A stretch of DNA of 64,000 nucleotides from Lachnospiraceae bacterium (GTDB taxonomy: Bacteria; Bacillota; Clostridia; Lachnospirales; Lachnospiraceae), in contig CAJTCH010000016.1 in NCBI GenBank assembly GCA_910574715.1, forward strand, positions 27,164 to 91,163, given 5' to 3'. Under the pieces are notes generated by a model. That model saw only the letters and a program-made list of their open reading frames with translations, was not told the origin of the DNA and did not search any database. Shown here piece by piece: positions 1-64,000 of the stretch. Within the stretch, counting starts at the first letter, position 1, and each line of letters opens with the position of its first letter. A program made the translations under genes and the position numbers.

Positions 1-79
1 CTTCTTCCATCTGGGGAATGATCATGTGCTCAAGAATCTCTCTCGCATGCTCCGATTCCAATAAATAAGCTACCTTCAT
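1..79 (-). CDS. saoD: DsrE-like protein, N-terminal fragment (SaoD-like), cut by window edge
   Basis: Only the first 26 codons are inside the window. They start MKVAYLLESEHARE and are preceded by a clean AGGAGG at 87-92. The hydrophobic beta strand followed by a helix fits the start of small DsrE/DsrF-type sulfur-relay proteins, but the piece is too short to prove this. It lies 22 bp downstream of the MerB-like gene on the same strand, so it is probably the next gene of that operon. The name follows the DsrE-related member I recall for the proposed Sao system. The identification depends mostly on context. Confidence 0.4.
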   Translation of the reverse strand, partial: MKVAYLLESEHAREILEHMIIPQMEE

Positions 80-101
80 TCTTACACCTCCTGTGTTAGA
101 T

Positions 102-722
102 TTATACTTCAAATGTTGCCTTTGCCTCTTCAACTGCCTTCTCTATGTCCGCCTTAATGATTGAATCCGGGTCAAGCTCCATATCCGTAACGTATTGATC
201 AAATTCTGCACCGCTGCAGAAGAAATTCATTACATTTCAGCAAGACCCTGCCCAGTTTGACAATTCTCCCAGAGGAAATGTCAGCGCATGCAGCGTCTTT
301 GGTTCATATTCATCCACCTTCTCATCCTTGATCCGGATATAGATCGGCTCGCCGCTCACCGCGCTCACCGAATTTACCTCGGTATCTTTATGGAACGTAA
401 ACGCGGCGCCGATGGCGTCGATGGCGCACATAGCAGAAAACTGCCTTCCGTCGTCAAGCGTAACCTGGTGGTTCGTCTTAAGGGCGGATACCGGATAGAT
501 GAAGTTCACCTTCCCCTTCTCGTCCACCACCATACCGTCTTTCTCTAGCAGACAGTCTGTGATCTCCTTATACTCCTCTTCCGTCATATGCAGGTACTCT
601 AACGCAGCTTCCTTATCATTCTCTATATGATAAGCCCGCCCATGATCCACCGTAAATTCTATAATATACAGTCTCAGTTCGTTCTGCCTGTCCGTAAATT
701 TTCTATGAACATTCTGATCCAA
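102..722 (-). CDS. saoL: MerB-like organomercurial-lyase homologue with predicted selenocysteine (SaoL-like)
   Basis: A 206-residue protein if the in-frame UGA at 237-239 is read as Sec. The first 161 residues contain CAID (C99, D102), which matches the Cys-x-x-Asp pair of MerB that protonates the carbon-mercury bond. Before the UGA comes WAGSC, and after it the frame continues NVMNFFCS for 44 residues to a TAA. That is the MerB block holding the adjacent cysteines C159-C160, so C161-U162 here replaces Cys-Cys with Cys-Sec. A 7-bp stem with loop GCGG lies 22 nt after the UGA. The start overlaps the end of the ABC ATPase gene by 20 bp. MerB splits alkyl-mercury bonds in the cytoplasm. The substrate here is unknown, and an organometal or a related soft metal is an inference. 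It is not a pseudogene, because homology runs through the UGA without a shift. Confidence 0.85.
204..221 (-). promoter_or_regulatory. SECIS-like hairpin for the UGA of saoL
   Basis: A perfect 7-bp stem (TTCTGCA with TGCAGAA) closes a GCGG loop. The loop begins 22 nt after the UGA at 237-239. Bacterial SECIS elements are hairpins just downstream of the UGA, inside the coding region, with G in the apical loop. Assignment is by geometry only. Confidence 0.6.
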
Positions 723-1560
723 CGAATTCTACCTCCTCATTCTTGCCTTTCTGTCCCTGAATAAATTCCATCAGGTCTTTATCCTCCTGCGTAAATACGC
801 CGCCGCTTAACGCATCCTTAAGGATCACCGTCAGGCGGTCCACATACTCATGATACTTAGGCGCCGTGCGGTCTCTCGGCCTTGGAAGATCGATCTTCAG
901 GTCTTCAATGATCTTCCCGTGGTCTCTGGACATCACCACAACACGGTCGCTTAAGTATATGGACTCATCCACATCATGGGTTACCATCAGCGCCGTAGTC
1001 TTCTTCTGCTGCAGGATCTCTTCAAGCTGCATCTGGAGCATCTGCCGCATCTGGAAATCTACCGCCCCAAGGGGCTCGTCCATCAGGAGCACCTGCGGAT
1101 CACACGCAATCGCCCGAAGAAGCGCTACTCTCTGTTTCATACCACCGGAAATCTCATGAATATAATAATGCTCGTAAGCCGTAAGCTGCGCCATCTCAAG
1201 CAGCTCCTTAAGCTGCGCCTTACGCTGTGCTTTCGGTACTTTCATCTTCTTCATAGGATACTCAATATTCTCTCCCACCTTAAGCCACGGAAATAACGCA
1301 TAATTCTGGAACATAAATGAACGGTCCGTGCCCGGCTTCTTCACTTCATTGCCATTCACTACGATCTTACCCTCATTCGCCTTCCGAAAACCTGCGATGA
1401 TTGTAAGCGTCGTAGTCTTACCGCAGCCGGACGGCCCAAGCAGTGATACGAATTCACCCTCTTCTACATTAAAAGAGACATCCTTAAGCACCACATTCTC
1501 CGGATCCCCCTTCTTCCTTCCTTTAAATACCTTCGTTATCCCTTCTACAGATATGGACAT
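703..1560 (-). CDS. saoA: ABC transporter ATP-binding protein, NitT/TauT class (SaoA-like)
   Basis: A 285-residue ATPase with every expected motif: Walker A GPSGCGKTT near residue 43, Q-loop QNYALFPWL, signature ISGGMKQRVALLRA, Walker B LLMDEPLGAVD and switch histidine VTHD. It is of the nitrate/sulfonate/taurine (SsuB/TauB) type, which fits the permease at 3993 and the substrate-binding proteins at 1592 and 6011. The C-terminal tail of about 30 residues ends in GSECS. The gene lies between the Sec-containing binding protein and the MerB-like gene, so transport and bond cleavage are co-transcribed. It should sit on the cytoplasmic face and power the Sec-containing permease. Confidence 0.9.
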   Translation of the reverse strand: MSISVEGITKVFKGRKKGDPENVVLKDVSFNVEEGEFVSLLGPSGCGKTTTLTIIAGFRKANEGKIVVNGNEVKKPGTDRSFMFQNYALFPWLKVGENIEYPMKKMKVPKAQRKAQLKELLEMAQLTAYEHYYIHEISGGMKQRVALLRAIACDPQVLLMDEPLGAVDFQMRQMLQMQLEEILQQKKTTALMVTHDVDESIYLSDRVVVMSRDHGKIIEDLKIDLPRPRDRTAPKYHEYVDRLTVILKDALSGGVFTQEDKDLMEFIQGQKGKNEEVEFVGSECS

Positions 1561-1591
1561 TCCTTAATCCTCTCTCTCTATCTCTATTCAT

Positions 1592-2377
1592 CTATGGCTG
1601 CCCCAGTGTCAGAAACCGAATCTTCTTATCCTTAAGCCAGTCTTCTTCCACCCCAAGCTTCCCGGCAAGAATCTCCGGATCATTCAGACTCTCGGCCGCC
1701 CGATTATAATTTTCTATAAATTCTCCAAATTCTTCCGTCTCCACAAACTTCTTATCCACTACCAGCACATAAGATATATAGTCCGTCTCTGAAATAGGCG
1801 CACACAGATAATCCGGTACATTCGCCGCCTTCGATATATCCTGGACTACTCCGTCCACCTGTCCGTTCTCCAGTGAATACAGAATCCCCTTCTGGGTGAT
1901 CTCCTGAAATTCTTCGATCTGTGGATAGGTCTCCCTCGCCTGCTCCTTCTCATTCTGCCTTCCCTGACTGATACCGACAGTTCTCACATCCGCCAGATCA
2001 CTCTTATAACACAGGACTTCCGCATTCATGATGACTGGGCCGTAGATCATGACATTCTCATTCTCCTCTATGGTATGCATAGCGATATGGCTGCAGTAGA
2101 ACGCCACATTGATCTCCTCCGCACTCAGTGCCCACTGAGCAAGATTACTTCAGCAGTCCTGAAATGACGAACTCTCATAATCCTCCGTAACCTTACATAC
2201 CCTGCCGAATTCCTCCACCGTTGCTTCCATCAGGACTCCGGAGATATCCGCTCCTGCTCCGACCCTCAGAGGCGCATCCTTATTCTGCCGCTCCTCTTTT
2301 GGGAAAAACACTGACACAAGTGTACCAACAAGTATCAGGCCTGATATAAAGACCGCAATCTTCCTGCCGTGCTCCAT
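1592..2377 (-). CDS. saoB: ABC transporter substrate-binding protein with predicted selenocysteine (SaoB-like)
   Basis: A 261-residue protein when the UGA at 2150-2152 is read as Sec76. The N-terminus has a positive start and a hydrophobic segment (about residues 7-24), a signal or anchor. The body resembles type-2 periplasmic-binding folds of the NitT/TauT class. The Sec directly follows Cys75 (SFQDC-U-SNLAQW), and the same frame continues without interruption for 185 more residues. Further Cys residues (FYCSHIA and LCYKS) could complete a metal site. A GCTCAGT/ACTGAGT stem with loop GGGC starts its loop 16 nt after the UGA. It lies 4 bp after the efflux permease and 31 bp before the ATPase. 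A Cys-Sec pair in an extracytoplasmic binding protein suggests capture of a soft metal or organometal, which is inference. Confidence 0.85.
2123..2140 (-). promoter_or_regulatory. SECIS-like hairpin for the UGA of saoB
   Basis: A 7-bp stem (one G-U pair) with loop GGGC. The loop begins 16 nt after the UGA at 2150-2152. It has the same layout as the hairpins after the other five proposed Sec codons in the window. Confidence 0.6.
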
Positions 2378-2381
2378 CTGC

Positions 2382-3542
2382 TTACGCTTCCTTCATTCTG
2401 GAATGCACCAGTCCGGATCTGATATATTTCCACAGAGAATACAGAGCATATGCGATCAGGACCAGGCTGCAGATCCACTCTCCCCACTCAGGTATGGTGA
2501 CCATAAGCTTGTTCGCATGCGCGATAGTATTCGATGTCCTGTCAAAATCCAGCACCGGAACAAATCCCGGCATCAGTAATTTGTTCGTGATCCAGCCCAC
2601 CAGATTGGAGATTCCGACTACCATGGTAAAATACATCATCATAGCCCTCTTCCCAATGGTCTTTGTGATCGTCAATAATTCCGGGATATTCGTCCCGGCT
2701 CCCGCCATCAAGAATGTGATGGCGACTCCAGGCGCCGCCCCGCTGGCAACCAGCGCCGCGATAAACGGGATATGGCCCACCGCACAGACATACATAAGTC
2801 CTGCAACCACCGTGATCCCGAGAAGGGATATCATGCCCGGATTCCCAAGATAATCCTGCACGAAGGACTGGGGCACGACCGTGAATAAGAAACCCGCGAT
2901 CAGCATCCCCGTAACCGTGTACTTGCTGATGGTCACACTCAATTCGGTCAGTGACCAGCGAAGCCCGCTCTTTACCTTCTCCCAGAACGACGGCTCTTCG
3001 AACTCAAGCTGGATCATGGCCGGCGCATCCTCGTCGTCGGATTCCAGCGTAATCCTTCCCTCCTCTTCTTCCTGCTTCTTATGGATCTTATTGATCCCGA
3101 TATGTAATTCGTCGCCGGCGTACTTATTCGCCACCATGCCGATGATCATCGGCGCGACAAATCCCGTAATAACATAGATAATGGTAATCTCTTTGCCCAA
3201 CAGCCCCCAGGATAGGATCACCGCCAGCGGATTGATCATAGGCGTACTGGTCATGAACGCCAGCGTCGGCCCCAGATAAGCCCCGCTGTAATACATACTG
3301 ATGCCAAGAGGAATCGTTCCGCAGCTGCAGATCGGTATAAACATCCCCGACACCGTCGTCCAGAACACACCGCTCGCCCGCTTTGAGCCGATGGACGTCT
3401 TCTGTACCTTCTCAGGCTTCAGAAATTCATGCAGCAGACCAGCTACGACAAAACTGAATACCAGCCACGGTGATGAACTGTTGAGCATCGACCACGCTGA
3501 CACTACTATACTGGACAGAAACCCCCACAAATCTCCTATCAT
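2382..3542 (-). CDS. saoE: Efflux permease with CSC motif, ArsP/DUF318-like (SaoE-like)
   Basis: A 386-residue integral membrane protein with about 8-10 hydrophobic segments and a soluble acidic loop (about residues 155-185). It has the family motif FIPICSCGTIPLG with C72 and C74 near the second membrane helix. This is the hallmark of permeases such as ArsP, which exports trivalent organoarsenicals through paired thiols, and of related metal exporters. The start codon overlaps the stop of the thioredoxin-like gene (ATGA), so the two are translationally coupled. In this operon it is the natural exit route for the product of the MerB-like enzyme. The actual substrate cannot be read from sequence. 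Confidence 0.8.
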   Translation of the reverse strand: MIGDLWGFLSSIVVSAWSMLNSSSPWLVFSFVVAGLLHEFLKPEKVQKTSIGSKRASGVFWTTVSGMFIPICSCGTIPLGISMYYSGAYLGPTLAFMTSTPMINPLAVILSWGLLGKEITIIYVITGFVAPMIIGMVANKYAGDELHIGINKIHKKQEEEEGRITLESDDEDAPAMIQLEFEEPSFWEKVKSGLRWSLTELSVTISKYTVTGMLIAGFLFTVVPQSFVQDYLGNPGMISLLGITVVAGLMYVCAVGHIPFIAALVASGAAPGVAITFLMAGAGTNIPELLTITKTIGKRAMMMYFTMVVGISNLVGWITNKLLMPGFVPVLDFDRTSNTIAHANKLMVTIPEWGEWICSLVLIAYALYSLWKYIRSGLVHSRMKEA

Positions 3543-3793
3543 ATCTTCAACGCCTCCTCGAATGCTTTACGCACGGCAGGCTTGGTCAGCTTCGTCACTG
3601 CCTTCTTCTCGTTGATGACCAGCATACTCTTGGTCACCGCACCGTACTTCTTGATATAATCAAAATCCTGACCTGCGCGATAGATCTTCACATTCACTCT
3701 TCCTTCATATTCTTTCTCCAGGACTTGAACCAAGTCTCCAAACACTTCACATCATGCACATGCACTGATATATTCGATGCAAGGCTTCTTCAT
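3539..3793 (-). CDS. saoT: Small thioredoxin-like protein with predicted selenocysteine (SaoT-like)
   Basis: An 84-residue protein. The start chosen is the ATG at 3791-3793, preceded by GGGAGGT, because a GTG downstream at 3745 would remove the active site. The reading is MKKPCIEYISACA-U-CEVFGDL, with the UGA at 3752-3754 as Sec14. C12, U14 and C15 form a C-x-U-C motif on the first loop of a glutaredoxin/thioredoxin-type fold; the rest (VNVKIYRAG, then MLVINEKK) gives the expected strands. The predicted SECIS stem GACTTG/CAAGTC has loop GTT starting 21 nt after the UGA. The protein is much shorter than thioredoxin (about 105 residues), like the mini-thioredoxins used as metal or redox carriers. 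It is first in the minus-strand operon and couples into the efflux permease. Confidence 0.85.
3722..3736 (-). promoter_or_regulatory. SECIS-like hairpin for the UGA of saoT
   Basis: A perfect 6-bp stem (GACTTG with CAAGTC) and loop GTT, whose first loop base is 22 nt from the UGA at 3752-3754. It lies inside the coding sequence. Confidence 0.55.
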
Positions 3794-3992
3794 TCACGGC
3801 ACCTCCCAACAATTTATTCCATCTTAATTATAGCTATTATAGCTTTATTCGCCCGCACTTTCCGGTTTTATAAAAAAATACAATATTCGACACCGACTTT
3901 ATTTTTTTGTATAATATTTCTATTATAATTATTAAAATTTTGTTATGATTTGGCTGTATATATTATCCTCAATTCATAAGGGAGGTGAACAA
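3794..3992. promoter_or_regulatory. Divergent promoter region between saoT and saoP
   Basis: About 200 bp, very AT-rich, between the minus-strand operon and the permease gene. TATAAT-like boxes are present on both strands (3910-3915 on the plus strand; 3827-3832 and 3836-3841 on the minus strand). A plus-strand pair TTCGAC with an 18-bp spacer and TATAAT at 3910 is a plausible promoter for the permease. No clear operator was found. Confidence 0.5.
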
Positions 3993-4814
3993 TTGGGAGA
4001 TAACAAACAGGTAGATCGTATGATACACGCTACCAAGACAAAAGACCGACAGAATTGGCGGAAAATGGGCGGCAGGAATTATAACAAGGGCGCGATCTTT
4101 TCCCTGGCCCTGATCTGTGTGATCTGGTATTTTGCCGCTCACGCAGTAAAAGCCCCGTTTATATTTCCGTATTTGGAGAATGTGGCCTATCAGGTCGTTT
4201 ATTCATTAACCGATATGTATGTTTTAGAGAATCTTGCCATCACCATGCGGCGAGTCGTGACCGGTTCTCTGTACGCATTCCTGATCGGATTCCCGCTTGG
4301 AATGGTCATGGGATATTCACCCAAGCTTTTACAGACCATGTCCCCATTCATCAATTCCCTGCGTCAGGTACCGATCATGGCCTGGGTGCCGCTCACCATC
4401 GTATGGTTTGGTATCGGGGACGGACCTACTGTTTTCCTGATCGCGTTCAGCGGTATTTTTACGATCATCCTCAATACCGTTTCCGGCGTACAGGATATTA
4501 GTAAGGATTTCTACAATGCCGCCAGATCCATGGGCGCGAACACATTCAATATCATCAAAGATATCGTAATTCCGGGTTCTCTCCCCGGAGTGCTTACCGG
4601 CATACGTCTGGCGATCGGACTTGGCTGGATGTCCGTCATATGAGCGGAGTTCATTGCGACAAGTGCCGGATTCGGTTACATAATGGTGGAAGCACAGGGA
4701 CGGTTAGAGACAGAGCGCGTCATCGCTTATATGGTGATCGCCGGTCTGATCGGATACCTGATGGATACCATCCTGGTATTGTGCGAGAGAGCACTGCTTA
4801 GATGGAAAGAATAA
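3993..4814 (+). CDS. saoP: ABC transporter permease with predicted selenocysteine (SaoP-like)
   Basis: A 273-residue permease of the NitT/TauT (SsuC/TauC) class. I start it at TTG 3993 because GGGAGGTG at 3980-3987 is well placed for it; the ATG at 3945 has no ribosome site. An in-frame UGA at 4641-4643 (codon 217) interrupts the end of the conserved cytoplasmic-loop region: GLGWMSVI-U-AEFIATSAGFGY. In ordinary relatives this is the same block with Ala, Val or Cys at the UGA position, and the frame then runs 56 more codons through the last membrane helix to TAA. Five or six hydrophobic helices are visible. It is divergent from the operon that encodes its ATPase and binding protein. A Sec inside an ABC permease could pass a thiophilic ligand along, which is inference. 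Confidence 0.85.
4663..4679 (+). promoter_or_regulatory. SECIS-like hairpin for the UGA of saoP (weaker)
   Basis: A stem of about 6 bp with a G-U pair and one bulged T (GTGCCG with CGGTTAC) and loop GATT. The loop begins 25 nt after the UGA at 4641-4643. It is the weakest of the six hairpins but similarly placed. Confidence 0.4.
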
Positions 4815-4859
4815 TTTCGGACGGAACAAAGGCATGGCCACCGGGTTGCCGCCGTCAGC

Positions 4860-4905
4860 AAAAGGCTGCTGCATATATGATCCTGTCATTATGCAGCAGC
4901 CTTTT
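4860..4905. terminator. Bidirectional terminator between saoP and the LysR gene
   Basis: A perfect 15-bp inverted repeat (AAAAGGCTGCTGCAT and its complement) with a T-run on both strands. It lies between convergent genes and overlaps the last codon of the LysR gene. Confidence 0.85.
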
Positions 4906-5812
4906 ATGAGTATTTTTCTGCGCAGTATCTTCGAAGCGCTTCTATGGTCCGTTCCGACACGATGCTTAATTTCCTGTCTTTGTGATACATCAGATAGATC
5001 TGACGCTTCGTATTCACATTCTCAAAATTAAACTCTAACACCTTCTGCTTATCCAATGATTCCTTTGCCGCCGTCCTGCTGATGAATGCGACTCCGCCGC
5101 CGGCCTCTACCGCCCGGCGCACCAGCTCCGATGATTCAAACTGCGCCGCCACATGAAGGGATGCGTGATTCAATTTCAGTCCCTCTTCCACATTCTCAGA
5201 GGCCGTCTTGGTCCCGCTGCCAAGCTCCCGTATCACGAACCACTCCCGGCGGAGCTGCTCAATGGGGAACTCCCCGTTCAGGTTCCTGTATTTGGCCTGG
5301 TTCGGCGTGATCAATATGATCTCGTCTTCAAAGAGGATCTCCGAATAGATCTTATCATTCCCGCTGGTCAGGCCGCCGATCCCGATCTCCACATCATAAT
5401 TCAAGATCTTCTGCAGCACATTCCCGCTGTCCCCCTCCGATACCTTGAAGCTGATATCCATATTCTTTGCCCGAAATGAAGCTAAGAACTGAGGGAACAT
5501 ATAGTTCCCGGGAACGGACGAAACCGCCATGGAAACTACCCGGCCCGCCTCATTCTCATTCCGGTTCAGCTGCTCCAATGCCTGATTCTCTGTCTCTAAT
5601 AACTGCAGCGCAAACGGATAGAATACTCTACCCTCCTCAGAGAGAACGATATCCTTCGTAGAGCGCACCAGAAGCTGTACTCCAAGCTCCGATTCCAACT
5701 GCTTGATATGTGTACTGATCGTGGGCTGCGACAGATACAGATACTTTGCAGCCAGTGAAAAACTCTTATAATTAACGACTCCAATAAAGCTTCTTACGTA
5801 TTCTAAACGCAT
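4904..5812 (-). CDS. LysR-family transcriptional regulator of the Sec locus
   Basis: About 302 residues. I start at the ATG at 5810-5812 (MRLEYVRSFIGVV), which has GGGAGAAG upstream; an in-frame start 11 codons earlier lacks one. The N-terminal winged helix is typical (SFSLAAKYLYLSQPTISTHIKQLE), followed by a CysB-like substrate-binding domain. It resembles the LysR group often found next to selenium-metabolism genes, recalled from memory. It sits between the permease and the second binding protein and is divergent from the latter, so it probably controls the 6011 gene and perhaps the whole locus. The ligand is unknown. Confidence 0.85.
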   Translation of the reverse strand: MRLEYVRSFIGVVNYKSFSLAAKYLYLSQPTISTHIKQLESELGVQLLVRSTKDIVLSEEGRVFYPFALQLLETENQALEQLNRNENEAGRVVSMAVSSVPGNYMFPQFLASFRAKNMDISFKVSEGDSGNVLQKILNYDVEIGIGGLTSGNDKIYSEILFEDEIILITPNQAKYRNLNGEFPIEQLRREWFVIRELGSGTKTASENVEEGLKLNHASLHVAAQFESSELVRRAVEAGGGVAFISRTAAKESLDKQKVLEFNFENVNTKRQIYLMYHKDRKLSIVSERTIEALRRYCAEKYS

Positions 5813-5877
5813 ATCTTCTCCCTCGATCCTAAAATATCTCATCATTTATTATATTGCTTTTTACTATTCTGGTCTAA

Positions 5878-5929
5878 TTGAAAATGATGATATATTTAAC
5901 CTCTTTATTTGAAATGATAATATATTTTA
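5878..5929. promoter_or_regulatory. Two direct repeats, candidate LysR operator
   Basis: TTGAAAATGATGATATATTTA at 5878-5898 and a near copy at 5909-5929, with starts 31 bp apart, about three helical turns. They lie in the divergent region between the LysR gene and the 6011 gene, where a LysR regulator normally binds. Confidence 0.45.
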
Positions 5930-6010
5930 TTAGTCCTTTTTCTTCTCAGGCTCTTCTGCTATGATGAATGTAAATATTAATAAATATTAATTTTTTAAAG
6001 GGGGATACCA

Positions 6011-7288
6011 ATGAAAAAGAAATTAATTGCATCACTACTGGCTGCGGCTATGCTCTGTTCTCTTCTCACAGCATGCCATAACAGCAGCGAGACCAATACC
6101 GTAGATGTTGAATCCACAGATTTTGATCCCAAGAAGGCAGTGGAGGACTATGAGTTCGGCGAGTTAAGCGAGGAAGAGAAGAACTATACCGTGGAGATGG
6201 GCTACTTCAACTGTGACCATATGTGTGCCTCCATTATCGGAGAGAAATCCGGGATCTACGAGGCTCTTGGCCTGAAGGTCAACCTTACCAAATCTCCTGA
6301 GACAGTGAATGCCCTGATCAGCGGCGCCATGGACGTGGGATACATCTTCTTCAGCAAGAACCTGATGTCAGATGACTCCCCTGTTTATCAGGCAGCAGCC
6401 AACCACTTAGGCGGCTCCCGGTATCTCGTAGTCAGCAACGATATCGATGTAGACGATCCGCTCTCCATCGAAGGCAAGACCATTTCCATGGATGCCGAAC
6501 CGCAGGTTAACTCCGAGTGGAGAAAATGGTCCGAAGAATACGGCTTCTCCTTCCAGCCAGAGGATTACGACATCGTTGCCATGGGACAGAAGGATGCCAT
6601 GTTCGCGCTGAAGGCAGGACAGATCGACGCATTCACCTGCTGCGACCCATACGCTTCCCAGGCAGAATTCGAAGGCTTCGGCAAGATCATGTGTATCAGT
6701 TGGGGCGCGAACCTGGAAGAAGGCGAGCTTCTCACCGAAGAGAATGCCGGAACCTGCTGCAGCTACGCCATGTCTGTCGCTTTCAGGGAGAAGTATCCGG
6801 AGCTTGCACGCCGTCTTGTCTATGCCCATATGCTCTCTGTCAAATATTTATACGAGCATCCGTATAACGCAGCCATGATGTTCGCCGACGGCTTCGATGT
6901 AGACCCTTACGTAGGACTTCGTACCGTATATATGAAGACGGTAGCAGAAGGCCGGACCATCACCTGGCAGTGGTCCGAACAGACCATGCAGAACAATGAA
7001 GATTTCCAGACACAGTGGAAGGATCCGGCCGTACCGGAAGAGGATATCATCTTTGCCAAGGATTCTATGAAGTCTCTGGAACTATCCAACGAGATCTTTG
7101 AAGAAGCCGGTGTTCCGGACTTTGATGAATTCATCAAGGATTCCGTGGAAGACAAGTTCCCGCTTGGAATGACCTTCGAAGACTGGTACAATGCCGCTAA
7201 GAAGATCGACAATATCTCAGACGAAGATGCGGTCGACATTACCGATACCGCAACACCTTATCTGAACGAGAATCTGGAAGAAGAATAG
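6011..7288 (+). CDS. Cys-rich substrate-binding lipoprotein, NitT/TauT type
   Basis: A 425-residue lipoprotein with signal peptide and lipobox LLTAC (lipid on Cys22), and a ribosome site AAAGGGGG upstream. The fold matches NMT1/ThiY-like and SsuA-type binding proteins. It is unusually rich in paired cysteines: C68-x-x-x-C72 (NCDHMC), adjacent C210-C211 (FTCCDPYA) and adjacent C249-C250 (GTCCSYA), plus C228. It has no UGA; the adjacent Cys pairs look like the Cys-only version of the Cys-Sec pairs elsewhere in the locus. The acidic C-terminal tail (NENLEEE) is unusual. It probably delivers a thiol-bound ligand to the Sec-containing ABC transporter, either as an alternative to the 1592 protein or together with it. 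Confidence 0.85.
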   Translation: MKKKLIASLLAAAMLCSLLTACHNSSETNTVDVESTDFDPKKAVEDYEFGELSEEEKNYTVEMGYFNCDHMCASIIGEKSGIYEALGLKVNLTKSPETVNALISGAMDVGYIFFSKNLMSDDSPVYQAAANHLGGSRYLVVSNDIDVDDPLSIEGKTISMDAEPQVNSEWRKWSEEYGFSFQPEDYDIVAMGQKDAMFALKAGQIDAFTCCDPYASQAEFEGFGKIMCISWGANLEEGELLTEENAGTCCSYAMSVAFREKYPELARRLVYAHMLSVKYLYEHPYNAAMMFADGFDVDPYVGLRTVYMKTVAEGRTITWQWSEQTMQNNEDFQTQWKDPAVPEEDIIFAKDSMKSLELSNEIFEEAGVPDFDEFIKDSVEDKFPLGMTFEDWYNAAKKIDNISDEDAVDITDTATPYLNENLEEE

Positions 7289-7297
7289 GCTTAATAT

Positions 7298-7331
7298 AAG
7301 GCGCCGTGAATCTGTCATGTTCCGGCGCCTT
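7298..7331. terminator. Terminator after the 6011 lipoprotein gene
   Basis: A 9-bp GC-rich inverted repeat (AAGGCGCCG / CGGCGCCTT) 10 bp after the stop, between convergent genes. The T-run is short. Confidence 0.65.
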
Positions 7332-7353
7332 GTATATTATTGCCCGATTCCTG

Positions 7354-8970
7354 TCATCTCACCCGCGGAAAGTCTAAGATGAACATCGTCCCCTTTCCTT
7401 CCTCTGTCTTCACACGTATCGAGCCTCCATGCTCCTCCGTAAGCCTCTTTACTACCGTAAGCCCAATCCCCGTTCCTTCCCCGCCCTCTTTCGTCGTGAA
7501 GAACGGATGAAATACCTGCTGTCTGATATCTGCCGGAATCCCGGCTCCGCTGTCCTCTACCACGAGGCGGACAGTCTTTTCATCATCCACGCTGAGTCCG
7601 AACTGGATCCGAAGCGTCCCTCCCTCCTTCATCGCATGGAGGGCGTTGGTCGTCAGGTTCAGAAGGATCTGATTCAAAGCGCCTGCCTGTCCGCGGATAT
7701 AGTAAGAGTTCCTGCTGAGGTTCTCTCTTAGCTTCACCTCTTTGGGAAGCAGCTTCTTCACGATATTCACCGCCTCCTGTATCGCAAGAGCGGCGTCATA
7801 TTCCGTATACACCTTCTCCGCCCTGCCCTGACGGCTGTAGCTTAGAAGCTGTCTCGCCAGCTCCTCGCATCTGCCCGCGGCGCTCTTTAGCTCCGTAACC
7901 TCCTCCGGCATCTCGTTAAAAACCGTCTCATTCTCCTCCAACAGATCGGCATACAGTACGATCGGCGTCATAAGGTTGTTAAACTCATGGGCAATGGATC
8001 CCGTCAGCACACTCATAGTCTTCGAGTGATTATATCTCTGCATCAGTCCCTCCTGCTGCCTCATCGTCTCATTCAGGGTCTTCTCGTGTTGTAACTCCCT
8101 CACCAGAAGCTCTTCCTTCTTCCTCTGTTCCGTGATCTTATAGATCAACGCCGCGGCACAGAGGATTGCCGCAGTTCCAAGCAGACAGAAATAAAAAGCG
8201 ATCTGCTCGATGGGCTCTATGATCTGCTCATAATCTTCAATAATATAAAGATAGAACTCCTCTTCTCCTATCTCCAGGGCTTCATAGGCGACAAGCTTTC
8301 TCGTTCTCGTCGGCGTTCCGCTCTCCGTCTCATAGACCCATTCGATCGTACAGCCGTTACGATCCATATGGGTAAGAGAGATCTCTTCCTTCGCATCCTT
8401 TCCCGGCATCACGGTGGTTCCGTCCGCCCCCTTCACGATACAATACCTGCCGTTCTCAAGCCAGAGTCCTGACAATGCCTGTTCCTGGGCATAGATCTCA
8501 TCCAGATTAAGCTCAGCCATCACATACCCTGAGATCCTCCCGCCCATTCCTACTGCCTTTGTCATATACAGGATGTAATATCCCTCTTCTGACTTCCTCA
8601 CCGGTCCGGTAATAACGGCTCCGGGGCTTTCTCCTGCCCGCTCACAGAGTCTGTGCTCCCAATCTCTCAGTTCCTCTAACTCTTCGATCGGAATATAGCT
8701 TCCCTTCTCCCGCAGCCGTAGAAGTCCGGTCTCAATATCCTCTTCCTTCCTCATGCCGCCTGAGAACACCGCATAGAGCAGATTCGCCTTCGCCTCCAGG
8801 CTCGACTGGAGACTCTTGGCATTCACTTGAGCAAGGCTTCTTAAGCTCTCCTGTTCATTTAAAACGATCGATCTTCTCACATCCTGATAGCTGAATACGG
8901 CAATCCCGAACAATGCCGCCACTCCAGCTGCCGTCACTAGGATCTGCCTCCTAAGTCTCTTCTTATTCAT
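7354..8970 (-). CDS. Membrane sensor histidine kinase
   Basis: A 538-residue kinase. TM1 is at about residues 9-27, followed by an extracytoplasmic sensor region of about 225 residues (Cache/PAS-like, not certain), TM2 at about 256-277, a short coiled coil, the dimerisation box with phospho-accepting His328 (GSIAHEFNNLMTP), and an ATPase domain with N box, DSGAGIP and GEGTGIGL. The HEFNN type of H-box is that of NtrB/HWE-distant kinases that often act with various regulators. It is divergent from the response regulator gene 98 bp away, which is its likely partner. Its position inside the Sec locus suggests it senses the locus's substrate, but this is inference. Confidence 0.85.
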   Translation of the reverse strand: MNKKRLRRQILVTAAGVAALFGIAVFSYQDVRRSIVLNEQESLRSLAQVNAKSLQSSLEAKANLLYAVFSGGMRKEEDIETGLLRLREKGSYIPIEELEELRDWEHRLCERAGESPGAVITGPVRKSEEGYYILYMTKAVGMGGRISGYVMAELNLDEIYAQEQALSGLWLENGRYCIVKGADGTTVMPGKDAKEEISLTHMDRNGCTIEWVYETESGTPTRTRKLVAYEALEIGEEEFYLYIIEDYEQIIEPIEQIAFYFCLLGTAAILCAAALIYKITEQRKKEELLVRELQHEKTLNETMRQQEGLMQRYNHSKTMSVLTGSIAHEFNNLMTPIVLYADLLEENETVFNEMPEEVTELKSAAGRCEELARQLLSYSRQGRAEKVYTEYDAALAIQEAVNIVKKLLPKEVKLRENLSRNSYYIRGQAGALNQILLNLTTNALHAMKEGGTLRIQFGLSVDDEKTVRLVVEDSGAGIPADIRQQVFHPFFTTKEGGEGTGIGLTVVKRLTEEHGGSIRVKTEEGKGTMFILDFPRVR

Positions 8971-9068
8971 AATACCTCTTTTGGAAAATATTTGACATCA
9001 AAAACGCTGCCCGATATAATCTATGATAACAGAAGCACAACACTCACAGAAAGGCAGGAATCAATCAT

Positions 9069-9776
9069 ATGTCCAATATCACCGTTCTCATTGTTGATGA
9101 TGAAGCACCCGTATTAAAAGCTATATCCTCCGTACTAAGGCATGAACAGATAGATGCCGTCTGCGCTTCCGACAGCACGGACGCTTTCGCATGCCTTGCC
9201 CGTCAGACCTTTGACCTGATCCTTCTGGATATCATGATGCCGGGTCAGGACGGCTTCTCTATGCTGCGGGAACTTAGGGAACGGAAGATCTTAACCCCTG
9301 TGATCCTCCTAAGCGGCAGGGAAGAAGACTCGGCCCAGGTAGAGGGTCTTGGTCTCGGCGCGGACGATTATATGACCAAGCCCTTCAGCAAGGCCGTGCT
9401 GGTCTCCAAGATCCGTGCCATCGTAAGGCGCACACAGCAGTATATCCCCGCCGCTTCTTCCGGCGCGCCTCTGTCCACAACTGCACAGGTGGGTGCCTTC
9501 ACTCTGCATTTTGATTCGCAGACCGTATATAAGAATGACAAGGAGATCTCCCTGTCCTCCAAGGAATTCTCCCTGCTGTGCTTTTTTATGGAGAATCCCG
9601 GGGTGCTCCTGACCAAACAGGAGATCTTCACCAAGGTATGGAAGAGCGAGACTCTGGATGACAACTCCATCCTTGTATACATCAAGCGTCTCCGTGATAA
9701 GATCGAAGACAACCCTTCCAAGCCAAAGCACCTGACCACAGTGTGGGGCAAGGGATATTGCTTCCATCCCTCTTAA
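9069..9776 (+). CDS. OmpR/PhoB-family response regulator
   Basis: A 235-residue regulator. The receiver domain has the acid pair DD (residues 10-11), phospho-acceptor Asp54 in LLDIMMPG and Lys in TKPFSK. A Trans_Reg_C winged helix follows, ending in the usual YIKRLRDKIEDNP and VWGKGYCF. It is divergent from the 7354 kinase and convergent with the Cys-Sec-COOH protein gene. The likely targets are the genes around it. Confidence 0.88.
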   Translation: MSNITVLIVDDEAPVLKAISSVLRHEQIDAVCASDSTDAFACLARQTFDLILLDIMMPGQDGFSMLRELRERKILTPVILLSGREEDSAQVEGLGLGADDYMTKPFSKAVLVSKIRAIVRRTQQYIPAASSGAPLSTTAQVGAFTLHFDSQTVYKNDKEISLSSKEFSLLCFFMENPGVLLTKQEIFTKVWKSETLDDNSILVYIKRLRDKIEDNPSKPKHLTTVWGKGYCFHPS

Positions 9777-9785
9777 GACTGGCTT

Positions 9786-9802
9786 ATCTGCCGCCGGCAG
9801 AT
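9786..9802 (-). promoter_or_regulatory. SECIS-like hairpin in the 3' UTR of saoC
   Basis: A perfect 7-bp stem (ATCTGCC with GGCAGAT) and loop GGC. The loop begins 20 nt after the UGA at 9816-9818, beyond the UAG that ends the gene. It could double as a weak terminator between convergent genes, but there is no T-run. Confidence 0.55.
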
Positions 9803-9812
9803 CAATCTACGC

Positions 9813-10415
9813 CTATCAGCAGTCTTCCATCCCTTCGCCGAACAGGTTGACGGTCTCCCCTTCCACCACACGGAAGATTCCGTATCCTACCTTATTGTCC
9901 TTCTGCCCCTGGAGAACGAACTCTATCTCGTCCTTCTTGTCTATGTTCTGGAACTGGATCTTCTGGTTCTCCACAGGTGCCGGGATCGGCTCTGTGAATT
10001 CATAATTCACTCCGTCCCCGGAATCAATGGCTACCGTAAGCCGGATATGCTTATGCCGTCCAAGATTCTCGGTCCCTACATGCTCGTCATCTTCCGTAGT
10101 AGCAAATATAACAACCAGATCCTTAAGCCCGTCATTGGTAAGATCCTCCTCACAAGCCGCCAACACCTCCGCCTCCGGATGCTCCTTATGAAAAGCTCCA
10201 AGGGTCGGATGCTCATCCGGTACATTCTCGGCGTAAGCCAAAGCCCTGCCAACCCTGTCTCCCTCGGAATATACATTGACCTCTCCCTCTCCTTCCCGCG
10301 TCTGCTGCCGCTCATACAGGCCGTCAAGCCTCCCCCGGATCAGGAAACCTGCCAATATTACCAGAATGATGATAACCATCTTCCCTCTTGTTTTTTTCAA
10401 AAATACTTTATCCAC
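9813..10415 (-). CDS. saoC: Membrane-anchored protein ending in Cys-Sec-COOH (SaoC-like)
   Basis: A 200-residue protein if the UGA at 9816-9818 is read as Sec. The codon after it is UAG (9813-9815), so Sec would be the last residue after Cys199 (GEGMEDC-U). The N-terminus has one membrane helix (about residues 13-26) after basic residues, and the rest is outside. The middle carries DLTNDGLKDLVVIF, like calcium-binding FG-GAP/dockerin-style loops. This matches a family I recall as 'Cys-Cys-COOH (seleno)protein SaoC'. A hairpin with SECIS geometry lies 20 nt downstream. A C-terminal adjacent thiol-selenol pair on a flexible tail resembles the C-terminal redox tail of thioredoxin reductase or the vicinal-Cys tail of mercury reductase, and could hand over metal or electrons. 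If UGA acts as stop, the protein simply ends in Cys199. Confidence 0.78.
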
Positions 10416-10510
10416 CGTACTTCCTCAACTTTATTAATAATCTGTAATATATTTTATTTTTATTTCTGCGGCTTGTAAAGCAGTTCCGAGCGCACGAACA
10501 CCGCATATTG

Positions 10511-10555
10511 AAAATGGGGACGCAGTAAAATTGCATTTTACCGCGTCCCCATTTT
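10511..10555. terminator. Long hairpin, repeated element and probable terminator of the GNAT-RsiV gene
   Basis: A 21-bp inverted repeat with one mismatch (AAAATGGGGACGCAGTAAAAT and its complement) ending in a T-run on both strands. It lies 2 bp after the stop of the 10557 gene. The same core, GGGGACG(C/T)AGTAAA, forms the hairpin at 52995-53033, so it is a dispersed repeat. Confidence 0.8.
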
Positions 10556-10556
10556 G

Positions 10557-12008
10557 TTACTCGATCTCCTTCCAGAATCCGCTCCCCGACGCATACTCCC
10601 GGATCTCATCGAGGGTAAACGGCGCGGTCACCCACACGTACCCCTGATCATTAGGGTCCCCGTCTTCGTAATTCAAGTCAAAACCAATCTCGATCCCATC
10701 GGCATCCAGGAAGAAGTTCACCACATAGACTCCTTCTTTGCTGTCACCCTCCAGAGCCTTCTTCATCTCCGTCTGGTCAAGCTCCGATAAGAAATCGTCG
10801 TCTCCCGTCTCTTTGCGCATCACCCGAAGCCACTGATCTACAAATCTGTTATCCAGGCTTACAATATCCTTCACCTCGTAGGCCGTCCCGTCCTTAAGAC
10901 TGATGTTACATGTCCGAAGATGTTGGTATGCATATGCCTGGCCGCCCTCATAGCTCAGATCATTATAAGCCACGCTGATCAGATCCTCGGACGCATAGCA
11001 GACCTTGTACTCTACATAGCTGATCAGCACCGGATTCTGCTCTCCTAAGACCCTCTCTTTGATCTCCGGAACCGGATCCTCGTAGATCTTCTTTACCGTC
11101 TCCATAGCGCGGGCCTTCAATATCTTGTTCACTTTATCTTCCGTACCGGAATCAGACAGACCGCTGATCTTCGGATAATTCACATGGAATTCGATCACCA
11201 TGGACTGCTTCTCTTCATCCGAAAATGTATATAACTCATCCTCGATCTCATAGGGAAGATTACTGGCTATATCTTCCGGGATCGCAGCTATGCCGGAAAG
11301 CTCTTCCTCGTACCCGCCGCTGTCATATTCCTCTGAATAATCATACGGCAGGTCATCCCGGTAATCATCCTCTCCGTACTCATCATCCCGGTAATCGTAT
11401 GAATCATTATAGCCCCGGATCTCTTCTCTAAGATCGCGGCCGACGCTGATTCCGATCCCTGACAAGATCAGCACAAGAACCAAAGCATATACTCCAAGCG
11501 CGATCCACGGCGCCTTCGACTTCTGCCCTGTCTTCGCTATCATATTAAGATTCACATACATCTCCATGGGGACATAGCGTATTCCGTCCTTCTCCTGCTC
11601 CTGCCCGACAGGACGCATCCCCATATGTATATATTTATCAACCGCTCCCGGCGCGGCATTCACCGTCATCCGGCCCGCGCGAAGCAACTCGGCGCAGCAA
11701 TGGTAGGCGGCCCCATATAACATCCGCCCCGCACCCTGGCCCTGATACTGCTTCTTCACAAAGAAGAGGACGATGTGGCCGTCCGGCCTCAAGGCCAGCG
11801 TGCCGCAAAGTTCCTCTCCCTCGTATGCGCCAAAAAAGATCAGATTCCCCCTCTGCCATACCTGGCTGATATAATCATATTTGATAAATTTCTGGAACGA
11901 CGCAACACCTTCGGGAGAGATCGCCGGTGCGATCTCATCTGCGAATACCTCCCATGTAAGATGCAGCGCCGCGAGCAGCTCAGACTGCCCAAGCCTTCTG
12001 ATTTCCAT
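10557..12008 (-). CDS. GNAT acetyltransferase fused to a membrane-anchored RsiV/DUF3298-like domain
   Basis: A 483-residue two-part protein. Residues 1-150 are a GNAT domain with the acetyl-CoA loop KKQYQGQGAGRMLYG. A membrane helix follows (about 166-185, WIALGVYALVLVLILSGIGI), then an acidic Tyr/Asp-rich linker (YDYRDDEYGEDDYRDDLPYD) and a C-terminal domain of about 230 residues like RsiV/DUF3298-DUF4163 (MVIEFHVNYPKISGL, then SYEGGQAYAY). In relatives the C-terminal domain is the outer part of anti-sigma factor RsiV, which binds lysozyme. Here the cytoplasmic half is an acetyltransferase instead of a sigma-binding segment, so the outer domain may control acetylation. It lies 1 bp after cinA and is probably co-transcribed. 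Confidence 0.75.
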   Translation of the reverse strand: MEIRRLGQSELLAALHLTWEVFADEIAPAISPEGVASFQKFIKYDYISQVWQRGNLIFFGAYEGEELCGTLALRPDGHIVLFFVKKQYQGQGAGRMLYGAAYHCCAELLRAGRMTVNAAPGAVDKYIHMGMRPVGQEQEKDGIRYVPMEMYVNLNMIAKTGQKSKAPWIALGVYALVLVLILSGIGISVGRDLREEIRGYNDSYDYRDDEYGEDDYRDDLPYDYSEEYDSGGYEEELSGIAAIPEDIASNLPYEIEDELYTFSDEEKQSMVIEFHVNYPKISGLSDSGTEDKVNKILKARAMETVKKIYEDPVPEIKERVLGEQNPVLISYVEYKVCYASEDLISVAYNDLSYEGGQAYAYQHLRTCNISLKDGTAYEVKDIVSLDNRFVDQWLRVMRKETGDDDFLSELDQTEMKKALEGDSKEGVYVVNFFLDADGIEIGFDLNYEDGDPNDQGYVWVTAPFTLDEIREYASGSGFWKEIE

Positions 12009-12009
12009 A

Positions 12010-13266
12010 TTAAAGCCTCCTTACCGCCTTATCCTGAAGTTCCTCACGAAGGAATGTCAATGCTCTCGCCACAGCAAATTCCCGATTCTTATCCCTGTTC
12101 CCTGTAAAATGAAATTCCTCTGCACAGACATGTCCCTTCACATAGCAGCCCACGTACACAAGCCCTACCGGTTTGTCTTTGGTCCCGCCTCCCGGCCCGG
12201 CGATTCCCGTCACACTGAGCGCTGCATCCGCGCCTGCCGCCCTGGCTGCGCCTTCTGCCATCTCGCATGCCGTCTGACGGCTTACCGCGCCGTACTCCAT
12301 AAGCGTCTCTCTCTTCACACCCAGAAGACGCTCCTTCGCGTCATTGGAATAGGTGATATACCCTTCACGGTACACGTTGGACGCTCCCGCCACATTCATG
12401 ATCCTTCCCGCAAGAAGTCCTCCCGTACAGGATTCCGCCGTCGTCACGGTCATCTTCTGTTCCTCAAGAAGCTTCACGACCGCCGCCTCAAGAGTCACTT
12501 CTTCTTCCGTTGTGTAGATCTTATCCCCAAACCTCGCAAATAATTCTTCTATCACCGGAGCGATCAGCTCTTCGGCCTCATCCTCGCTTGCGGCCTTCGC
12601 CGTCACACGCAGATGTACCTCGCCGGTCTTCGCATAGGGCGCGATGGTCGGATTAGTCTGTGCTTCCATCAGATCCGCGATCATGGTCTCCGCCTTGCTC
12701 TCCCCGATCGAACTGATCTTCACCATCTTCGAGTAGATACCCTCCGGCTGCAATCGGTTCAGATAAGGAGCCACATCCCGCTCGAACATAGGCACGATCT
12801 CATTGGGCGGCCCCGGAAGAAGGATCGCAATCTTCCCGTTCTCCTCCAAGATCAATCCCGGAGCGGTACCATTATGGTTATCGATCACCTTCGCCCCCTC
12901 AGGAACCAGCGCCTGCTTCCAGTTGTTGGGTGTAACCTGGTCGCTGTGCACCCTGCGGAAATATTCTTCGATCCGCTTCTTCGTGTGCTCATCCTCGTAT
13001 AATTCCTTCCCGAATGCCTTCGCCGTCACTTCCTTGGTCAGATCATCCTTCGTAGGTCCAAGCCCGCCGCTCAAGATCAGGATATCCGACCTGGTCAACG
13101 CCTGGCGGACCGCTTCCAGGAGACGCTCCTCATTGTCTCCCACCACGCTCTGATGATAGCAGGAAAGCCCAAGCGCCGCACACTGCTCTGACAGAAACGC
13201 CGCATTGGTGTTCACGATGTTCCCAAGCAGGATCTCTGTCCCAACAGATATCAATTCTACCGTCAT
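12010..13266 (-). CDS. cinA: CinA family protein (competence/damage-inducible, NMN deamidase type)
   Basis: A 418-residue two-domain protein. The N-terminal MoaB/MogA-like COG1058 domain starts MTVELISVGTEILLGNI and has LSGGLGPTKDDLT. The C-terminal PncC domain (from about residue 255) has TTAESCTGGLLAGRI and SVTGIAGPGGGT. In other bacteria it hydrolyses ADP-ribose pyrophosphate and deamidates nicotinamide mononucleotide. It sits 3 bp after pgsA in the usual rimO-pgsA-cinA order. The length is normal. Confidence 0.93.
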   Translation of the reverse strand: MTVELISVGTEILLGNIVNTNAAFLSEQCAALGLSCYHQSVVGDNEERLLEAVRQALTRSDILILSGGLGPTKDDLTKEVTAKAFGKELYEDEHTKKRIEEYFRRVHSDQVTPNNWKQALVPEGAKVIDNHNGTAPGLILEENGKIAILLPGPPNEIVPMFERDVAPYLNRLQPEGIYSKMVKISSIGESKAETMIADLMEAQTNPTIAPYAKTGEVHLRVTAKAASEDEAEELIAPVIEELFARFGDKIYTTEEEVTLEAAVVKLLEEQKMTVTTAESCTGGLLAGRIMNVAGASNVYREGYITYSNDAKERLLGVKRETLMEYGAVSRQTACEMAEGAARAAGADAALSVTGIAGPGGGTKDKPVGLVYVGCYVKGHVCAEEFHFTGNRDKNREFAVARALTFLREELQDKAVRRL

Positions 13267-13269
13267 CTT

Positions 13270-13812
13270 CTACATACCCCCTTGTGTCAATACCTGTACG
13301 TTCTTTGCGACATAATCGATCAAAGAAACAACCGTCAGTATTAAGGATACCCAGATCAGCGCCATTCCAATCATATCAAATACTCCTCCGAAATCCGCGA
13401 TCAGTACAATGATCATCGCCATCTGTGATACCGTCTTGAACTTGCCCCAGTAGCTTGCCGCGATCACGATCCCGTTATCAGACGCAACCAGACGGAAACC
13501 GCTGATGATGAATTCCCTCGCGATGATCACGATGACAAACCACGCCTCAAGCTTTCCTGACGGGATCAGGCAGATCATGGCCGAGCAGACCAGGAGCTTA
13601 TCAGCCAACGGATCCATGAATTTCCCGAAATTCGTCACCAGATTCCTGGCGCGTGCGATCTTACCGTCCAGCATGTCCGTAAGGCTTGCCACACAGAACA
13701 GCACAAGCGCGATCCATTTGTTCGCACTCCCTCCCACATCCGTCAGCATAAAAAATACAAAAAACGGAACCATAATCACTCTCAGTACAGTTAACTTGTT
13801 TGGTAAATTCAT
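13270..13812 (-). CDS. pgsA: CDP-diacylglycerol-glycerol-3-phosphate 3-phosphatidyltransferase
   Basis: A 180-residue membrane enzyme making phosphatidylglycerol phosphate, the first committed step of acidic phospholipid synthesis. The CDP-alcohol phosphotransferase motif is clear (ASLTDMLDGKIARARNLVT, continuing to FMDPLADK), with its three Asp residues and four to five membrane helices. The start overlaps the rimO stop (ATGA), showing coupled translation. Confidence 0.95.
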   Translation of the reverse strand: MNLPNKLTVLRVIMVPFFVFFMLTDVGGSANKWIALVLFCVASLTDMLDGKIARARNLVTNFGKFMDPLADKLLVCSAMICLIPSGKLEAWFVIVIIAREFIISGFRLVASDNGIVIAASYWGKFKTVSQMAMIIVLIADFGGVFDMIGMALIWVSLILTVVSLIDYVAKNVQVLTQGGM

Positions 13813-15134
13813 GATATCAACTCTCCTATCAAATCATATTCTAAAGCCCCGGTGACCCTCACTCTCGCAAAATCCCCGGACATCATCTCTTCCTGCGTAT
13901 TAATAAATATCAGTCCGTCCACATTGGGCGCGTCCCTGTATGTCCTTCCCACGTAAGCGTCCTCATCGGCTACCTTGCCTTCGATCATCACCAGGACCTC
14001 TCTTCCGATCATCTCCTCCGCCTGTGCAAATACGACCTCCTGCTGAAGCTCCATCAACTCTGCCTGACGCTCTTCTTTGACCTCCTCCGGAATCTGATCC
14101 GGCAGATCGGCCGCCGGCGTATCCTCCTCCGGCGAATAGGTAAATACTCCCAGACGGTCAAACTCTATCTCATCTACGAACTCCATAAGCTCCTCATGCT
14201 GTTCCTTCGTCTCTCCCGGAAATCCGGTGATCAGCGTCGTACGGATCGCAATATCAGGGATCTCTTTCCGGAGCTTCCCGACGATCTCCCCTAACTGCTT
14301 CCTCGACGTCCGCCTGCCCATCCGCCTCAATATCTCGTCATTGGCATGCTGGACCGGGAGATCTATATAATGACAGATCTTCTTCTCTTCCTTCATCACC
14401 TGGATCAGCCCGTCATATATCTCCTCCGGATAACAATAGAGAATCCGGATCCAGCGAAGCCCGCCGATCCTGCACAGTTCCTTAAGAAGCCTGTGCAAAG
14501 ACTTCTCGCCGTAGAGATCCTTCCCATACAGTGTCGTCTCCTGGGCTACCAGAATCAGTTCCTTCACGCCCTGATCCGCAAGTTCACCCGCTTCCTTCAA
14601 AAGCCGCTCCATCGGCACGCTCCTGTAATTCCCCCTAAGCTTCGGGATGATACAGTAAGTACAGTGCTTATCACACCCCTCCGCGATCTTAAGATAAGCG
14701 TAGTGCCCGCCTGTGGTCACAAGCCGTCTCTCCTGCACCGCCGGCAATGTGTCAAGCTCTGCGAGCCTTACACCCCCCTGTCCGGCAAGCGCTTCTTCTA
14801 TCGACTGCACGATCTGGTCATAGGAAGCAGTCCCCAGAACAGCATCCACCTCCGGAATCTCCGTACGTATCTCCTGCTGATATCTCTGGGCAAGACATCC
14901 CGCGACGATCAACGCCTTAAGCCTGCCCGTCTTCTTATACTCTGCCATCTCAAGGATGGTCTGTATACTCTCTTCCTTGGCATCATGGATGAAACAGCAG
15001 GTGTTGATTACGATGACATCCGCCTGCATCTCATCATCCACGATCTGATAGCCGCCCGCCTCGAGAATCCCCAGCATGACCTCCGAGTCCACCAGATTCT
15101 TATCACATCCCAGAGAAATAAATAATAGATTCAT
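13809..15134 (-). CDS. rimO: Ribosomal protein S12 methylthiotransferase
   Basis: A 441-residue radical-SAM methylthiotransferase that modifies the conserved Asp of ribosomal protein S12. The N-terminal UPF0004 domain has LGCDKNLVDSE and the Cys residues for the auxiliary cluster (INTCCF, VAGCLAQR). The radical-SAM motif is CDKHCTYCIIP near residue 155, and a TRAM domain closes the protein. The LGCDKNxVDSE signature separates RimO from MiaB. It is first of the rimO-pgsA-cinA group. Confidence 0.95.
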   Translation of the reverse strand: MNLLFISLGCDKNLVDSEVMLGILEAGGYQIVDDEMQADVIVINTCCFIHDAKEESIQTILEMAEYKKTGRLKALIVAGCLAQRYQQEIRTEIPEVDAVLGTASYDQIVQSIEEALAGQGGVRLAELDTLPAVQERRLVTTGGHYAYLKIAEGCDKHCTYCIIPKLRGNYRSVPMERLLKEAGELADQGVKELILVAQETTLYGKDLYGEKSLHRLLKELCRIGGLRWIRILYCYPEEIYDGLIQVMKEEKKICHYIDLPVQHANDEILRRMGRRTSRKQLGEIVGKLRKEIPDIAIRTTLITGFPGETKEQHEELMEFVDEIEFDRLGVFTYSPEEDTPAADLPDQIPEEVKEERQAELMELQQEVVFAQAEEMIGREVLVMIEGKVADEDAYVGRTYRDAPNVDGLIFINTQEEMMSGDFARVRVTGALEYDLIGELIS

Positions 15135-15170
15135 CTCTTCTCCCTTCTGTAAATAGCTTCTTTGAAGAAA

Positions 15171-15194
15171 GGCAGATACCTCACGGCATCTGCC
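15171..15194 (-). terminator. Terminator after rpoZ
   Basis: Stem GGCAGAT/ATCTGCC followed on the minus strand by TTTCTTC. It lies 35 bp after the rpoZ stop and before rimO. Confidence 0.65.
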
Positions 15195-15228
15195 CCTTTT
15201 GCACTGCAGAATCCCCTGCAGGCTTAAT

Positions 15229-15501
15229 CTATGAAAGCACGGCCTCCTCAGTCACACTCTGCTTATCTTCCTCTTCTCCGACCACTTTGATCTTGGCCTG
15301 ATTCAGCTCGGCGATTGCAACAGACAACGGCTTCTCTCCGTTCTTGACCGCCACTAAGGGCATGTTGCCGTCGATGATCTCCCTGGCTCTCTTCGCGGTC
15401 GCCATAACGATGGAATACCGGCTGTTAACAACCTTCGTCTCACCTTCCTCTACATCCTTATTCACTACCTTCATTAAATCTGTGTAAGATGGGTGCAGCA
15501 T
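15229..15501 (-). CDS. rpoZ: DNA-directed RNA polymerase omega subunit
   Basis: A 90-residue small subunit that helps assemble RNA polymerase around beta-prime. It contains the omega core NSRYSIVMATAKRAREI, then KPLSVAIAEL. It follows gmk by 3 bp, the standard gmk-rpoZ pair in Firmicutes. The acidic C-terminal tail is family-typical. Confidence 0.93.
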   Translation of the reverse strand: MLHPSYTDLMKVVNKDVEEGETKVVNSRYSIVMATAKRAREIIDGNMPLVAVKNGEKPLSVAIAELNQAKIKVVGEEEDKQSVTEEAVLS

Positions 15502-15504
15502 ACG

Positions 15505-16125
15505 CTATTCTCCTTTCAGCTCTTCTTTCATGCGTTCTATAAATGCCATGTTGCGATAACTTCTTCTGTGTTCTCCCCGGATGATCTGGTGCATCTCCTC
15601 CACACACTCATCGACCATATCGTTGATCAGCAGATAATCATACCGGTCCATCCCAAGCGCTTCTTCCTTCGCGCGGTTCATGCGGAAATCAATCACATCC
15701 TCCGTCTCCGTCCCGCGTCCCTTTAGACGCTCTCTTAATTCTCCGGCCGTTGGAGGCGTCACGAACAAAAGCAAAGTCTGCGGAAAATTCTCCTTCACCT
15801 TAAGCGCACCCTGGATCTCTATCTCCAGGATCACATCCTTCCCGGCTTCAAGCTGTTCCTCCACATATGCCCGCGGCGTTCCATAGTAATTGTCCACGTA
15901 TCTAGCATACTCTATCAATTCGTCTTTCGCAATCATTTTTTCAAATTCTTCTACGGTTTTGAAGAAATATTCCCTACCCTCTTCCTCTCCCGGCCTGGGC
16001 TTCCTGGTCGTCGCTGAGATTGACAGCGCATAATTATCATACCGGCGCATGATCTCCTTCATGATCGTCCCCTTGCCTGCGCCTGAGAATCCTGATACCA
16101 CGATCAATATTCCTCTCTCGCTCAT
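15505..16125 (-). CDS. gmk: Guanylate kinase
   Basis: A 206-residue kinase that converts GMP to GDP. The P-loop is VVSGFSGAGKGTI, followed by SATTRKPRPGEEEGREYFF for GMP binding. I start at the ATG at 16123-16125 (MSERG), which is 7-8 nt from GAGAGGG; the ATG two codons earlier is too close to that site. It is grouped with yicC upstream (13 bp) and rpoZ downstream. Confidence 0.95.
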   Translation of the reverse strand: MSERGILIVVSGFSGAGKGTIMKEIMRRYDNYALSISATTRKPRPGEEEGREYFFKTVEEFEKMIAKDELIEYARYVDNYYGTPRAYVEEQLEAGKDVILEIEIQGALKVKENFPQTLLLFVTPPTAGELRERLKGRGTETEDVIDFRMNRAKEEALGMDRYDYLLINDMVDECVEEMHQIIRGEHRRSYRNMAFIERMKEELKGE

Positions 16126-16138
16126 GAACATACCCTCT

Positions 16139-17020
16139 CTACTCTATATTCTGAATCTGCTCTCTGACCTTCTCTATCTCTGTCTTCAGATCGATCCCCA
16201 CATTGGAAACCTCCAGATCATTGGCCTTAGACAGGATCGTATTGGCCTCGCGGTTCATCTCCTGGGCGATAAAGTCAAGCTTCCTTCCGATCCCGTTTTC
16301 TTCTGACTTAAGCGTCTCCTTCATGTGTACAACATGGCTCCTAAGCCTCACGACCTCCTCGTCCGTACAGATCTTATCGGCAAATATCACGACCTCTGCT
16401 GCGATCCGCCCCTCCTCGATCTGCGTATCCGAAAGCAACTCACGAACCTTATTCTCAAGCTTCTCACGGTACTGTGCGATGATCTTCGGCGCACGCTCTT
16501 CTATGTAGCCTACCAGATCAAGCATCCCGTCAAGCTTCTTAATGATATCATTCCTTAAGTGTTCCCCCTCAAGCGTCCTTGATTCAACGAACTGCGAAGT
16601 TGCTCCTTCAAGAGCTTTCTTAAGACCGTTCCACAGCTCCTCATCATCCACCGCCTGCTCTTCCATTGTAAGCACCTCCGGACAGCGCAGCAGCGTGGAC
16701 ACCCGGATATCATTGTCCAGCGAGAAGCTCTCTTCCATCTGACTGAAATAATCCATATATTCACCCGCCAGCTTCTCATTGTACTTCAGCGACATCTGGT
16801 TCTCCGACAGATCCTCATAGGTGATAAAAATATCCACCTTTCCTCTCTGGATACTCTGCTTCAGCAAATTGCGGATCGCCGTCTCAAAAAAATTCAGCTT
16901 CTTAGGCATACGGATATTCACGTCCAGATAACGATGGTTCACGCCCTTCATCTCCACAGTAAACTTCCGTTCCCCTTCTGAAACTTCACAGCGTCCAAAG
17001 CCTGTCATACTCTTTATCAT
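16139..17020 (-). CDS. yicC: YicC family endoribonuclease
   Basis: A 293-residue protein starting MIKSMTGFGR, the family signature. The ATG at 17018-17020 has AAGAGGTTC upstream and is preferred over longer in-frame starts. It has the YicC N domain and the C-terminal DUF1732 (RKLDFIAQEMNREANTILSK). Members in other bacteria are RNA endonucleases. It is first of a yicC-gmk-rpoZ operon. Some relatives have a small remA/DUF370 gene between yicC and gmk; here only 13 bp separate them. Confidence 0.93.
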   Translation of the reverse strand: MIKSMTGFGRCEVSEGERKFTVEMKGVNHRYLDVNIRMPKKLNFFETAIRNLLKQSIQRGKVDIFITYEDLSENQMSLKYNEKLAGEYMDYFSQMEESFSLDNDIRVSTLLRCPEVLTMEEQAVDDEELWNGLKKALEGATSQFVESRTLEGEHLRNDIIKKLDGMLDLVGYIEERAPKIIAQYREKLENKVRELLSDTQIEEGRIAAEVVIFADKICTDEEVVRLRSHVVHMKETLKSEENGIGRKLDFIAQEMNREANTILSKANDLEVSNVGIDLKTEIEKVREQIQNIE

Positions 17021-17160
17021 GATATGAACCTCTTCCCTAATAATCATTCTTGTAATCTCATTTATTATAAGACATTTGGCAAATTGCGTCAACCATGTTA
17101 TACTGAACTATAACTTGTATTTAACATTGAATTAACATTGTAGTAGAAAGGAATGTTATT

Positions 17161-18906
17161 ATGGCATTTGACGGCATTACAGTTGCGGCTGTTACGCAAG
17201 AACTTAAGAATGTCCTTACCGGCGGACGGATCACGAAGATCGCGCAGCCGGAGGCGGACGAGCTTTTACTTACCATCAAGACACCCGCGGGGGCGAGCAG
17301 GCTGTATATCTCTGCCAGCGCTTCGCTCCCTCTCATATATCTGACCGACGAGAACAAGCCAAGCCCTATGACCGCGCCGAATTTCTGCATGCTTCTTCGC
17401 AAGCACATCGGCAACGGACGGATCACCGGGGTGTCGCAGCCAGGCCTTGAGCGTATTATTCATCTGGATATCGAGCACTTAGATGAACTTGGAGACCTCT
17501 GTAAGAAGAAGCTGATCGTCGAGATCATGGGGAAACACAGCAATATCATTTTCTGTGATGACAAGGATATGATCATAGACAGTATCAAGCATGTCAACGC
17601 ACAGATGAGCTCCGTCCGGGAGGTGCTTCCGGGGCGGGCTTATTTTATACCGGATACCATGGCGAAGCAGAATCCCCTGGATGTAAGCCCTGATACCTTC
17701 ATTCAGGCGCTGACTTCGAAGCCCATGCCTCTTGGCAAGGCTGTCTACACAAGCTTCACCGGTATAAGCCCTGTTGCGGCGGAAGAGATCTGCTGCCTTG
17801 CCGGTCTGGAATCCGGCGTGACGGCAAAGGATCTGTCGGCCGATATGCTCGCCCATCTGTACCGGCAGTTTGCTTATTATATGGAGAATATCAAGACAGG
17901 AGAATACCATCCGACAATATACTACAAAGGGAACTCCCCGAAGGAATTCTGCGCGCTTTCGCTGTCCCATTACGAACAAGGCTATACGGCACGTGAATTT
18001 CCCTCCATCTCCCAGGTGCTCAAGACCTATTATGCCACGAAGAACACTCAGACCAGGATCCGTCAGAAGAGCACCGACCTGCGCCATGTAGTCCAGACCT
18101 CCCTTGAGCGTAACCGTAAGAAATACGACCTGCAGGCCAGGCAGTTAAAGGACACCAATAACCGGGAGAAATACAGGGTATACGGCGAGCTGATCAATAT
18201 CTATGGTTACGGCCTGCCTTCAGGATCGAAGGAAATGACTGCTCTTAATTACTACACGGACCAGGAGATCACGATACCCTTAGATCCCACGCTGACCCCC
18301 CAGGAGAATTCACAGAAATATTTCGCCAGATATAACAAACAGAAACGGACCTTTGAAGCGCTCTCTGAACTGATCCAAGAGACCGCCGATGATATCCGGT
18401 ATCTGGAAACCATCAGCAACGCGCTGGATATCGCCATGAATGAGGCCGATCTCATCCAGATCAAAGAAGAGCTGATACAGAGCGGCTATATCCGAAGAAA
18501 GAACTCCAAGAAGAAGATCAAACTGACCAGCAGGCCTATGCATTATATTTCCAGCGACGGTTATCATATGTATGTGGGGAAGAATAATCTGCAGAACGAC
18601 GAGCTGACCTTCTCTCTTGCCGTCGGCAATGACTGGTGGTTCCATGCCAAAGGTGCTCCCGGCTCCCACGTGATCGTGAAAACCAACGGAGACGAACTTC
18701 CTGACCGCACCTTCGAGGAAGCAGGACGGCTGGCGGCTTATTATTCCAAGAACCGCGGGAGCGACAAGGTCGAGATTGATTATGTGGAGAAGAAGCATGT
18801 GAAGAAACCAAACGGAGCCAAGCCTGGATTTGTCGTATATTACACCAATTATTCACTGGTGATAGATTCGGATATCTCCGGGATAGAGGTTGCTGCAGAT
18901 CAGTAG
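17161..18906 (+). CDS. rqcH: Rqc2 homologue RqcH (NFACT protein)
   Basis: A 581-residue protein of ribosome-associated quality control. On stalled 50S subunits it recruits Ala-tRNA and adds C-terminal alanine tails. It begins MAFDGITVAAVTQEL, the NFACT-N start, has a middle coiled-coil helix-hairpin region (about 290-430), and ends in the NFACT-R/DUF814 domain with WWFHAKGAPGSHVIVK. GAAAGGAATG serves as ribosome site. It is divergent from yicC and is single-gene, closed by a strong terminator. Confidence 0.94.
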   Translation: MAFDGITVAAVTQELKNVLTGGRITKIAQPEADELLLTIKTPAGASRLYISASASLPLIYLTDENKPSPMTAPNFCMLLRKHIGNGRITGVSQPGLERIIHLDIEHLDELGDLCKKKLIVEIMGKHSNIIFCDDKDMIIDSIKHVNAQMSSVREVLPGRAYFIPDTMAKQNPLDVSPDTFIQALTSKPMPLGKAVYTSFTGISPVAAEEICCLAGLESGVTAKDLSADMLAHLYRQFAYYMENIKTGEYHPTIYYKGNSPKEFCALSLSHYEQGYTAREFPSISQVLKTYYATKNTQTRIRQKSTDLRHVVQTSLERNRKKYDLQARQLKDTNNREKYRVYGELINIYGYGLPSGSKEMTALNYYTDQEITIPLDPTLTPQENSQKYFARYNKQKRTFEALSELIQETADDIRYLETISNALDIAMNEADLIQIKEELIQSGYIRRKNSKKKIKLTSRPMHYISSDGYHMYVGKNNLQNDELTFSLAVGNDWWFHAKGAPGSHVIVKTNGDELPDRTFEEAGRLAAYYSKNRGSDKVEIDYVEKKHVKKPNGAKPGFVVYYTNYSLVIDSDISGIEVAADQ

Positions 18907-18912
18907 TCAAAG

Positions 18913-18947
18913 AAAGGCGGTTCGGGATTCTCCCGGACCGCCTTTCC
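18913..18947. terminator. Bidirectional terminator after rqcH
   Basis: GC-rich inverted repeat AAAGGCGGT.CGGGA with TCCCG.ACCGCCTTT, 7 bp after the rqcH stop, facing the convergent 18963 gene. Confidence 0.85.
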
Positions 18948-18962
18948 ACTGTACGATGCCTT

Positions 18963-19322
18963 TTACTCCTCGAACAGCTTCTCACAGAGAAAAGTATATT
19001 GAGGCAGCCGGTCAATATACGGTTTCAGCCGCTTTTTGATCTCTGCCTTCTCAAGCGGGTCTGCTTCCTGCGGGATGTGATCATTCTGAGTCATCTCCAG
19101 CACATCATCTGCAATCTCATGGAACATGATCAGACACAGATTCTCCGCGTCCGTGATGATCCTGCTCTCCATGATCTCCCTGTACTCCAGGCTGATCTCC
19201 ATCAGGATATACCCAAGCTTGTCAGACCAAAGCCAGTCAATATAGGGACTGGCCTTTATGTAGTCCTCAAACACTTCGTAGACCTTCTCGATCTCTGCAT
19301 TTTTCTTGACTTCCTGAGCCAT
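18963..19322 (-). CDS. Unrecognised small acidic helical protein
   Basis: 119 residues, predicted all-helical and soluble, with an acidic core and several Trp/Tyr (SPYIDWLWSDKLGYILMEI). No motif I recognise and no membrane segment. The ribosome site AGAGGAGGAT precedes ATGGCTCAGG. It follows the DUF815 ATPase gene by 84 bp on the same strand and may be its accessory. The codon pattern and length support a real gene. Confidence 0.7.
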   Translation of the reverse strand: MAQEVKKNAEIEKVYEVFEDYIKASPYIDWLWSDKLGYILMEISLEYREIMESRIITDAENLCLIMFHEIADDVLEMTQNDHIPQEADPLEKAEIKKRLKPYIDRLPQYTFLCEKLFEE

Positions 19323-19406
19323 TTTATCCTCCTCTCTTCCTTGAATATATGATACAGAATCATTTTACCACAGAAAAGCCGGAAGAATGGCACTGTAATT
19401 ACTGGT

Positions 19407-20699
19407 TCATCTGCCAGTCCCTGCCAGATAATCGATAAATTGCTGGGCCGTCCGCCCCGACAGGCCGCCATGGCTCAGTTCCCACTTATTCGCAGCCAGA
19501 AGAAGCTCCTCTTCCGGCATCTCAATCCCGCTCCTTTGCGCAAGTTGGCGCACGATCTCCTGGAACTCCTTCTTCTCCGGCCTGCCGAAGTAGATGGTCA
19601 CGCCGAACCTTGCCACCAGCGACAGCTTCTCCTGGACCGTGTCGTTCGTGTGGAGTTCCTCGTCCCGGTCCGCCTTATCCCGGAACGTCTCGCGAATCAA
19701 GTGTCTGCGGTTGGAGGTGGCATAGATCAGTACATTCTCGGGCCTCCTCTCCAGCCCTCCTTCGATCACTGCCTTCAGGTACTTGTATTCAATCTCGAAT
19801 TCCTCGAACGACAGATCGTCCATATAGATGATAAACTTATAGTTGCGGCTCTTGACCTGTGAAATAATATCATTCAAATCCTGGAACTGGTGCTTATACA
19901 CCTCGATCATGCGAAGCCCCCTGTCATAATACTGGTTCAGGACCGCCTTGATGGAAGAAGACTTGCCGGTTCCGGCATCCCCGAAAAGCAGACAGTTATT
20001 CGCCCGTCTTCCCTCCACAAATGCTTCTGTATTCTCGATCAGCTTCGTCTTCGCGATCTCATATCCCACCAGATCGTCAAGATGCACATGCGCGATCTTC
20101 GTGATCGGGATGATCTTCGCTCCGTCTTCCTTATGCTCTACCCGGAACGCCTTATGAAGCCCCAGCTTCCCCACACCGTATTCCTTGTAAAACTGTGTCA
20201 GGATGATCTTGAATTCTCTCTCGTCCTTGGCTGCGGCAAGGCTTCTGCTAAGACTGCAGATCCGGTCACGGATCCTCTTATTGAACACCTTCCCGTGGCC
20301 GCAGTCTCCCTCGTATCTGAAAAGGATCCCCAGACAATCCGCTCCAAGCGCCTCTTCCATTCCCGAGAAATCATAATCGAACAGTTCCTTGAATACCGCA
20401 AAATCATGCAGCGCTACCTCGTTCATACTTCCCCCGACTGCACCCACGATCTCACAGGCGGTACTATAAGCATTCTCGTGGCTTGCCAGCAGAAAGGTCA
20501 GGTAATTATGCCAGAGATTCCCCGCAAACCCATGGCTTGAAGCCATCTCCAGCAGCTTATTGATACTGTCAAACAGGAGGCCTTTCAGATCCTCCCTGTT
20601 GTAATAGTCGTTATCATAGTTCTCCATAAGGAAGGTCATATCCTTAAGAAGTCCGCCTTCATCCATGTGCTTATACAGCATCAGTTCATTCGTTCTCAT
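19407..20699 (-). CDS. DUF815 family AAA-type ATPase
   Basis: A 430-residue protein. The N-terminal half (about 1-200) is helical and of unknown role. The C-terminal half is the DUF815 ATPase with Walker A LLFGDAGTGKSSSI (about residues 238-250), Walker B KFIIYMDDLSFEEFE and sensor ATSNRRH. These proteins resemble clamp-loader or DnaC-like ATPases, but their function is poorly known. It lies 31 bp after pheA on the same strand. A close ribosome site could not be pinned down, so the start is the first Met. Confidence 0.88.
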   Translation of the reverse strand: MRTNELMLYKHMDEGGLLKDMTFLMENYDNDYYNREDLKGLLFDSINKLLEMASSHGFAGNLWHNYLTFLLASHENAYSTACEIVGAVGGSMNEVALHDFAVFKELFDYDFSGMEEALGADCLGILFRYEGDCGHGKVFNKRIRDRICSLSRSLAAAKDEREFKIILTQFYKEYGVGKLGLHKAFRVEHKEDGAKIIPITKIAHVHLDDLVGYEIAKTKLIENTEAFVEGRRANNCLLFGDAGTGKSSSIKAVLNQYYDRGLRMIEVYKHQFQDLNDIISQVKSRNYKFIIYMDDLSFEEFEIEYKYLKAVIEGGLERRPENVLIYATSNRRHLIRETFRDKADRDEELHTNDTVQEKLSLVARFGVTIYFGRPEKKEFQEIVRQLAQRSGIEMPEEELLLAANKWELSHGGLSGRTAQQFIDYLAGTGR

Positions 20700-20730
20700 C
20701 TGTCATCTCTCCCTATATCACCCGTTCTGT

Positions 20731-21861
20731 TTAATAATTTCCCAGTATCCGAAGGCTCCTGCTCTCTTCTCTTAAACCCCGGATGGCATTCTTGACCGCC
20801 GGATCCGCCAGATTCCCTTCAAAGTCAACGAAGAAACGATATTCCCAGTTTCTTCCCTCCACCGGCCTTGACTCTATCTTCGTCATATTCAGATCATTGT
20901 AGATAAAATGTGAAAGCAGCTGGTACAGCGATCCGCTCTCATGGGGCACCTCAAAACAGATACTGATCTTCTTCGCATCCTTAAAGAAGATCTTCTGGTT
21001 CGTCACCACAATAAAGCGTGTCGAATTATTGGGGTTATCATTGATATTCGCTTCCAGCACCTCAAGGCCGTGCACCTTCGCCGCGTAGGCGCTGCAGACC
21101 GCCGCCTGGCTCTTATCCCGATCCTCCACGATCTTCTTCGCAGCGATTGCTGTGTTCGCCACACTGATCTGCTGCCACTCGCTGTGACTGTCCAGGAACC
21201 GGGATGCCTGCATCAGCGCTACACCCTTGGAGTATACCCGTTCAATGTCTTCAAGCCTTGCCCCCTTAAGCCCCGCCAGTGTATGCATGATGGGGATCAC
21301 CGTCTCTCCTACGATATAGTTCTCGAACTCTACTAACAGATCATACATCTCGTCCACCGCGCCTGCCGTCGAATTCTCGATGGGAAGCACCGCGTAATCT
21401 GCCGCCCCCTCTTCGATGGCTTCCATGGCGTCCCGGAAGGTGCGCACATAGAAGCTGTTGCATCTCTCTCCGAAATAATACTGCATCGCCGCCTGGCTGT
21501 ACGCCCCTTCCGTTCCAGGAAATACGATCCTGGCATTCTGCGCATCCAAGCCCGAAACCTCAATAAAAGGCAGCCTTCCAAGCGCCCCCGCCTTCACAAG
21601 CTGCTGATACTCCTGCTTACGGTTCATCGCGATCAACTGTTCGAATAACTCCCTGATCCCCTTCTTGCCAAACTCTGTAGAAACCTTGCCTGCCACATCC
21701 TGCAGCTTATCCTTCTCCCGCTGGCGGTCAGCCACCTTAAGGCCGTCCCTGATCTTACATTCACCGATCCTCGCGCCAAGCTCCATCCTCCGCTCGAACA
21801 GTCTTACGATCTCGTCGTCGACCTCATCGAGCCTCTCTCTTAGTTCCTCTATCATCTCCAT
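20731..21861 (-). CDS. pheA: Bifunctional chorismate mutase / prephenate dehydratase
   Basis: A 376-residue enzyme that takes chorismate to phenylpyruvate, the phenylalanine branch. Residues 1-90 are an AroQ-type chorismate mutase (LRERLDEVDDEIVRLFERR). The prephenate dehydratase domain starts near 110 (VFPGTEGAYSQAAMQYYF), with catalytic Thr region ENSTAGAV. The C-terminal ACT domain carries the phenylalanine-binding ESRPVEGRNWEYRFFVDFEG, giving feedback control. No T-box or leader peptide is evident upstream. Confidence 0.95.
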   Translation of the reverse strand: MEMIEELRERLDEVDDEIVRLFERRMELGARIGECKIRDGLKVADRQREKDKLQDVAGKVSTEFGKKGIRELFEQLIAMNRKQEYQQLVKAGALGRLPFIEVSGLDAQNARIVFPGTEGAYSQAAMQYYFGERCNSFYVRTFRDAMEAIEEGAADYAVLPIENSTAGAVDEMYDLLVEFENYIVGETVIPIMHTLAGLKGARLEDIERVYSKGVALMQASRFLDSHSEWQQISVANTAIAAKKIVEDRDKSQAAVCSAYAAKVHGLEVLEANINDNPNNSTRFIVVTNQKIFFKDAKKISICFEVPHESGSLYQLLSHFIYNDLNMTKIESRPVEGRNWEYRFFVDFEGNLADPAVKNAIRGLREESRSLRILGNY

Positions 21862-21977
21862 CTGTGTTCTTCCTCTTCTCCGTATTTCTATGCCGTCCGC
21901 AGGCTTTGCCGCAAACTATGTTGTATTATAATACATTTCCTGTATAAAATCCACCTTCCTTTGCCATACTTACAGAT

Positions 21978-22361
21978 ATGAAGCATAATTTCTTAACCTG
22001 CGGAACAACCGGATGGTGTATGGAGATCCTCTTCACCGGGCTCCACTCCTTCAAGGACGAGAATCCCAAACTCACGGGGAATACCTCTATCTGGATGTTT
22101 CCCATCTACGGCATGGCAAGCTTCCTTAAGCCCTTATGCCGGCTTCTCAAAGGAAAAAGCCTGTTATTGCGGGGAGGCGTATATACCTGCTGCATCTTCT
22201 GCGGCGAATATCTGACCGGCTCTTTCCTTAAGAAATTCGAGGCATGCCCCTGGGATTACAGCGAAGCTCCGCTGAATATCAACGGACTGATCCGCCTGGA
22301 TTATGCGCCGCTTTGGTTCGGCGCCGGATTATTATTTGAAAAAATCCTCGACAGACATTGA
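21978..22361 (+). CDS. Small membrane protein of the putative ABC-transporter type IV (CmpB) family
   Basis: 127 residues with three to four hydrophobic segments. The motifs TGWCMEILFTGL, IWMFPIYG and CGEYLTGSFL, then WDYSEAPLNINGLIRLDYAPLWFGAG, are typical of PF06541-type proteins seen across Lachnospiraceae. The biochemical role is unknown despite the family name. It is the plus-strand gene divergent from pheA. No strong ribosome site was found, so the start is the first in-frame Met. Confidence 0.8.
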   Translation: MKHNFLTCGTTGWCMEILFTGLHSFKDENPKLTGNTSIWMFPIYGMASFLKPLCRLLKGKSLLLRGGVYTCCIFCGEYLTGSFLKKFEACPWDYSEAPLNINGLIRLDYAPLWFGAGLLFEKILDRH

Positions 22362-22422
22362 AAATCTTTTGTATTTGGTATATGATATACAAAAGGTTTT
22401 CAAAGCAGGAGGATATTACTTG

Positions 22423-22671
22423 ATGTTGATCTTATCTTACGTTATGTTATTTTTATTGTGTTTTTTGATTCCCTGGCTGATCAGTCAGATCATCCGGTTT
22501 ATTTCTTCTTTTGCTTTTGATCCTTCTTTTATTCTTACAGATTCGTTCATATTAGTATCCCATATAACTATTTTTAATATTTTATACAGAATTCGTATTT
22601 TCAGGCGGCTATTGCGTGCTGCCGAACTCCCCTGCTGTCACTGCGGATATGTCTTAGGACAGATTCGCTGA
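22423..22671 (+). CDS. Small membrane protein with a C-terminal Cys-rich knuckle
   Basis: 82 residues. AGGAGG at 22407-22412 fits either the ATG at 22423 or the TTG at 22420. Two hydrophobic segments (MLFLLCFLIPWLISQII and a second near residue 40-55) are followed by a cytoplasmic tail with PCCHCGYVLGQ, half of a zinc-ribbon. No family recognised. It lies between the CmpB-like gene and pyrB. Confidence 0.55.
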   Translation: MLILSYVMLFLLCFLIPWLISQIIRFISSFAFDPSFILTDSFILVSHITIFNILYRIRIFRRLLRAAELPCCHCGYVLGQIR

Positions 22672-22717
22672 TGATTTACATATATCTTAACATATTTACT
22701 ATCATAAGGAGGTTTTT

Positions 22718-23635
22718 ATGAGACACTTAATGAGCCCACTTGATTTTTCCGTAGAGGAATTAGACCGGCTGATGGATCTGGCGGTTGACATTGAAGCCAA
22801 CCCTGCCAAGTATGCGCACGCCTGCGAGGGGAAGAAGCTTGCAACACTTTTCTATGAGCCGAGTACACGGACAAGACTGAGCCATGAAGCCGCGATGCTG
22901 AATCTTGGAGGAAATGTTATGGGATTCTCTACCGCAGAATCCAGTTCTGCCTCCAAGGGTGAGAGCGTATCCGACACGATCCGCACCGTTTCCTGTTATG
23001 CAGACATCTGTGCCATGCGTCATCCCAAGGAAGGCGCGCCTATGGTTGCCTGCCAGCACTCCGCAATCCCGGTCATCAACGCCGGAGACGGGGGACACCA
23101 GCACCCGACCCAGACGCTTACCGACCTTTTGACAATCCGGAGCCTGAAGGGACGTTTGAATGATATGACCATCGGCCTGTGCGGAGACTTGAAATTCGGC
23201 CGCACCGTCCACTCACTGATCCATGCGCTGGTCAGATATCCCGGAATCCGGTTTATCCTGATCTCGCCGGAGGAATTGCGCCTTCCGGGCTACATACGCT
23301 TCGATGTACTGGATAAGGGGAATATCCCGTACAAAGAGGTTGTCCGTCTTGAGGACGCCCTTCCCAAGCTTGACCTGCTCTACATGACACGGGTTCAGAA
23401 GGAACGTTTTTTCAACGAAGAAGATTATGTGCGGATGAAGGATTTCTACATCCTGGATTCCAAGAAGATGGAACTGGCCCCGAAAGACATGTATGTACTC
23501 CACCCCCTCCCGCGTGTCAACGAGATCTCCGTCGAAGTAGACGACGATCCGAGAGCGGCTTATTTCAAACAGACAAAATACGGCGTCTACATCCGTATGG
23601 CACTGATTCTGACGCTGCTGAATATCGAAGTGTAG
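22718..23635 (+). CDS. pyrB: Aspartate carbamoyltransferase catalytic subunit
   Basis: 305 residues, the normal length. It condenses carbamoyl phosphate and aspartate in pyrimidine synthesis. Motifs seen: [13 protein letters not shown] (carbamoyl-phosphate loop), the 80s loop [12 protein letters not shown], and HPTQTLTDL; it ends [17 protein letters not shown] precedes the start. It is followed 12 bp later by the regulatory subunit gene, so the holoenzyme is the class-B pyrBI type. Confidence 0.96.
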
Positions 23636-23647
23636 GAGGAATACATT

Positions 23648-24094
23648 ATGGTAAAAAATACACTGAACGTTGGACGTATCGAAGAAGGATTTGTACTGGA
23701 CCATATTCAGGCCGGACGCAGCATGGATATCTACAAATATCTTCACCTGGACAAGCTGGACTGCTGTGTCGCCATCATCAAGAATGCCAAGAGCAGCAAG
23801 ATGGGCAAGAAAGATATCATGAAGATTGAATGCCCCATTGATTTTATCGACCTGGATGTGCTTGGATTCATCGATCACAATATCACTATCAACCTCATCA
23901 AGGATTCCGAGATCGTAGCCAAGAAGAGTCTCCATCTCCCAAAAGAGATCACGAACATTATCCGCTGCAAGAATCCAAGATGCATCACCTCGATCGAACA
24001 GGGATTAGACCATGTATTTGTGCTGACCGACATAGAGAATAAGATCTACCGCTGCAAATACTGCGAAGAAAAATACCACGGGAAATTAAAATAA
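23648..24094 (+). CDS. pyrI: Aspartate carbamoyltransferase regulatory subunit
   Basis: A 148-residue regulatory chain that binds ATP/CTP and joins catalytic trimers. The zinc domain shows the four Cys residues in CKNPRC and CKYCEEKY. The effector domain starts NTLNVGRIEEGFVLDHI. GGAGGAA precedes the ATG. It forms the last gene of the pyrBI pair and is followed by a strong terminator. Confidence 0.95.
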   Translation: MVKNTLNVGRIEEGFVLDHIQAGRSMDIYKYLHLDKLDCCVAIIKNAKSSKMGKKDIMKIECPIDFIDLDVLGFIDHNITINLIKDSEIVAKKSLHLPKEITNIIRCKNPRCITSIEQGLDHVFVLTDIENKIYRCKYCEEKYHGKLK

Positions 24095-24129
24095 ATGATC
24101 CCGTGCAAGAATGATACCTTTTGCACCGG

Positions 24130-24174
24130 AAAATGGGCTGCTGCGGACATCATATCACGCAGCAGCCCATTTTT
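24130..24174. terminator. Bidirectional terminator for pyrBI and rnpB
   Basis: A perfect 16-bp inverted repeat (AAAATGGGCTGCTGCG and complement) with T-runs in both directions, 35 bp after pyrI and just beyond the rnpB 3' end. Confidence 0.88.
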
Positions 24175-24189
24175 GATCTGTTTGATCTG

Positions 24190-24543
24190 GCAAGCAAAAC
24201 GATAAGCCGGGTTATGTCGTTGGGTAATCATCTATCTAGGCCCACCGTCGCCGATGGGCTCAAGCGACCTACCTAAGACGTGACGGGCCGCCACATCGTC
24301 TTTTTCCGGTCTTGCTTCGGATGGGGTTTACATATGCCCCTGCTGTTACCAGCAGGGCGGTAGTCTCTTACACTGCCCTTCCACCCTTACCGTGCGGGTC
24401 CCGCACGGCGGTTCATTTCTGTTGCACTATCCTTGGAGTCGCCTCCACCGGACGTTATCCGGCATCCTGCCCTGTGAAGCCCGGACTTTCCTCACCTGCT
24501 GCCTTTCGGCTCCTGCAGCTGCGATTACCTGTCTTACTTGCAA
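24190..24543 (-). ncRNA. rnpB: RNase P RNA component, bacterial type A-like
   Basis: About 354 nt on the minus strand. Hallmark blocks are the 5' GAGGAAAGTCCGGGC (about 24484-24498), CCGGAUAACGUCCGG hairpin, the ACAGAAA segment, and the 3' conserved end with AACCCGGCTTATCG. The terminal P1 helix forms from GCAAGT at the 5' end and GCTTGC at 24190-24195. This catalytic RNA matures the 5' ends of tRNAs. Ends are set by P1 pairing and by the promoter at 24549-24578. Confidence 0.93.
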
Positions 24544-24548
24544 TTCTC

Positions 24549-24578
24549 ATTATAACAAACTATACCCGCTCCTGGCAA
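24549..24578 (-). promoter_or_regulatory. Promoter of rnpB
   Basis: TTGCCA and TATAAT separated by 18 bp on the minus strand, about 6 nt before the predicted 5' end of the RNA. Confidence 0.7.
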
Positions 24579-24585
24579 GAGCACA

Positions 24586-25530
24586 TTAATATTCCGGTAC
24601 ATGATCTGCGAACATATGAAGCCGCATCTTCGATGACAGCTCCCGCAGAACATGCTGTCCCGCGATGCTGTTCCCCTTCGTATCCAGGGCCGGTCCGAAG
24701 ATTCCGATCCCCATCCGCTTATCTACCACCGAGAGGATCCCTCCTCCCACACCGCTCTTAGAAGGCACTCCCACCTCCACCGCGAATCTCCCGGAACCGT
24801 CGTACATCCCGCAGGTCAGCATGATAGACTTGACCGTCTGCACCACCTTACTGTGAAGCAGCCTCTCCCCGGTCAATGGGTTGATTCCGTCAGATGCCAG
24901 CACCAGGCCGAATCCTGAGAGACTTCTCGCCGTCACATTCAGCGAACACATCCGCACATACAGATCCAGGCTCTCCTCCACGCCGCTTTCCAGTATCCCC
25001 TTGCTCTCCAGAAGATATGCGATCGCCTTGTTCCTGGATATGTGCCCCATCTCCGAGTGGTACACCTTCTCATTCAGCGTGATCTCATCGTCCATGCAGA
25101 GCTTCTTAGTGAATGCGAGCATCCGTTCAAAGCTCACCTCACAGGACAGATGGCTTGCGATGGCGATAGCGCCGGAATTGATCATCGGATTAGACGGAAA
25201 GTCGCTTGACAGATCCAGCCGCACCAGGGAATCAAAAGAATCTCCCGAAGGCTCCATCCCCACCCTGTCGAACGTCTTCTCGAACCCGCACCGCTCAAGC
25301 GCCACCGCCAGAGATATCACCTTCGATATACTCTGGATGGTAAATCTCACATCCGAATCACCGCTTACATGGTATCTCCCGTCTCCGGTGCAGATACATA
25401 CACCCAGATATTCCTTGTTCACACGGCCAAGCTCCGGTATGTACGCCGCCGTCTTCCCAAGTTCGATCATCTTTCTCGCGTTGTTAAGCGCATCCTCTAA
25501 TATCCTGTCCAATAACTGTTCCATACTCAT
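24586..25530 (-). CDS. glsA: Glutaminase
   Basis: A 314-residue serine-dependent-fold glutaminase that turns glutamine into glutamate and ammonia. Motifs seen: FTIQSISKV with the S-x-x-K catalytic pair, NPMINSGAI, YHSEMGH, and SGVGGGI near the C-terminus. The length matches GlsA/YbaS-type enzymes. It stands alone, between rnhA and rnpB. Confidence 0.94.
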   Translation of the reverse strand: MSMEQLLDRILEDALNNARKMIELGKTAAYIPELGRVNKEYLGVCICTGDGRYHVSGDSDVRFTIQSISKVISLAVALERCGFEKTFDRVGMEPSGDSFDSLVRLDLSSDFPSNPMINSGAIAIASHLSCEVSFERMLAFTKKLCMDDEITLNEKVYHSEMGHISRNKAIAYLLESKGILESGVEESLDLYVRMCSLNVTARSLSGFGLVLASDGINPLTGERLLHSKVVQTVKSIMLTCGMYDGSGRFAVEVGVPSKSGVGGGILSVVDKRMGIGIFGPALDTKGNSIAGQHVLRELSSKMRLHMFADHVPEY

Positions 25531-25548
25531 TCCCCTGCAATCCTTTGT

Positions 25549-26022
25549 CTACAATCCTTCATCCGTAATCAGGTCCTTCCCGTCGGCGGCTCCCGTCGCC
25601 AGGGCGTCGCACCTCTCGTTCTGCGGATGGCCGGCATGTCCCTTCACCCAGATAAATGTCACATCGTGCGGCTCCTTCGCCGTAAGAAGCCGTTTCCACA
25701 AGTCTACATTCTTCACCTGTTCATTCTTCCCGCGCTTCCAGCCCTTCTTGATCCATCCGTCGATCCAACGCTGGTTGAACGCGTTCACCACATACTGAGA
25801 ATCCGAGTATACCTCCACCTCACAGGGGCGGTTTAACGCCTCCAGACCTGAGATCACCGCCATCAATTCCATGCGGTTATTCGTCGTCCTCTTGTACCCC
25901 TGGGACAGTTCCCTGGTATGCAGCTCCCCCTTCGTATCCACATATTCAAGTACGGTGCCGTAACCTCCCGGCCCGTCCGGGTTCCCTCTTGCCGCACCGT
26001 CCGTATAGATCTTCACTTTCAT
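25549..26022 (-). CDS. rnhA: Ribonuclease HI
   Basis: 157 residues, typical length. It cuts RNA in RNA-DNA hybrids. Catalytic acids are visible in [16 protein letters not shown], in NNRMELMAV, in [10 protein letters not shown] and in the C-terminal CDALA. I start at the ATG at 26020-26022 (MKVKIYTDG), with GGAAGG upstream, rather than nine codons earlier. Confidence 0.94.
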
Positions 26023-26045
26023 CAGCCTTCCACCTTCTCTCTTCC

Positions 26046-26729
26046 TCATATCAAAAATACCTGCCCCGGTGCATCCACACGCATGAATCTATCCCTGTAA
26101 GGCCCGGATACCGGGCTTGCCAGCAGCTTACTACAGATATCATACTGGCCCCACATATGCATGGGGAATGCATGCCTTGTCTGCGTGTGCCGCATGAAAT
26201 AATCCAATCCCCAGGCATACTGTTCTTCCTGTCTTGGATCTAACGGGAGAAACGCCGCATCTATCGGCTCCCCCTCCAGCTTCCCTATCTCATGCTGGTA
26301 TTTGCGGCGCATCATCTCATTATACGCCTTGCTCTCCTCTTCCCAGTGCCACCAGTTCAGATCTCCTCCGTGGTAGATCTTCTTATCCCAAAGCTTCACC
26401 AGATAAGCAACTCCCTCATCTGTTGAGCGAAGCGTTTGAATCTCCATCTCATCCAGCTGTATCAGCCGGCGCGGCCCGATATATGTACATTTCCCTTCCG
26501 GTCCCCTGTCTTTGATATCATCCGACAGGATATAATGAATGTCTGGATATTGACCCTCCCATTCAAAAATCCGCTTATTAAAATGATCTCCGTGAGCATG
26601 GCTTGCAAAGACATAGACCTTCACCCGATTAGAAAACGCAGGAAGCGTTCCCTTATAAAAATCAAAGATCATAGCCTTATCCCTTTCTTCAATCACGTAT
26701 CCGCTGTGTTCCAGAAATGTAATCTTCAC
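26046..26729 (-). CDS. MBL-fold metallohydrolase
   Basis: About 227 residues. I start at GTG 26727-26729 (read [14 protein letters not shown]), since AAGGAG lies 10 nt upstream; in-frame ATGs further upstream lack a site. The metal-binding motif SHAHGDHFN is present, with later ligands [12 protein letters not shown] and PMHMWG. It is of the UlaG/YtnP-like group of uncertain substrate. It is next to rnhA (23 bp) and mogA/moaB. Confidence 0.85.
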
Positions 26730-26811
26730 GCCGCTTTCTCTCCTTATATTCATTATATCACTCTTTATATCTGTATAATCCGAAATGTCTGATTCACATA
26801 CATTAGGGAAT

Positions 26812-27282
26812 CTATCCCTCACCTCGTATAATCTCCACCGCATGTGTAAGCTCCGGCAGCAGATACTTCAAAGTCTCCTTAACCGCCCGGGACTTCCCCG
26901 GAAGATTCACAATCAGAACATCGCCGCGGATCCCTGCAACGCCGCGGTTCAGCATGGCACGCTTTGTCATCTGCATCGTATATGCACGCATAGCTTCCGG
27001 TATGCCCAGGATCGGACGTTCGATCACATCCATGGACGCCTCCGGTACGCAATCCCCAGGCGCACAGCCCGCCCCGCCTGTAGTCAGCACCAGATCGGCA
27101 AGCTGCCCATCCGCAAGTCTTGTCATCACCGTCGACAGGACTTCCCTGTCAACAGGCAGGGCCCGCATGAATACAATCTCGTCTCCGGCCTCTTCTATCA
27201 ATTCCCTGATCGCCTCACCGCTTGCATTCTCTTCATTTCCTCTATATATATCCGTACTCGCCGTAATGATCGCAACTCTCAT
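26812..27282 (-). CDS. MogA/MoaB family molybdenum-cofactor protein
   Basis: 156 residues. I start at the ATG at 27280-27282 (MRVAIITASTDIY), with GGAGGT 5 nt upstream. The molybdopterin-binding motifs are LVLTTGGAGCAPGD and NLPGKSRAVKE. Family members adenylate molybdopterin during cofactor synthesis. No other moa or mod gene is near, so the role as a stand-alone adenylyltransferase is inferred. Confidence 0.88.
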   Translation of the reverse strand: MRVAIITASTDIYRGNEENASGEAIRELIEEAGDEIVFMRALPVDREVLSTVMTRLADGQLADLVLTTGGAGCAPGDCVPEASMDVIERPILGIPEAMRAYTMQMTKRAMLNRGVAGIRGDVLIVNLPGKSRAVKETLKYLLPELTHAVEIIRGEG

Positions 27283-27352
27283 GACGTACCTCCATTTTTC
27301 TAACATCCGCATATTAAACTCATTATACCGTATTCTAAGAATAATGCAAGCA

Positions 27353-27382
27353 AAAGACCAGAGAACTTATGTCCCTGGTCTT
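27353..27382 (-). terminator. Terminator of the esterase operon
   Basis: Stem AAGACCAG/CTGGTCTT with TTTTG on the minus strand, 39 bp after the stop of the 27421 gene. Confidence 0.75.
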
Positions 27383-27420
27383 CTCTTGTATATATAGTTT
27401 TCAGGTACTTACTGACAATC

Positions 27421-27837
27421 CTACAGGCTGAACTCCTCTGCATCATCAAGCTCATCATCGAACTCATCCAATACAAACTCTACAAGCTCCTGAGCCGCAC
27501 TCATATTCTCGCTGTCAGCCTTTACAGAGATCTCTTCCTTCACGATGTTGAGATCTTTGAACTTATCTATTGCATACTGATAAGTCTTGCCAAGCTCATC
27601 TGCATCCGTTGAAGTCGGACAAATATATACAACCTTATTCTCTGCACAGTATGCTTTGAGTTCCTCAAGCTTCTCATAGCTCTCGTTGATCTTACCGCCG
27701 GTCACATAGATCACCGCCGGACGAGGATTCGCTTTTACCGTCTGCTTTCCAATCAGAATTACGGTTACAACCTTTGTATCGCTCTCCGGGTCAACAATGT
27801 AACCCAGACCGTTGTATTCATAAAAGTCTACATTCAT
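27421..27837 (-). CDS. Small pseudo-hydrolase paired with the 27866 esterase (copy B)
   Basis: 138 residues. It looks like a shortened alpha/beta-hydrolase half: strand AVIYVTGGKI (the oxyanion strand), helix, strand KVVYICPT, helix, then strand ISVKADSENMSAA where the partner esterase has its nucleophile elbow VISGSSTGG. The Gly-x-Ser-x-Gly is lost, so it should be inactive. The acidic tail ends DDELDDAEEFSL, and its last eight residues DDAEEFSL are identical to the copy at 29026. It follows its esterase by 28 bp. I infer a structural partner or regulator of the esterase; the family is not one I can name. Confidence 0.75.
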   Translation of the reverse strand: MNVDFYEYNGLGYIVDPESDTKVVTVILIGKQTVKANPRPAVIYVTGGKINESYEKLEELKAYCAENKVVYICPTSTDADELGKTYQYAIDKFKDLNIVKEEISVKADSENMSAAQELVEFVLDEFDDELDDAEEFSL

Positions 27838-27865
27838 AATCTGTACCTCTCCTTTTAGAATCTTC

Positions 27866-28996
27866 TTATTCTCCGAATTTCTTCTTGAATGCTGCCTTGT
27901 AGTCTTCCACTACCCATGGACGGCGCAGATCATACTTGAAGCAGTCCTCGATATTGCTCTCAAAACTGATCGATGCCCTGGTGGAGTATTCATTCGGTTC
28001 GCCGCAGTTCTTAATAACGGCCCAGATACCATTGGAGTGATGTGCTCCGCCGTATACATGGTACTCTACAAATGAATGTGCCTTAAGAAGCTTGGTATAG
28101 AACTCCACATTCTGTAAGATATCCGGATCCATCTCGCTCTGATACATGAAGGTCGGCGGGAATCCGATACAATCCTCTACGGTTGCGTGGTTCGGCAGCG
28201 CCTCAGGACCCACTCTGTTAGAAGCAAAGTTTCTTCCAAGCCAGTTATACAGTCCGTCATGCTGCTCTACAGCGTCCCACATACCCGTATACAAAGAATC
28301 GCCGTCTTTTTCACGATCATCCGTCTGAGCGCTTACCACCACGATCCCTCTCGGGCTGTAGCCATATCTCTTAAGCCGGAATGCCGCTGCAAGTCCGAGA
28401 TGTCCGCCTGTGGAGGAACCGCTGATCACTACCTTATCATTATGGATTCCAAGTTCGTCCGCATTGTTGTACATCCACTTATATGCCGCATGAAGGTCAT
28501 TGATCGCTGCCGGATACTGTGCCTGCCAGGACAGACGGTAGATCGGAACGATACCTACGCATTTGTGCTCTTCGCACATACGCTCGATCGGATATGCATT
28601 CGGATTCAAGCCTGTAAGACCGCCGCCTACAACGTAGAACAGAACACGGTTTTTCCTCTTCTTCAGGTTCTTCGGTTTCACTACCCATACCTCAACCGGA
28701 GTATCTGGCTCTTCCTCACATCCCGGAACCTCGAATTTCTCAACGTCACAGGTATGTTCGGTTGACCACCACTGCTCCATATAGGAAGCCTGCCTTGCAT
28801 TTCCTGCCGCCAGCTTCTCCTCCTGAGGAACAGACGGGCTGTACAGCATTGCAGTTCCCTCATTCAGCTTAGGATCCAGATCCCAGAAATCACGTCCGTC
28901 CGGATGTCCCCACTTAGGATCAGTGATATCGATCATACGGCCATCTTCTACGATAATACCATTCTTATTGCGATCGCCTTCAAATTTTTCCCACAT
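27866..28996 (-). CDS. Alpha/beta-hydrolase esterase, HSL/Aes type (copy B)
   Basis: 376 residues. It has the oxyanion-hole motif VLFYVVGGGLTG (usually HGGG; here VGGG), nucleophile elbow SGSSTGGHLGLAAA with the catalytic Ser, and late acid/His region DPDILQNVEF and GGAHHSNG. It belongs with acetyl-esterase-like hydrolases that act on short acyl esters or small amides. There is no signal peptide, so it is cytoplasmic. It is the third gene of a four-gene operon made by tandem duplication of an esterase plus small-protein pair. The substrate is unknown; the neighbourhood points to acyl or hydroxy-acid compounds. Confidence 0.88.
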   Translation of the reverse strand: MWEKFEGDRNKNGIIVEDGRMIDITDPKWGHPDGRDFWDLDPKLNEGTAMLYSPSVPQEEKLAAGNARQASYMEQWWSTEHTCDVEKFEVPGCEEEPDTPVEVWVVKPKNLKKRKNRVLFYVVGGGLTGLNPNAYPIERMCEEHKCVGIVPIYRLSWQAQYPAAINDLHAAYKWMYNNADELGIHNDKVVISGSSTGGHLGLAAAFRLKRYGYSPRGIVVVSAQTDDREKDGDSLYTGMWDAVEQHDGLYNWLGRNFASNRVGPEALPNHATVEDCIGFPPTFMYQSEMDPDILQNVEFYTKLLKAHSFVEYHVYGGAHHSNGIWAVIKNCGEPNEYSTRASISFESNIEDCFKYDLRRPWVVEDYKAAFKKKFGE

Positions 28997-29025
28997 GATT
29001 GATAATTTCCTCCTTTTTGATATTT

Positions 29026-29442
29026 TTATAAAGAAAATTCCTCAGCGTCATCAATGTCTGCATCGCACTCGTCAACGAGATAATCTACAACTGCCTGAGC
29101 ATCGTCCATCGTATCCGCATCACCCATAACCGCAATCTCGTCACGCTTTACATTGAGTACTTTGTATTTGCTCTGGATGTAATTGAAAGTCTCTGCAACC
29201 TCTTCCGGATCCTTGGAGGACGGACACACAAACACAACCTTATTCTCCTCCGCGTAAGCCTTCAGCTCTTCTAACTTCTCATATCCTTCTACGATCCTGC
29301 CGCCGGTGATATAAAGAATCGTTGAACGAGGATTTGTCTTAACTGTCGTCATAGTCGGCGGTGAAGGGATGAACACCTGCTTTGTGTCGCTCTCCGGATC
29401 AATTATATTTCCAAGTCCTTCGTAATCATAAAATTCAACCAT
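29026..29442 (-). CDS. Small pseudo-hydrolase paired with the 29481 esterase (copy A)
   Basis: 138 residues, the same length as the copy at 27421 and clearly homologous to it along its whole length (shared IDPESDTK, YEKLEELKAY and the C-terminal DDAEEFSL). The strand that should carry the nucleophile reads VMGDADTMDDA, with no Ser elbow. It starts 38 bp after its esterase stop. Retention of both copies at equal length with an identical tail argues for selection rather than decay. Confidence 0.75.
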   Translation of the reverse strand: MVEFYDYEGLGNIIDPESDTKQVFIPSPPTMTTVKTNPRSTILYITGGRIVEGYEKLEELKAYAEENKVVFVCPSSKDPEEVAETFNYIQSKYKVLNVKRDEIAVMGDADTMDDAQAVVDYLVDECDADIDDAEEFSL

Positions 29443-29480
29443 AATAATCTTCCTCCTGATCTTCAGAATCTTCTGAACTC

Positions 29481-30572
29481 TTAGTCTTCTGAATTGAACT
29501 CTTCAACGGTCCATGGACGTCTCAGGTCATATTCAAACATGTCTACCAGTTCCTTCTCGCATACTCTGTTGAACAGCTGTGCATATGCCGCATCCGGATC
29601 ATCCTTGTCCAGTACATTCGCAGATGTACTTAAGGAACAATGCTGGCTGCCGCCCCACGCATGCATCTCGCAGTAAACACCTGCTGCGGACAGCTTGCTG
29701 ATATACTCAGATGTCTGGTCCAAACCATTGTCATTGATCATCGCATGGATGAATGTCGGCGGAAGACCTACACACTCTTCAACCGTAGCACGTCCCGGGA
29801 ATGCTTCAGCCGGTACGTCTACAGAGTTATTAAGCTTCCCAAGGTACTGGCGTGCAGACTGTGCTGCATCGGATCCGCCCCAGAATGCGGAATTAATGCT
29901 GAGTGAACGATACTGCGGCAGCGGACGGTCGTCAATGATCGGAACCCATACCATACATCCGCGAGGTGTAACACCGCGTTTTTTCAGCCTGTGGCAAAGC
30001 GCCAGTGAAAGATGTCCGCCTGAGCTGTTACCATGAAGGATGATCTTGTTCGCACTGATATTCAGCTCTTTTGCATGCTCTGCCAGGAAATTATAAGCTG
30101 CTTCACAGTCATTTACCGGCTCCGGATACTTTGCTCCCATACACAGTGTACGATAATTCAGCGTTGCAACCGGCACTCCGAATTTGTCTGCCCAGTTCTC
30201 GATATCAGCAGTGAAACGGAAGCATGTGGTAAGTCCGCCGCCAGGGATGATCAGGATACATGGGCTGTTTCTCTTATAACGCCATTTCTCCTTCGGAACT
30301 GCAACCAACATCTTAACCGGCGGTGCATCCGGCTCGTCAATACAGCCAGGGGCCTCATATTCCGTTACGCGCGACCAGTCATAGTCCGGCAGATAATCTT
30401 TAAATCCGTCCTCTGCATGCGCTGCGAAATTCTGTCTCTCCTCAAACGAAAGATCATCATTCAACAGAACCTCTGCGTATCCGACAGAATTGCCCATCAG
30501 TGAATAAGCCACTTCAAGTTCCGGGTGTCCCCACTTTGCATCATCACGAATCCTAAATTTCTCAAGTCCCAT
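29481..30572 (-). CDS. Alpha/beta-hydrolase esterase, HSL/Aes type (copy A)
   Basis: 363 residues, first gene of the four-gene operon, with AGGAGGATTATATTT before the ATG. It has oxyanion motif LIIPGGGLTT, nucleophile elbow LHGNSSGGHLSLALC, and the C-terminal His in GGSQHCSL. It shares the same domain order as the 27866 copy and the same opening phrase (DPKWGHPD / DAKWGHPE) and closing phrase (YDLRRPW). The two copies differ enough that substrate range may have split. Confidence 0.88.
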   Translation of the reverse strand: MGLEKFRIRDDAKWGHPELEVAYSLMGNSVGYAEVLLNDDLSFEERQNFAAHAEDGFKDYLPDYDWSRVTEYEAPGCIDEPDAPPVKMLVAVPKEKWRYKRNSPCILIIPGGGLTTCFRFTADIENWADKFGVPVATLNYRTLCMGAKYPEPVNDCEAAYNFLAEHAKELNISANKIILHGNSSGGHLSLALCHRLKKRGVTPRGCMVWVPIIDDRPLPQYRSLSINSAFWGGSDAAQSARQYLGKLNNSVDVPAEAFPGRATVEECVGLPPTFIHAMINDNGLDQTSEYISKLSAAGVYCEMHAWGGSQHCSLSTSANVLDKDDPDAAYAQLFNRVCEKELVDMFEYDLRRPWTVEEFNSED

Positions 30573-30629
30573 AAATATAATCCTCCTTCGACTTTACTGT
30601 TGTGAATATTTTATCTATCAAATCCTCTA

Positions 30630-30672
30630 ATGATTGATTGTAATACATTCACAAATTCTATAAATCAATCAT
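30630..30672. repeat. Inverted repeat upstream of the esterase operon, candidate operator
   Basis: ATGATTGATT at 30630-30639 and its exact complement AATCAATCAT at 30663-30672, spaced 23 bp. It lies about 60-100 bp upstream of the 30572 start. TetR and LysR regulators are both encoded in this island. Confidence 0.45.
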
Positions 30673-30838
30673 GCTCTTTTCTATCAGAAAAGTCAACAGG
30701 AACTCTCCCAAACTCAAACACTTCAAAAAAATTGTAATGAATTTAAACACTTTTCAAATGTGTCATTTGATTAATTTGTACAATTACCGTCAGTCTCTAA
30801 AAATTGTATATTTCTTGAAGATCTCCCCATAATTAAAT

Positions 30839-30893
30839 AAGGAGGTTTTCTATGGAGCCAATTACAAAGTATACAGAGACGGACAACACAGAA
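30839..30893 (+). pseudogene. Orphan ribosome site and first codons of a lost plus-strand gene
   Basis: AAGGAGG at 30839-30845 sits 6 nt before ATG at 30852, the best ribosome site in this part. The ORF reads MEPITKYTETDNTELP and then runs straight into the antisense of the M20 gene, whose stop is at 30894. The antisense stretch has no plausible protein. I read this as the 5' remnant of a gene whose body was lost when the M20/Grd-like block joined here. Confidence 0.4.
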
Positions 30894-32069
30894 CTACCCC
30901 AGCAGCCGCATCACGATCCGCTCGAAAGTCACCGCCCCTCTCCACATCACATCCTCATCCACATCAAACTGCGGATTATGGTGCGGCACATCCGTTCCCT
31001 TCTCCGGATTCGAGGAACTCAAGAAGAAGAACGCCCCCGGCACGATCTGCAGATAATTCGCGAAATCCTCCCCACCCATATTAGGAATCGGGAAATTATC
31101 GATGATGTCCTTCGGCTCGAACAGATCGCTTACAGACTCCGCCGCAAGCTCCGCCATCTCCTCATCATTCACCACCGGCGGAGCTCCCCATATAATCTCG
31201 CACTCACAGCTTCCGCCGAATGCCGCCGCAGTCGCCACCGCCATCCCGCGGATTCTCTGCGCTACATAGTGTCTGACAGATTCATCCAACGCACGGATGG
31301 TACCTTCAAGGACCACCTCATCCGGTATCACATTATACTGCGCCCCTCCTGCAATCTTCCCGATCGTAATGACACTAGCAGAGCTCCCGGATATCTCCCT
31401 CGTCTGGATCGCCTGCAGCGACAGGATCAGATGCGCCGCTATATTGACCGGATCAACCCCCTTCTCCGGTGTGGAGCCATGACAGGATTTCCCCCGGATC
31501 TTCAAGATAAATTTGTCGAAAGACGCCATACAGCACGCCCGCGGGAAGATCAATGTACCGCTTGGGATCTCTTTCCCCAGGATACTGCCGATATGAAGCC
31601 CAAAGACGGCGTCTACACCTTCCAGATAGCCGTTGGCGATCGCGATCTCCGATCCTCTTGAGATCTCTTCCGCCGTCTGAAAGATCAAGCGCACCGTTCC
31701 GCAAAGATTCTTCTTCTGAATATTCAGAAGCCTTGCCGCACCCAGGAGGATCGCCATATGAGCGTCATGACCGCAGGCATGCATACACCCCGGATGTACG
31801 GATGCGAAAGGGAGATCCGTCTCCTCCTCCAGCGGCAGCGCGTCCATATCTGTCCGAAGCGCCACCGTCCGCCCTCTTCTTCCGCCCTTGATCGTCGCCA
31901 GGATACCGCTGTCCTTCTCCGAACATATATAAGGGATCTCCAGACGTTCAAGCTCTTTTACGATATATTCCTTCGTCTTGGGGAGCTCTGTACCAAGCTC
32001 CGGGATCTGATGCAGGTCCCTCCGAAGCTTCACAATATATTTTTGAACACTCTCATACTTTTTTTCCAT
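30894..32069 (-). CDS. M20 family metallo-amidohydrolase (N-acyl-amino-acid / hippurate hydrolase type)
   Basis: 391 residues. It has the M20D motifs: metal-binding MHACGHDAHMAI, general-base region TAEEISRGSE, a dimerisation domain, and the C-terminal ligand MGGEDFANYL. Members cleave N-acyl amino acids, indole-3-acetyl amino acids or hippurate. It is third in the operon after the GrdE-like and GrdB-like genes (136-bp gap), suggesting that it frees the amino or acid compound that the reductase uses, or that it trims an acylated product. There is no signal peptide. The start is the MEKKYESV Met, with GATGAGGAT upstream. Confidence 0.88.
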   Translation of the reverse strand: MEKKYESVQKYIVKLRRDLHQIPELGTELPKTKEYIVKELERLEIPYICSEKDSGILATIKGGRRGRTVALRTDMDALPLEEETDLPFASVHPGCMHACGHDAHMAILLGAARLLNIQKKNLCGTVRLIFQTAEEISRGSEIAIANGYLEGVDAVFGLHIGSILGKEIPSGTLIFPRACCMASFDKFILKIRGKSCHGSTPEKGVDPVNIAAHLILSLQAIQTREISGSSASVITIGKIAGGAQYNVIPDEVVLEGTIRALDESVRHYVAQRIRGMAVATAAAFGGSCECEIIWGAPPVVNDEEMAELAAESVSDLFEPKDIIDNFPIPNMGGEDFANYLQIVPGAFFFLSSSNPEKGTDVPHHNPQFDVDEDVMWRGAVTFERIVMRLLG

Positions 32070-32205
32070 TTTTCATCCTCATCCATCCAATTTCCCGGTA
32101 AACCAAAATCAGACAGTATATCCGCCCTGCAGATTGTATGAGAACTTATTCCCGCAATCTGCCGGACCGGTATACTGCCTATCTTATCAGGATATCCCCC
32201 TTCTA

Positions 32206-33525
32206 TTACTCATGGATCAATGCATGCTGTCCTTCCTCGGGAGCCTCAGTCAGCATCTTAAGCGCCTCTTCTACCAGCCCTTTACGGAACTTCACTTCCT
32301 GTTCTGCCGGAAGAGACGGGTTGCCAAATACATGGAGTACACTGTTGCCGCGAAGGATTCTGTGTGAACCGATACCTTCGGAAATTTTTGTAAGGTTCGT
32401 TACATGAATCACCGGGATTCCGGCCCTCTCGATTTCCTTAACCATCACTGCACCGCAGCGAGAACTGGTACCTCATGTGGAGGTCAGGATCGCCGCATCC
32501 ACCTGGTTATCCAGCAATCCCTGCGCGATTCCTTCACCGAATTTCTTACCCACATCCATAGGCGTCATAACGCCCGCAGTGGTATAATAAGACGTCAGGA
32601 CGTCCCCGATCTTACCCTCTTTCTTAAGTGCAACGGCAGCATCCACAGGGATCAGACGGTTCGGATCCTGCAGGACAAACGCATTGTTATAGCCCTGATG
32701 GCTGACTTCATAATCTGCCGCATCCAGCCTCTCCACGTCTCCAAAGGAGTAATTCTTGAAATACTTGGAGTTGGTGGGAACCATATTGTCCGGATTGCCC
32801 TTGGGTACCAGACCTCCGTCCGTTACGAATGCAAGACGGATCTCGCTAAGCGGTTTCTCAAGGACCGGAAGCGGAATATCCTCGTGGTTCGGCATCATAA
32901 CTTCTGTACGGAAGTTCCTGTGATAGAACTTATTAAGCAGCATATTCAGCCCTCGTGCGGACGCCGGCATAGTATAATCAATATCGATCGCCGGTCCGGA
33001 ACCGTGGAAGCCCTCTTTCTTACCGTCGCCGATAAACTCACCCTCAGCCAGACGCTTCGCGAAAGCTGCGATCTCCTTCATGGCCTTGCGCATCTTGGCG
33101 GCATTATTCTCTGTCTGCAGGATATACGCACGGTCTTTGTAGAGATCTGTTCCGGGATTCTCGGAATAAAGCCCGGTCACTGCCGGGAGTTTTAACTTCT
33201 CCGTCACCGCAGCCGCAGCCGCCCCGCAGCCAAGCCCGTAACGCCCCGCATTGAATCCGGGACCCGCGATAAATAGCTGGCCGTTATATTTCTTCACGAT
33301 CTCAAGGAATTCATTACATACTTTCTCTGTATTTTCGGCAATATAATTGTCGCCGCATATGATCGTTGCCGCGATCTCATAATCATCGCCAAGCAGGCCC
33401 CTAAGCAGCAAACCAGGCCCAACCGGCTCTTCCTTCACACTAATACCAACACTGGCCGTATCTTCTCCGCCCATTCCAGCATAGAACTGATTGATATAAT
33501 GTATGACTCTAATCTTCTCTGCCAT
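32206..33525 (-). CDS. GrdB/GrdF/GrdH-like reductase subunit with selenocysteine
   Basis: 439 residues with the UGA at 32473-32475 read as Sec351. The sequence around it is LTST-U-GTSSRCGA, the signature of component B selenoproteins of glycine, sarcosine and betaine reductase. The frame continues 88 codons to TAA. Other family blocks are present: IHYINQFYAG at the start, AGPGFNAGRYG, and TDGGLVPKGNPDN. The 7-bp stem with loop GGT begins its loop 18 nt after the UGA. In known enzymes this subunit attacks a C-N bond and passes a carboxymethyl group to GrdA. Here the partner GrdE-like gene is 12 bp upstream but no grdA, grdC or grdD is in the window, so the substrate is not predictable. No specific gene symbol is justified. 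Confidence 0.88.
32445..32461 (-). promoter_or_regulatory. SECIS-like hairpin for the UGA of the GrdB-like gene
   Basis: A 7-bp stem (TCGCTGC with GCAGTGA, one G-U pair) and loop GGT. The loop begins 18 nt after the UGA at 32473-32475. Confidence 0.6.
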
Positions 33526-33537
33526 GTCTCTTCCTCC

Positions 33538-34821
33538 TTATTTGCCTGTATTCTCCACAGCATTCGGCAGATCACCGTCTGTTGTCACATAACAGTCACC
33601 AAGCTGTGACCAGATTCCCTGATAAGCGAAGTTCGTCGTGTGGGTAAAAGGACCCTGTACATCATATCCCATAAGGCTTGGTACATTGGTCCCTTCTCCG
33701 ATCACGCGGTCTACCTTCGGGTGCTCTAAGTCATAGTTTCTTCCGCTGTTGATAACCGCATCAATCTTCGGGTCAGAGATTACCAGCATGTCACCCGGCT
33801 TATCATTCGATACCGCTGACAGATTCATCACACAAGGCATGCCCATCTTCTCCGCCCAGTTAAATGCCAATGCCTGGTCAAGCTGACAGTGGCCCATACC
33901 GGATTTGTTAACGATGACACAGTCTGCCTTCAAGGTCTCCTTAAGAAGTGTAGCCGCGATCATACCCATTGTATCCTTACCGTCAATCTTCATTACATTA
34001 TTCGTTATCACCATACCCACGAACTCAATATCCTTACCGTGGCGTTTCAGCAGCTCTTTCAGATACACTTCATTCTGCAGATAATAATTCGGCTCCCAGT
34101 AACGCCATACCATAGCGCCGTCCAGGATCTCTGTAGGCTGCACTACCATCGGCAGGAAATTCAGCGCGCTCTGCCCATAGAAATGGAAGTTCCAGGTATC
34201 ATGGGATGCCATATGTACAACCAGATATCCTACCTTCGGAAGCGGTTTGCCGTCCGGTCCCGGACCTACCGGACCCATCTCGAACTCTTCCGTCTCATCC
34301 GGCGTCATCTCGATCGCAAGCTTCGCCAGGAATACGTTGATGGTCAGGGACGCATGCTTTAAAGCCTCCGCATAGCTTGCATCACTGACGCCTTCCGCCG
34401 GCGCCGCATCAAGAATAATGTGATAATGTTTGGAGAAATGTGTATATTTCGCACATGGACCTCCCATGTCCATATAATATTTGATATTGCATTTTGCATA
34501 ATAAATGTCAGAGACAACGACTCCCTTAAGAGCAACCGTGCGCCCCTCCCCCATCGGAGCAAGCTTTCCCCAGATTCCCGGATAGGATGTCTCAGGCGCA
34601 TCTGCCTTACAACGCGGCTGCATAATGTCATGAATCCCTAAGATACGGCAGCTCTCACCCGGAACGGCAAGCTTAATGTCGAGACTTCCGAACATCTCGC
34701 TCTTGGCCATATCCGTCAATTCCTCCTTATTCACCGTCAGCACTCCGTCTGTCAAATTGGTAGTCTCGCCAAATTGTACTTTATTCACGCGGACATAATC
34801 AATTTGTAACCTCTTACTCAT
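33538..34821 (-). CDS. GrdE/GrdG/GrdI-like subunit lacking the usual pyruvoyl-forming Cys region
   Basis: 427 residues, the length of GrdE proproteins, and of the Gly_reductase family that also holds PrdA. It has the expected overall order: N-terminal LQIDYVRVNKVQFGE, VVVSDIYYAKCNIKYYMDMGG, the HGKDIEFVGMVITNN block and a C-terminal Asn/Gly-rich end. In classical GrdE the chain is cut near its middle (about residue 242) at a Cys that becomes a pyruvoyl group. Here there is no Cys at all between C123 and C301, and the aligned stretch reads MVWRYWEPNYYLQNEV. Self-cleavage by that route should therefore be impossible. It forms an operon with the Sec-containing GrdB-like gene. A different catalytic group or no carbonyl is implied. 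Confidence 0.85.
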   Translation of the reverse strand: MSKRLQIDYVRVNKVQFGETTNLTDGVLTVNKEELTDMAKSEMFGSLDIKLAVPGESCRILGIHDIMQPRCKADAPETSYPGIWGKLAPMGEGRTVALKGVVVSDIYYAKCNIKYYMDMGGPCAKYTHFSKHYHIILDAAPAEGVSDASYAEALKHASLTINVFLAKLAIEMTPDETEEFEMGPVGPGPDGKPLPKVGYLVVHMASHDTWNFHFYGQSALNFLPMVVQPTEILDGAMVWRYWEPNYYLQNEVYLKELLKRHGKDIEFVGMVITNNVMKIDGKDTMGMIAATLLKETLKADCVIVNKSGMGHCQLDQALAFNWAEKMGMPCVMNLSAVSNDKPGDMLVISDPKIDAVINSGRNYDLEHPKVDRVIGEGTNVPSLMGYDVQGPFTHTTNFAYQGIWSQLGDCYVTTDGDLPNAVENTGK

Positions 34822-34955
34822 ATCCTCTTTCTCCTTTCTCCCTGAGATGTCATACTGAGCGCCAGATCAATCTGCCGTTCCGTATAATGCGCTGCACACA
34901 GCCGCACTAAGAATTTTTCCGCTGCGTCCGGCGCGATACCCACGGCAGATTCCAT
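34818..34955 (-). pseudogene. 45-residue ORF ending on the GrdE-like start, possible aminotransferase-tail remnant
   Basis: MESAVGIAPDAAEKF to QGERRKRI, stopping with the ATGA overlap typical of coupled genes. CAAHYTERQIDLAL resembles the C-terminal end of alpha-oxoamine synthases such as glycine C-acetyltransferase. No ribosome site and no upstream start; a stop lies 13 codons before the ATG. It could be a decayed gene tail or a chance ORF. Confidence 0.25.
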
Positions 34956-35195
34956 CAGCCATGAGTATATAATAGTTGGATATACTCTGTATTACTTATA
35001 ATTTTGTCAGAAATCTACTGTAATTCTATTTTACTTTTGCTTCATCATCCGTTACAACACACAAATAAACTGTTTGTTTAATTCTATTACACATGCGTAA
35101 TATGCACAAAATATTTCCAATAATCATACAAAACTTATAGATATTGTCGAAAAATACTAAAATAGAAAGAGGCTGTTTGAACAACAACCTCGATT
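34822..35195 (-). other. Intergenic region upstream of the Grd-like operon
   Basis: Besides the possible remnant at 34818-34955 it is AT-rich (34956-35195) with no gene. It should hold the promoter of the 34821 to 30894 operon; a TATAAG/TATAAT-like box occurs near 34998 but no convincing pair could be fixed. There is no strong terminator for the 35196 gene. Confidence 0.5.
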
Positions 35196-36023
35196 TTATT
35201 TCTTCCGATATTCCTGTAGGCGCTGTACCGCGTCCTCTGCCATCTGCACGCGGTACAGATATTCTCTCTGTCCTGCCAGAGAAGGCTTCCCAAAAGGATA
35301 GCAGACATTATCTCCCTTTATCACACGGCTGATACCCGTATCGACTGCGATCTGCGTCAGGTTCGTCACCTGCACCACCGGGATCCCCTTTAACTCCAGT
35401 TCCTTCCCTATATAGGCCCCGCATCTGGTACTGGTTCCGCATGCCGAGGTAATGATCACGGCATCCACCTGTTTCTCCATAACATAAGAAGCGATCCGCC
35501 TTCCCAGCCGGATACTCTTTTCTGCCGATGTCATCACGCCCGTTGTCGCAATGAAACTATCATATAGCTTGCCGATCTTCCCGCATCTCTCCAGTTCCCG
35601 CAAAGCATCCACCGGAACCAAGCGGTTGGGATCTTCCTCAACATAGCGATTATCATAACCCTGATGACAGACCTCATATTCTTCTTTTTCTAATCTTAGC
35701 TTTCCTCTTATATCATATACTCCATAGCGGCCGGCATTCGTCGATGGTATTCGGTCCGGATTCCCCTTGGGAACCAGCCCGCCGTCCGTGATCACTAATA
35801 TCACCGCATCCTTCAACGGACACTTCAGATTCGGAATACGGACAGTATCCATAGCTTCCATAAGGACCTCGCTCTGGAACGGCTCCCCGTTGTATTTCGC
35901 AAGAAGCATATCCAGACATCTGGCGGGAGCCGGTTTCTGATAGTTGATGAACGGAATCAGATTCCCGCTGCCCTTCCTTCTGCTCTCCGGATTGGAATAT
36001 ATGTAATCCGTCTGATTTAACAT
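35196..36023 (-). CDS. Truncated GrdB-like protein with Cys in place of Sec
   Basis: 275 residues that match the C-terminal 60% of the 32206 protein: NYQKPAPARCLDMLLAKY, TDGGLVPKGNPDRI, EEDPNRLVPVDAL, then TSACGTSTRCGAYIG with Cys195 where the Sec should be. Cys201 keeps the downstream Cys. The N-terminal domain (about 165 residues) is missing; the ATG overlaps the TetR stop by 7 bp and no upstream homology is left, so this is the true size. It ends normally with FGKPSLAGQREY. It may be a regulatory or redox partner, or a domain that works with another subunit. The TetR gene upstream is co-transcribed. Confidence 0.85.
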   Translation of the reverse strand: MLNQTDYIYSNPESRRKGSGNLIPFINYQKPAPARCLDMLLAKYNGEPFQSEVLMEAMDTVRIPNLKCPLKDAVILVITDGGLVPKGNPDRIPSTNAGRYGVYDIRGKLRLEKEEYEVCHQGYDNRYVEEDPNRLVPVDALRELERCGKIGKLYDSFIATTGVMTSAEKSIRLGRRIASYVMEKQVDAVIITSACGTSTRCGAYIGKELELKGIPVVQVTNLTQIAVDTGISRVIKGDNVCYPFGKPSLAGQREYLYRVQMAEDAVQRLQEYRKK

Positions 36024-36652
36024 ACTTTTAAATTCTTCTTTCTAACTGGATTTTTATCAAAATTTTTGGTTCTCTGCTCCATCATCCGCTGATTCGACAA
36101 TATTGAATACCCCGACGCCTCAGAATCCAAGATCTCACGGATCTGTTCAAAATATTTCATATAATTGTCTCTCATTCCTTCATTCACCCAATCTCTGATG
36201 ATCCCGACCAACGCATGAGCCTTCAACTTCGCCATAAGGCTTAATTCATTCTCCGACAGCTTGAATCCGCATTCGGAATATCCCATATCGATATTGATCT
36301 TCCATAATTCATAGTAGATCTCATACAGATATTCAAACAATGAATTCTGCCCCATATACTGGAAACACGCCAGATAGAACTTCCGGTTCGCATACAGGCA
36401 TTTGCATACCTTCACAAAACTCTCTGTAAGCTTCGACGGATCGTTAAACGTGTTGACATTCTCCAGCATATCTGTATAAAAAATCCAGTTGATCAACTCA
36501 TACTTGTCTTTGAAATGATAATAAAACGTATTCCTGCTGATATCACAGTAATCTGTGATATATTTCACAGAAATCTTGGATAATGGCTGCTGCTCTAAAA
36601 GCTTTTTCAAAGCACTCGCAAGCGCCTCTTTTGTAATTCGGTTATTTGACAT
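36017..36652 (-). CDS. TetR-family regulator
   Basis: 211 residues. The N-terminal HTH is clear: ITKEALASALKKLL, then ISVKYITDYCDISRNTFYYHFKDKYELI. The rest is helical with the usual ligand pocket type of the AcrR-DhaS group. It is divergent from the lactate-permease gene and coupled to the truncated GrdB-like gene, so it likely controls both directions of the island. The ligand may be the transported acid. Confidence 0.9.
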   Translation of the reverse strand: MSNNRITKEALASALKKLLEQQPLSKISVKYITDYCDISRNTFYYHFKDKYELINWIFYTDMLENVNTFNDPSKLTESFVKVCKCLYANRKFYLACFQYMGQNSLFEYLYEIYYELWKINIDMGYSECGFKLSENELSLMAKLKAHALVGIIRDWVNEGMRDNYMKYFEQIREILDSEASGYSILSNQRMMEQRTKNFDKNPVRKKNLKVC

Positions 36653-36992
36653 ACGCGCTTCTCTTACCCTCCGCAGTTTCCGTCATATTTACGAAAACTT
36701 TCTCATTTGATTGTATTGCTTTGTATATAATTCATTATATTATAGGATTTTTCTATATTCAATATAAAAAATCATGATGTTGTGCACTTATTAAATTTGT
36801 AATAAAATTGAACACTTTTCCCACCTCTTTTTCCTCATTCCATACGGCATTTTTATACACAATCAGATCTCTGTCCATATTTTGCAACAACCCATTTTTC
36901 TGTCAAATGAAAAATAACTAAAATCTTGTTAGACTTTTATCAACAAGTCAGATTCACTGTTTTATAAAATTCAAATTTTAGGAGGAACTGTT
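36653..36992. promoter_or_regulatory. Divergent control region between the TetR gene and the permease gene
   Basis: 340 bp, strongly AT-rich, no ORF. Several TATA-like stretches in both directions; short AT-rich half-sites occur but no perfect palindrome long enough to claim an operator. GGAGGAACTGTT before the permease ATG is its ribosome site. Confidence 0.5.
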
Positions 36993-38711
36993 ATGTATGC
37001 TTTAATTGCAGCCGTACCAATTCTTTTTACCGTTGTCACAATGGTCGGTTTTAATTGGCCGGCAAAACGTGCACTGCCGGCAGCCTGGCTGATTGCCTGC
37101 CTGGTATCCGGAACTCTCTGGAAGATGGGTTTCCTGGAGATAGGCGCAAGGACGATCGCCGGATTCTTAAGTGCATTCGAAACCCTGTGTATCATCTTTG
37201 GAGCAATACTTCTCATGAACGTATTGAAGCAATCCGGAGCTATGGCTTCTATTAATAGTATTTTTTCCAACATTACCAGAGACGCGCGTATCCAAGCTAT
37301 TCTGGTCGGCTATATCTTCGCCGGATTCATCGAAGGCACCGCCGGATTCGGAACTCCCGCGGCGCTTGCTGCCCCAATCCTTATAAGCCTTGGTTTCCCG
37401 CCGCTTGCCGCCGCAGCCGTGTGTCTGATCTACAACTCCACTCCGGTTGTGCCGGGACCTGTCGGTGTTCCCACACTGACCGCCGCACAGACCATAGAGA
37501 GTTCCGTGACACACCTTGGCGGTGACCCGGACAAATTCTTGACGATGCTGACAAGATGGAGCTGTATCCCTCATCTGATCGGGGGTTTCTTCATCATCAT
37601 CCTCGGCGTCGCTGTGCTGGTGAAGGTATTCGGCAAGAAAAAATCCTTCAAGGATGTACTGCCGGTGATTCCGTTCTGTCTGTTTACCGGATGCGTGCTT
37701 GGCGTCATCTATCTTACCATGGCATTCTTCGCAGGCGCAGAGCTTACCTCCATGGTCGCTTTCCTTGGCTCCCTGCCGATTCTGATCTTCGCTGTGAAGA
37801 AGGGTTTCCTGGTTCCCAAGGATGTATGGACCTTCGACGGCATGGAAGAATGGGGCGACAAGTCCTGGATGTCGACTCAGGAAGTTGCATCTGTAAAAAG
37901 CAAAGGGATGTCTGCTGTTATGGCATGGCTTCCTTATGTAGTCATTGGCATATTTCTGGTGCTGTCACGTGTTGCCGTCTTCAGGATCAAACCAATCTTA
38001 AACGATGAACCGTTCATCATACATATCAGGAATATCCTGGGATTTGAAGACATCAGCTGGGATTTCAAATTCCTCTGGAACGCGGGTATCATGCCGTTTA
38101 TTGTAATTGCGCTGATCACCATTTTCATCCATAAGATGACAAAAGAAGAAGCCGTAACGGCCGTGAAGGATTCCTTCAAGCAGATCTCCGGCGCGGCAAT
38201 CGCCCTGCTGTTCGGCGTCGCCATGGTACAGCTCTATCGGTATACAAGCAGCGCAGATATCGGCGCGGCAGTCGCGTCCGCTGATTTCTCCGGAGAATTT
38301 ACCTTCGCCAACAGCAGTATGCTCTATGTAATGGCGAGCGCGCTTGCCAATATCTTCAAGAGCGCGTATTTCATCGTAGCTCCGCTGATCGGTGTGCTTG
38401 GAGCGTTCATGTCCGGTTCCTGTACCGTATCCAACACTCTGTTCTCGCCTCTTCAATTTGAGACGGCAACGATGGTCGGCTTATCACAGGTATTGATCGT
38501 GGCTCTGCAGAACTGCGGCGGCGCCATCGGCAATATGGTCTGCGTCAACAATATCGTGTCTGTATGTGCGACCACGGGAACCAACGGCAATGAAGGCAAG
38601 CTGATCCGTACGAATATCGTTCCGTGTATGATCTACTGTGCGGTCGTTGCCGCTGTAGTCGGTATCTTCCTCGCAGCCGGTATCAATCCGATGCCGGAAC
38701 TGCTGCAGTAA
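36993..38711 (+). CDS. L-lactate permease family transporter
   Basis: 572 residues with about 14 hydrophobic segments, of the LctP/GlcA family that takes up lactate, glycolate or related 2-hydroxy acids with protons. Family blocks: FIEGTAGFGTPAALAAPIL near residue 113, AVCLIYNSTPVVPGPVG, and FMSGSCTVSNTLF near the end. It is alone on the plus strand, flanked by the TetR gene and a LysR gene, and is the only transporter in the island. The exact acid is unknown; a small hydroxy-acid or acyl acid feeding the reductase is inferred. Confidence 0.88.
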   Translation: MYALIAAVPILFTVVTMVGFNWPAKRALPAAWLIACLVSGTLWKMGFLEIGARTIAGFLSAFETLCIIFGAILLMNVLKQSGAMASINSIFSNITRDARIQAILVGYIFAGFIEGTAGFGTPAALAAPILISLGFPPLAAAAVCLIYNSTPVVPGPVGVPTLTAAQTIESSVTHLGGDPDKFLTMLTRWSCIPHLIGGFFIIILGVAVLVKVFGKKKSFKDVLPVIPFCLFTGCVLGVIYLTMAFFAGAELTSMVAFLGSLPILIFAVKKGFLVPKDVWTFDGMEEWGDKSWMSTQEVASVKSKGMSAVMAWLPYVVIGIFLVLSRVAVFRIKPILNDEPFIIHIRNILGFEDISWDFKFLWNAGIMPFIVIALITIFIHKMTKEEAVTAVKDSFKQISGAAIALLFGVAMVQLYRYTSSADIGAAVASADFSGEFTFANSSMLYVMASALANIFKSAYFIVAPLIGVLGAFMSGSCTVSNTLFSPLQFETATMVGLSQVLIVALQNCGGAIGNMVCVNNIVSVCATTGTNGNEGKLIRTNIVPCMIYCAVVAAVVGIFLAAGINPMPELLQ

Positions 38712-38731
38712 TAGATTAGAATATTGACAGC

Positions 38732-38775
38732 AAACAGCCAGAATGACCATACCCCCGGTCTCTCTGGCTGTTTGT
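38732..38775. terminator. Bidirectional terminator after the permease gene
   Basis: 12-bp inverted repeat CAAACAGCCAGA/TCTGGCTGTTTG between convergent genes, with a T-run. Confidence 0.8.
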
Positions 38776-38779
38776 GCGT

Positions 38780-39637
38780 CTATATGTGCATCTTGCGGAT
38801 CACCTTGATAAATGCATCCACCTGCGGAAGCTTAAGCGCTTCCCTCTGGCAGAACACATAGGTCCGTCTGATGAACGGCTCCCCGTTCTTGAAGGCAAGC
38901 GGCTTCTTGACCCCCGAGAAATTCTCCAGCGCGATCTCAGGAAGAATCGCCCACCCGACTCCTGATTCTACCAATTCTTCACAGGTCGTGATATTATCCA
39001 CGCAGATTCTGGAAGACTCTGTAGAGATCTCTTTCTCACGGAGCCATCTGAGGAGCTGCCCGGACAGATACGGATCCGTCTCACGGCTGATATATGGATA
39101 TTCCTCCAGCTTTCTGTCCTGATTCTCCCTGCTGCACACCATATAGACCTTCTCCTCTGCCAGCAGATACCGGCCTCTTTCCCATGTATACTCGCCGCGG
39201 ATGATCGCAATATCGAGCGCACCGTCAAGCATCTGCTGGTATAGCTGTCCGCTCTGATCCATGATGATCTGAAGGTTTACCTTGGGATAGCTTCTATAAT
39301 ATTCCGCCAACTGCCCGGCAAGGCGGTACGTCCCGTAACTGAGCGAATACCCTGCCCGCAAAGTCCCGCAAATCTCCCCCTTGGACAGATCCAGCTCCTG
39401 CTTAAGCTTGTCCATCGCAAGCGCCGCCCCTTTACTGAATTGCAGTACCTTCTCCCCCGCCGGTGTGAAATGGATCCCCTGATGGGAACGGATCAGCAGT
39501 TCTCTGCCAAACTCTGCCTCCATAAGCTTGATCCTCTTCGAGAGCGCAGGCTGTGTCATGAATAGAAGCTCCGCCGCGCGGGTGATACTTCCCGTCTCCC
39601 CCAATACTTTTAAAATTGTAAAATCCTTTGTATCCAT
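38780..39637 (-). CDS. LysR-family regulator at the island edge
   Basis: About 285 residues. I start at the ATG at 39635-39637 (MDTKDFTILKVL), with GGGAGGAG upstream, instead of 17 codons earlier. The HTH is SITRAAELLFMTQPALSKRIK; a substrate-binding domain follows with Cys residues (ICVDNITTCEEL). It is convergent with the permease gene and is the natural candidate to control it. It bounds the accessory island on the right. Confidence 0.85.
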   Translation of the reverse strand: MDTKDFTILKVLGETGSITRAAELLFMTQPALSKRIKLMEAEFGRELLIRSHQGIHFTPAGEKVLQFSKGAALAMDKLKQELDLSKGEICGTLRAGYSLSYGTYRLAGQLAEYYRSYPKVNLQIIMDQSGQLYQQMLDGALDIAIIRGEYTWERGRYLLAEEKVYMVCSRENQDRKLEEYPYISRETDPYLSGQLLRWLREKEISTESSRICVDNITTCEELVESGVGWAILPEIALENFSGVKKPLAFKNGEPFIRRTYVFCQREALKLPQVDAFIKVIRKMHI

Positions 39638-39805
39638 ATCTCCTCCCTGATACTTTTCTCTTTCTATCATACCACATATCCATTCCAAAAAGTTATGGTT
39701 TTCGATTCCAAAGCAATATTTCCATTTTTGGACATTTTTGTATATAATAAAATCAACAAAAAAGAGATGTCATAGAGAGGATGTCATAGAGAAAGAGGTG
39801 TTATT

Positions 39806-40231
39806 ATGAAGTTTACGATTGGTTATAGAAGATGGAATACGATGTTTTTTACAGTGTGCTTCGTTTTGTTTCTGATTCCGTGTATCGGATGCGAGATTTC
39901 CGGCGAGATGACCTGGACAGGGCGTTGCTTCACAGGAGGTATGCTGTTGGTATTACTGTACGGACTGCTCCGCTCCTGTATCCGCTTCCAGATCACAGAT
40001 ACCTCCATCACCCGCAAGTGGCTTATACTTCCGGAGAAGGAGATCGCTCATTCCGAGATCGAACAGCTCAATCCGGAATACTTGTCAGAGGTACTTGGAA
40101 CCTATAAGGCGGTCAAGAGCTATACCGTTCATGCAGAGAACGGCAGGAAGTTCCGTATTCCGGCGCATGATCTTCACGCTGACAATACAAGATTCCTGGA
40201 AGCTTTATTCCGCGGACAGTTGGCCAGATAA
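39806..40231 (+). CDS. Small membrane protein with a PH-like domain
   Basis: 141 residues. Two membrane helices (about 12-28 and 39-56) are followed by a beta-rich domain of about 80 residues, FQITDTSITRKWLILPEKEI and GRKFRIPAHDL, like bacterial PH (YdbT/YvbH-type) domains. Ribosome site AGAGGTG. It has its own terminator. The exact function is unknown. Confidence 0.7.
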   Translation: MKFTIGYRRWNTMFFTVCFVLFLIPCIGCEISGEMTWTGRCFTGGMLLVLLYGLLRSCIRFQITDTSITRKWLILPEKEIAHSEIEQLNPEYLSEVLGTYKAVKSYTVHAENGRKFRIPAHDLHADNTRFLEALFRGQLAR

Positions 40232-40252
40232 GAATCCGATATAGAAAACAGA

Positions 40253-40284
40253 CCATCAGGAAAGGGGTTCCCGATGGTCTTTCT
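40253..40284 (+). terminator. Terminator of the 39806 gene
   Basis: AGACCATC paired with GATGGTCT and followed by TTCTATTT, 20 bp after the stop. Confidence 0.8.
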
Positions 40285-40301
40285 ATTTCTGCAAAATATA
40301 C

Positions 40302-40322
40302 CCCGGCTGGTTCGGCCGGGGC
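40302..40322 (-). terminator. Terminator of the infC-rpmI-rplT operon
   Basis: CCCCGGC/GCCGGGG stem, reading on the minus strand into TATATTTTGC, 11 bp after the rplT stop. Confidence 0.7.
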
Positions 40323-40332
40323 ATATATTCCA

Positions 40333-40689
40333 TTATGCTAATTTTGACTTCGCTGTCTCTGCAAGAGTAGCAAATCCGGCTGCGTCGTTCACTGCCATCT
40401 CAGCTAACATCTTCCTGTTCATATCAACATCCGCAAGCTTTAAACCATGCATGAACTTACTGTATGACAAACCGTTCATCCTTGCAGCTGCGTTGATACG
40501 TGCGATCCAGAGCTGACGCATCTGGCGCTTGCGCTGCTTTCTTCCTGCATAGGAAGATGTGAGAGCTCTCATGACAGACTGCTTAGCCACTCTGTACTGT
40601 TTGGAGCGTGCTCCTCTGTATCCCTTTGCTAATTTTAAAACTCTGTTATGCTTCTTTTTAGCGTTCATTCCGCCTTTAATTCTTGCCAT
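40333..40689 (-). CDS. rplT: 50S ribosomal protein L20
   Basis: 118 residues, full length. Begins [15 protein letters not shown] and contains [17 protein letters not shown], the RNA-binding tail. In Firmicutes L20 represses its own operon by binding the leader RNA. It is the third gene of infC-rpmI-rplT. Confidence 0.97.
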
Positions 40690-40725
40690 GTCTCGTTTCC
40701 TCCTTCAATACTTTGATCCAATATC

Positions 40726-40923
40726 TTACAGATATGGTAATACCTTCTTCATGTTCTTTACATTTGTCTCGTCAGTAATGATTGATTTTCTAAGATTCCT
40801 CTTCCTCTTCGGAGACTTCTTAGTTAAGATATGGCTCTTATACGCTTTATTTCTTTTTAACTTTCCTGTACCTGTCTTTTTGAAGCGCTTTGCAGCTGCT
40901 CTATTTGTCTTGATCTTTGGCAT
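40726..40923 (-). CDS. rpmI: 50S ribosomal protein L35
   Basis: 65 residues: [20 protein letters not shown] and the basic [16 protein letters not shown], typical L35. It lies between infC (34 bp) and rplT (36 bp). Confidence 0.97.
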
Positions 40924-40957
40924 AATGATTTCCTCCTTAAAATTAGTAAATATATTT

Positions 40958-41464
40958 TTAACGTTTTTCAGTTAAAACCATACTCATGCTTCGGCCTTCC
41001 AGCTTCGGCTGTTTCTCCACAACAGCGATATCCTTGAGCAGTTCTGCAAAATCGTCCAGAATGTGCTTGCTCTGCTGTACATGCGCCATCTCGCGGCCTC
41101 TGAAACGCAGGGTAATCTTTACTTTGTTGCCCTTACTGATAAACTTCTTGGCATTATTGACCTTCGTATTCAGGTCATTCGTGTCAATATTGGGTGAAAG
41201 ACGCACTTCCTTCACTTCAACGGTCTTCTGCTTCTTCTTAGCCTCTTTTTCTTTTCTTGCAAGCTCATATCTGTACTTACCGTAATCGATAATCTTGCAT
41301 ACCGGCGGCTGAGCCTTTGGAGCGATCTTCACAAGATCCAGTTCTGCTTCCTGAGCCAGTCTCATTGCCTCTTTGATCGGCATGATTCCCTTCTGCTCTC
41401 CATCTTCTCCAATTAATCTTACTTCCTTGTCTCTGATCTGCCCGTTAATCATTAAATCGCTAAT
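40958..41464 (-). CDS. infC: Translation initiation factor IF-3, AUU start
   Basis: 168 residues. The protein homology begins at [15 protein letters not shown] start at the ATT at 41462-41464 (ATT AGC GAT TTA ATG), which sits 7 nt after GGGGGTG, while the ATG at 41450 has no ribosome site. An AUU start is the known trait of infC, used by IF-3 to limit its own synthesis. Motifs: [17 protein letters not shown] [17 protein letters not shown] and [16 protein letters not shown]. It heads the infC-rpmI-rplT operon with a 200-nt leader. Confidence 0.93.
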
Positions 41465-41673
41465 TGTCTTGCACCCCCATCATAAAAATATAAAAATAAG
41501 TGAACAGCACTCAGACTATCCACTTTACATATCTGTACAACAGGCTTATCATATTATCATACCCGACAATATTACAACGCAAACCCTAATACTCAATATC
41601 AAACCGATAGTCACCCGATCGTGCTATGGTGAGAGTGGATACTCTACTTTGTTTTCTACTTCACGCAAATATT
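41465..41673 (-). promoter_or_regulatory. infC operon leader, likely L20-binding leader
   Basis: About 200 nt between the promoter and the AUU start with no ORF. AGTATCCACT (41634-41643) and AGTGGATAGT (41515-41524) can pair over about 110 nt with one mismatch, as in the long-range pairing described for L20 leaders. No terminator is obvious in it. The region 41680-41809 holds the divergent promoters for infC and the NSS transporter gene. Confidence 0.5.
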
Positions 41674-41702
41674 AATCTACCACAACTATCCAGGAATGTC
41701 AA
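41674..41702 (-). promoter_or_regulatory. Promoter of infC operon
   Basis: TTGACA and TAGATT separated by 17 bp on the minus strand, about 200 nt before the AUU start. Confidence 0.65.
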
Positions 41703-41809
41703 GAGTCTATTTTCATTAAAAATCCTTGAAAAACTTGTCCTTTCATGTAATAATAGAGCAAGATCTGTTTTTTTGGGAATGATTATTTATTAATTGAGGA
41801 GGATTTTAA

Positions 41810-43165
41810 ATGAAAGACAGAAGTAATTTTACTAGCAAGCTCGGCTTTGTCCTTGCAGCTTCGGGATCGGCCGTAGGGCTTGGGAACATCTGGAGGTTCC
41901 CCTATCTTGCCGCGCAGTACGGCGGCGGTACTTTCCTGCTGATCTACCTGATCCTGGCAGTCACTTTCGGATTCACGCTGATGACCGCAGAGATCGCCAT
42001 TGGCCGCAAGACCGGTTTAAGCGCTATCGGCGCCTTCAAGGTGCTGGATAAGCGGTTTAATTTCCTGGGGATACTTGCCGTCGTCGTTCCGGTCATCATC
42101 TTTCCATACTATTCCGTCATCGGCGGATGGGTGGTAAAGTATTTCGCCGTATTCATAAGCGGAGGCGTTAAGGCTTCCGCCGGAGATACTTATTTTACCG
42201 ACTTTATCGGCGGCACTTTCCAGCCTATCGGATGGTTCCTGCTGTTCCTTGCACTCACCGCTGTCGTTGTACTGTGCGGTGTTGAGAAGGGGATTGAAAA
42301 GGTAAGCAAGATCATGATGCCGATTCTTGTCGTGCTCACCATCATCATTTCAGTATACGGACTGACTCTTGACGGCGCTATGGAAGGCCTGGTCTACTAT
42401 ATCAAACCACATATGGCAGACGTATCTGCCAAGACGATCCTTGCGGCTATGGGACAGCTCTTCTATTCTATGTCCCTGGCAATGGGTATCATGATCACTT
42501 ATGGTTCTTATATGAAGAAGACTGACAGCCTGGAAAGCTCCGTCCGTCAGATCGAATTGTTCGATACAGGGATCGCATTCCTGGCCGGACTTATGATCAT
42601 CCCGGCAGTATTCGCGTTCTCCGGCGGCGACCGTTCTGCCTTGAGCGCAGGCCCGGGTCTGATGTTCATGACCCTTCCTAAGGTATTCGCGAGCATGAAA
42701 TTCGGCGGAGCGATCGGTACGATTTTCTTCCTGCTGGTACTCTTCGCGGCGCTGACATCAGCGATCTCCCTGATGGAGACCATCGTATCCGTGTTCATGG
42801 ACAGATTCGGGTGGAAACGCCGGTTTACAGGTATCCTTGTAGCTATACTTGCCGCACTCATGGGGATTCCTTCCTCGCTTGGATTCGGACCTCTTGGCTT
42901 CATTACCTGGAATAATCTGTCCATCCTGGATATCATGGACTTCTTAAGCAACAGCGTATTGATGCCGATCGTCGCATTCTTCACATGTATCTTCGTCGGA
43001 TTCATTATCAAGCCTAAGGCGATCGCCGACGAAGTGAAAGAAACTGGCGAACCCTTCAAGGCAGAGGGTATGTTCAACATTATGATCAAATGGGTGGCTC
43101 CGATCTTCCTGGTTATCATCCTTGCAAGCTCTATTGCAAGCGGACTTGGCTGGTTCAAGATCTAA
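41810..43165 (+). CDS. Na+-dependent neurotransmitter:sodium symporter (NSS/SNF) family transporter
   Basis: 451 residues, about 11 membrane helices. The Na-site block GSAVGLGNIWRFPYLAAQYGG is at the N-terminus, with SLAMGIMITYGSYMKK and ALTSAISLMETIVS later. Bacterial members (MhsT, LeuT, TnaT) import amino acids. GAGGAGG precedes the ATG. The following LysR gene starts 21 bp after its stop in the same direction. Confidence 0.9.
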   Translation: MKDRSNFTSKLGFVLAASGSAVGLGNIWRFPYLAAQYGGGTFLLIYLILAVTFGFTLMTAEIAIGRKTGLSAIGAFKVLDKRFNFLGILAVVVPVIIFPYYSVIGGWVVKYFAVFISGGVKASAGDTYFTDFIGGTFQPIGWFLLFLALTAVVVLCGVEKGIEKVSKIMMPILVVLTIIISVYGLTLDGAMEGLVYYIKPHMADVSAKTILAAMGQLFYSMSLAMGIMITYGSYMKKTDSLESSVRQIELFDTGIAFLAGLMIIPAVFAFSGGDRSALSAGPGLMFMTLPKVFASMKFGGAIGTIFFLLVLFAALTSAISLMETIVSVFMDRFGWKRRFTGILVAILAALMGIPSSLGFGPLGFITWNNLSILDIMDFLSNSVLMPIVAFFTCIFVGFIIKPKAIADEVKETGEPFKAEGMFNIMIKWVAPIFLVIILASSIASGLGWFKI

Positions 43166-43186
43166 CCTTTGAAAGCGGCGGTCACT

Positions 43187-44056
43187 ATGGAACTTAGAAA
43201 ATGGAATGTATTTCTTGCGGTTGTTGATTCCGGCAGCTTTACCAAGGCTGGTGAAGGACTGGGATATACCCAGTCTGGGATCACTCAGATGATGAAATCA
43301 CTTGAGCAGGAGGTTGGCTTTCCTCTCTTCCACAAGGGACACCACGGGGTGTCCCTTACAAAAGAAGGCGAAGCACTCCTCCCCTCCATCCGCAATCTTT
43401 TTTCCGCCAACGAGACTCTGAACCAGGAGATCTCCTTTCTTAAAGGAGCCAAGAAGGGAACCCTCAAGATCGGCGCCTACACAAGCTGCTCTATCCACTG
43501 GATCCCTGAAATCATCCAAGCGTTTAAAAAAGAATACCCAGGTATTCTTTTTGATATCGCAGAGGGGAATGAATACGAGCTGTCCTGCTGGATCCGCGAT
43601 CACAAGGTTGATATCGCATTTACCAGCTACCAGGACGATTCTTCTTATCATTTCATCCCCGTATATGATGATCCCATGCTGGCAGTCATGCCGAAAGGCC
43701 ATCCCCTCGCCGCATACGACGAGGTTCCGATCGAATTATATGCGGATGCCGCTTTCGTTGTGTCCGATTATAGCTATTTGAATGACGTCCACCGGATCCT
43801 TAAGGCAGCAGGCGTGACACCCGATATCCGATACACAACTCACAGCGACTACTCAATCTTATCTATGGTGGAACATAACCTTGGAATCAGCATCCTTCCC
43901 TCCCTTGTTCTGCGCAACAAATCCGGGAATTTCGAGGCGCGTCCTCTGAAACCGAACGCTTACCGCAGACTTGGGATGGCAGTGGCGTCTTCCGCCAATA
44001 TGTCGCCTGTAATGAAAATATTTATCCAATATGCAAAAAACTATCTTCTCTCCTGA
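43187..44056 (+). CDS. LysR-family regulator next to the NSS transporter
   Basis: 289 residues starting at ATG 43187 (MELRKWNVFLAVV); an in-frame TTG at 43169 is also possible. HTH SFTKAGEGLGYTQSGITQMMKSLE, then a typical effector domain. Co-directional with and just after the transporter gene, so probably its regulator. Confidence 0.85.
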   Translation: MELRKWNVFLAVVDSGSFTKAGEGLGYTQSGITQMMKSLEQEVGFPLFHKGHHGVSLTKEGEALLPSIRNLFSANETLNQEISFLKGAKKGTLKIGAYTSCSIHWIPEIIQAFKKEYPGILFDIAEGNEYELSCWIRDHKVDIAFTSYQDDSSYHFIPVYDDPMLAVMPKGHPLAAYDEVPIELYADAAFVVSDYSYLNDVHRILKAAGVTPDIRYTTHSDYSILSMVEHNLGISILPSLVLRNKSGNFEARPLKPNAYRRLGMAVASSANMSPVMKIFIQYAKNYLLS

Positions 44057-44067
44057 AGATAGTTTCT
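44037..44067 (+). terminator. Terminator after the 43187 LysR gene
   Basis: AAACTATCTTC/GAAGATAGTTT hairpin ending in TTCTTG, overlapping the last codons of the gene. Confidence 0.75.
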
Positions 44068-44087
44068 TGTTATTCAGACCTCTCTGA

Positions 44088-44951
44088 TCATCTCTGATCC
44101 CCCATGCAGAATACCGCAACCACTCCCGGCCCGGTATGGCTTCCGATCACGGTTCCGATATTATTGATCAGGATATTGTCGATCCCCATCTTCTCTCTTA
44201 CCTGTCCCGCCACATAATCGGCGTCCTCCCGGCAGTCCCCGTGGGTGATCATAATGATATCATTCTCCCAGCCCTTCGCCTGCTTCGCGGAAGTCTCCAC
44301 GATCTTTCCAAGCGCTTTCCTGCGCCCCCGCTCCTTGCCGATCACCTGAAGAGCGCCCGCGTCATCCATATGGATCATCGGCTTGATCTTCACCATGCCG
44401 CCAAGCACAGCAACCGTCTTGGAGATACGTCCCCCTCTGTGAAGATGTTCCAGATCGTCAATCGTTACATTATGGCAGACATGAAGCTTATTCGCCTCCG
44501 CCCATTCGGCAGTCTCCTCCATTGAGCAGCCCTCGCTCTTACGCTTCAATGCATAATACAGAAGCAATCCCTCGCCCATACAGGCACACAACGTATCGAC
44601 CACCGTGATCTTCCGGTCCGGGTACTCCTCACGAAGCTCTTCCGCTGCGATCTTCATGCTGTTGCAGGTCCCGCTTAACGCAGAGGAGAAGCCAAGATGC
44701 AGAATATCCTTCCCTTCCTTCAAGATCGGCTCAAATGCGGCCTTCGCTTCATCCGGATTCACCTGAGAGGTTACCGCCATCTTTCCTTCCCTCAGCTTTC
44801 CGAAGAACTCCCCGGAGGACAGCCCGCTCATATCCTCATAAGTCTTGCCGTCTATCGTATATTTTAACGGAACCACCGGCACCCCTCTCTCGCTTAGCCA
44901 TTCCTTAGGAAGATCTACCGTACTATTCACTGTTATCACATAATCACTCAA
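44088..44951 (-). CDS. DegV family protein
   Basis: 287 residues. Members bind fatty acids (FakB) and present them to FakA kinase. Seen: IVTVNSTVDLP-like VITVNSTVDLPKEWL, MTSQVNPDE-like region with SALSGTCNSMKIAAEEL, and RGGRISKTVAVLGGMV with the basic fatty-acid-head pocket. It overlaps the MATE gene stop by 4 bp, so it is translated from the same mRNA. Confidence 0.92.
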   Translation of the reverse strand: MSDYVITVNSTVDLPKEWLSERGVPVVPLKYTIDGKTYEDMSGLSSGEFFGKLREGKMAVTSQVNPDEAKAAFEPILKEGKDILHLGFSSALSGTCNSMKIAAEELREEYPDRKITVVDTLCACMGEGLLLYYALKRKSEGCSMEETAEWAEANKLHVCHNVTIDDLEHLHRGGRISKTVAVLGGMVKIKPMIHMDDAGALQVIGKERGRRKALGKIVETSAKQAKGWENDIIMITHGDCREDADYVAGQVREKMGIDNILINNIGTVIGSHTGPGVVAVFCMGDQR

Positions 44952-46330
44952 TTTGCAGCCTCCTTTTGATCATTATCCATATTCCTTAAAACTTTCCGCA
45001 TCGTAAGTGCGAATAACACACAAGTCGTCACCACCGAGATGATGTCCGCCACCGGCTCTGCCCTGTAGACTCCCATGACCCCCATGAATCTGGGGAAGAT
45101 CACTGCCAGCGGGATCAGCAGGATCACCTTCCGAAGAAGCGCGATGAACAGAGATACCTTCGCCTGCCCAAGCGCAAGGAAGGTAGACTGGCACGCGGAC
45201 TGCAGCCCGAAGATCGTAATACCAAGGAAATACACCGGCATCACCTGGCAGGTTAGCCGGATCAGCTCCTCATTGCTTGTAAAGATCCCCGCATAGACAC
45301 CCGGGGCAAGCACTGCCACCCCGCCAAGGATCAGCGTCCCCAGAAGCCCGGCGATCAAAAGCCTTGTAAATGTCCCCTTCACCCGCTCCTTATCTCCTGC
45401 TCCATAGCAATAACTGATGATCGGCTGGACTCCCTGGGAGATCCCCTGAACCGGAATCAAGATCAACTGCATGATACTGGTCATGATGGACATGGTTCCC
45501 ACATACAGGTCCCCTCCATAATTCTGCAGCCCGGAATTCAGCGTGATTCCCACCATACTCTCCGTGCTCTGCATGATGAAGGGAGATATCCCAAGACCTG
45601 CGATGCGGACCACGATCTCCTTCTTAAGCCGCATATGCTCCGTCTTAAGCTTCATCGAGCTTCTCTTAGACGTCAGGAAACGGATTACCCATGCCGCGCT
45701 GACTGCCTGGGAGACGACGGTTGCCAGCGCCGCGCCCTTCACCCCCATATCCAGCACAAAGATCAAGACCGGATCCAGGCAAATATTGAGCAGCGCTCCG
45801 ATCACCACCGACAGCATGGCAACCTTCGACTCTCCCTGCCCGCTGATGAACGTATTCAAACCCACTGCGATCTGAACGAATATTGTACCGACCAGATAGA
45901 TACCGATATAACTCTTGGCATACCCGATCGTCACTTCACTGGCACCAAACGCGTATAGCACCGGTGTCTTGAATATCGAAAATCCTATGGTAAGCACGAT
46001 CGAGAACAACACGATCATACCCGCCGAATTTCCAAGTATCTGCTCTGCCTTGCGGATATCCTTCTTCCCAAGCTCAATGGACGCTAAGGGCGCTCCTCCC
46101 ATCCCCGCAAATGCACTGAACGCGGAGATCAGCATGATGATGGGAAATGTAACTCCCACCCCCGTCAGGGCGATATCCCCGTAGCCGCGGATATGCCCGA
46201 TATAGATCCTGTCCACAATGTTGTACAGCACGTTGATAAGCTGCGCTGCCACGGCCGGCACGGCCAGAGAGACCATAAGCCTCCCCAGAGGCTCCGTGCC
46301 GAGCCTTTCCTTATTCATCTCTTTCTCCAT
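44948..46330 (-). CDS. MATE family efflux transporter
   Basis: 460 residues, 12 membrane helices in two halves. It begins with the typical VAQLINVLYNIVDRIYIGHI-like segment (AAQLINVLYNIVDRIYIGH) and contains GISQGVQPIISYCYGAGD. It likely exports drugs or metabolites using Na+ or H+. It heads a two-gene unit with degV and lies 66 bp or more after an unusual inverted repeat at 46407-46451. Confidence 0.92.
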   Translation of the reverse strand: MEKEMNKERLGTEPLGRLMVSLAVPAVAAQLINVLYNIVDRIYIGHIRGYGDIALTGVGVTFPIIMLISAFSAFAGMGGAPLASIELGKKDIRKAEQILGNSAGMIVLFSIVLTIGFSIFKTPVLYAFGASEVTIGYAKSYIGIYLVGTIFVQIAVGLNTFISGQGESKVAMLSVVIGALLNICLDPVLIFVLDMGVKGAALATVVSQAVSAAWVIRFLTSKRSSMKLKTEHMRLKKEIVVRIAGLGISPFIMQSTESMVGITLNSGLQNYGGDLYVGTMSIMTSIMQLILIPVQGISQGVQPIISYCYGAGDKERVKGTFTRLLIAGLLGTLILGGVAVLAPGVYAGIFTSNEELIRLTCQVMPVYFLGITIFGLQSACQSTFLALGQAKVSLFIALLRKVILLIPLAVIFPRFMGVMGVYRAEPVADIISVVTTCVLFALTMRKVLRNMDNDQKEAAN

Positions 46331-46406
46331 ATGTAAATCCCACCTTCTGATTCAACGTCCCAGCACAGTATTGCATAAATAACGGTGAATAATGTGCTTG
46401 ATATAT

Positions 46407-46451
46407 GCGTCAGATGTGCGTTTACAATATGCGTCTGTGCACATCTGACGC
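46407..46451. repeat. 13-bp inverted repeat upstream of the MATE gene
   Basis: GCGTCAGATGTGC (46407-46419) and its exact complement (46439-46451), spaced 19 bp. There is no T-run, so it is not a simple terminator. It is a candidate operator or RNA switch for the MATE/degV unit. Part of the spacer (GCGTCT) echoes the arm. Confidence 0.5.
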
Positions 46452-46508
46452 TCAGTATAACATGTACGGCAAATACTGTAAAGACATATCGGCATCCGAA
46501 TACAGTTA

Positions 46509-47876
46509 TTAATTTAATTTCACATTCAGATAATTTCTCCCCGACAGCGTCTTATTAAAGCAAATGCTGCATACAATGATCAATGTTCCGATCAGGAAGC
46601 CCCACCAGTTGAACAGCGCAGTCAGGATCAGCAGCTCCAGACGCATGAATTTCAGCGCATAGCCAAGTTCGAAGTTCGGCTGGGTGTAATTCGCAACAGA
46701 CACGAATGCCATATATAACATGACCTCCGCATTAAACCACCCGGACTGCACCGAGAATTCGCCCATCACCAGACCGGCGATCACGCTTAAGGGGGTACTC
46801 AGCATACTCGGCGTATTAAGCGCCGCCAGACGCAGGCCGTCAATGGCGATTTCCAGGATCAGCAGCTGGAAGATCAGCGGGATATTGACCGTATCCTTTA
46901 CCGACACGAAGGCAAATACTTCCGGAAGCCAATTCAGATTCTGCATGAATAACAGAAACACCGGAGTTAAAAATACCGTCATAAATGTGATCAGCCCTCT
47001 GGCGATCTTCAGATATACATTGGTCAGGGTCGGGAAATAATAATCATTGGCTTCTTCGATCATATCGAGGATCGACGTGGGTAGTATCATTGCCGACGGC
47101 GAATTATCTACCAGCAGAACGATCTTCCCTTCCAGCAGACAAGCGGTCGCCGTATCCGGCCGCTCGGTAAACTTGAATTTGGGGAATGGATTGTACCATT
47201 TGCGCTTATATAATTCTTCTGCCAAACTCTGTTGATTCATCCGCAGCGCGTCTGTTTTGATATTCTTGATCCGGTCGGACACATTCTTCAGAAGCTCCTG
47301 ATCCACCCGGTCGCTCATATAGCAGATCGCAACATCCGTCCTGGAACTGTCTCCGATCTCCACCATCTCCATGATCAGATGGGGATCCCGGATCCTTCTT
47401 CTCATAAGCGCCGTGTTAAATACGATCGTCTCCACGAATCCGTCCCGGGAACCCCGAAGCGATTTGTCCTTGTCCGGTTCCTCCACACTTCTTGCCGGAT
47501 AAGTCCTACAGTCTATAGCGATACAAGCCTCATAACCCTCGATAAAAAGGCAGGTGACGCCGGACAGCAGGTTCTTCATGACCTGGTCAAAATCGCCCAG
47601 GACATCCACCTCCACATAAGGGACGCACTCTCTCGAGAAGCTGGTCGCATCACCCGGCATATCTTCTTCTGTGATTCCCAAGAATGAATCCAGAATCTTA
47701 AGCATGGATTCATCCTTCGTGAATCCGTCTATAAAATAGAACGTAGCACAACGTCCGCCGATCATGATATCCCGCCGGATGATATCAAAGCTTTCTTTTA
47801 TCGGAAGTACCTGATTCATATATGCAGTATTCTCTTCCCGCGAGGCTGTTATCTTTTTTATGTCTGACATATTCAT
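46509..47876 (-). CDS. Spore germination protein, GerA/SpoVAF type subunit A
   Basis: 455 residues. The large N-terminal cytoplasmic domain (GGRCATFYFIDGFTKDESM) precedes five or so membrane helices near the C-terminus (from about residue 290). It is the GerKA/SpoVAF family of germination-receptor A subunits. GerB and GerC partners are not adjacent, so a SpoVAF-like stand-alone role is more likely than a full receptor. The start is MNMSDIKK; a GGAGGAATGAATATG ribosome site precedes it. Confidence 0.88.
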   Translation of the reverse strand: MNMSDIKKITASREENTAYMNQVLPIKESFDIIRRDIMIGGRCATFYFIDGFTKDESMLKILDSFLGITEEDMPGDATSFSRECVPYVEVDVLGDFDQVMKNLLSGVTCLFIEGYEACIAIDCRTYPARSVEEPDKDKSLRGSRDGFVETIVFNTALMRRRIRDPHLIMEMVEIGDSSRTDVAICYMSDRVDQELLKNVSDRIKNIKTDALRMNQQSLAEELYKRKWYNPFPKFKFTERPDTATACLLEGKIVLLVDNSPSAMILPTSILDMIEEANDYYFPTLTNVYLKIARGLITFMTVFLTPVFLLFMQNLNWLPEVFAFVSVKDTVNIPLIFQLLILEIAIDGLRLAALNTPSMLSTPLSVIAGLVMGEFSVQSGWFNAEVMLYMAFVSVANYTQPNFELGYALKFMRLELLILTALFNWWGFLIGTLIIVCSICFNKTLSGRNYLNVKLN

Positions 47877-48002
47877 TCCTCCGCTTAATTACTGAATCTA
47901 TAAGCGTTAGCATCCCCCGCATTCTCAGAAAATATACCCAAAAGCATACAAAAAGGACAGCGCAATCTTTGCTGCCCTCTTCTGTATCATACTTTTCATC
48001 TA

Positions 48003-48530
48003 TTACACCGAATAACCAGTCGTGCTTCCCAATCCGCCGTTGCGTACCGCAGTCACGTCATCATCCACCGTAATTCCGTACTCCACAAATATCCCCTGCA
48101 TGAACCCTGTGCCTGCTTCGATCCTGACCGTCTTCCCTTCCCTGCTGTCATTAGTTAACTTGACAAATATGTGACCCTCGTTATCCGAATAGAAATAGTC
48201 GCTGTCGATAATCCCTACCGTATTGTTAAGCTGCAGACGGTATTTGAAACCAAGCCCGCTTCTTGGGTAACACTTAAGCACCCAGTCGTCCTCCATCTCC
48301 ACGCAGATCCCTGTGGGAATCTTTACAGTCTCTCCGGGCTCCATCGTAATCTCCACCGGCGCGTAGAAATCATACCCGGCAGAACCCGATGTTGCCCTGC
48401 ATGGCAGACGGATCCCATCATAGACCATCTGAATCTCGTCATCTCCGGCTGCGGAACCAAAGACATCCTGGTATCCTTCCTTAAACTGTCCAAAACTTAC
48501 TTTATGAAACTGTGCAATTCTCTTTGCCAC
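48003..48530 (-). CDS. dut: dUTPase-family protein
   Basis: 175 residues of the trimeric dUTPase/dCTP-deaminase fold. Motifs: SAGYDFYAP, YPRSGLGFKYRLQL, VGIIDSDYF, and the C-terminal RNGGLGSTTGYSV (usual form RGSGGFGSTG). The third motif ends unlike the usual GVIDxDYRGE. It converts dUTP to dUMP, keeping uracil out of DNA. The N-terminal extension of about 35 residues (QFHKVSFGQF) is unusual and typical of the clostridial form. Confidence 0.88.
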   Translation of the reverse strand: MAKRIAQFHKVSFGQFKEGYQDVFGSAAGDDEIQMVYDGIRLPCRATSGSAGYDFYAPVEITMEPGETVKIPTGICVEMEDDWVLKCYPRSGLGFKYRLQLNNTVGIIDSDYFYSDNEGHIFVKLTNDSREGKTVRIEAGTGFMQGIFVEYGITVDDDVTAVRNGGLGSTTGYSV

Positions 48531-48568
48531 GTTCTCACCACCTTTATTTTATTATAGCAAAAGGGTAA

Positions 48569-49147
48569 TCAGATATCCAGCTTCAACTGAACCTCTTCTT
48601 CTGCCTCTTCCTTGAAACTCTCCACCTGTTCCGGATTCAGGCTTGGCAGATCATCCACCGACTGAACGCTGAACCTTCTTAAGAATTCCTCCGTAGTCCC
48701 AAAAAGAATCGGCTTGCCGGGTGCATCAAGCCTTCCTCTCTCACAGACCAGATTGTACTCTACTAATTTGTTCACCGCATGGTCAGACTTCACCCCCCGG
48801 ATCTTCTCTACCTCCAGCTTCGTCACCGGCTGCTTATAGGCAATGATCGATAACGTCTCAAGCAGTACATCCGTCAGCACATACTTCTTCGGCTGCTTCG
48901 CCACGCGGATCAGATATTCATACATCTCCTTCTTGGTACACATCTGAAATGCATCCTCCAGCTCTATGATGCGCACTCCGCGGTCCTCCGCCTCGTACTT
49001 ATCCATCATCCGGTGTATCAGCTTCCTGGTCGTATCCGTGTCATGCCCGACCGCCGCCGCGATCTTCGTAAGATCCACGGACTCTCCCATGGTAAATAAT
49101 ACCGCCTCTATAACTCCCTCTAATCTCTTGATCTCCACTTCTTCCAT
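48569..49147 (-). CDS. scpB: Segregation and condensation protein B
   Basis: About 192 residues, two winged-helix domains (VIEAVLFTMGESVDLTKIAA, then ETLSIIAYKQPVTKLEVEKIRG). The start at 49147 follows AAGGGA; an in-frame ATG at 49180 is a fair alternative. ScpA, ScpB and SMC form the condensin. It follows scpA by 71 bp. Confidence 0.92.
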   Translation of the reverse strand: MEEVEIKRLEGVIEAVLFTMGESVDLTKIAAAVGHDTDTTRKLIHRMMDKYEAEDRGVRIIELEDAFQMCTKKEMYEYLIRVAKQPKKYVLTDVLLETLSIIAYKQPVTKLEVEKIRGVKSDHAVNKLVEYNLVCERGRLDAPGKPILFGTTEEFLRRFSVQSVDDLPSLNPEQVESFKEEAEEEVQLKLDI

Positions 49148-49218
49148 GATTCCCTTCTCCACCATATCTGTTATCTGCATGCGGCTTCCCGCGCCGCGTC
49201 TGATACACTGCAAAAATA

Positions 49219-49968
49219 TCAGGCGAAGACCTTCGACATGATCATGATCTCGTCAAAGGGCTGTTCCTGTTCTATCATGATCGTCCCTTCTTTCATAAGC
49301 TGCAGAACCGCAAGGAAGGTCACCACGATCTGCGTCTTCGATCTCTGCTTCTCCAGAAGCATCCGAAAACCGAACCTTCGATGATTCTTCGCGTATTCCG
49401 TGACATAGATCAGCTTATCCGGAAGAGTGATCTCCTCTTTCTCTATCTTCCCGAACTTACTGCGGACAGGATCGATCTTATCCACCTGCCTTCTCATAAC
49501 CTCCCGGAATACCTTGTTAAGCTTCACAAGGGTGACATTGGCCAGCAGCTCGTCCAGATCTACAGGCTCCACATATCCCAGGACCTCCTCCGGGATCGTG
49601 GGCTTCTTGTACATCACCTGTTCTCCCTCCACCTGCCTGTCCTTAAGCTCATAAGACATATACTTGTACATCTTATATTCCAGCAATTGCGCTACCAGTT
49701 CCTGGCGCGGGTCTTCTTCTTCGCCTTCTTCATTGACTTCCTTGGGGAGAAGCATCCTGCACTTGATATCCAGAAGCGTCGCCGCCATTACCAGGAATTC
49801 GCTCATGATATTCAGGTCTTCTTTCTCCATCTCCCGGATATACTCCATATACTGGTTCGTGATCTCGACAATCGGAATATCGTAGATATCAATCTTATTC
49901 TTATCTATCAGATGTAAAAGCAGGTCTAACGGTCCCTCGAAGACCTGCAGCTTTACCGGAATTCCCAT
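49219..49968 (-). CDS. scpA: Segregation and condensation protein A
   Basis: 249 residues, the kleisin of the SMC complex: FEGPLDLLLHLIDKNKIDI at the start, then the middle acidic linker EVNEEGEEEDPRQELV. The C-terminal winged helix (TFLAVLQLMKEGTI) binds the SMC head. It is directly followed by scpB. Confidence 0.94.
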   Translation of the reverse strand: MGIPVKLQVFEGPLDLLLHLIDKNKIDIYDIPIVEITNQYMEYIREMEKEDLNIMSEFLVMAATLLDIKCRMLLPKEVNEEGEEEDPRQELVAQLLEYKMYKYMSYELKDRQVEGEQVMYKKPTIPEEVLGYVEPVDLDELLANVTLVKLNKVFREVMRRQVDKIDPVRSKFGKIEKEEITLPDKLIYVTEYAKNHRRFGFRMLLEKQRSKTQIVVTFLAVLQLMKEGTIMIEQEQPFDEIMIMSKVFA

Positions 49969-50056
49969 AAACCTCTCCCATACCCTTCTTTCGATAACAC
50001 AATTGTAATATTATACAGGATTTTCCTCTATTTCTCAAGTCAGAAGTTTGAAAATA

Positions 50057-50995
50057 TTATCTTAGCTCCACCGCAATTACCTCAGCAGGATTAAACAGCC
50101 GAATCGGCACCGAGTGTACTCCAAGCCCTCTGCTCACTACCACGCATGCTTCTTTGGCCTGGTAACAGCCGCCTGAGAACTTCGGAAACGGTGTGAAATC
50201 CGGCGCGATCACGCCTCCGATCCCTGGTATGCCTACCACTCCTCCATGATAATGTCCGCACAGGATAAGATCTGCCCCCCACTCCTGATAAGCTTCCACA
50301 TGCCCGGGATGGTGTGCCAGCAAGATCTCATAAGCTTCCCCGGCCTTCCCGACCCGCTCTTCGATATCCTTCACCCGGACCTTCCCCTTAGCAGCGCGCT
50401 CATAGCCGCGCATCGGGATCTCCAACCCTGTGATCCGTACCCTTGCCCGACCCCATCGAAAGACCGCAGAATCATTCTCCAGGAAATGGATCCCCGCCCT
50501 AAGAAGCCGCTCCTTATACTCGCGGTACGACTGCCTGTATTTCCTTGGCCGTTCCTTAAGCTTCTGCTCATGGTTGCCGTTAGCATAATATACCGGGCAG
50601 ATCCTGGGCAGACCCGACAGGAATTCGGCCGTATGCCCGTAAGAATATCCGTCCGTCCGGATCAGCATATCCCCGCCGATCAGGATCAGATCCGGCTTCT
50701 CTTCGGCGATCGCTTCATACAATATCTCATTCTTCTTCCCATAACGGTAATTGTGAAGATCACTTAAGAATATAAGCTTTCTGCCCCGTTCAAGTCCGGC
50801 AAGCTTCGGCGAATCCGCTGTGTAATGTGTTACCTGAAAACAGCGCAGTTCACGGATGATCTCACCGACCGCCGCCAGCAGACCGAGCAGGGCTGTTATA
50901 ATAAATGGTTTCAATCTTTTTCTCCTCTTCGATGCTTTCCCGCCGTTCTCGGCGTCCATGATACTCGGATTGCTCCGTGCTATGCACTCCCGCAA
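50057..50995 (-). CDS. Membrane-anchored metallophosphoesterase (YkuE-type)
   Basis: 312 residues. A membrane helix at about residues 30-48 is followed by the calcineurin-like motifs: IFLSDLHNY, GGDMLIR, YANGNHEQ, AHHPGH and GHYHGG. The family acts on phospholipid headgroups or small phosphodiesters at the membrane. It is divergent from the aminopeptidase gene. Confidence 0.88.
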   Translation of the reverse strand: MRECIARSNPSIMDAENGGKASKRRKRLKPFIITALLGLLAAVGEIIRELRCFQVTHYTADSPKLAGLERGRKLIFLSDLHNYRYGKKNEILYEAIAEEKPDLILIGGDMLIRTDGYSYGHTAEFLSGLPRICPVYYANGNHEQKLKERPRKYRQSYREYKERLLRAGIHFLENDSAVFRWGRARVRITGLEIPMRGYERAAKGKVRVKDIEERVGKAGEAYEILLAHHPGHVEAYQEWGADLILCGHYHGGVVGIPGIGGVIAPDFTPFPKFSGGCYQAKEACVVVSRGLGVHSVPIRLFNPAEVIAVELR

Positions 50996-51201
50996 TCCTA
51001 AAATACCTCAATTCCGCTCTAAACACGCACGCTCACTCCGCGCCATTCACCATCAGGATGCGTCCTTGTGCCAGCACAAACTTATCCTGATAATGAATGA
51101 CGAGTGAACTGTAACTCATTATATAATTATTCCTGTTATTTTGCAAATGGATATGTTAGAATAATTTATTAGGAAATATAGTAAGAAAGGAAGGGATTGA
51201 C

Positions 51202-52989
51202 ATGACAATACCTGAAAAACTCTCCGCGCTTCGGGCTTTGATGGAGGACCGGGGATACGACGTATATCTGGTCCCCACCGACGATAACCATCAGAGCGAA
51301 TATGTGGGGGAACATTTTAAAGCGAGAGCATTCATCACAGGCTTTACCGGATCTGCCGGAACGGCCGTCATCACGAAGACAGAGGCCGGGCTGTTCACGG
51401 ACGGCAGATACTTTATCCAGGCCGCCAATCAGTTGGACGGAAGCGGTATCACGCTCTTCAAGATGGGGCAGCCGGATGTACCGACACTGGAGGATTATAT
51501 TGCCGACGTGATGCCGGAAGGCGGAACTCTCGGATTCGACGGACGCGTCGTATCTATGGGCAGAGGGAAGGCTCTGGAGAAGGCTCTGGAAGACAAGCAT
51601 GCCAAGATCAACTACTCCGAAGATTTGATCGACCTGATCTGGGAAGACCGGCCGCCGCTGTCTACGAAGCCGGCATTTGCACTTGGAACCGAGTACACCG
51701 GAGAAAGCACCAAAGACAAGCTTGCACGTATCCGCAAAGCTATGGAAGAAGCCAAGGCAACCGTGCACGTGCTTGCCTCGCTGGACGACATCTGCTGGAC
51801 CACGAACCTGCGCGGGGATGATATCGAATTCTTCCCGCTTCTTCTGTCCTACGCCATCATTTCCATGGACGATATGCGGTTCTATGTGGACGGGCAGAAG
51901 CTGACCGACCAGATGAAATCAGACCTCGCCGAGAATAACATCAAGATCTGCCCGTACAATGACATCTACGAAGATATCAAGAAACTCGGCGCAAATGAGG
52001 CCGTACTGGTAGATCCGGACAAGCTGAATTACGCGCTTTACAACAATATTCCTTCTGACGCCAAGGTGATTGAGCAACCGAATCCGGAAATTCTCATGAA
52101 AGCAATGAAGAATGAGACGGAGATCAAGAATATCATCAACGCGCACATAAAAGACGGTGTCGCTGTGACCAGATTCATGTACTGGCTCAAGAAGAATATA
52201 GGCAAGACCGAGATTACAGAGATCAGCGCCGCCGAGAAGCTTGATTCCTTCCGCAAGGAGCAGGAAGGCTATCTGTGGCAGAGCTTCGACCCGATCTGCG
52301 GATCCGGAGAACACGGCGCGATCGTACATTATTCCGCAACCCCTGAGACCAATATCCCGGTAACCACCAACGGCTTATTCCTGACAGACACCGGCGGCGG
52401 CTATATGGAAGGCTCCACAGATATCACAAGGACATTTGCCTTTGGGGAACTGACCGACCGTATGAAGGAAGATTTCACCACCGTCCTGCTCTGCAACCTG
52501 CATCTGGCCCGCGCCGTGTTCCTGAAAGGTACTGCGGGCTATAACCTGGACGTGCTGGCAAGGATCCCGGCCTGGGAGCGCGGACTTGACTTCAACCACG
52601 GAACCGGCCACGGCGTAGGCTACCTGATGAACATCCACGAAGGTCCTTCCGGTTTCCGCTGTGCCGTACGCGGCCATGAGAAATGCCCGCTAGAGCCGGG
52701 CATGGTCCTCACCAACGAACCTGGCCTCTACATCGAAGGCTCCCACGGTATCCGTACGGAGAACGAGATGGTGGTGAGAGAAGGACAGAAGACCGAATAC
52801 GGACAGTTCCTTTACTTTGAGCCGATCACCTACGTGCCGATCGACCTGGATGCGGTTAAGCCCGAACTTATGAAGCCAGAAGATAAGGAACAGCTCAACG
52901 CATATCACGCTAAGGTGTATGAGCTGATCGCTCCGCATCTCAATGAAGAAGAACAAGAGTGGCTGAAAGAATATACCAGAGCCATTTAA
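51202..52989 (+). CDS. Aminopeptidase P family (Xaa-Pro) metallopeptidase
   Basis: 595 residues: two creatinase-N-like domains (about 1-300) and a pita-bread M24B domain. The dinuclear metal ligands are visible: FLTDTGGGYMEGSTDITRTF, HGTGHGVGYLMNIHEGP and TNEPGLYIEGSHGIRTEN. It removes residues before proline. GAAAGGAAGGG precedes the ATG. It is alone on the plus strand and closed by the repeat hairpin at 52995. Confidence 0.93.
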   Translation: MTIPEKLSALRALMEDRGYDVYLVPTDDNHQSEYVGEHFKARAFITGFTGSAGTAVITKTEAGLFTDGRYFIQAANQLDGSGITLFKMGQPDVPTLEDYIADVMPEGGTLGFDGRVVSMGRGKALEKALEDKHAKINYSEDLIDLIWEDRPPLSTKPAFALGTEYTGESTKDKLARIRKAMEEAKATVHVLASLDDICWTTNLRGDDIEFFPLLLSYAIISMDDMRFYVDGQKLTDQMKSDLAENNIKICPYNDIYEDIKKLGANEAVLVDPDKLNYALYNNIPSDAKVIEQPNPEILMKAMKNETEIKNIINAHIKDGVAVTRFMYWLKKNIGKTEITEISAAEKLDSFRKEQEGYLWQSFDPICGSGEHGAIVHYSATPETNIPVTTNGLFLTDTGGGYMEGSTDITRTFAFGELTDRMKEDFTTVLLCNLHLARAVFLKGTAGYNLDVLARIPAWERGLDFNHGTGHGVGYLMNIHEGPSGFRCAVRGHEKCPLEPGMVLTNEPGLYIEGSHGIRTENEMVVREGQKTEYGQFLYFEPITYVPIDLDAVKPELMKPEDKEQLNAYHAKVYELIAPHLNEEEQEWLKEYTRAI

Positions 52990-52994
52990 CCCAA

Positions 52995-53033
52995 TTGGGG
53001 ACGTAGTAAAGCTGCATTTTACTACGTCCCCAA
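52995..53033. terminator. Long hairpin, second copy of the dispersed repeat
   Basis: Perfect 16-bp inverted repeat TTGGGGACGTAGTAAA with a 7-nt loop GCTGCAT, between the convergent aminopeptidase and nudC genes. It shares the GGGGACG.AGTAAA core and the GCATTTTAC arm with 10511-10555. Confidence 0.8.
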
Positions 53034-53039
53034 TAACAT

Positions 53040-53921
53040 CTATCTCTCTCTATCCCTGCCTTCTTTAAACACCATCATCATCTCATTCGTAAGGCTCACA
53101 TCATCCGGCTCTGCCGGTATCTCTTCCCGCTCAAACCACTGGGCAAGAGCCAGTTCTTCCTCATCCAGCGTCACATCCTCTTCTCCGTCCAGTTCACAGA
53201 AGAACCCCATCAGCAGAGTATCTGAAAATGACCAGGGCTGGCTCTTATAGTACGTGATATTCTTGACCTTAAGCCCTACTTCCTCCATCACTTCCCGCGC
53301 TACCGTCTCCTCCACCGTCTCACCGATCTCCGTGAAGCCGGCAAGCAATGCGTATTTCTTATATTCTCTCCCGGCATATTGGGACATCAGGAGACGATTC
53401 CCATGAGTCACGGCGATAATGACCGCCGGACAGATCTTAGGATATTCCATCTGGCGGCACTTGGGGCAGTAAAGCATCCGCTCTTTCTGATCCTTCTTAA
53501 GAGGCGTACCGCAGCATCCGCAGTAACGGCGGCTCTCATACCACCTATGTAACTGCCAGCCCGTAACCCCCGCAAAGCATAAGTGTTTCGGTCCTGCATT
53601 GCGGAATATCTGCCGATCTTCCCATACATACCTGCTGCCGTCTGCCGCAGCTTCTCCATCTCCCGCAAGGAAATCCATATCAAGACCACTTCCCAGATAA
53701 TACCTCACGCCGTCAACGGCAAACAAATACGTGTAATCACCATAGAGCCTGTCCGCGTCAACGCCCGCCTCTGCCTCCCCGAATGTGGGAAATGCGATCA
53801 TACCGTCCTGCTGCCGGACAAGCGCCCTGTTCCCGTTATAACAAAGCAGGTAATCCTCTTTGGCAGGAGGCTTTGGTCTATATTCGTTCTGAAACTGGTA
53901 CGGCGCTATATCCTGTATCAT
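53040..53921 (-). CDS. nudC: NAD+ diphosphatase
   Basis: 293 residues: an N-terminal domain, a zinc ribbon (CGCCGTPLKK to MLYCPKC) and a Nudix domain with box GFTEIGETVEETVAREVMEEVG. It cleaves NADH/NAD+ and can remove NAD caps from RNA. It lies 4 bp after parC on the same strand and may be carried on the same message. Confidence 0.92.
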   Translation of the reverse strand: MIQDIAPYQFQNEYRPKPPAKEDYLLCYNGNRALVRQQDGMIAFPTFGEAEAGVDADRLYGDYTYLFAVDGVRYYLGSGLDMDFLAGDGEAAADGSRYVWEDRQIFRNAGPKHLCFAGVTGWQLHRWYESRRYCGCCGTPLKKDQKERMLYCPKCRQMEYPKICPAVIIAVTHGNRLLMSQYAGREYKKYALLAGFTEIGETVEETVAREVMEEVGLKVKNITYYKSQPWSFSDTLLMGFFCELDGEEDVTLDEEELALAQWFEREEIPAEPDDVSLTNEMMMVFKEGRDRER

Positions 53922-53925
53922 CCTG

Positions 53926-56166
53926 TCATCCTCTCACTTTCGTTCCGTTTCCGTCTCTCTTAGCCATCTTCAACCGGTTCAGCGACACCTCACGTTCTCC
54001 GACGGCTGCCTTCATCTCAGTTCCTTCTTCGAATAAATAAGCTTCCTCCACCTCGTCATTCTTGCGAAGCTTGATTCCGCGTACACCGATGGCGCCCTTC
54101 TTCTTCTCAGACACCTCTTCCGCAGCGAATTTGAGGAAATATCCGTCCTTCGTCCGTAACACCACACGTTGATTCTCGCTGATCACCTGCACATTCACCA
54201 CTGAATCGTCCGGCTGCAGCTTCGTGGCGGCGATCGTCCGCTTCGCCACCTGGAATTCGCTTCCCTCTACCTGCTTGACCATCCCCTGCTTCGTGGCAAA
54301 GAAAAGTTTCGAATACCGCATCTGTTCCGCATCGCAGATATAGACAATCTCCTCCTGGGTACTGTCAAAATTACTGACATTATCCACCGGCAGGCCCTTA
54401 TCCCGGAATTTACCGTACGGCAGATCTAAGACCTTGATCTGATGCATCTTCCCCGTATTGGTGAAGATGCACAGTTTCCCGGTATTCATAATTGAGAGGA
54501 TATACTTGTTCTCGGCATCCGCGGCCTCCTTATTCCTCCCATAGGTATTGGTGTCCACGGTCTTGGCGTAGCCAAACCGATCCATCAGGAATACGACCTC
54601 CTGCTCCTCCACCTTCTTCTCCTCATAGACTGCCTCCTCGGCATTCTCAACCACCGTCCGGCGCTTCCGGGCGAATTCCGCCTTAAGCCTGTCCAAATCT
54701 TCTATGATCACCTCTGTCATAGAATCATAGTTGTTCAAAATATCTTCGTATCTTGCTATCTTACGGATCGTCTCGTCATGCTCCTTCATCAGCGCCTCGA
54801 TCTCCAGACCGATGAGCTTATAGAGGCGCATCTCCAGGATCGCCGTCGCCTGCCGCTCGGTAAACCGGAGCATAGACGCCATCTTCTTGGATATCTTGGA
54901 CTTAAACTTGATATTCTCCGTCACCCCGTTTACCAGACATGCCTTGGCATCCTTCACAGACTGGCTTCCCCGAAGGATCTCAATGATCAGGTCGATCACG
55001 TCGCACGCCTTGATAAGGCCTTCCTGGATCTCCTTCTTGTCCTTCTCTTTATTAAGAAGGTTCTGGTACTTCCTGGTCGCCATCTCGAACTGGAAATCCA
55101 CATGATGCTCTATGATCTTCTTAAGCCCCATAGTCTCCGGCCTGCCGTTCGCGACTGCAAGCATATTTACCCCGAAGGTATCCTCAAGCCGGGTCTTCTT
55201 ATAGAGCATGTTCGTCAGGTTCTCAATATCGGCGCCCTTCTTAAGTTCGATGACGATCCGTATCCCTTCCTTGGACGACTGGTTGGAGATGTCCACGATA
55301 TCGTTGGTCTTCTTGGATTCCACCAGCGCGCAGACATCATTCAGGAACTTCCCGATCCCTGCGCCGATCATGGTATAGGGGATCTCGGTGATGACAAGAC
55401 GGCTCTTGCCCCCCTTCATCTCCTCGACTTCTACCTTCCCGCGAAGCTTGATCTTCCCGTTCCCCGTCTCGTAGATCTCAAGAAGGTCGTCCTTATTGAC
55501 CACGATCCCCCCCGTCGGGAAATCCGGTCCCTTGATATGGCGCATCAGCTGCCGTGTGCTGATCTCGTCATTCTTCATATAAGCCTTGACCGCATCGATC
55601 ACTTCGCCCAGATTGTGGGTGGGGATGCTGGTCGCCATACCAACGGCGATCCCTTCCGCGCCGTTGACCAGGAGATTGGGAAGACGCACCGGCAGAACCT
55701 CCGGCTCCTTCTCTGTCTCATCGAAGTTCGGGACAAAATCCACGATATCCTTGTCAAGATCCGCCAGATATGCCTCCTGAGTCACCTTCGCAAGGCGCGC
55801 CTCCGTGTAACGCATGGCTGCCGCGCCGTCCCCTTCAATAGAACCGAAGTTGCCGTGTCCGTCAACCAGGATCATCCCCTTCTTAAATTCCTGCGCCATG
55901 ACCACCAAAGACTCATAGATCGAGCTGTCCCCGTGAGGGTGATACTTACCCATGGTATCGCCCACGATACGGGCGCACTTACGATAAGGCCTGTCATAAC
56001 GTATTCCCAGCTCATGCATGTCGTACAAGGTACGCCTCTGTACCGGCTTAAGACCGTCCCGGACGTCCGGCAGCGCACGAGCTACGATCACACTCATGGC
56101 GTAGTCGATGTATGATTTCTTCATGACATCCGAATATTCTGTTCTGATAATTTGTGAATCCTGCAT
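53926..56166 (-). CDS. parC: DNA topoisomerase IV subunit A
   Basis: 746 residues, type IIA topoisomerase A chain. Catalytic Tyr is in [10 protein letters not shown], the [13 protein letters not shown] loop matches the quinolone-binding region, and the C-terminal beta-pinwheel is short. No GyrA box (QRRGGKG) is seen; the tail has [10 protein letters not shown] instead, and the length is below that of GyrA. It pairs with parE 15 bp upstream. Confidence 0.88.
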
Positions 56167-56181
56167 CCTTTTCTCCTCACC

Positions 56182-58104
56182 TTATATATCCAACTCCGCC
56201 TCCGTCGCATTCTCATAGATGAATGTCCGTCTTGGCGGCACCTCCGTCCCCATCAGCATCTCCGTCACGCCGGACGCCATCCTGGCATCCTCGATCTCCA
56301 CAAGCTTCAATATCCGGGTCTCCGGGTTAAGCGTCGTCTCCCATAGCTGGTCCGCGTCCATCTCGCCCAACCCCTTATATCTCTGCAGAGTAAACGGGCC
56401 GTCGTGGGTCCTGCGATACCGCTCCAGCGCCTTATCGTCGTAGAGGTATTCCTCCTCCCCCTTCTTAGGCATGGCCTTATAGAGCGGCGGCATGGCGATA
56501 TAGACATGCCCCTCGAAGATCAGCTCCGGCATAAACCGGTAAAAAAGCGTCAAAAGAAGGGTTGAAATGTGCGCCCCGTCCACATCCGCATCCGCCATGA
56601 TGATGATCTTGTCATACCGAAGCCTGCTGATATCAAAATCATTGCCGTAGCCTTCCGAGAATCCGCATCCGAACGCATTGATCATGGTCTTGATCTCGGC
56701 ATTGGCGAGAACCTTATCAATACTCGCCTTCTCCACGTTCAGGATCTTCCCGCGGATCGGAAGGATCGCCTGATACATCCGATCCCTCGCCGTCTTGGCG
56801 GACCCGCCGGCAGAATCTCCCTCCACGATGAAGATCTCGCACTTACTGGCATCCCGGCTCTCACAGTTGGCAAGCTTTCCATTGCTGTCAAAAGAATACT
56901 TCTGCTTCGTCAGAAGATTCGTCTTCGCCCGCTCCTCCGTCTTGCGGATCTTCGCCGCCTTCTCCGCGCACCCGATCACCTTCTTAAGATTCTCAAGATT
57001 CCTGTCAAAATACCGGATGATCTCATCATTGGCCACCTTACTGCAGGCCTTGGATGCATCCGGATTGTCAAGCTTGGTCTTGGTCTGCCCCTCGAATCTC
57101 GGGTCCGGATGCTTGATGGACACGATGGCTGTCATCCCGTTCCTTACATCCGCCCCGGTAAAGTTCGAATCCTTCTCCTTCAAGATCCCAAGCTCCCTGG
57201 CATACTGGTTGATCACCGTGGTAAAGGTTGTCTTAAATCCGGTCAGATGGGTTCCCCCTTCTGCGTTATAGATATTGTTGCAGAAGCCAAGGACATTCTC
57301 ATGGAACTCATTCACATACTGGAACGCCGCCTCCACCTCGATCCCTTCTGCCTCTCCTTTGAAATAAACCGGCTCATGGACCGCTTCCTTCTTGGAATTC
57401 AGATCCTTGATAAACCCTAAGATCCCGTCCGGTTCATGGTAGACGATATGCTCCGGCACACCGCCCCTCTTGTCATCAAATATAATGGTAAGCTCCGGAT
57501 TCAGATAAGCCGTCTCATGCATCCGGCTCTTCACCTCGTCCGCGCGGAACCTTGTCTTCTCAAATATCGTATCATCCGGCAGAAAATTCACCTTCGTACC
57601 GGTCTTCCTCGTCTTCCCGATCTTCGGAAGAAGCCCGTCCTCAAGCTCGATCACCGGCTTCCCTCTCTCATATCGGTCATGATGGACGTATCCTTCCCTG
57701 CTGATCTCCACATCCATATAAACGGAAAGCGCATTCACAACAGAGGAACCCACTCCGTGAAGTCCTCCGCTCGTCTTATACGCAGTATCGTCAAACTTGC
57801 CGCCGGCGTGAAGCGTCGTATAGACGACTCTCGCCGCTGAAACACCTGTCGCATGAAGGCCCACCGGAACACCTCTTCCATTGTCCGTTACCGTAGCCGA
57901 TCCATCATCCTCAAGTGTAACATGGATCTCTGAACAAAATCCTGCCAGATGCTCATCCACCGCATTGTCCACGATCTCATAGATCAGATGGTTCAATCCC
58001 TTCGTTGATACACTCCCGATGTACATTCCCGGCCGTTTGCGTACCGCTTCCAATCCTTCCAGTATGGCAATGCTGTCCGCATCATATGTATTCTTGTTCG
58101 CCAT
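56182..58104 (-). CDS. parE: DNA topoisomerase IV subunit B
   Basis: 640 residues starting at ATG 58102-58104 (MANKNTYDADS), preceded by AAAGGATC. GHKL ATPase motifs: NAVDEHLAGF, DNGRGVPVGLH, GGLHGVGSSVVN, QTKTKL; Toprim EGDSAGG and DADVDGAHI. It is with parC, so the pair makes decatenating topoisomerase IV. No gyr genes are in the window, and a gyrase-like role cannot be excluded. Confidence 0.9.
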   Translation of the reverse strand: MANKNTYDADSIAILEGLEAVRKRPGMYIGSVSTKGLNHLIYEIVDNAVDEHLAGFCSEIHVTLEDDGSATVTDNGRGVPVGLHATGVSAARVVYTTLHAGGKFDDTAYKTSGGLHGVGSSVVNALSVYMDVEISREGYVHHDRYERGKPVIELEDGLLPKIGKTRKTGTKVNFLPDDTIFEKTRFRADEVKSRMHETAYLNPELTIIFDDKRGGVPEHIVYHEPDGILGFIKDLNSKKEAVHEPVYFKGEAEGIEVEAAFQYVNEFHENVLGFCNNIYNAEGGTHLTGFKTTFTTVINQYARELGILKEKDSNFTGADVRNGMTAIVSIKHPDPRFEGQTKTKLDNPDASKACSKVANDEIIRYFDRNLENLKKVIGCAEKAAKIRKTEERAKTNLLTKQKYSFDSNGKLANCESRDASKCEIFIVEGDSAGGSAKTARDRMYQAILPIRGKILNVEKASIDKVLANAEIKTMINAFGCGFSEGYGNDFDISRLRYDKIIIMADADVDGAHISTLLLTLFYRFMPELIFEGHVYIAMPPLYKAMPKKGEEEYLYDDKALERYRRTHDGPFTLQRYKGLGEMDADQLWETTLNPETRILKLVEIEDARMASGVTEMLMGTEVPPRRTFIYENATEAELDI

Positions 58105-58194
58105 TCCAAATAGATCCTTTCTCTGTATTTCTGCCGGCGAAGCCATGCAGCATACCATATCTTAGCACAAAATGTGGCTCAGTTCAAACACATT

Positions 58195-59379
58195 TTATTC
58201 GACAAGTACCGTATTTAGTGTTTCTGCCAGTATTTCCATGGCATTCCGCATCTCTTCCACCGTGTTCGTCTGCGCTCCGGCTTCTATCAGCAGCGTCTTT
58301 GGCTTGAAATGCATGTTATATCGGTAGCCTCTCAGGTAAATGTGCCTGGTAAATCCCGGATATTTGTTCGCAGCGGCAATCTGAAGCTGCAGGGAAAACG
58401 CCAGATTGTCTTCTATATAGGGATTGGGGAGATATGCAATATTACCGTTCGCCTTCGTCCTGCTAAGCCCGTTGAAGAACATGATCTGAGCCGTAGGCTT
58501 CCCCTTGATCTCTGCCGCCAGATGGGTTCCTTCCGCCACTCCGTCCCTGTGAAGGTCGATCACCACTTCGATGCTTGGGTTCTCCGCAAGGATCTTCTGA
58601 ATCTGCGGCTCTGCCAGCTCATATGCCATACTCCGGTCAAGCTTGCCGTCCACCAGGTCGTAGACTCCTTCATGGTGAATCGTCTCAATCCCGTATGTAT
58701 CATTCAGAAGCTCTGTAAGATAGGTTCCCATCCCCAGGATCGTCGTGCCGGGATCTCCCGGCACCGAGTCGATAAAGCCTTCCTGGGAATGCGTGTGATA
58801 GATCAGCACCTTGGGGCCCTTTGACCCGTCAAGCTTCATATTCTTGCCGAGAAGCTTCTCTGCATTCAGCAATTCCGGATCGGCCATCGTATTAGAATCA
58901 ACGGTATAGAAATTCCCCAGCAGATATTCATAATTCATCAGCTTTTCCATGGACGTATCGATCTGAGGCCCCATGGTCTGCGCCACCTCTTCCTCCTGCC
59001 CGTCCTTCGTCACAAGCTTCCCGTTCTCGTCCACCATATTCTCATCATTTGCCTGGCTGGCAAGGATCATCTGGTATGTCTCCCGATCCTCCACATCTGT
59101 ATGGGAGCCTGCCTTTCCTTCTATATAAGTACCCAGGGGTATCAGCTCCATAGCCGTCGCCGCCACCCAGTCCTTAAGGGATTCCCCTCCTCCGTTCTCC
59201 ACATAGGAGAAGCCTGTCAGAAATGTCTCCGCTCCCTTGGTAAGAAGGATCCGGTTTATCTTCGTCACCATCCTCGGCCTGGGCCCCTTCGGCAGGGAAA
59301 TATTCATACAGGCATATACCATCAGGATTCCTGATATAAGCACGATCAGGATCCGGCTGATCCAAGGTTTCCGTTCCAC
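58195..59379 (-). CDS. spoIIP: Stage II sporulation protein P
   Basis: 394 residues: a membrane helix at about 8-25 and an outer hydrolase domain with IYHTHSQEGF, VIDLHRDGV and LIEAGAQTNTVEE. With SpoIID it degrades peptidoglycan during engulfment of the forespore. It follows gpr by 53 bp, the standard gpr-spoIIP order. Confidence 0.95.
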   Translation of the reverse strand: MERKPWISRILIVLISGILMVYACMNISLPKGPRPRMVTKINRILLTKGAETFLTGFSYVENGGGESLKDWVAATAMELIPLGTYIEGKAGSHTDVEDRETYQMILASQANDENMVDENGKLVTKDGQEEEVAQTMGPQIDTSMEKLMNYEYLLGNFYTVDSNTMADPELLNAEKLLGKNMKLDGSKGPKVLIYHTHSQEGFIDSVPGDPGTTILGMGTYLTELLNDTYGIETIHHEGVYDLVDGKLDRSMAYELAEPQIQKILAENPSIEVVIDLHRDGVAEGTHLAAEIKGKPTAQIMFFNGLSRTKANGNIAYLPNPYIEDNLAFSLQLQIAAANKYPGFTRHIYLRGYRYNMHFKPKTLLIEAGAQTNTVEEMRNAMEILAETLNTVLVE

Positions 59380-59432
59380 ACCATCACTCCATTTTCACAG
59401 TGTATTCCCGCAATGCACATCGCTTTTTAACA

Positions 59433-60422
59433 CTATATGACACCCATTTCCTGATTATGTGCATGTCCCTTTGAAAATAGCATGTTCAGCGCCTCCGATA
59501 TGGTATAGCTGATCCGTTTGACCGTCTCGTCAATGTCCTTAGGCGTCACAAATAGTCCGTTCAGATGCGGAGATATCAGTTCCTTCACCAGCTCATACTT
59601 CTCCGCCGCATTATATCCCTGCATGACAACGCCCACGCCCCGAAGCGTCTCCGAACTCTCAAGAGCAAGGATCAGATTCTCCATGGTATCGTTGACGATG
59701 GTCGCCGCGTCCACCACCGTCGGCACGCCGATCGCCAGAACCGGGATACCTACCGTGTCCTTCGTGATGGCATTGCGGTGGTTCCCCACGCCGGAGCCGG
59801 GATTGATCCCTGTATCCGAGATCTGGATGGTCCGGTTAAGCCTCTTAGAGCTTCTTGCCGCCAGAGCATCCACTGCGATCATCATATCCGGCTTCGTCTC
59901 ACGGACGATCCCCTTGATGATCTCCACCGTCTCCATCCCGGTCTGCGCCATGACGCCCGGCACGATCGCGCTCACCAAACGCACATTCTCCTCCCCCATG
60001 GCATATTTCCCGTACTCCTTCACGATATGTCTGGTAATATTCAGATTATCCACCACATAGGGGCCAAGCGCGTCCGGGGTCACCTTCCGGTTGCCAAGCC
60101 CCGCCACCAGGATCGAATAATCCTCCTTATCCTTCCTGATAAAACGCGAAAGAAACTTCGCAAGCTCTTTGGAGATCTCAGCGTGGTAATCCTCGTCCGG
60201 CACCGCCATATTCGGCGCCTCCATGGTAATATAGGTTCCCACCGGCTTGCGCATCACCTTCGCACCGTTCTCCGTCTCGATCTTGACAGTCGTCACCTTG
60301 ATCTCCCGCTCTTCATCATAATCCTCAGACAGAGACACGCCCTGCACCTCCACATTGTCCGATTCAAACCGCTCCTTATCCTCCAGAGCAAGATCCGTCC
60401 TGATGCTATACTTTTCAATCAT
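59433..60422 (-). CDS. gpr: GPR endopeptidase (germination protease)
   Basis: 329 residues. It degrades small acid-soluble spore proteins during germination and is made as a zymogen. Family blocks: YSIRTDLALEDKERFE with the pro-sequence cleavage region, VAGLGNRKVTPDALGP, and DALAARSSKRLNRTIQISDTG. It is divergent from rpsT. Supports a spore-forming host. Confidence 0.95.
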   Translation of the reverse strand: MIEKYSIRTDLALEDKERFESDNVEVQGVSLSEDYDEEREIKVTTVKIETENGAKVMRKPVGTYITMEAPNMAVPDEDYHAEISKELAKFLSRFIRKDKEDYSILVAGLGNRKVTPDALGPYVVDNLNITRHIVKEYGKYAMGEENVRLVSAIVPGVMAQTGMETVEIIKGIVRETKPDMMIAVDALAARSSKRLNRTIQISDTGINPGSGVGNHRNAITKDTVGIPVLAIGVPTVVDAATIVNDTMENLILALESSETLRGVGVVMQGYNAAEKYELVKELISPHLNGLFVTPKDIDETVKRISYTISEALNMLFSKGHAHNQEMGVI

Positions 60423-60490
60423 CCCTTACATCCTCGCTTTAATCTTTTTTATCACTATCCTATTTTTTACAATTATTTGAGAAATATGTA

Positions 60491-60519
60491 TTGACAGAAA
60501 CCATTCCTTGCCCTAAAAT
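60491..60519 (+). promoter_or_regulatory. Promoter of rpsT
   Basis: TTGACA and TAAAAT separated by 17 bp. The leader from here to the TTG start is about 155 nt and has two hairpins (60554-60566 and 60598-60630). Confidence 0.7.
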
Positions 60520-60597
60520 AAATTCGTATACTTTGTCGGACAGAGTCCGCCTGTCTCCAACGGAGATATGTATTGCGGTATGCCCGAATGGGTATGT

Positions 60598-60630
60598 TTC
60601 GTTAGAACGTCCGTGTCCGGCTCTAACGAA
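60598..60630 (+). promoter_or_regulatory. Leader hairpin upstream of rpsT
   Basis: A perfect 9-bp stem TTCGTTAGA/TCTAACGAA with a GC-rich loop, and no T-run. A possible site for autoregulation by S20, as S20 represses its own translation in other bacteria. Confidence 0.35.
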
Positions 60631-60681
60631 GTCAGAATCGATACAAAAGAATCGAAATATAAGATATTGGAGGTGGACAAA

Positions 60682-60945
60682 TTGGCTAATATCAAATCTG
60701 CAAAGAAGAGAATCCTGGTGAATGAAACAAAGGCTGCGAGGAATAAATCAATCAAGTCTAAGGTTAAGACCTGTGTAAAGAAGGTTGAGACAGCCGTTGC
60801 TAACAAGGATGCAGAGGCCGCTGCTGCTGCTCTCAAGGTTGCGACCGTTGAGATCAACAAGGCAGGAAGCAAGGGCGTTTATCATAAGAATACTTGCTCC
60901 AGGAAGATTTCCCGTCTGGCAAAAGCTGTGAACGGAATCGCTTAA
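60682..60945 (+). CDS. rpsT: 30S ribosomal protein S20
   Basis: 87 residues. The TTG at 60682 is used, with GGAGGTGG 5 nt before it; the earlier in-frame ATG is not preceded by one. It reads MANIKSAKKRILVNETKAA to the Ala-rich tail, typical S20. The TTG start is known for S20 genes. Divergent from gpr, usual for this order of genes. Confidence 0.95.
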   Translation: MANIKSAKKRILVNETKAARNKSIKSKVKTCVKKVETAVANKDAEAAAAALKVATVEINKAGSKGVYHKNTCSRKISRLAKAVNGIA

Positions 60946-60967
60946 TCGACTGTATAGATAGAATCAT

Positions 60968-60998
60968 AAAAACAGCCATACCGTCAGTGGCTGTTTTT
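60968..60998. terminator. Terminator of rpsT, also facing the 61005 kinase
   Basis: AAAAACAGCCA/TGGCTGTTTTT, 23 bp after rpsT, with a T-run on both strands. Confidence 0.9.
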
Positions 60999-61004
60999 AT
61001 TTTG

Positions 61005-62141
61005 CTATTTTTCATTGCTTATCTGGCAGAACACCTCCGTCCCCTCCTCCTCAGAGGAACGAAACCGAAGCTTAAAGCCATGCACCCTGGCGATCTCCCG
61101 GCATACCTGAATCCCATATCCATGCATCCCCATACGGCTTGCAGGCACGTCCTGCCCCTTGCTGATGTCCCTTAATAACTCCTCATCCATGGGTTCCCCG
61201 TCATTCCAGATACGAACCCCTTCCTCATCTGCCGTAATTCTGACCAGGCTTCCGGCCCTTGCCGCATTGGCTGTCAGATTATCAAGCAGGCAGAATACAA
61301 GCGTCCTGTCACCGTTCAGGAATTCCAGCCGACAGTCAACCTCAACATTCGGATATTTTTCTTCCAGTTCAAGAAGCATCTTCCTGACGTCTATTTTCTC
61401 GATCTGAATAGCGCCTTCCCGCACATTTCCCATGATCAGCAGCTTCTCCGTGATATTCTCCAGATGCTTCGCGCTGTCTACGATCTGCCTTGCGGCGAAG
61501 AAACGCTCCTCTTCTGTAAGCTTCCCCATCATAAGATACTCCGCATATCCCCTAATCCCAGTGAGCGGCGTCCGAAGCTCATGAGCGATCTGGTTCACCG
61601 GGCGGTTGATCCGGCGCATAGTATAATATAGGAACAATCCCATGATCCCTGCAAATACCAGCCCTGCCCCGCAGAATATCCACATCCTCCTCATCTGGAT
61701 CTGGGACAGGCTCTTAAGCTGATGCACATACTCCACCGTAATCTCGTCTTCTTCCTCCCGTCCAATCTCCCGAATAACCAGGCAGCGCTCTCCCCTGACC
61801 CTTCTGATCCCGATCTGTGAGCCTTCTGCCCCCGTATCCGTCGTCTGCCCCTCCTGAATATAATCTGCCGCAGTATACCCGTTCACGCATACCCTGATAA
61901 GAATCCCTGCCTCCTCGTATCTCCTGCCCGCATCATTTAAATTCATGTTCATCCGGCTAATCTCCTCATCCTTAAGCCCGGCAGCCAGATAGTAGATACT
62001 TCTCTCATTGTTTCTTGCCTGATCGACCCACTGCTTCATCTCATTCAGAGAGATATAAGCGTCCAGAAGCAATAGTCCGGCACAGACCACCGCCAGAAAT
62101 ATTCCATATATCACCAGAAAATTCTTCTTCCATAACTGCAT
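61005..62141 (-). CDS. Sensor histidine kinase, OmpR-partner type
   Basis: 378 residues starting at ATG 62139-62141 (MQLWKKNFLVIYG), which follows TTGGAG and the regulator stop by one base. Two membrane helices (about 8-28 and about 183-203) enclose an outer sensor domain. H-box IAHELRTPLTGIRGYAEYL, then NAARAG as N-box, and MHGYGIQVCREIARVHG as G-box. No DxGxG block is clear (IWNDGEP in its place), so the ATP lid is short. It partners the 62143 regulator. Confidence 0.88.
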   Translation of the reverse strand: MQLWKKNFLVIYGIFLAVVCAGLLLLDAYISLNEMKQWVDQARNNERSIYYLAAGLKDEEISRMNMNLNDAGRRYEEAGILIRVCVNGYTAADYIQEGQTTDTGAEGSQIGIRRVRGERCLVIREIGREEEDEITVEYVHQLKSLSQIQMRRMWIFCGAGLVFAGIMGLFLYYTMRRINRPVNQIAHELRTPLTGIRGYAEYLMMGKLTEEERFFAARQIVDSAKHLENITEKLLIMGNVREGAIQIEKIDVRKMLLELEEKYPNVEVDCRLEFLNGDRTLVFCLLDNLTANAARAGSLVRITADEEGVRIWNDGEPMDEELLRDISKGQDVPASRMGMHGYGIQVCREIARVHGFKLRFRSSEEEGTEVFCQISNEK

Positions 62142-62142
62142 C

Positions 62143-62802
62143 CTAAATCTCCAACCGATATCCATATTTAAAGATAGTCTTGATCTCCTCTTCCAAGCCA
62201 AGCTTCTGCCGAAGCCTTCGGATATGCACATCCACGGTACGGTCGTCCCCGCCAAAGTCCATCCCCCAGGCAAGCTCAAGAAGCCGTTCCCTGGAAAGCG
62301 CGATATTCTTATTGAGCAGCAGGACCTTCAGAAGCTCGTACTCCCGATTGGTAAGCTCAACTGAAGCACCCTCCTTCTTCACGAACCCGCCCGCCAGATC
62401 CACCTCCACATCCCTGATGCGGAAGAGATTCTGCTCCTTATTGAATCTCCTCAGCACCACCTGCACTCTGGCAAGCAGTTCTTCCATGGCAAAGGGCTTC
62501 ACAATATAATCCTCTGCGCCGCCTTTTAACCCCTTCACACGGTCCGGCACCTCGTCCCTTGCAGTCACGCAGATTACCGGGATTCCGGCGTATTCCCGGG
62601 CAATCTGCCGCATCAGCGCGAATCCGTCCATATCCGGCAGGCCAATATCTAAAAGGATCAGATCGATCCGTTTCTCCTCTAGCACAGCCAGGGCTTCCCG
62701 GCCTGAATAAGCCGGAAGCCCAATATGTCCAGTCATAGTCAATGTTCTTCGGATGAGTTCGTTGATTCTTCTGTCATCCTCTACGATCAATATGTCTGCC
62801 AC
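62143..62802 (-). CDS. OmpR-family response regulator
   Basis: 219 residues: receiver with acid pair EDD, phospho-Asp52 in LLDIGLPD and K in VKPFAMEELL; DNA-binding domain ending VDVHIRRLRQKL and YGYRLEI. Its stop is followed after one base by the kinase start, so the two are translated together. Upstream by 6 bp is the 62809 lipoprotein-like gene. Confidence 0.92.
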   Translation of the reverse strand: MADILIVEDDRRINELIRRTLTMTGHIGLPAYSGREALAVLEEKRIDLILLDIGLPDMDGFALMRQIAREYAGIPVICVTARDEVPDRVKGLKGGAEDYIVKPFAMEELLARVQVVLRRFNKEQNLFRIRDVEVDLAGGFVKKEGASVELTNREYELLKVLLLNKNIALSRERLLELAWGMDFGGDDRTVDVHIRRLRQKLGLEEEIKTIFKYGYRLEI

Positions 62803-62808
62803 TATTCC

Positions 62809-63390
62809 TTACCCCTTCGGATGATCGGAAGTCTCAAATGCCTTCTCTCCAATCTCAATCAACTGCTCTGTCGTCAGGTCTGAGATCACTGCTTTGTCTG
62901 GATCGATCTCATATCCCTTGCACATCTCTCTTATGACTTCTTCACCGTCGCCGAAGGCATAGATCTCCTGGATATACATCTGAAGCGACGCGAACGCGCC
63001 TTTTCCCCATTCCTTTCCCAGGAGCGGACGGTTTCCCATATCCTTCAAAAGCCACAGAGCCTCCTCGTAGTTGCGCATTTCACGGGTGACATCCTCACTC
63101 TTCACCGTGTCATAATCAAGATTATACTTGTCACAGACCTCTTTTGCAATCTCTTCATCTAAGACTTTATCCTTATAAAGGCATTCCTCATCTGCATACC
63201 TTTGGTAGCTCTGTGTGTCCTCCTCCATCTCCCCGGCTTCAAATCCCATCTCCTTCTCTGCCGCCGCTACTATCGTCTTCTCCGCCTGTCCCCTGGACCA
63301 GTAGATTCCCAGTCCCAGTCCTGCCGTCATACAGACAGCCATCCCTGCTGCCGTCAATATCACTCTGAATTTCTTCCATGTTTTGTTCAT
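62809..63390 (-). CDS. Unrecognised membrane-anchored acidic protein ahead of the two-component genes
   Basis: 193 residues starting at ATG 63388-63390 (MNKTWKKFRVILTAAG), with AAGGGAG upstream. One N-terminal membrane helix (about 10-30) and an acidic outer domain (ADEECLYKDKVLDEEIAKEVC and similar). No family recognised. It is in the same unit as the regulator (6 bp), so it may be an extracytoplasmic accessory of that signalling pair. Confidence 0.72.
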   Translation of the reverse strand: MNKTWKKFRVILTAAGMAVCMTAGLGLGIYWSRGQAEKTIVAAAEKEMGFEAGEMEEDTQSYQRYADEECLYKDKVLDEEIAKEVCDKYNLDYDTVKSEDVTREMRNYEEALWLLKDMGNRPLLGKEWGKGAFASLQMYIQEIYAFGDGEEVIREMCKGYEIDPDKAVISDLTTEQLIEIGEKAFETSDHPKG

Positions 63391-63566
63391 AATCTTCGCT
63401 CCCTTCTCTGTCGAAACCTTTTTTATTACAGGCTCATTATACAGCGCAGTTGTTGCAAAGTTGTTACATGAAATATTATTCGGCTTAAAGAATTCATAAA
63501 AATCCGTCCTATAAATATAAAGATGTAAAGCCCTTGAAAACGGAACAAAGACTTTACACCTTTTCA

Positions 63567-63740
63567 TTACTTTGTATCTTTGGTTAAAGACGGATTCTGA
63601 TATAATTTTTGTTCGATAAATTCTCTTTCAAACGCAATGACTTCTAATGCCTCTTTATCTTTGGTTACTGCCTCGATACGTTTCAGTAATCTTAGCTGAT
63701 CAATAAGATAACCATTATATTCTTTTTCATTATTCGGCAT
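63567..63740 (-). CDS. Small 57-residue helical protein
   Basis: Starts MPNNEKEYNGYLIDQLR and ends NPSLTKDTK; predicted as one or two amphipathic helices (IEAVTKDKEALEVIAFEREF). GAGGTG is 7 nt before the ATG and a perfect promoter lies at 63784-63812. No family recognised. The stop (TAA) is 177 bp before the 63390 start. Similar small genes occur next to recombinase genes in integrative elements, a weak recollection. Confidence 0.6.
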   Translation of the reverse strand: MPNNEKEYNGYLIDQLRLLKRIEAVTKDKEALEVIAFEREFIEQKLYQNPSLTKDTK

Positions 63741-63783
63741 ATTTTCACCTCACTTTTAAAGTGCTATTTGCTTTGCTGCTTTT

Positions 63784-63812
63784 ATTATATCAATCGTTGA
63801 TTGCGGTGTAAA
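63784..63812 (-). promoter_or_regulatory. Promoter of the 57-residue gene
   Basis: TTTACA and TATAAT separated by exactly 17 bp on the minus strand, about 44 nt before the ATG. Confidence 0.75.
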
Positions 63813-63887
63813 GCCTTTATTTTTGATATTCTGACAACAATCTCTGGTAACGTTACTTTTCACACCCACGCCATCTGCAAAATAAAG

Positions 63888-63930
63888 AAAAGGTTGCTGC
63901 TTTGGCGTTAAGCTTTAGCAACAACCTTTT
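63888..63930 (-). terminator. Terminator at the right edge
   Basis: AAAAGGTTGCTGC paired with GCAACAACCTTTT (12 of 13), then TTT on the minus strand. It overlaps the stop of the partial 63908 ORF. Confidence 0.75.
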
Positions 63931-64000
63931 CCTGTTTTATTTTGGGCGGGCGTTTCCGTTCATATATTTCTGATATCTTCTGATATACATCTACATTTTG
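63908..64000 (-). CDS. C-terminal 30 residues of an unknown protein, cut by the window edge
   Basis: Open to the edge, ending DVYQKISEIYERKRPPK to VVAKA. The basic charged helix with PPK resembles the tail of a recombinase or other DNA-binding protein, but nothing firm can be said. It is followed by a terminator and a new promoter, so it is the end of a transcription unit. Confidence 0.4.
   Translation of the reverse strand, partial: QNVDVYQKISEIYERKRPPKIKQEKVVAKA

Follow-up and report, generated by a model that had tools for sequence, protein, structure and literature searches.

A new example of the selenocysteine-assisted organometal (Sao) gene cluster in a Dorea-like bacterium, with a predicted role in the handling of soft-metal compounds

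The selenocysteine-assisted organometal (Sao) gene cluster was reportedly first described in 2023 by Haft and Gwadz. As a comparison system, we took Sao as it is represented by the NCBIfam models, the citing literature and the accessible part of a review (PMC13188914), whose table of selenocysteine (Sec, U) motifs in Sao proteins gives UxxC for SaoT. According to the part of a second source available to us (PMC10418091), Sao genes are also found, along with genes of double-cubane proteins, in type 1 mlp methyl-selenide gene clusters; in the genome studied here, in contrast, the two double-cubane genes are located on contigs other than that of the sao genes.

The window analyzed here, i.e., the whole stretch of DNA of 64,000 nucleotides, contains in its positions 1-10415 a sao cluster that, judging from profile matches, is complete except for saoD, which crosses the window edge (see the table). 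All nine Sao families (SaoA, B, C, D, E, L, P, T and X) score above their curated NCBIfam cut-offs, the genes from saoC to saoD lie within about 10.7 kb of one contig, and Sec or Cys occupies the sites typical of Sao proteins (CU in SaoL, SaoB and SaoC; Sec in SaoT and SaoP). The source draft genome (estimated contamination 6.3%) also contains selA, selB, selD and tRNA-Sec over cut-off, the machinery that the earlier note had proposed to look for. The combination of genes with in-frame UGA codons, all nine Sao families and the Sec machinery means that, as far as sequence can tell, this Dorea-like bacterium carries a new example of the already published Sao system. What is added here is the match of SaoL to MerB residues, the modelled fold of SaoB, Sec-containing SaoE, all-Cys loci, the regulator neighbours and the optional nature of the lyase. 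In a survey of the order, SaoP was over cut-off in at least 3 of 295 genomes, the source genome included, this being a lower bound since no more than 8 candidates per genome were scored.

Features of the sao cluster and adjoining genes in window positions 1-10415
Feature	Position	Strand	Remarks
saoD, 5' part (DsrE-related protein SaoD)	1..79	-	NF040732 190.3 bits, cut-off 169; begins at 79 and extends beyond the edge, remainder L018:19650-19979
saoL, MerB-like lyase, Sec162	102..722	-	NF040728 207.3 bits, cut-off 140
saoL UGA	237-239	-	codes predicted Sec162
SECIS-like hairpin 3' of saoL UGA	204..221	-	7-bp stem
saoA, ABC ATPase	703..1560	-	NF040729 439.8 bits, cut-off 360
saoB, binding protein, N-terminal hydrophobic helix, C75-U76	1592..2377	-	
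saoB UGA	2150-2152	-	codes predicted U76
SECIS-like hairpin 3' of saoB UGA	2124..2139	-	perfect-stem scan
saoE, ArsP_1/SO_0444-like efflux permease, Cys at 253	2382..3542	-	NF040736 565.3 bits, cut-off 325; PF03773
saoT, thioredoxin-like, CAUC motif	3539..3793	-	NF040730 104.6 bits, cut-off 65 (scan of 3536-3793, one codon longer than the gene)
saoT UGA	3752-3754	-	in CAUC motif
SECIS-like hairpin 3' of saoT UGA	3722..3736	-	perfect-stem scan
saoP, ABC permease, Sec in helix after EAA loop	3993..4814	+	NF040733 397.7 bits, cut-off 295 (scan from the alternative open start at 3945)
saoP UGA	4641-4643	+	in helix after EAA loop
Bulged SECIS-like hairpin 3' of saoP UGA, weak	4663..4679	+	fails perfect-stem scan
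LysR-family regulator, selenium-metabolism-associated class	4904..5845	-	NF040786 290.9 bits, cut-off 250
saoX, lipoprotein-type binding protein, Cys at 211	6011..7288	+	NF040735 436.8 bits, cut-off 300
Sensor histidine kinase	7354..8970	-	Pfam HisKA and HATPase_c over cut-off; dCache_1 below
OmpR-type response regulator	9069..9776	+	profile match
saoC, N-terminal hydrophobic helix, C-terminus Cys-Sec-COOH	9813..10415	-	NF040734 166.9 bits, cut-off 80
saoC UGA and stop	UGA 9816-9818, TAG 9813-9815	-	UGA is the last codon before TAG
SECIS-like hairpin after saoC UGA, beyond the reading frame	9786..9802	-	7-bp stem

The earlier note had pointed to five genes with one in-frame UGA each, and these were confirmed in SaoL, SaoB, SaoT, SaoP and SaoC; past the UGA, the frame is open for 44, 185, 70 and 56 amino acids in SaoL, SaoB, SaoT and SaoP, respectively, and the Sec-Cys neighbours that it listed (C161-U162, C75-U76, U14-C15 and C199-U200) are correct. 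The five UGA codons probably encode selenocysteine, as suggested by the corresponding alignment columns, where relatives were expected to have Sec or Cys. The columns were counted in the window and 35 related loci (36 were returned, and L021, the same sequence, was left out). The UGA column of SaoL contains 18 U, 1 C and 2 gaps in 21 rows, that of SaoB 19 U, 9 C and 1 gap in 29 rows, that of SaoP 27 U, 2 gaps and 1 V in 30 rows (the V row, L036, being another permease, 86 bits), and that of SaoC 12 U, 17 C and 1 misaligned row (L056) in 30 rows. In SaoT, Sec is sometimes two positions off: column 14 has 23 U, 4 S and 2 G in 29 rows, and all six rows with S or G have U at column 12 instead. A second Sec at the terminal TGA of saoT, a column with 10 U and 4 C, was weighed and dropped: in the window this codon overlaps the start codon of saoE, as expected of an ordinary stop. 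Sec is also found in SaoX in 8 of 36 rows (the window copy has Cys), and in three relatives an in-frame UGA replaces a conserved Cys of SaoE. All 33 saoP copies above 200 bits in a first survey have U; the notion that SaoP never has Cys was, however, overturned by two further loci with Cys. Two sao loci in which every such position is Cys were found. They might have been expected only in genomes devoid of Sec machinery, and this is unsupported: selB is over cut-off in one of the two genomes (G107) and not in the other (G135, 78% complete). Among the relative genomes searched, selB is over cut-off in 29 of 29.

Hairpins 3' of the UGA codons were scored by a bSECIS-like rule that was written after the window's own hairpins had been inspected; expected numbers come from shuffled sequences. 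Perfect-stem hairpins follow the UGA of SaoL at 18 of 18 sites (3.5 expected), of SaoB at 13 of 19 (2.5), of SaoT at column 14 at 21 of 23 (3.6), and of SaoC at 9 of 9 (1.7), the SaoC rows being those of a first alignment that predates the recount (9 U and 17 C, one C row misaligned). They were found at 2 of 6 sites of SaoT with U at column 12, at 1 of 3 sites of SaoE, and at 0 of 27 sites of SaoP, and this absence of a clean hairpin from SaoP counts against our main reading of the locus (see below). With one bulge allowed, hairpins are present at 17 of 27 SaoP sites (5.9 expected) and 3 of 3 SaoE sites, and SaoB sites are discriminated less well (10/19 U vs 4/9 C). In the same columns, perfect-stem hairpins are more common after U than after C: 13/19 vs 1/9 in SaoB, 9/9 vs 3/17 in SaoC and 8/8 vs 11/27 in SaoX. 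RNAalifold across 33 SaoP sites returned no SECIS stem, and folding energy after the UGA alone did not separate the sites (window z-scores from -2.7 to +0.9), the U sites of SaoB even folding less well than its C sites. The chance that these genes are decayed, with UGAs that act as normal stops or stem from sequencing errors, is practically negligible given these hairpins, the U or C found in the same columns across dozens of loci, and the Sec machinery of the source genome and its relatives.

The assignment of SaoL as a MerB-like lyase holds: it matches PF03243 with 85 bits (cut-off 27). Cys96, Asp99 and Cys159 of MerB have catalytic roles, and C99, D102 and U162 of SaoL align with them, so that the two proteins share a Pfam family and the Cys/Asp/Cys active-site positions, with Sec replacing Cys159 in SaoL. 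U162 was placed on Cys159 in five of five profile alignments, and C99 and D102 are kept in all 18 rows with letters at these positions; in a single-sequence alignment to 1s6l, a gap would place C161, and not U162, on Cys159. Unlike MerB proper, SaoL misses the MerB equivalog cut-offs by a wide margin (43.8 vs 193 and 42.3 vs 200 bits). SaoL truncated at the UGA still matches the broad Pfam MerB model (58.7 bits, cut-off 27), so that a search of that kind can find it. The genomes with SaoL include those of Merdimonas, Extibacter, Flavonifractor and Dorea-like bacteria; judging from the names of database entries, these genomes are gut-type.

SaoL is over cut-off in 19 of 29 searched genomes with saoX, mostly inside the cluster; in seven it has no match and in three a weak one. 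The two all-Cys genomes (drafts, 85% and 78% complete) also have no SaoL, yet they keep SaoA, B, C, D, E, P, T and X. By gene content, the lyase is an optional and not an essential part of the Sao system, and the existence of sao clusters without it means that carbon-metal cleavage cannot be their whole purpose. It may be that acquisition or detoxification of an inorganic soft metal is the core role of the system, to which SaoL, as an accessory, adds the organic forms. We consider this a serious but rather doubtful alternative, since the lyase is so often present within the cluster and several of the SaoL-less genomes are incomplete drafts or short contigs.

The earlier note also proposed an ArsP-type permease, and SaoE indeed carries the PF03773 (ArsP_1) domain shared by the ArsP and SO_0444 efflux permeases. 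It does not reach the cut-off of the SO_0444 Cu/Zn efflux equivalog (210.4 vs 300), and the Sec of its relatives is at MYV-U-AVGH, in contrast to the UxC motif of SO_0444 given in the accessible part of PMC13188914, where, likewise, the SaoT pattern is UxxC and not the CAUC of the window. SaoB was modelled with the binding-protein fold of the TauA/SsuA/NrtA type, which it fits, the U of SaoP falls on an Ala in NrtB (8w9m), and fold searches with SaoC, considered as possible FG-GAP/beta-propeller blades, gave weak results. The second binding protein, a possible extension of the system according to the earlier note, turned out to be SaoX, a standard Sao family. The ArsP_1 domain, as well as the vicinal Cys-Sec pairs, which would suit trivalent arsenic by established thiol chemistry, could mean that the system imports trivalent methylarsenicals, which SaoL demethylates before their export by SaoE. 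This is very unlikely: none of 14 shared neighbour families is arsenic-related (as judged by eye, some also having been scanned with models), and we know of no cleavage of C-As bonds by MerB.

The suggestion that regulators extend the system was borne out, as the sensor kinase and response regulator travel with sao in related loci (the kinase in 12 and the regulator in 11, window included; a 125-bit response-regulator match in L052 was left out of the count because no kinase match is beside it). The pair likely regulates sao in the source lineage. In six loci of another lineage a MerR-family gene adjoins saoX and likely provides a metal sensor for sao there; the protein of L044 has Cys where the Cd sensor CadR has Cys and the Cu(I) sensor CueR does not, and the gene is below every metal-specific cut-off. 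An HMA-like CCPDC/CDCDHC protein is encoded after saoD in the source genome and four relatives, at 16.8 bits vs the 24.8 required by Pfam HMA; it is intact in L029. Neither the MerR-type nor the HMA-like gene occurs in more than a minority of loci.

Other neighbours point towards selenium: the LysR regulator of the selenium-metabolism class, a Se/S-carrier-like gene (Se_S_carrier, PF11823) that adjoins the cluster and has similar genes in many relatives, and the linkage of Sao genes to methyl-selenide methyltransferase clusters in the accessible part of PMC10418091. The cluster could thus salvage selenium, organic (methylated or other) selenium being imported, SaoL cutting the C-Se bond, and SaoD and the carrier-like protein supplying SelD. 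By our reasoning, a response to selenium starvation that is itself built of selenoproteins would fail when needed; the ArsP-type exporter, the MerB active-site residues kept in SaoL and the CadR/MerR-like regulator also argue against salvage, which we regard as distinctly unlikely.

Our main reading, to which we assign a probability of about 0.6, is that the cluster binds, imports, cleaves and expels a soft-metal compound (an organomercurial being the most probable one), a capture-import-cleave-export scheme that we infer from homology. Outside the cell, SaoC with its Cys-Sec tail, SaoB with its Cys-Sec pair and the lipoprotein SaoX would hold the metal through selenolate and thiolate ligands, and SaoA/SaoP would import it, the Sec of SaoP possibly serving as a ligand within the membrane path or close to it. 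Inside the cell, SaoL would cleave the bond between carbon and metal through protonolysis of the MerB type, Sec standing in for Cys159; SaoT and SaoD may relay the metal or maintain thiols and selenols in the reduced state, and SaoE would expel the inorganic ion. A more specific and tentative proposal, which we think unlikely as it stands, is that SaoL is a Sec-containing MerB that demethylates methylmercury in the anaerobic gut: RHg+ would be passed hand to hand along a selenolate chain from SaoC to SaoB/SaoX, SaoP and SaoL, and the product drained by SaoE, itself a selenoprotein in some lineages. Such an enzyme may have been overlooked, being cut short at the UGA in gene calls and below the MerB equivalog thresholds. 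According to the accessible part of PMC8220164, human faeces show signs of methylmercury breakdown, although merB was found in none of the faecal samples of one study. The question of faecal demethylation becomes testable with SaoL, a MerB relative that keeps the catalytic residues, occurs in genomes of apparent gut type and is below the NCBIfam MerB cut-offs.

The Sao cluster concentrates selenocysteine on one task, and the all-Cys clusters provide a natural comparison of Sec and Cys across a whole pathway. Compared with Sao as presented in the accessible sources, the cluster in the window has the same nine gene families, the same Sec positions and the same clustering, and differs in having Cys in SaoX and, in addition, the kinase-regulator pair and the HMA-like gene.

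The five UGA-bearing frames described in the earlier note are real when the UGA is read as Sec, and in hmmscan searches each cluster protein passes the curated cut-off of its own Sao family. A ninth member, SaoD, runs past the window edge, and its sequence was taken from the flanking contig. The window spans positions 27164-91163 of contig C16, and the draft genome it comes from totals 5.8 Mb. The Sec genes selB, tRNA-Sec, selA and selD are all on contig C13, with YedE between selB and tRNA-Sec and YedF beside them. Among the relative genomes searched, selB was over the cut-off in 29 of 29.

Features of the cluster, its surroundings and the host Sec machinery (L018, source contig stretch reaching beyond the window)
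Feature	Location	Strand	Score (bits)	Cut-off (bits)
SaoL			207	140
SaoA			440	360
SaoB			274	140
SaoE			565	325
SaoT			105	65
SaoP			398	295
SaoX			437	300
SaoC			167	80
SaoD	window, from base 79 past the edge		190	169
saoT stop (TGA)	window 3539-3541	-		
RNase P RNA class A	window 24187-24540	-		
GrdB/GrdF-like reductase subunit, in-frame UGA (TIGR01918)	window 32206-33525	-	418	65
SECIS_4 (Rfam), within GrdB/GrdF-like frame	window 32435-32472		38.2	38 (gathering)
Shorter GrdB-like frame	window 35196-36023	-		
Clostridiales-1 sRNA	window 50959-51110	-		
GGGtGRT and NifU-like proteins	L018:17155-18983	-		
HMA-like CCPDC/CDCDHC protein (Pfam HMA)	L018:19440-19637, just outside window	-	16.8	24.8
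selB	C13		366	242
tRNA-Sec	C13, ~6 kb from selB		64.5	47 (gathering)
selA	C13, beside selB/tRNA-Sec		602	268
selD	C13, beside selB/tRNA-Sec		365	125

The Sec reading is supported by several tests. The UGA columns were compared with 35 other loci found with the SaoX alignment (36 were returned, of which L021 was left out as identical in sequence), and the relatives carry Sec or Cys there or, in SaoT, a shifted Sec, U-x-S/G-C replacing C-x-U-C in six loci. Counting the window row, the column holds 18 U, 1 C and 2 gaps in SaoL (21 rows), 19 U, 9 C and 1 gap in SaoB (29 rows), 27 U, 2 gaps and 1 other permease in SaoP (30 rows), 12 U, 17 C and 1 misaligned row in SaoC (30 rows), 8 U, 27 C and 1 gap in SaoX (36 rows) and 3 U, 24 C and 2 gaps in SaoE (29 rows); SaoP copies above 200 bits have U in 33 of 33. 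Sec use in these loci appears to be ranked from SaoP and SaoT (every clear row) through SaoL (all but one), SaoB (two thirds), SaoC (about two fifths) and SaoX (a quarter) to SaoE (three loci). The terminal TGA of saoT overlaps the saoE start. Of 29 rows across the relatives, 10 show U and 4 show Cys in this column; a second, C-terminal Sec at this position was considered and set aside. Tandem duplication of saoP, with Sec in both copies, is seen in the clusters L049-L054. At three loci (L032-L034) saoX is the one sao gene within the sequence fetched; two of these saoX genes have Sec, and L032 shares its genome with cluster L035.

Where a SaoB, SaoC or SaoX column has U in some rows and C in others, bSECIS-type hairpins are commoner after U (30/36) than after C (15/53); a looser hairpin rule gives 27/36 versus 21/53, with p = 0.0012 in a Fisher test on rows that are mutually related. 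The SaoC hairpin lies 3' of the stop codon and therefore cannot be accounted for by protein coding. SaoP is the exception: a clean bSECIS-type hairpin was not found after its UGA.

In three loci (L026, L027 and L041) SaoE has an in-frame UGA exactly on the conserved Cys of MYV-C-AVGH, and the two scanned (L026 and L041) score 518 and 530 bits as SaoE. Since SaoE is unnamed among the Sao selenoproteins in the available portion of PMC13188914, it may represent a further Sao selenoprotein family. Two genomes of one genus (L067 and L068) have all-Cys clusters whose matched proteins lack an internal UGA. Six proteins were scanned from L067 (E, T, B, X, C and D); these, and SaoP of both genomes, pass the Sao cut-offs, and SaoL was not found in either genome. 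These clusters constitute a natural Sec-free version of sao. Among 29 genomes SaoL is over the cut-off in 19, below it in 3 and without a match in 7, and in L029 the match covers just 43 residues. The lyase is an optional part of the system, and its absence from some genomes implies a core of import, redox and export to which cleavage is added in most. The capture, import, cleavage and export mechanism put forward earlier is plausible as read from sequence.

Several neighbours bear on the substrate. A MerR-family gene lies immediately 5' of saoX in six loci; the two scanned match CueR, CadR, ZntR and MerR models, all below cut-offs. The L044 protein has a Cys at the Cys position of CadR, where CueR has none, and each of the remaining five carries one within the same stretch; such a Cys marks divalent-metal sensors. 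In the window's lineage a sensor kinase belongs to the cluster in 12 loci, and a response regulator does so in 11, kinase C177 being kept in 13 of 13 aligned rows and C109 in 11 (12 loci plus the query copy). The 66-residue CCPDC/CDCDHC protein lies directly after saoD in this cluster and in four relatives (L023, L026, L029 and L041), all of which keep its six Cys. Together with MerB chemistry, the MerR-type genes, the kinase Cys and this protein favour Hg or a like ion. A LysR of selenium type in the cluster, an adjoining Se/S-carrier-like gene and a link of Sao to methyl-selenide clusters in the available part of PMC10418091 speak against that reading. The GGGtGRT and NifU-like proteins come after the cluster both in this genome and in L023. 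Genes of a double-cubane reductase-like family neighbour sao in 13 loci, the single member scanned scoring 491 bits against a cut-off of 350, and those of a molybdopterin oxidoreductase family do so in 9. Neither family was recognised in the frames within the first 14 kb of the window, and the two double-cubane genes of the source genome lie on contigs C4 and C34.

Elsewhere in the window, the GrdB/GrdF-like subunit is likely another selenoprotein; the shorter GrdB-like frame has, by eye, a Cys (SACGTSTRCG) at its neighbour's UGA position.

The system itself is known, and the window cluster adds a new example of it; several of its extensions do not figure in the sources consulted. The Sao identity suggested in the earlier note was right: the cluster corresponds to the 'SAO (Sec-assisted organometallic)' operon already in the literature, for which the portion seen of a 2026 review (PMC13188914), citing Haft and Gwadz 2023, lists SaoL, SaoB, SaoC, SaoP, SaoT and SaoX as selenoproteins.
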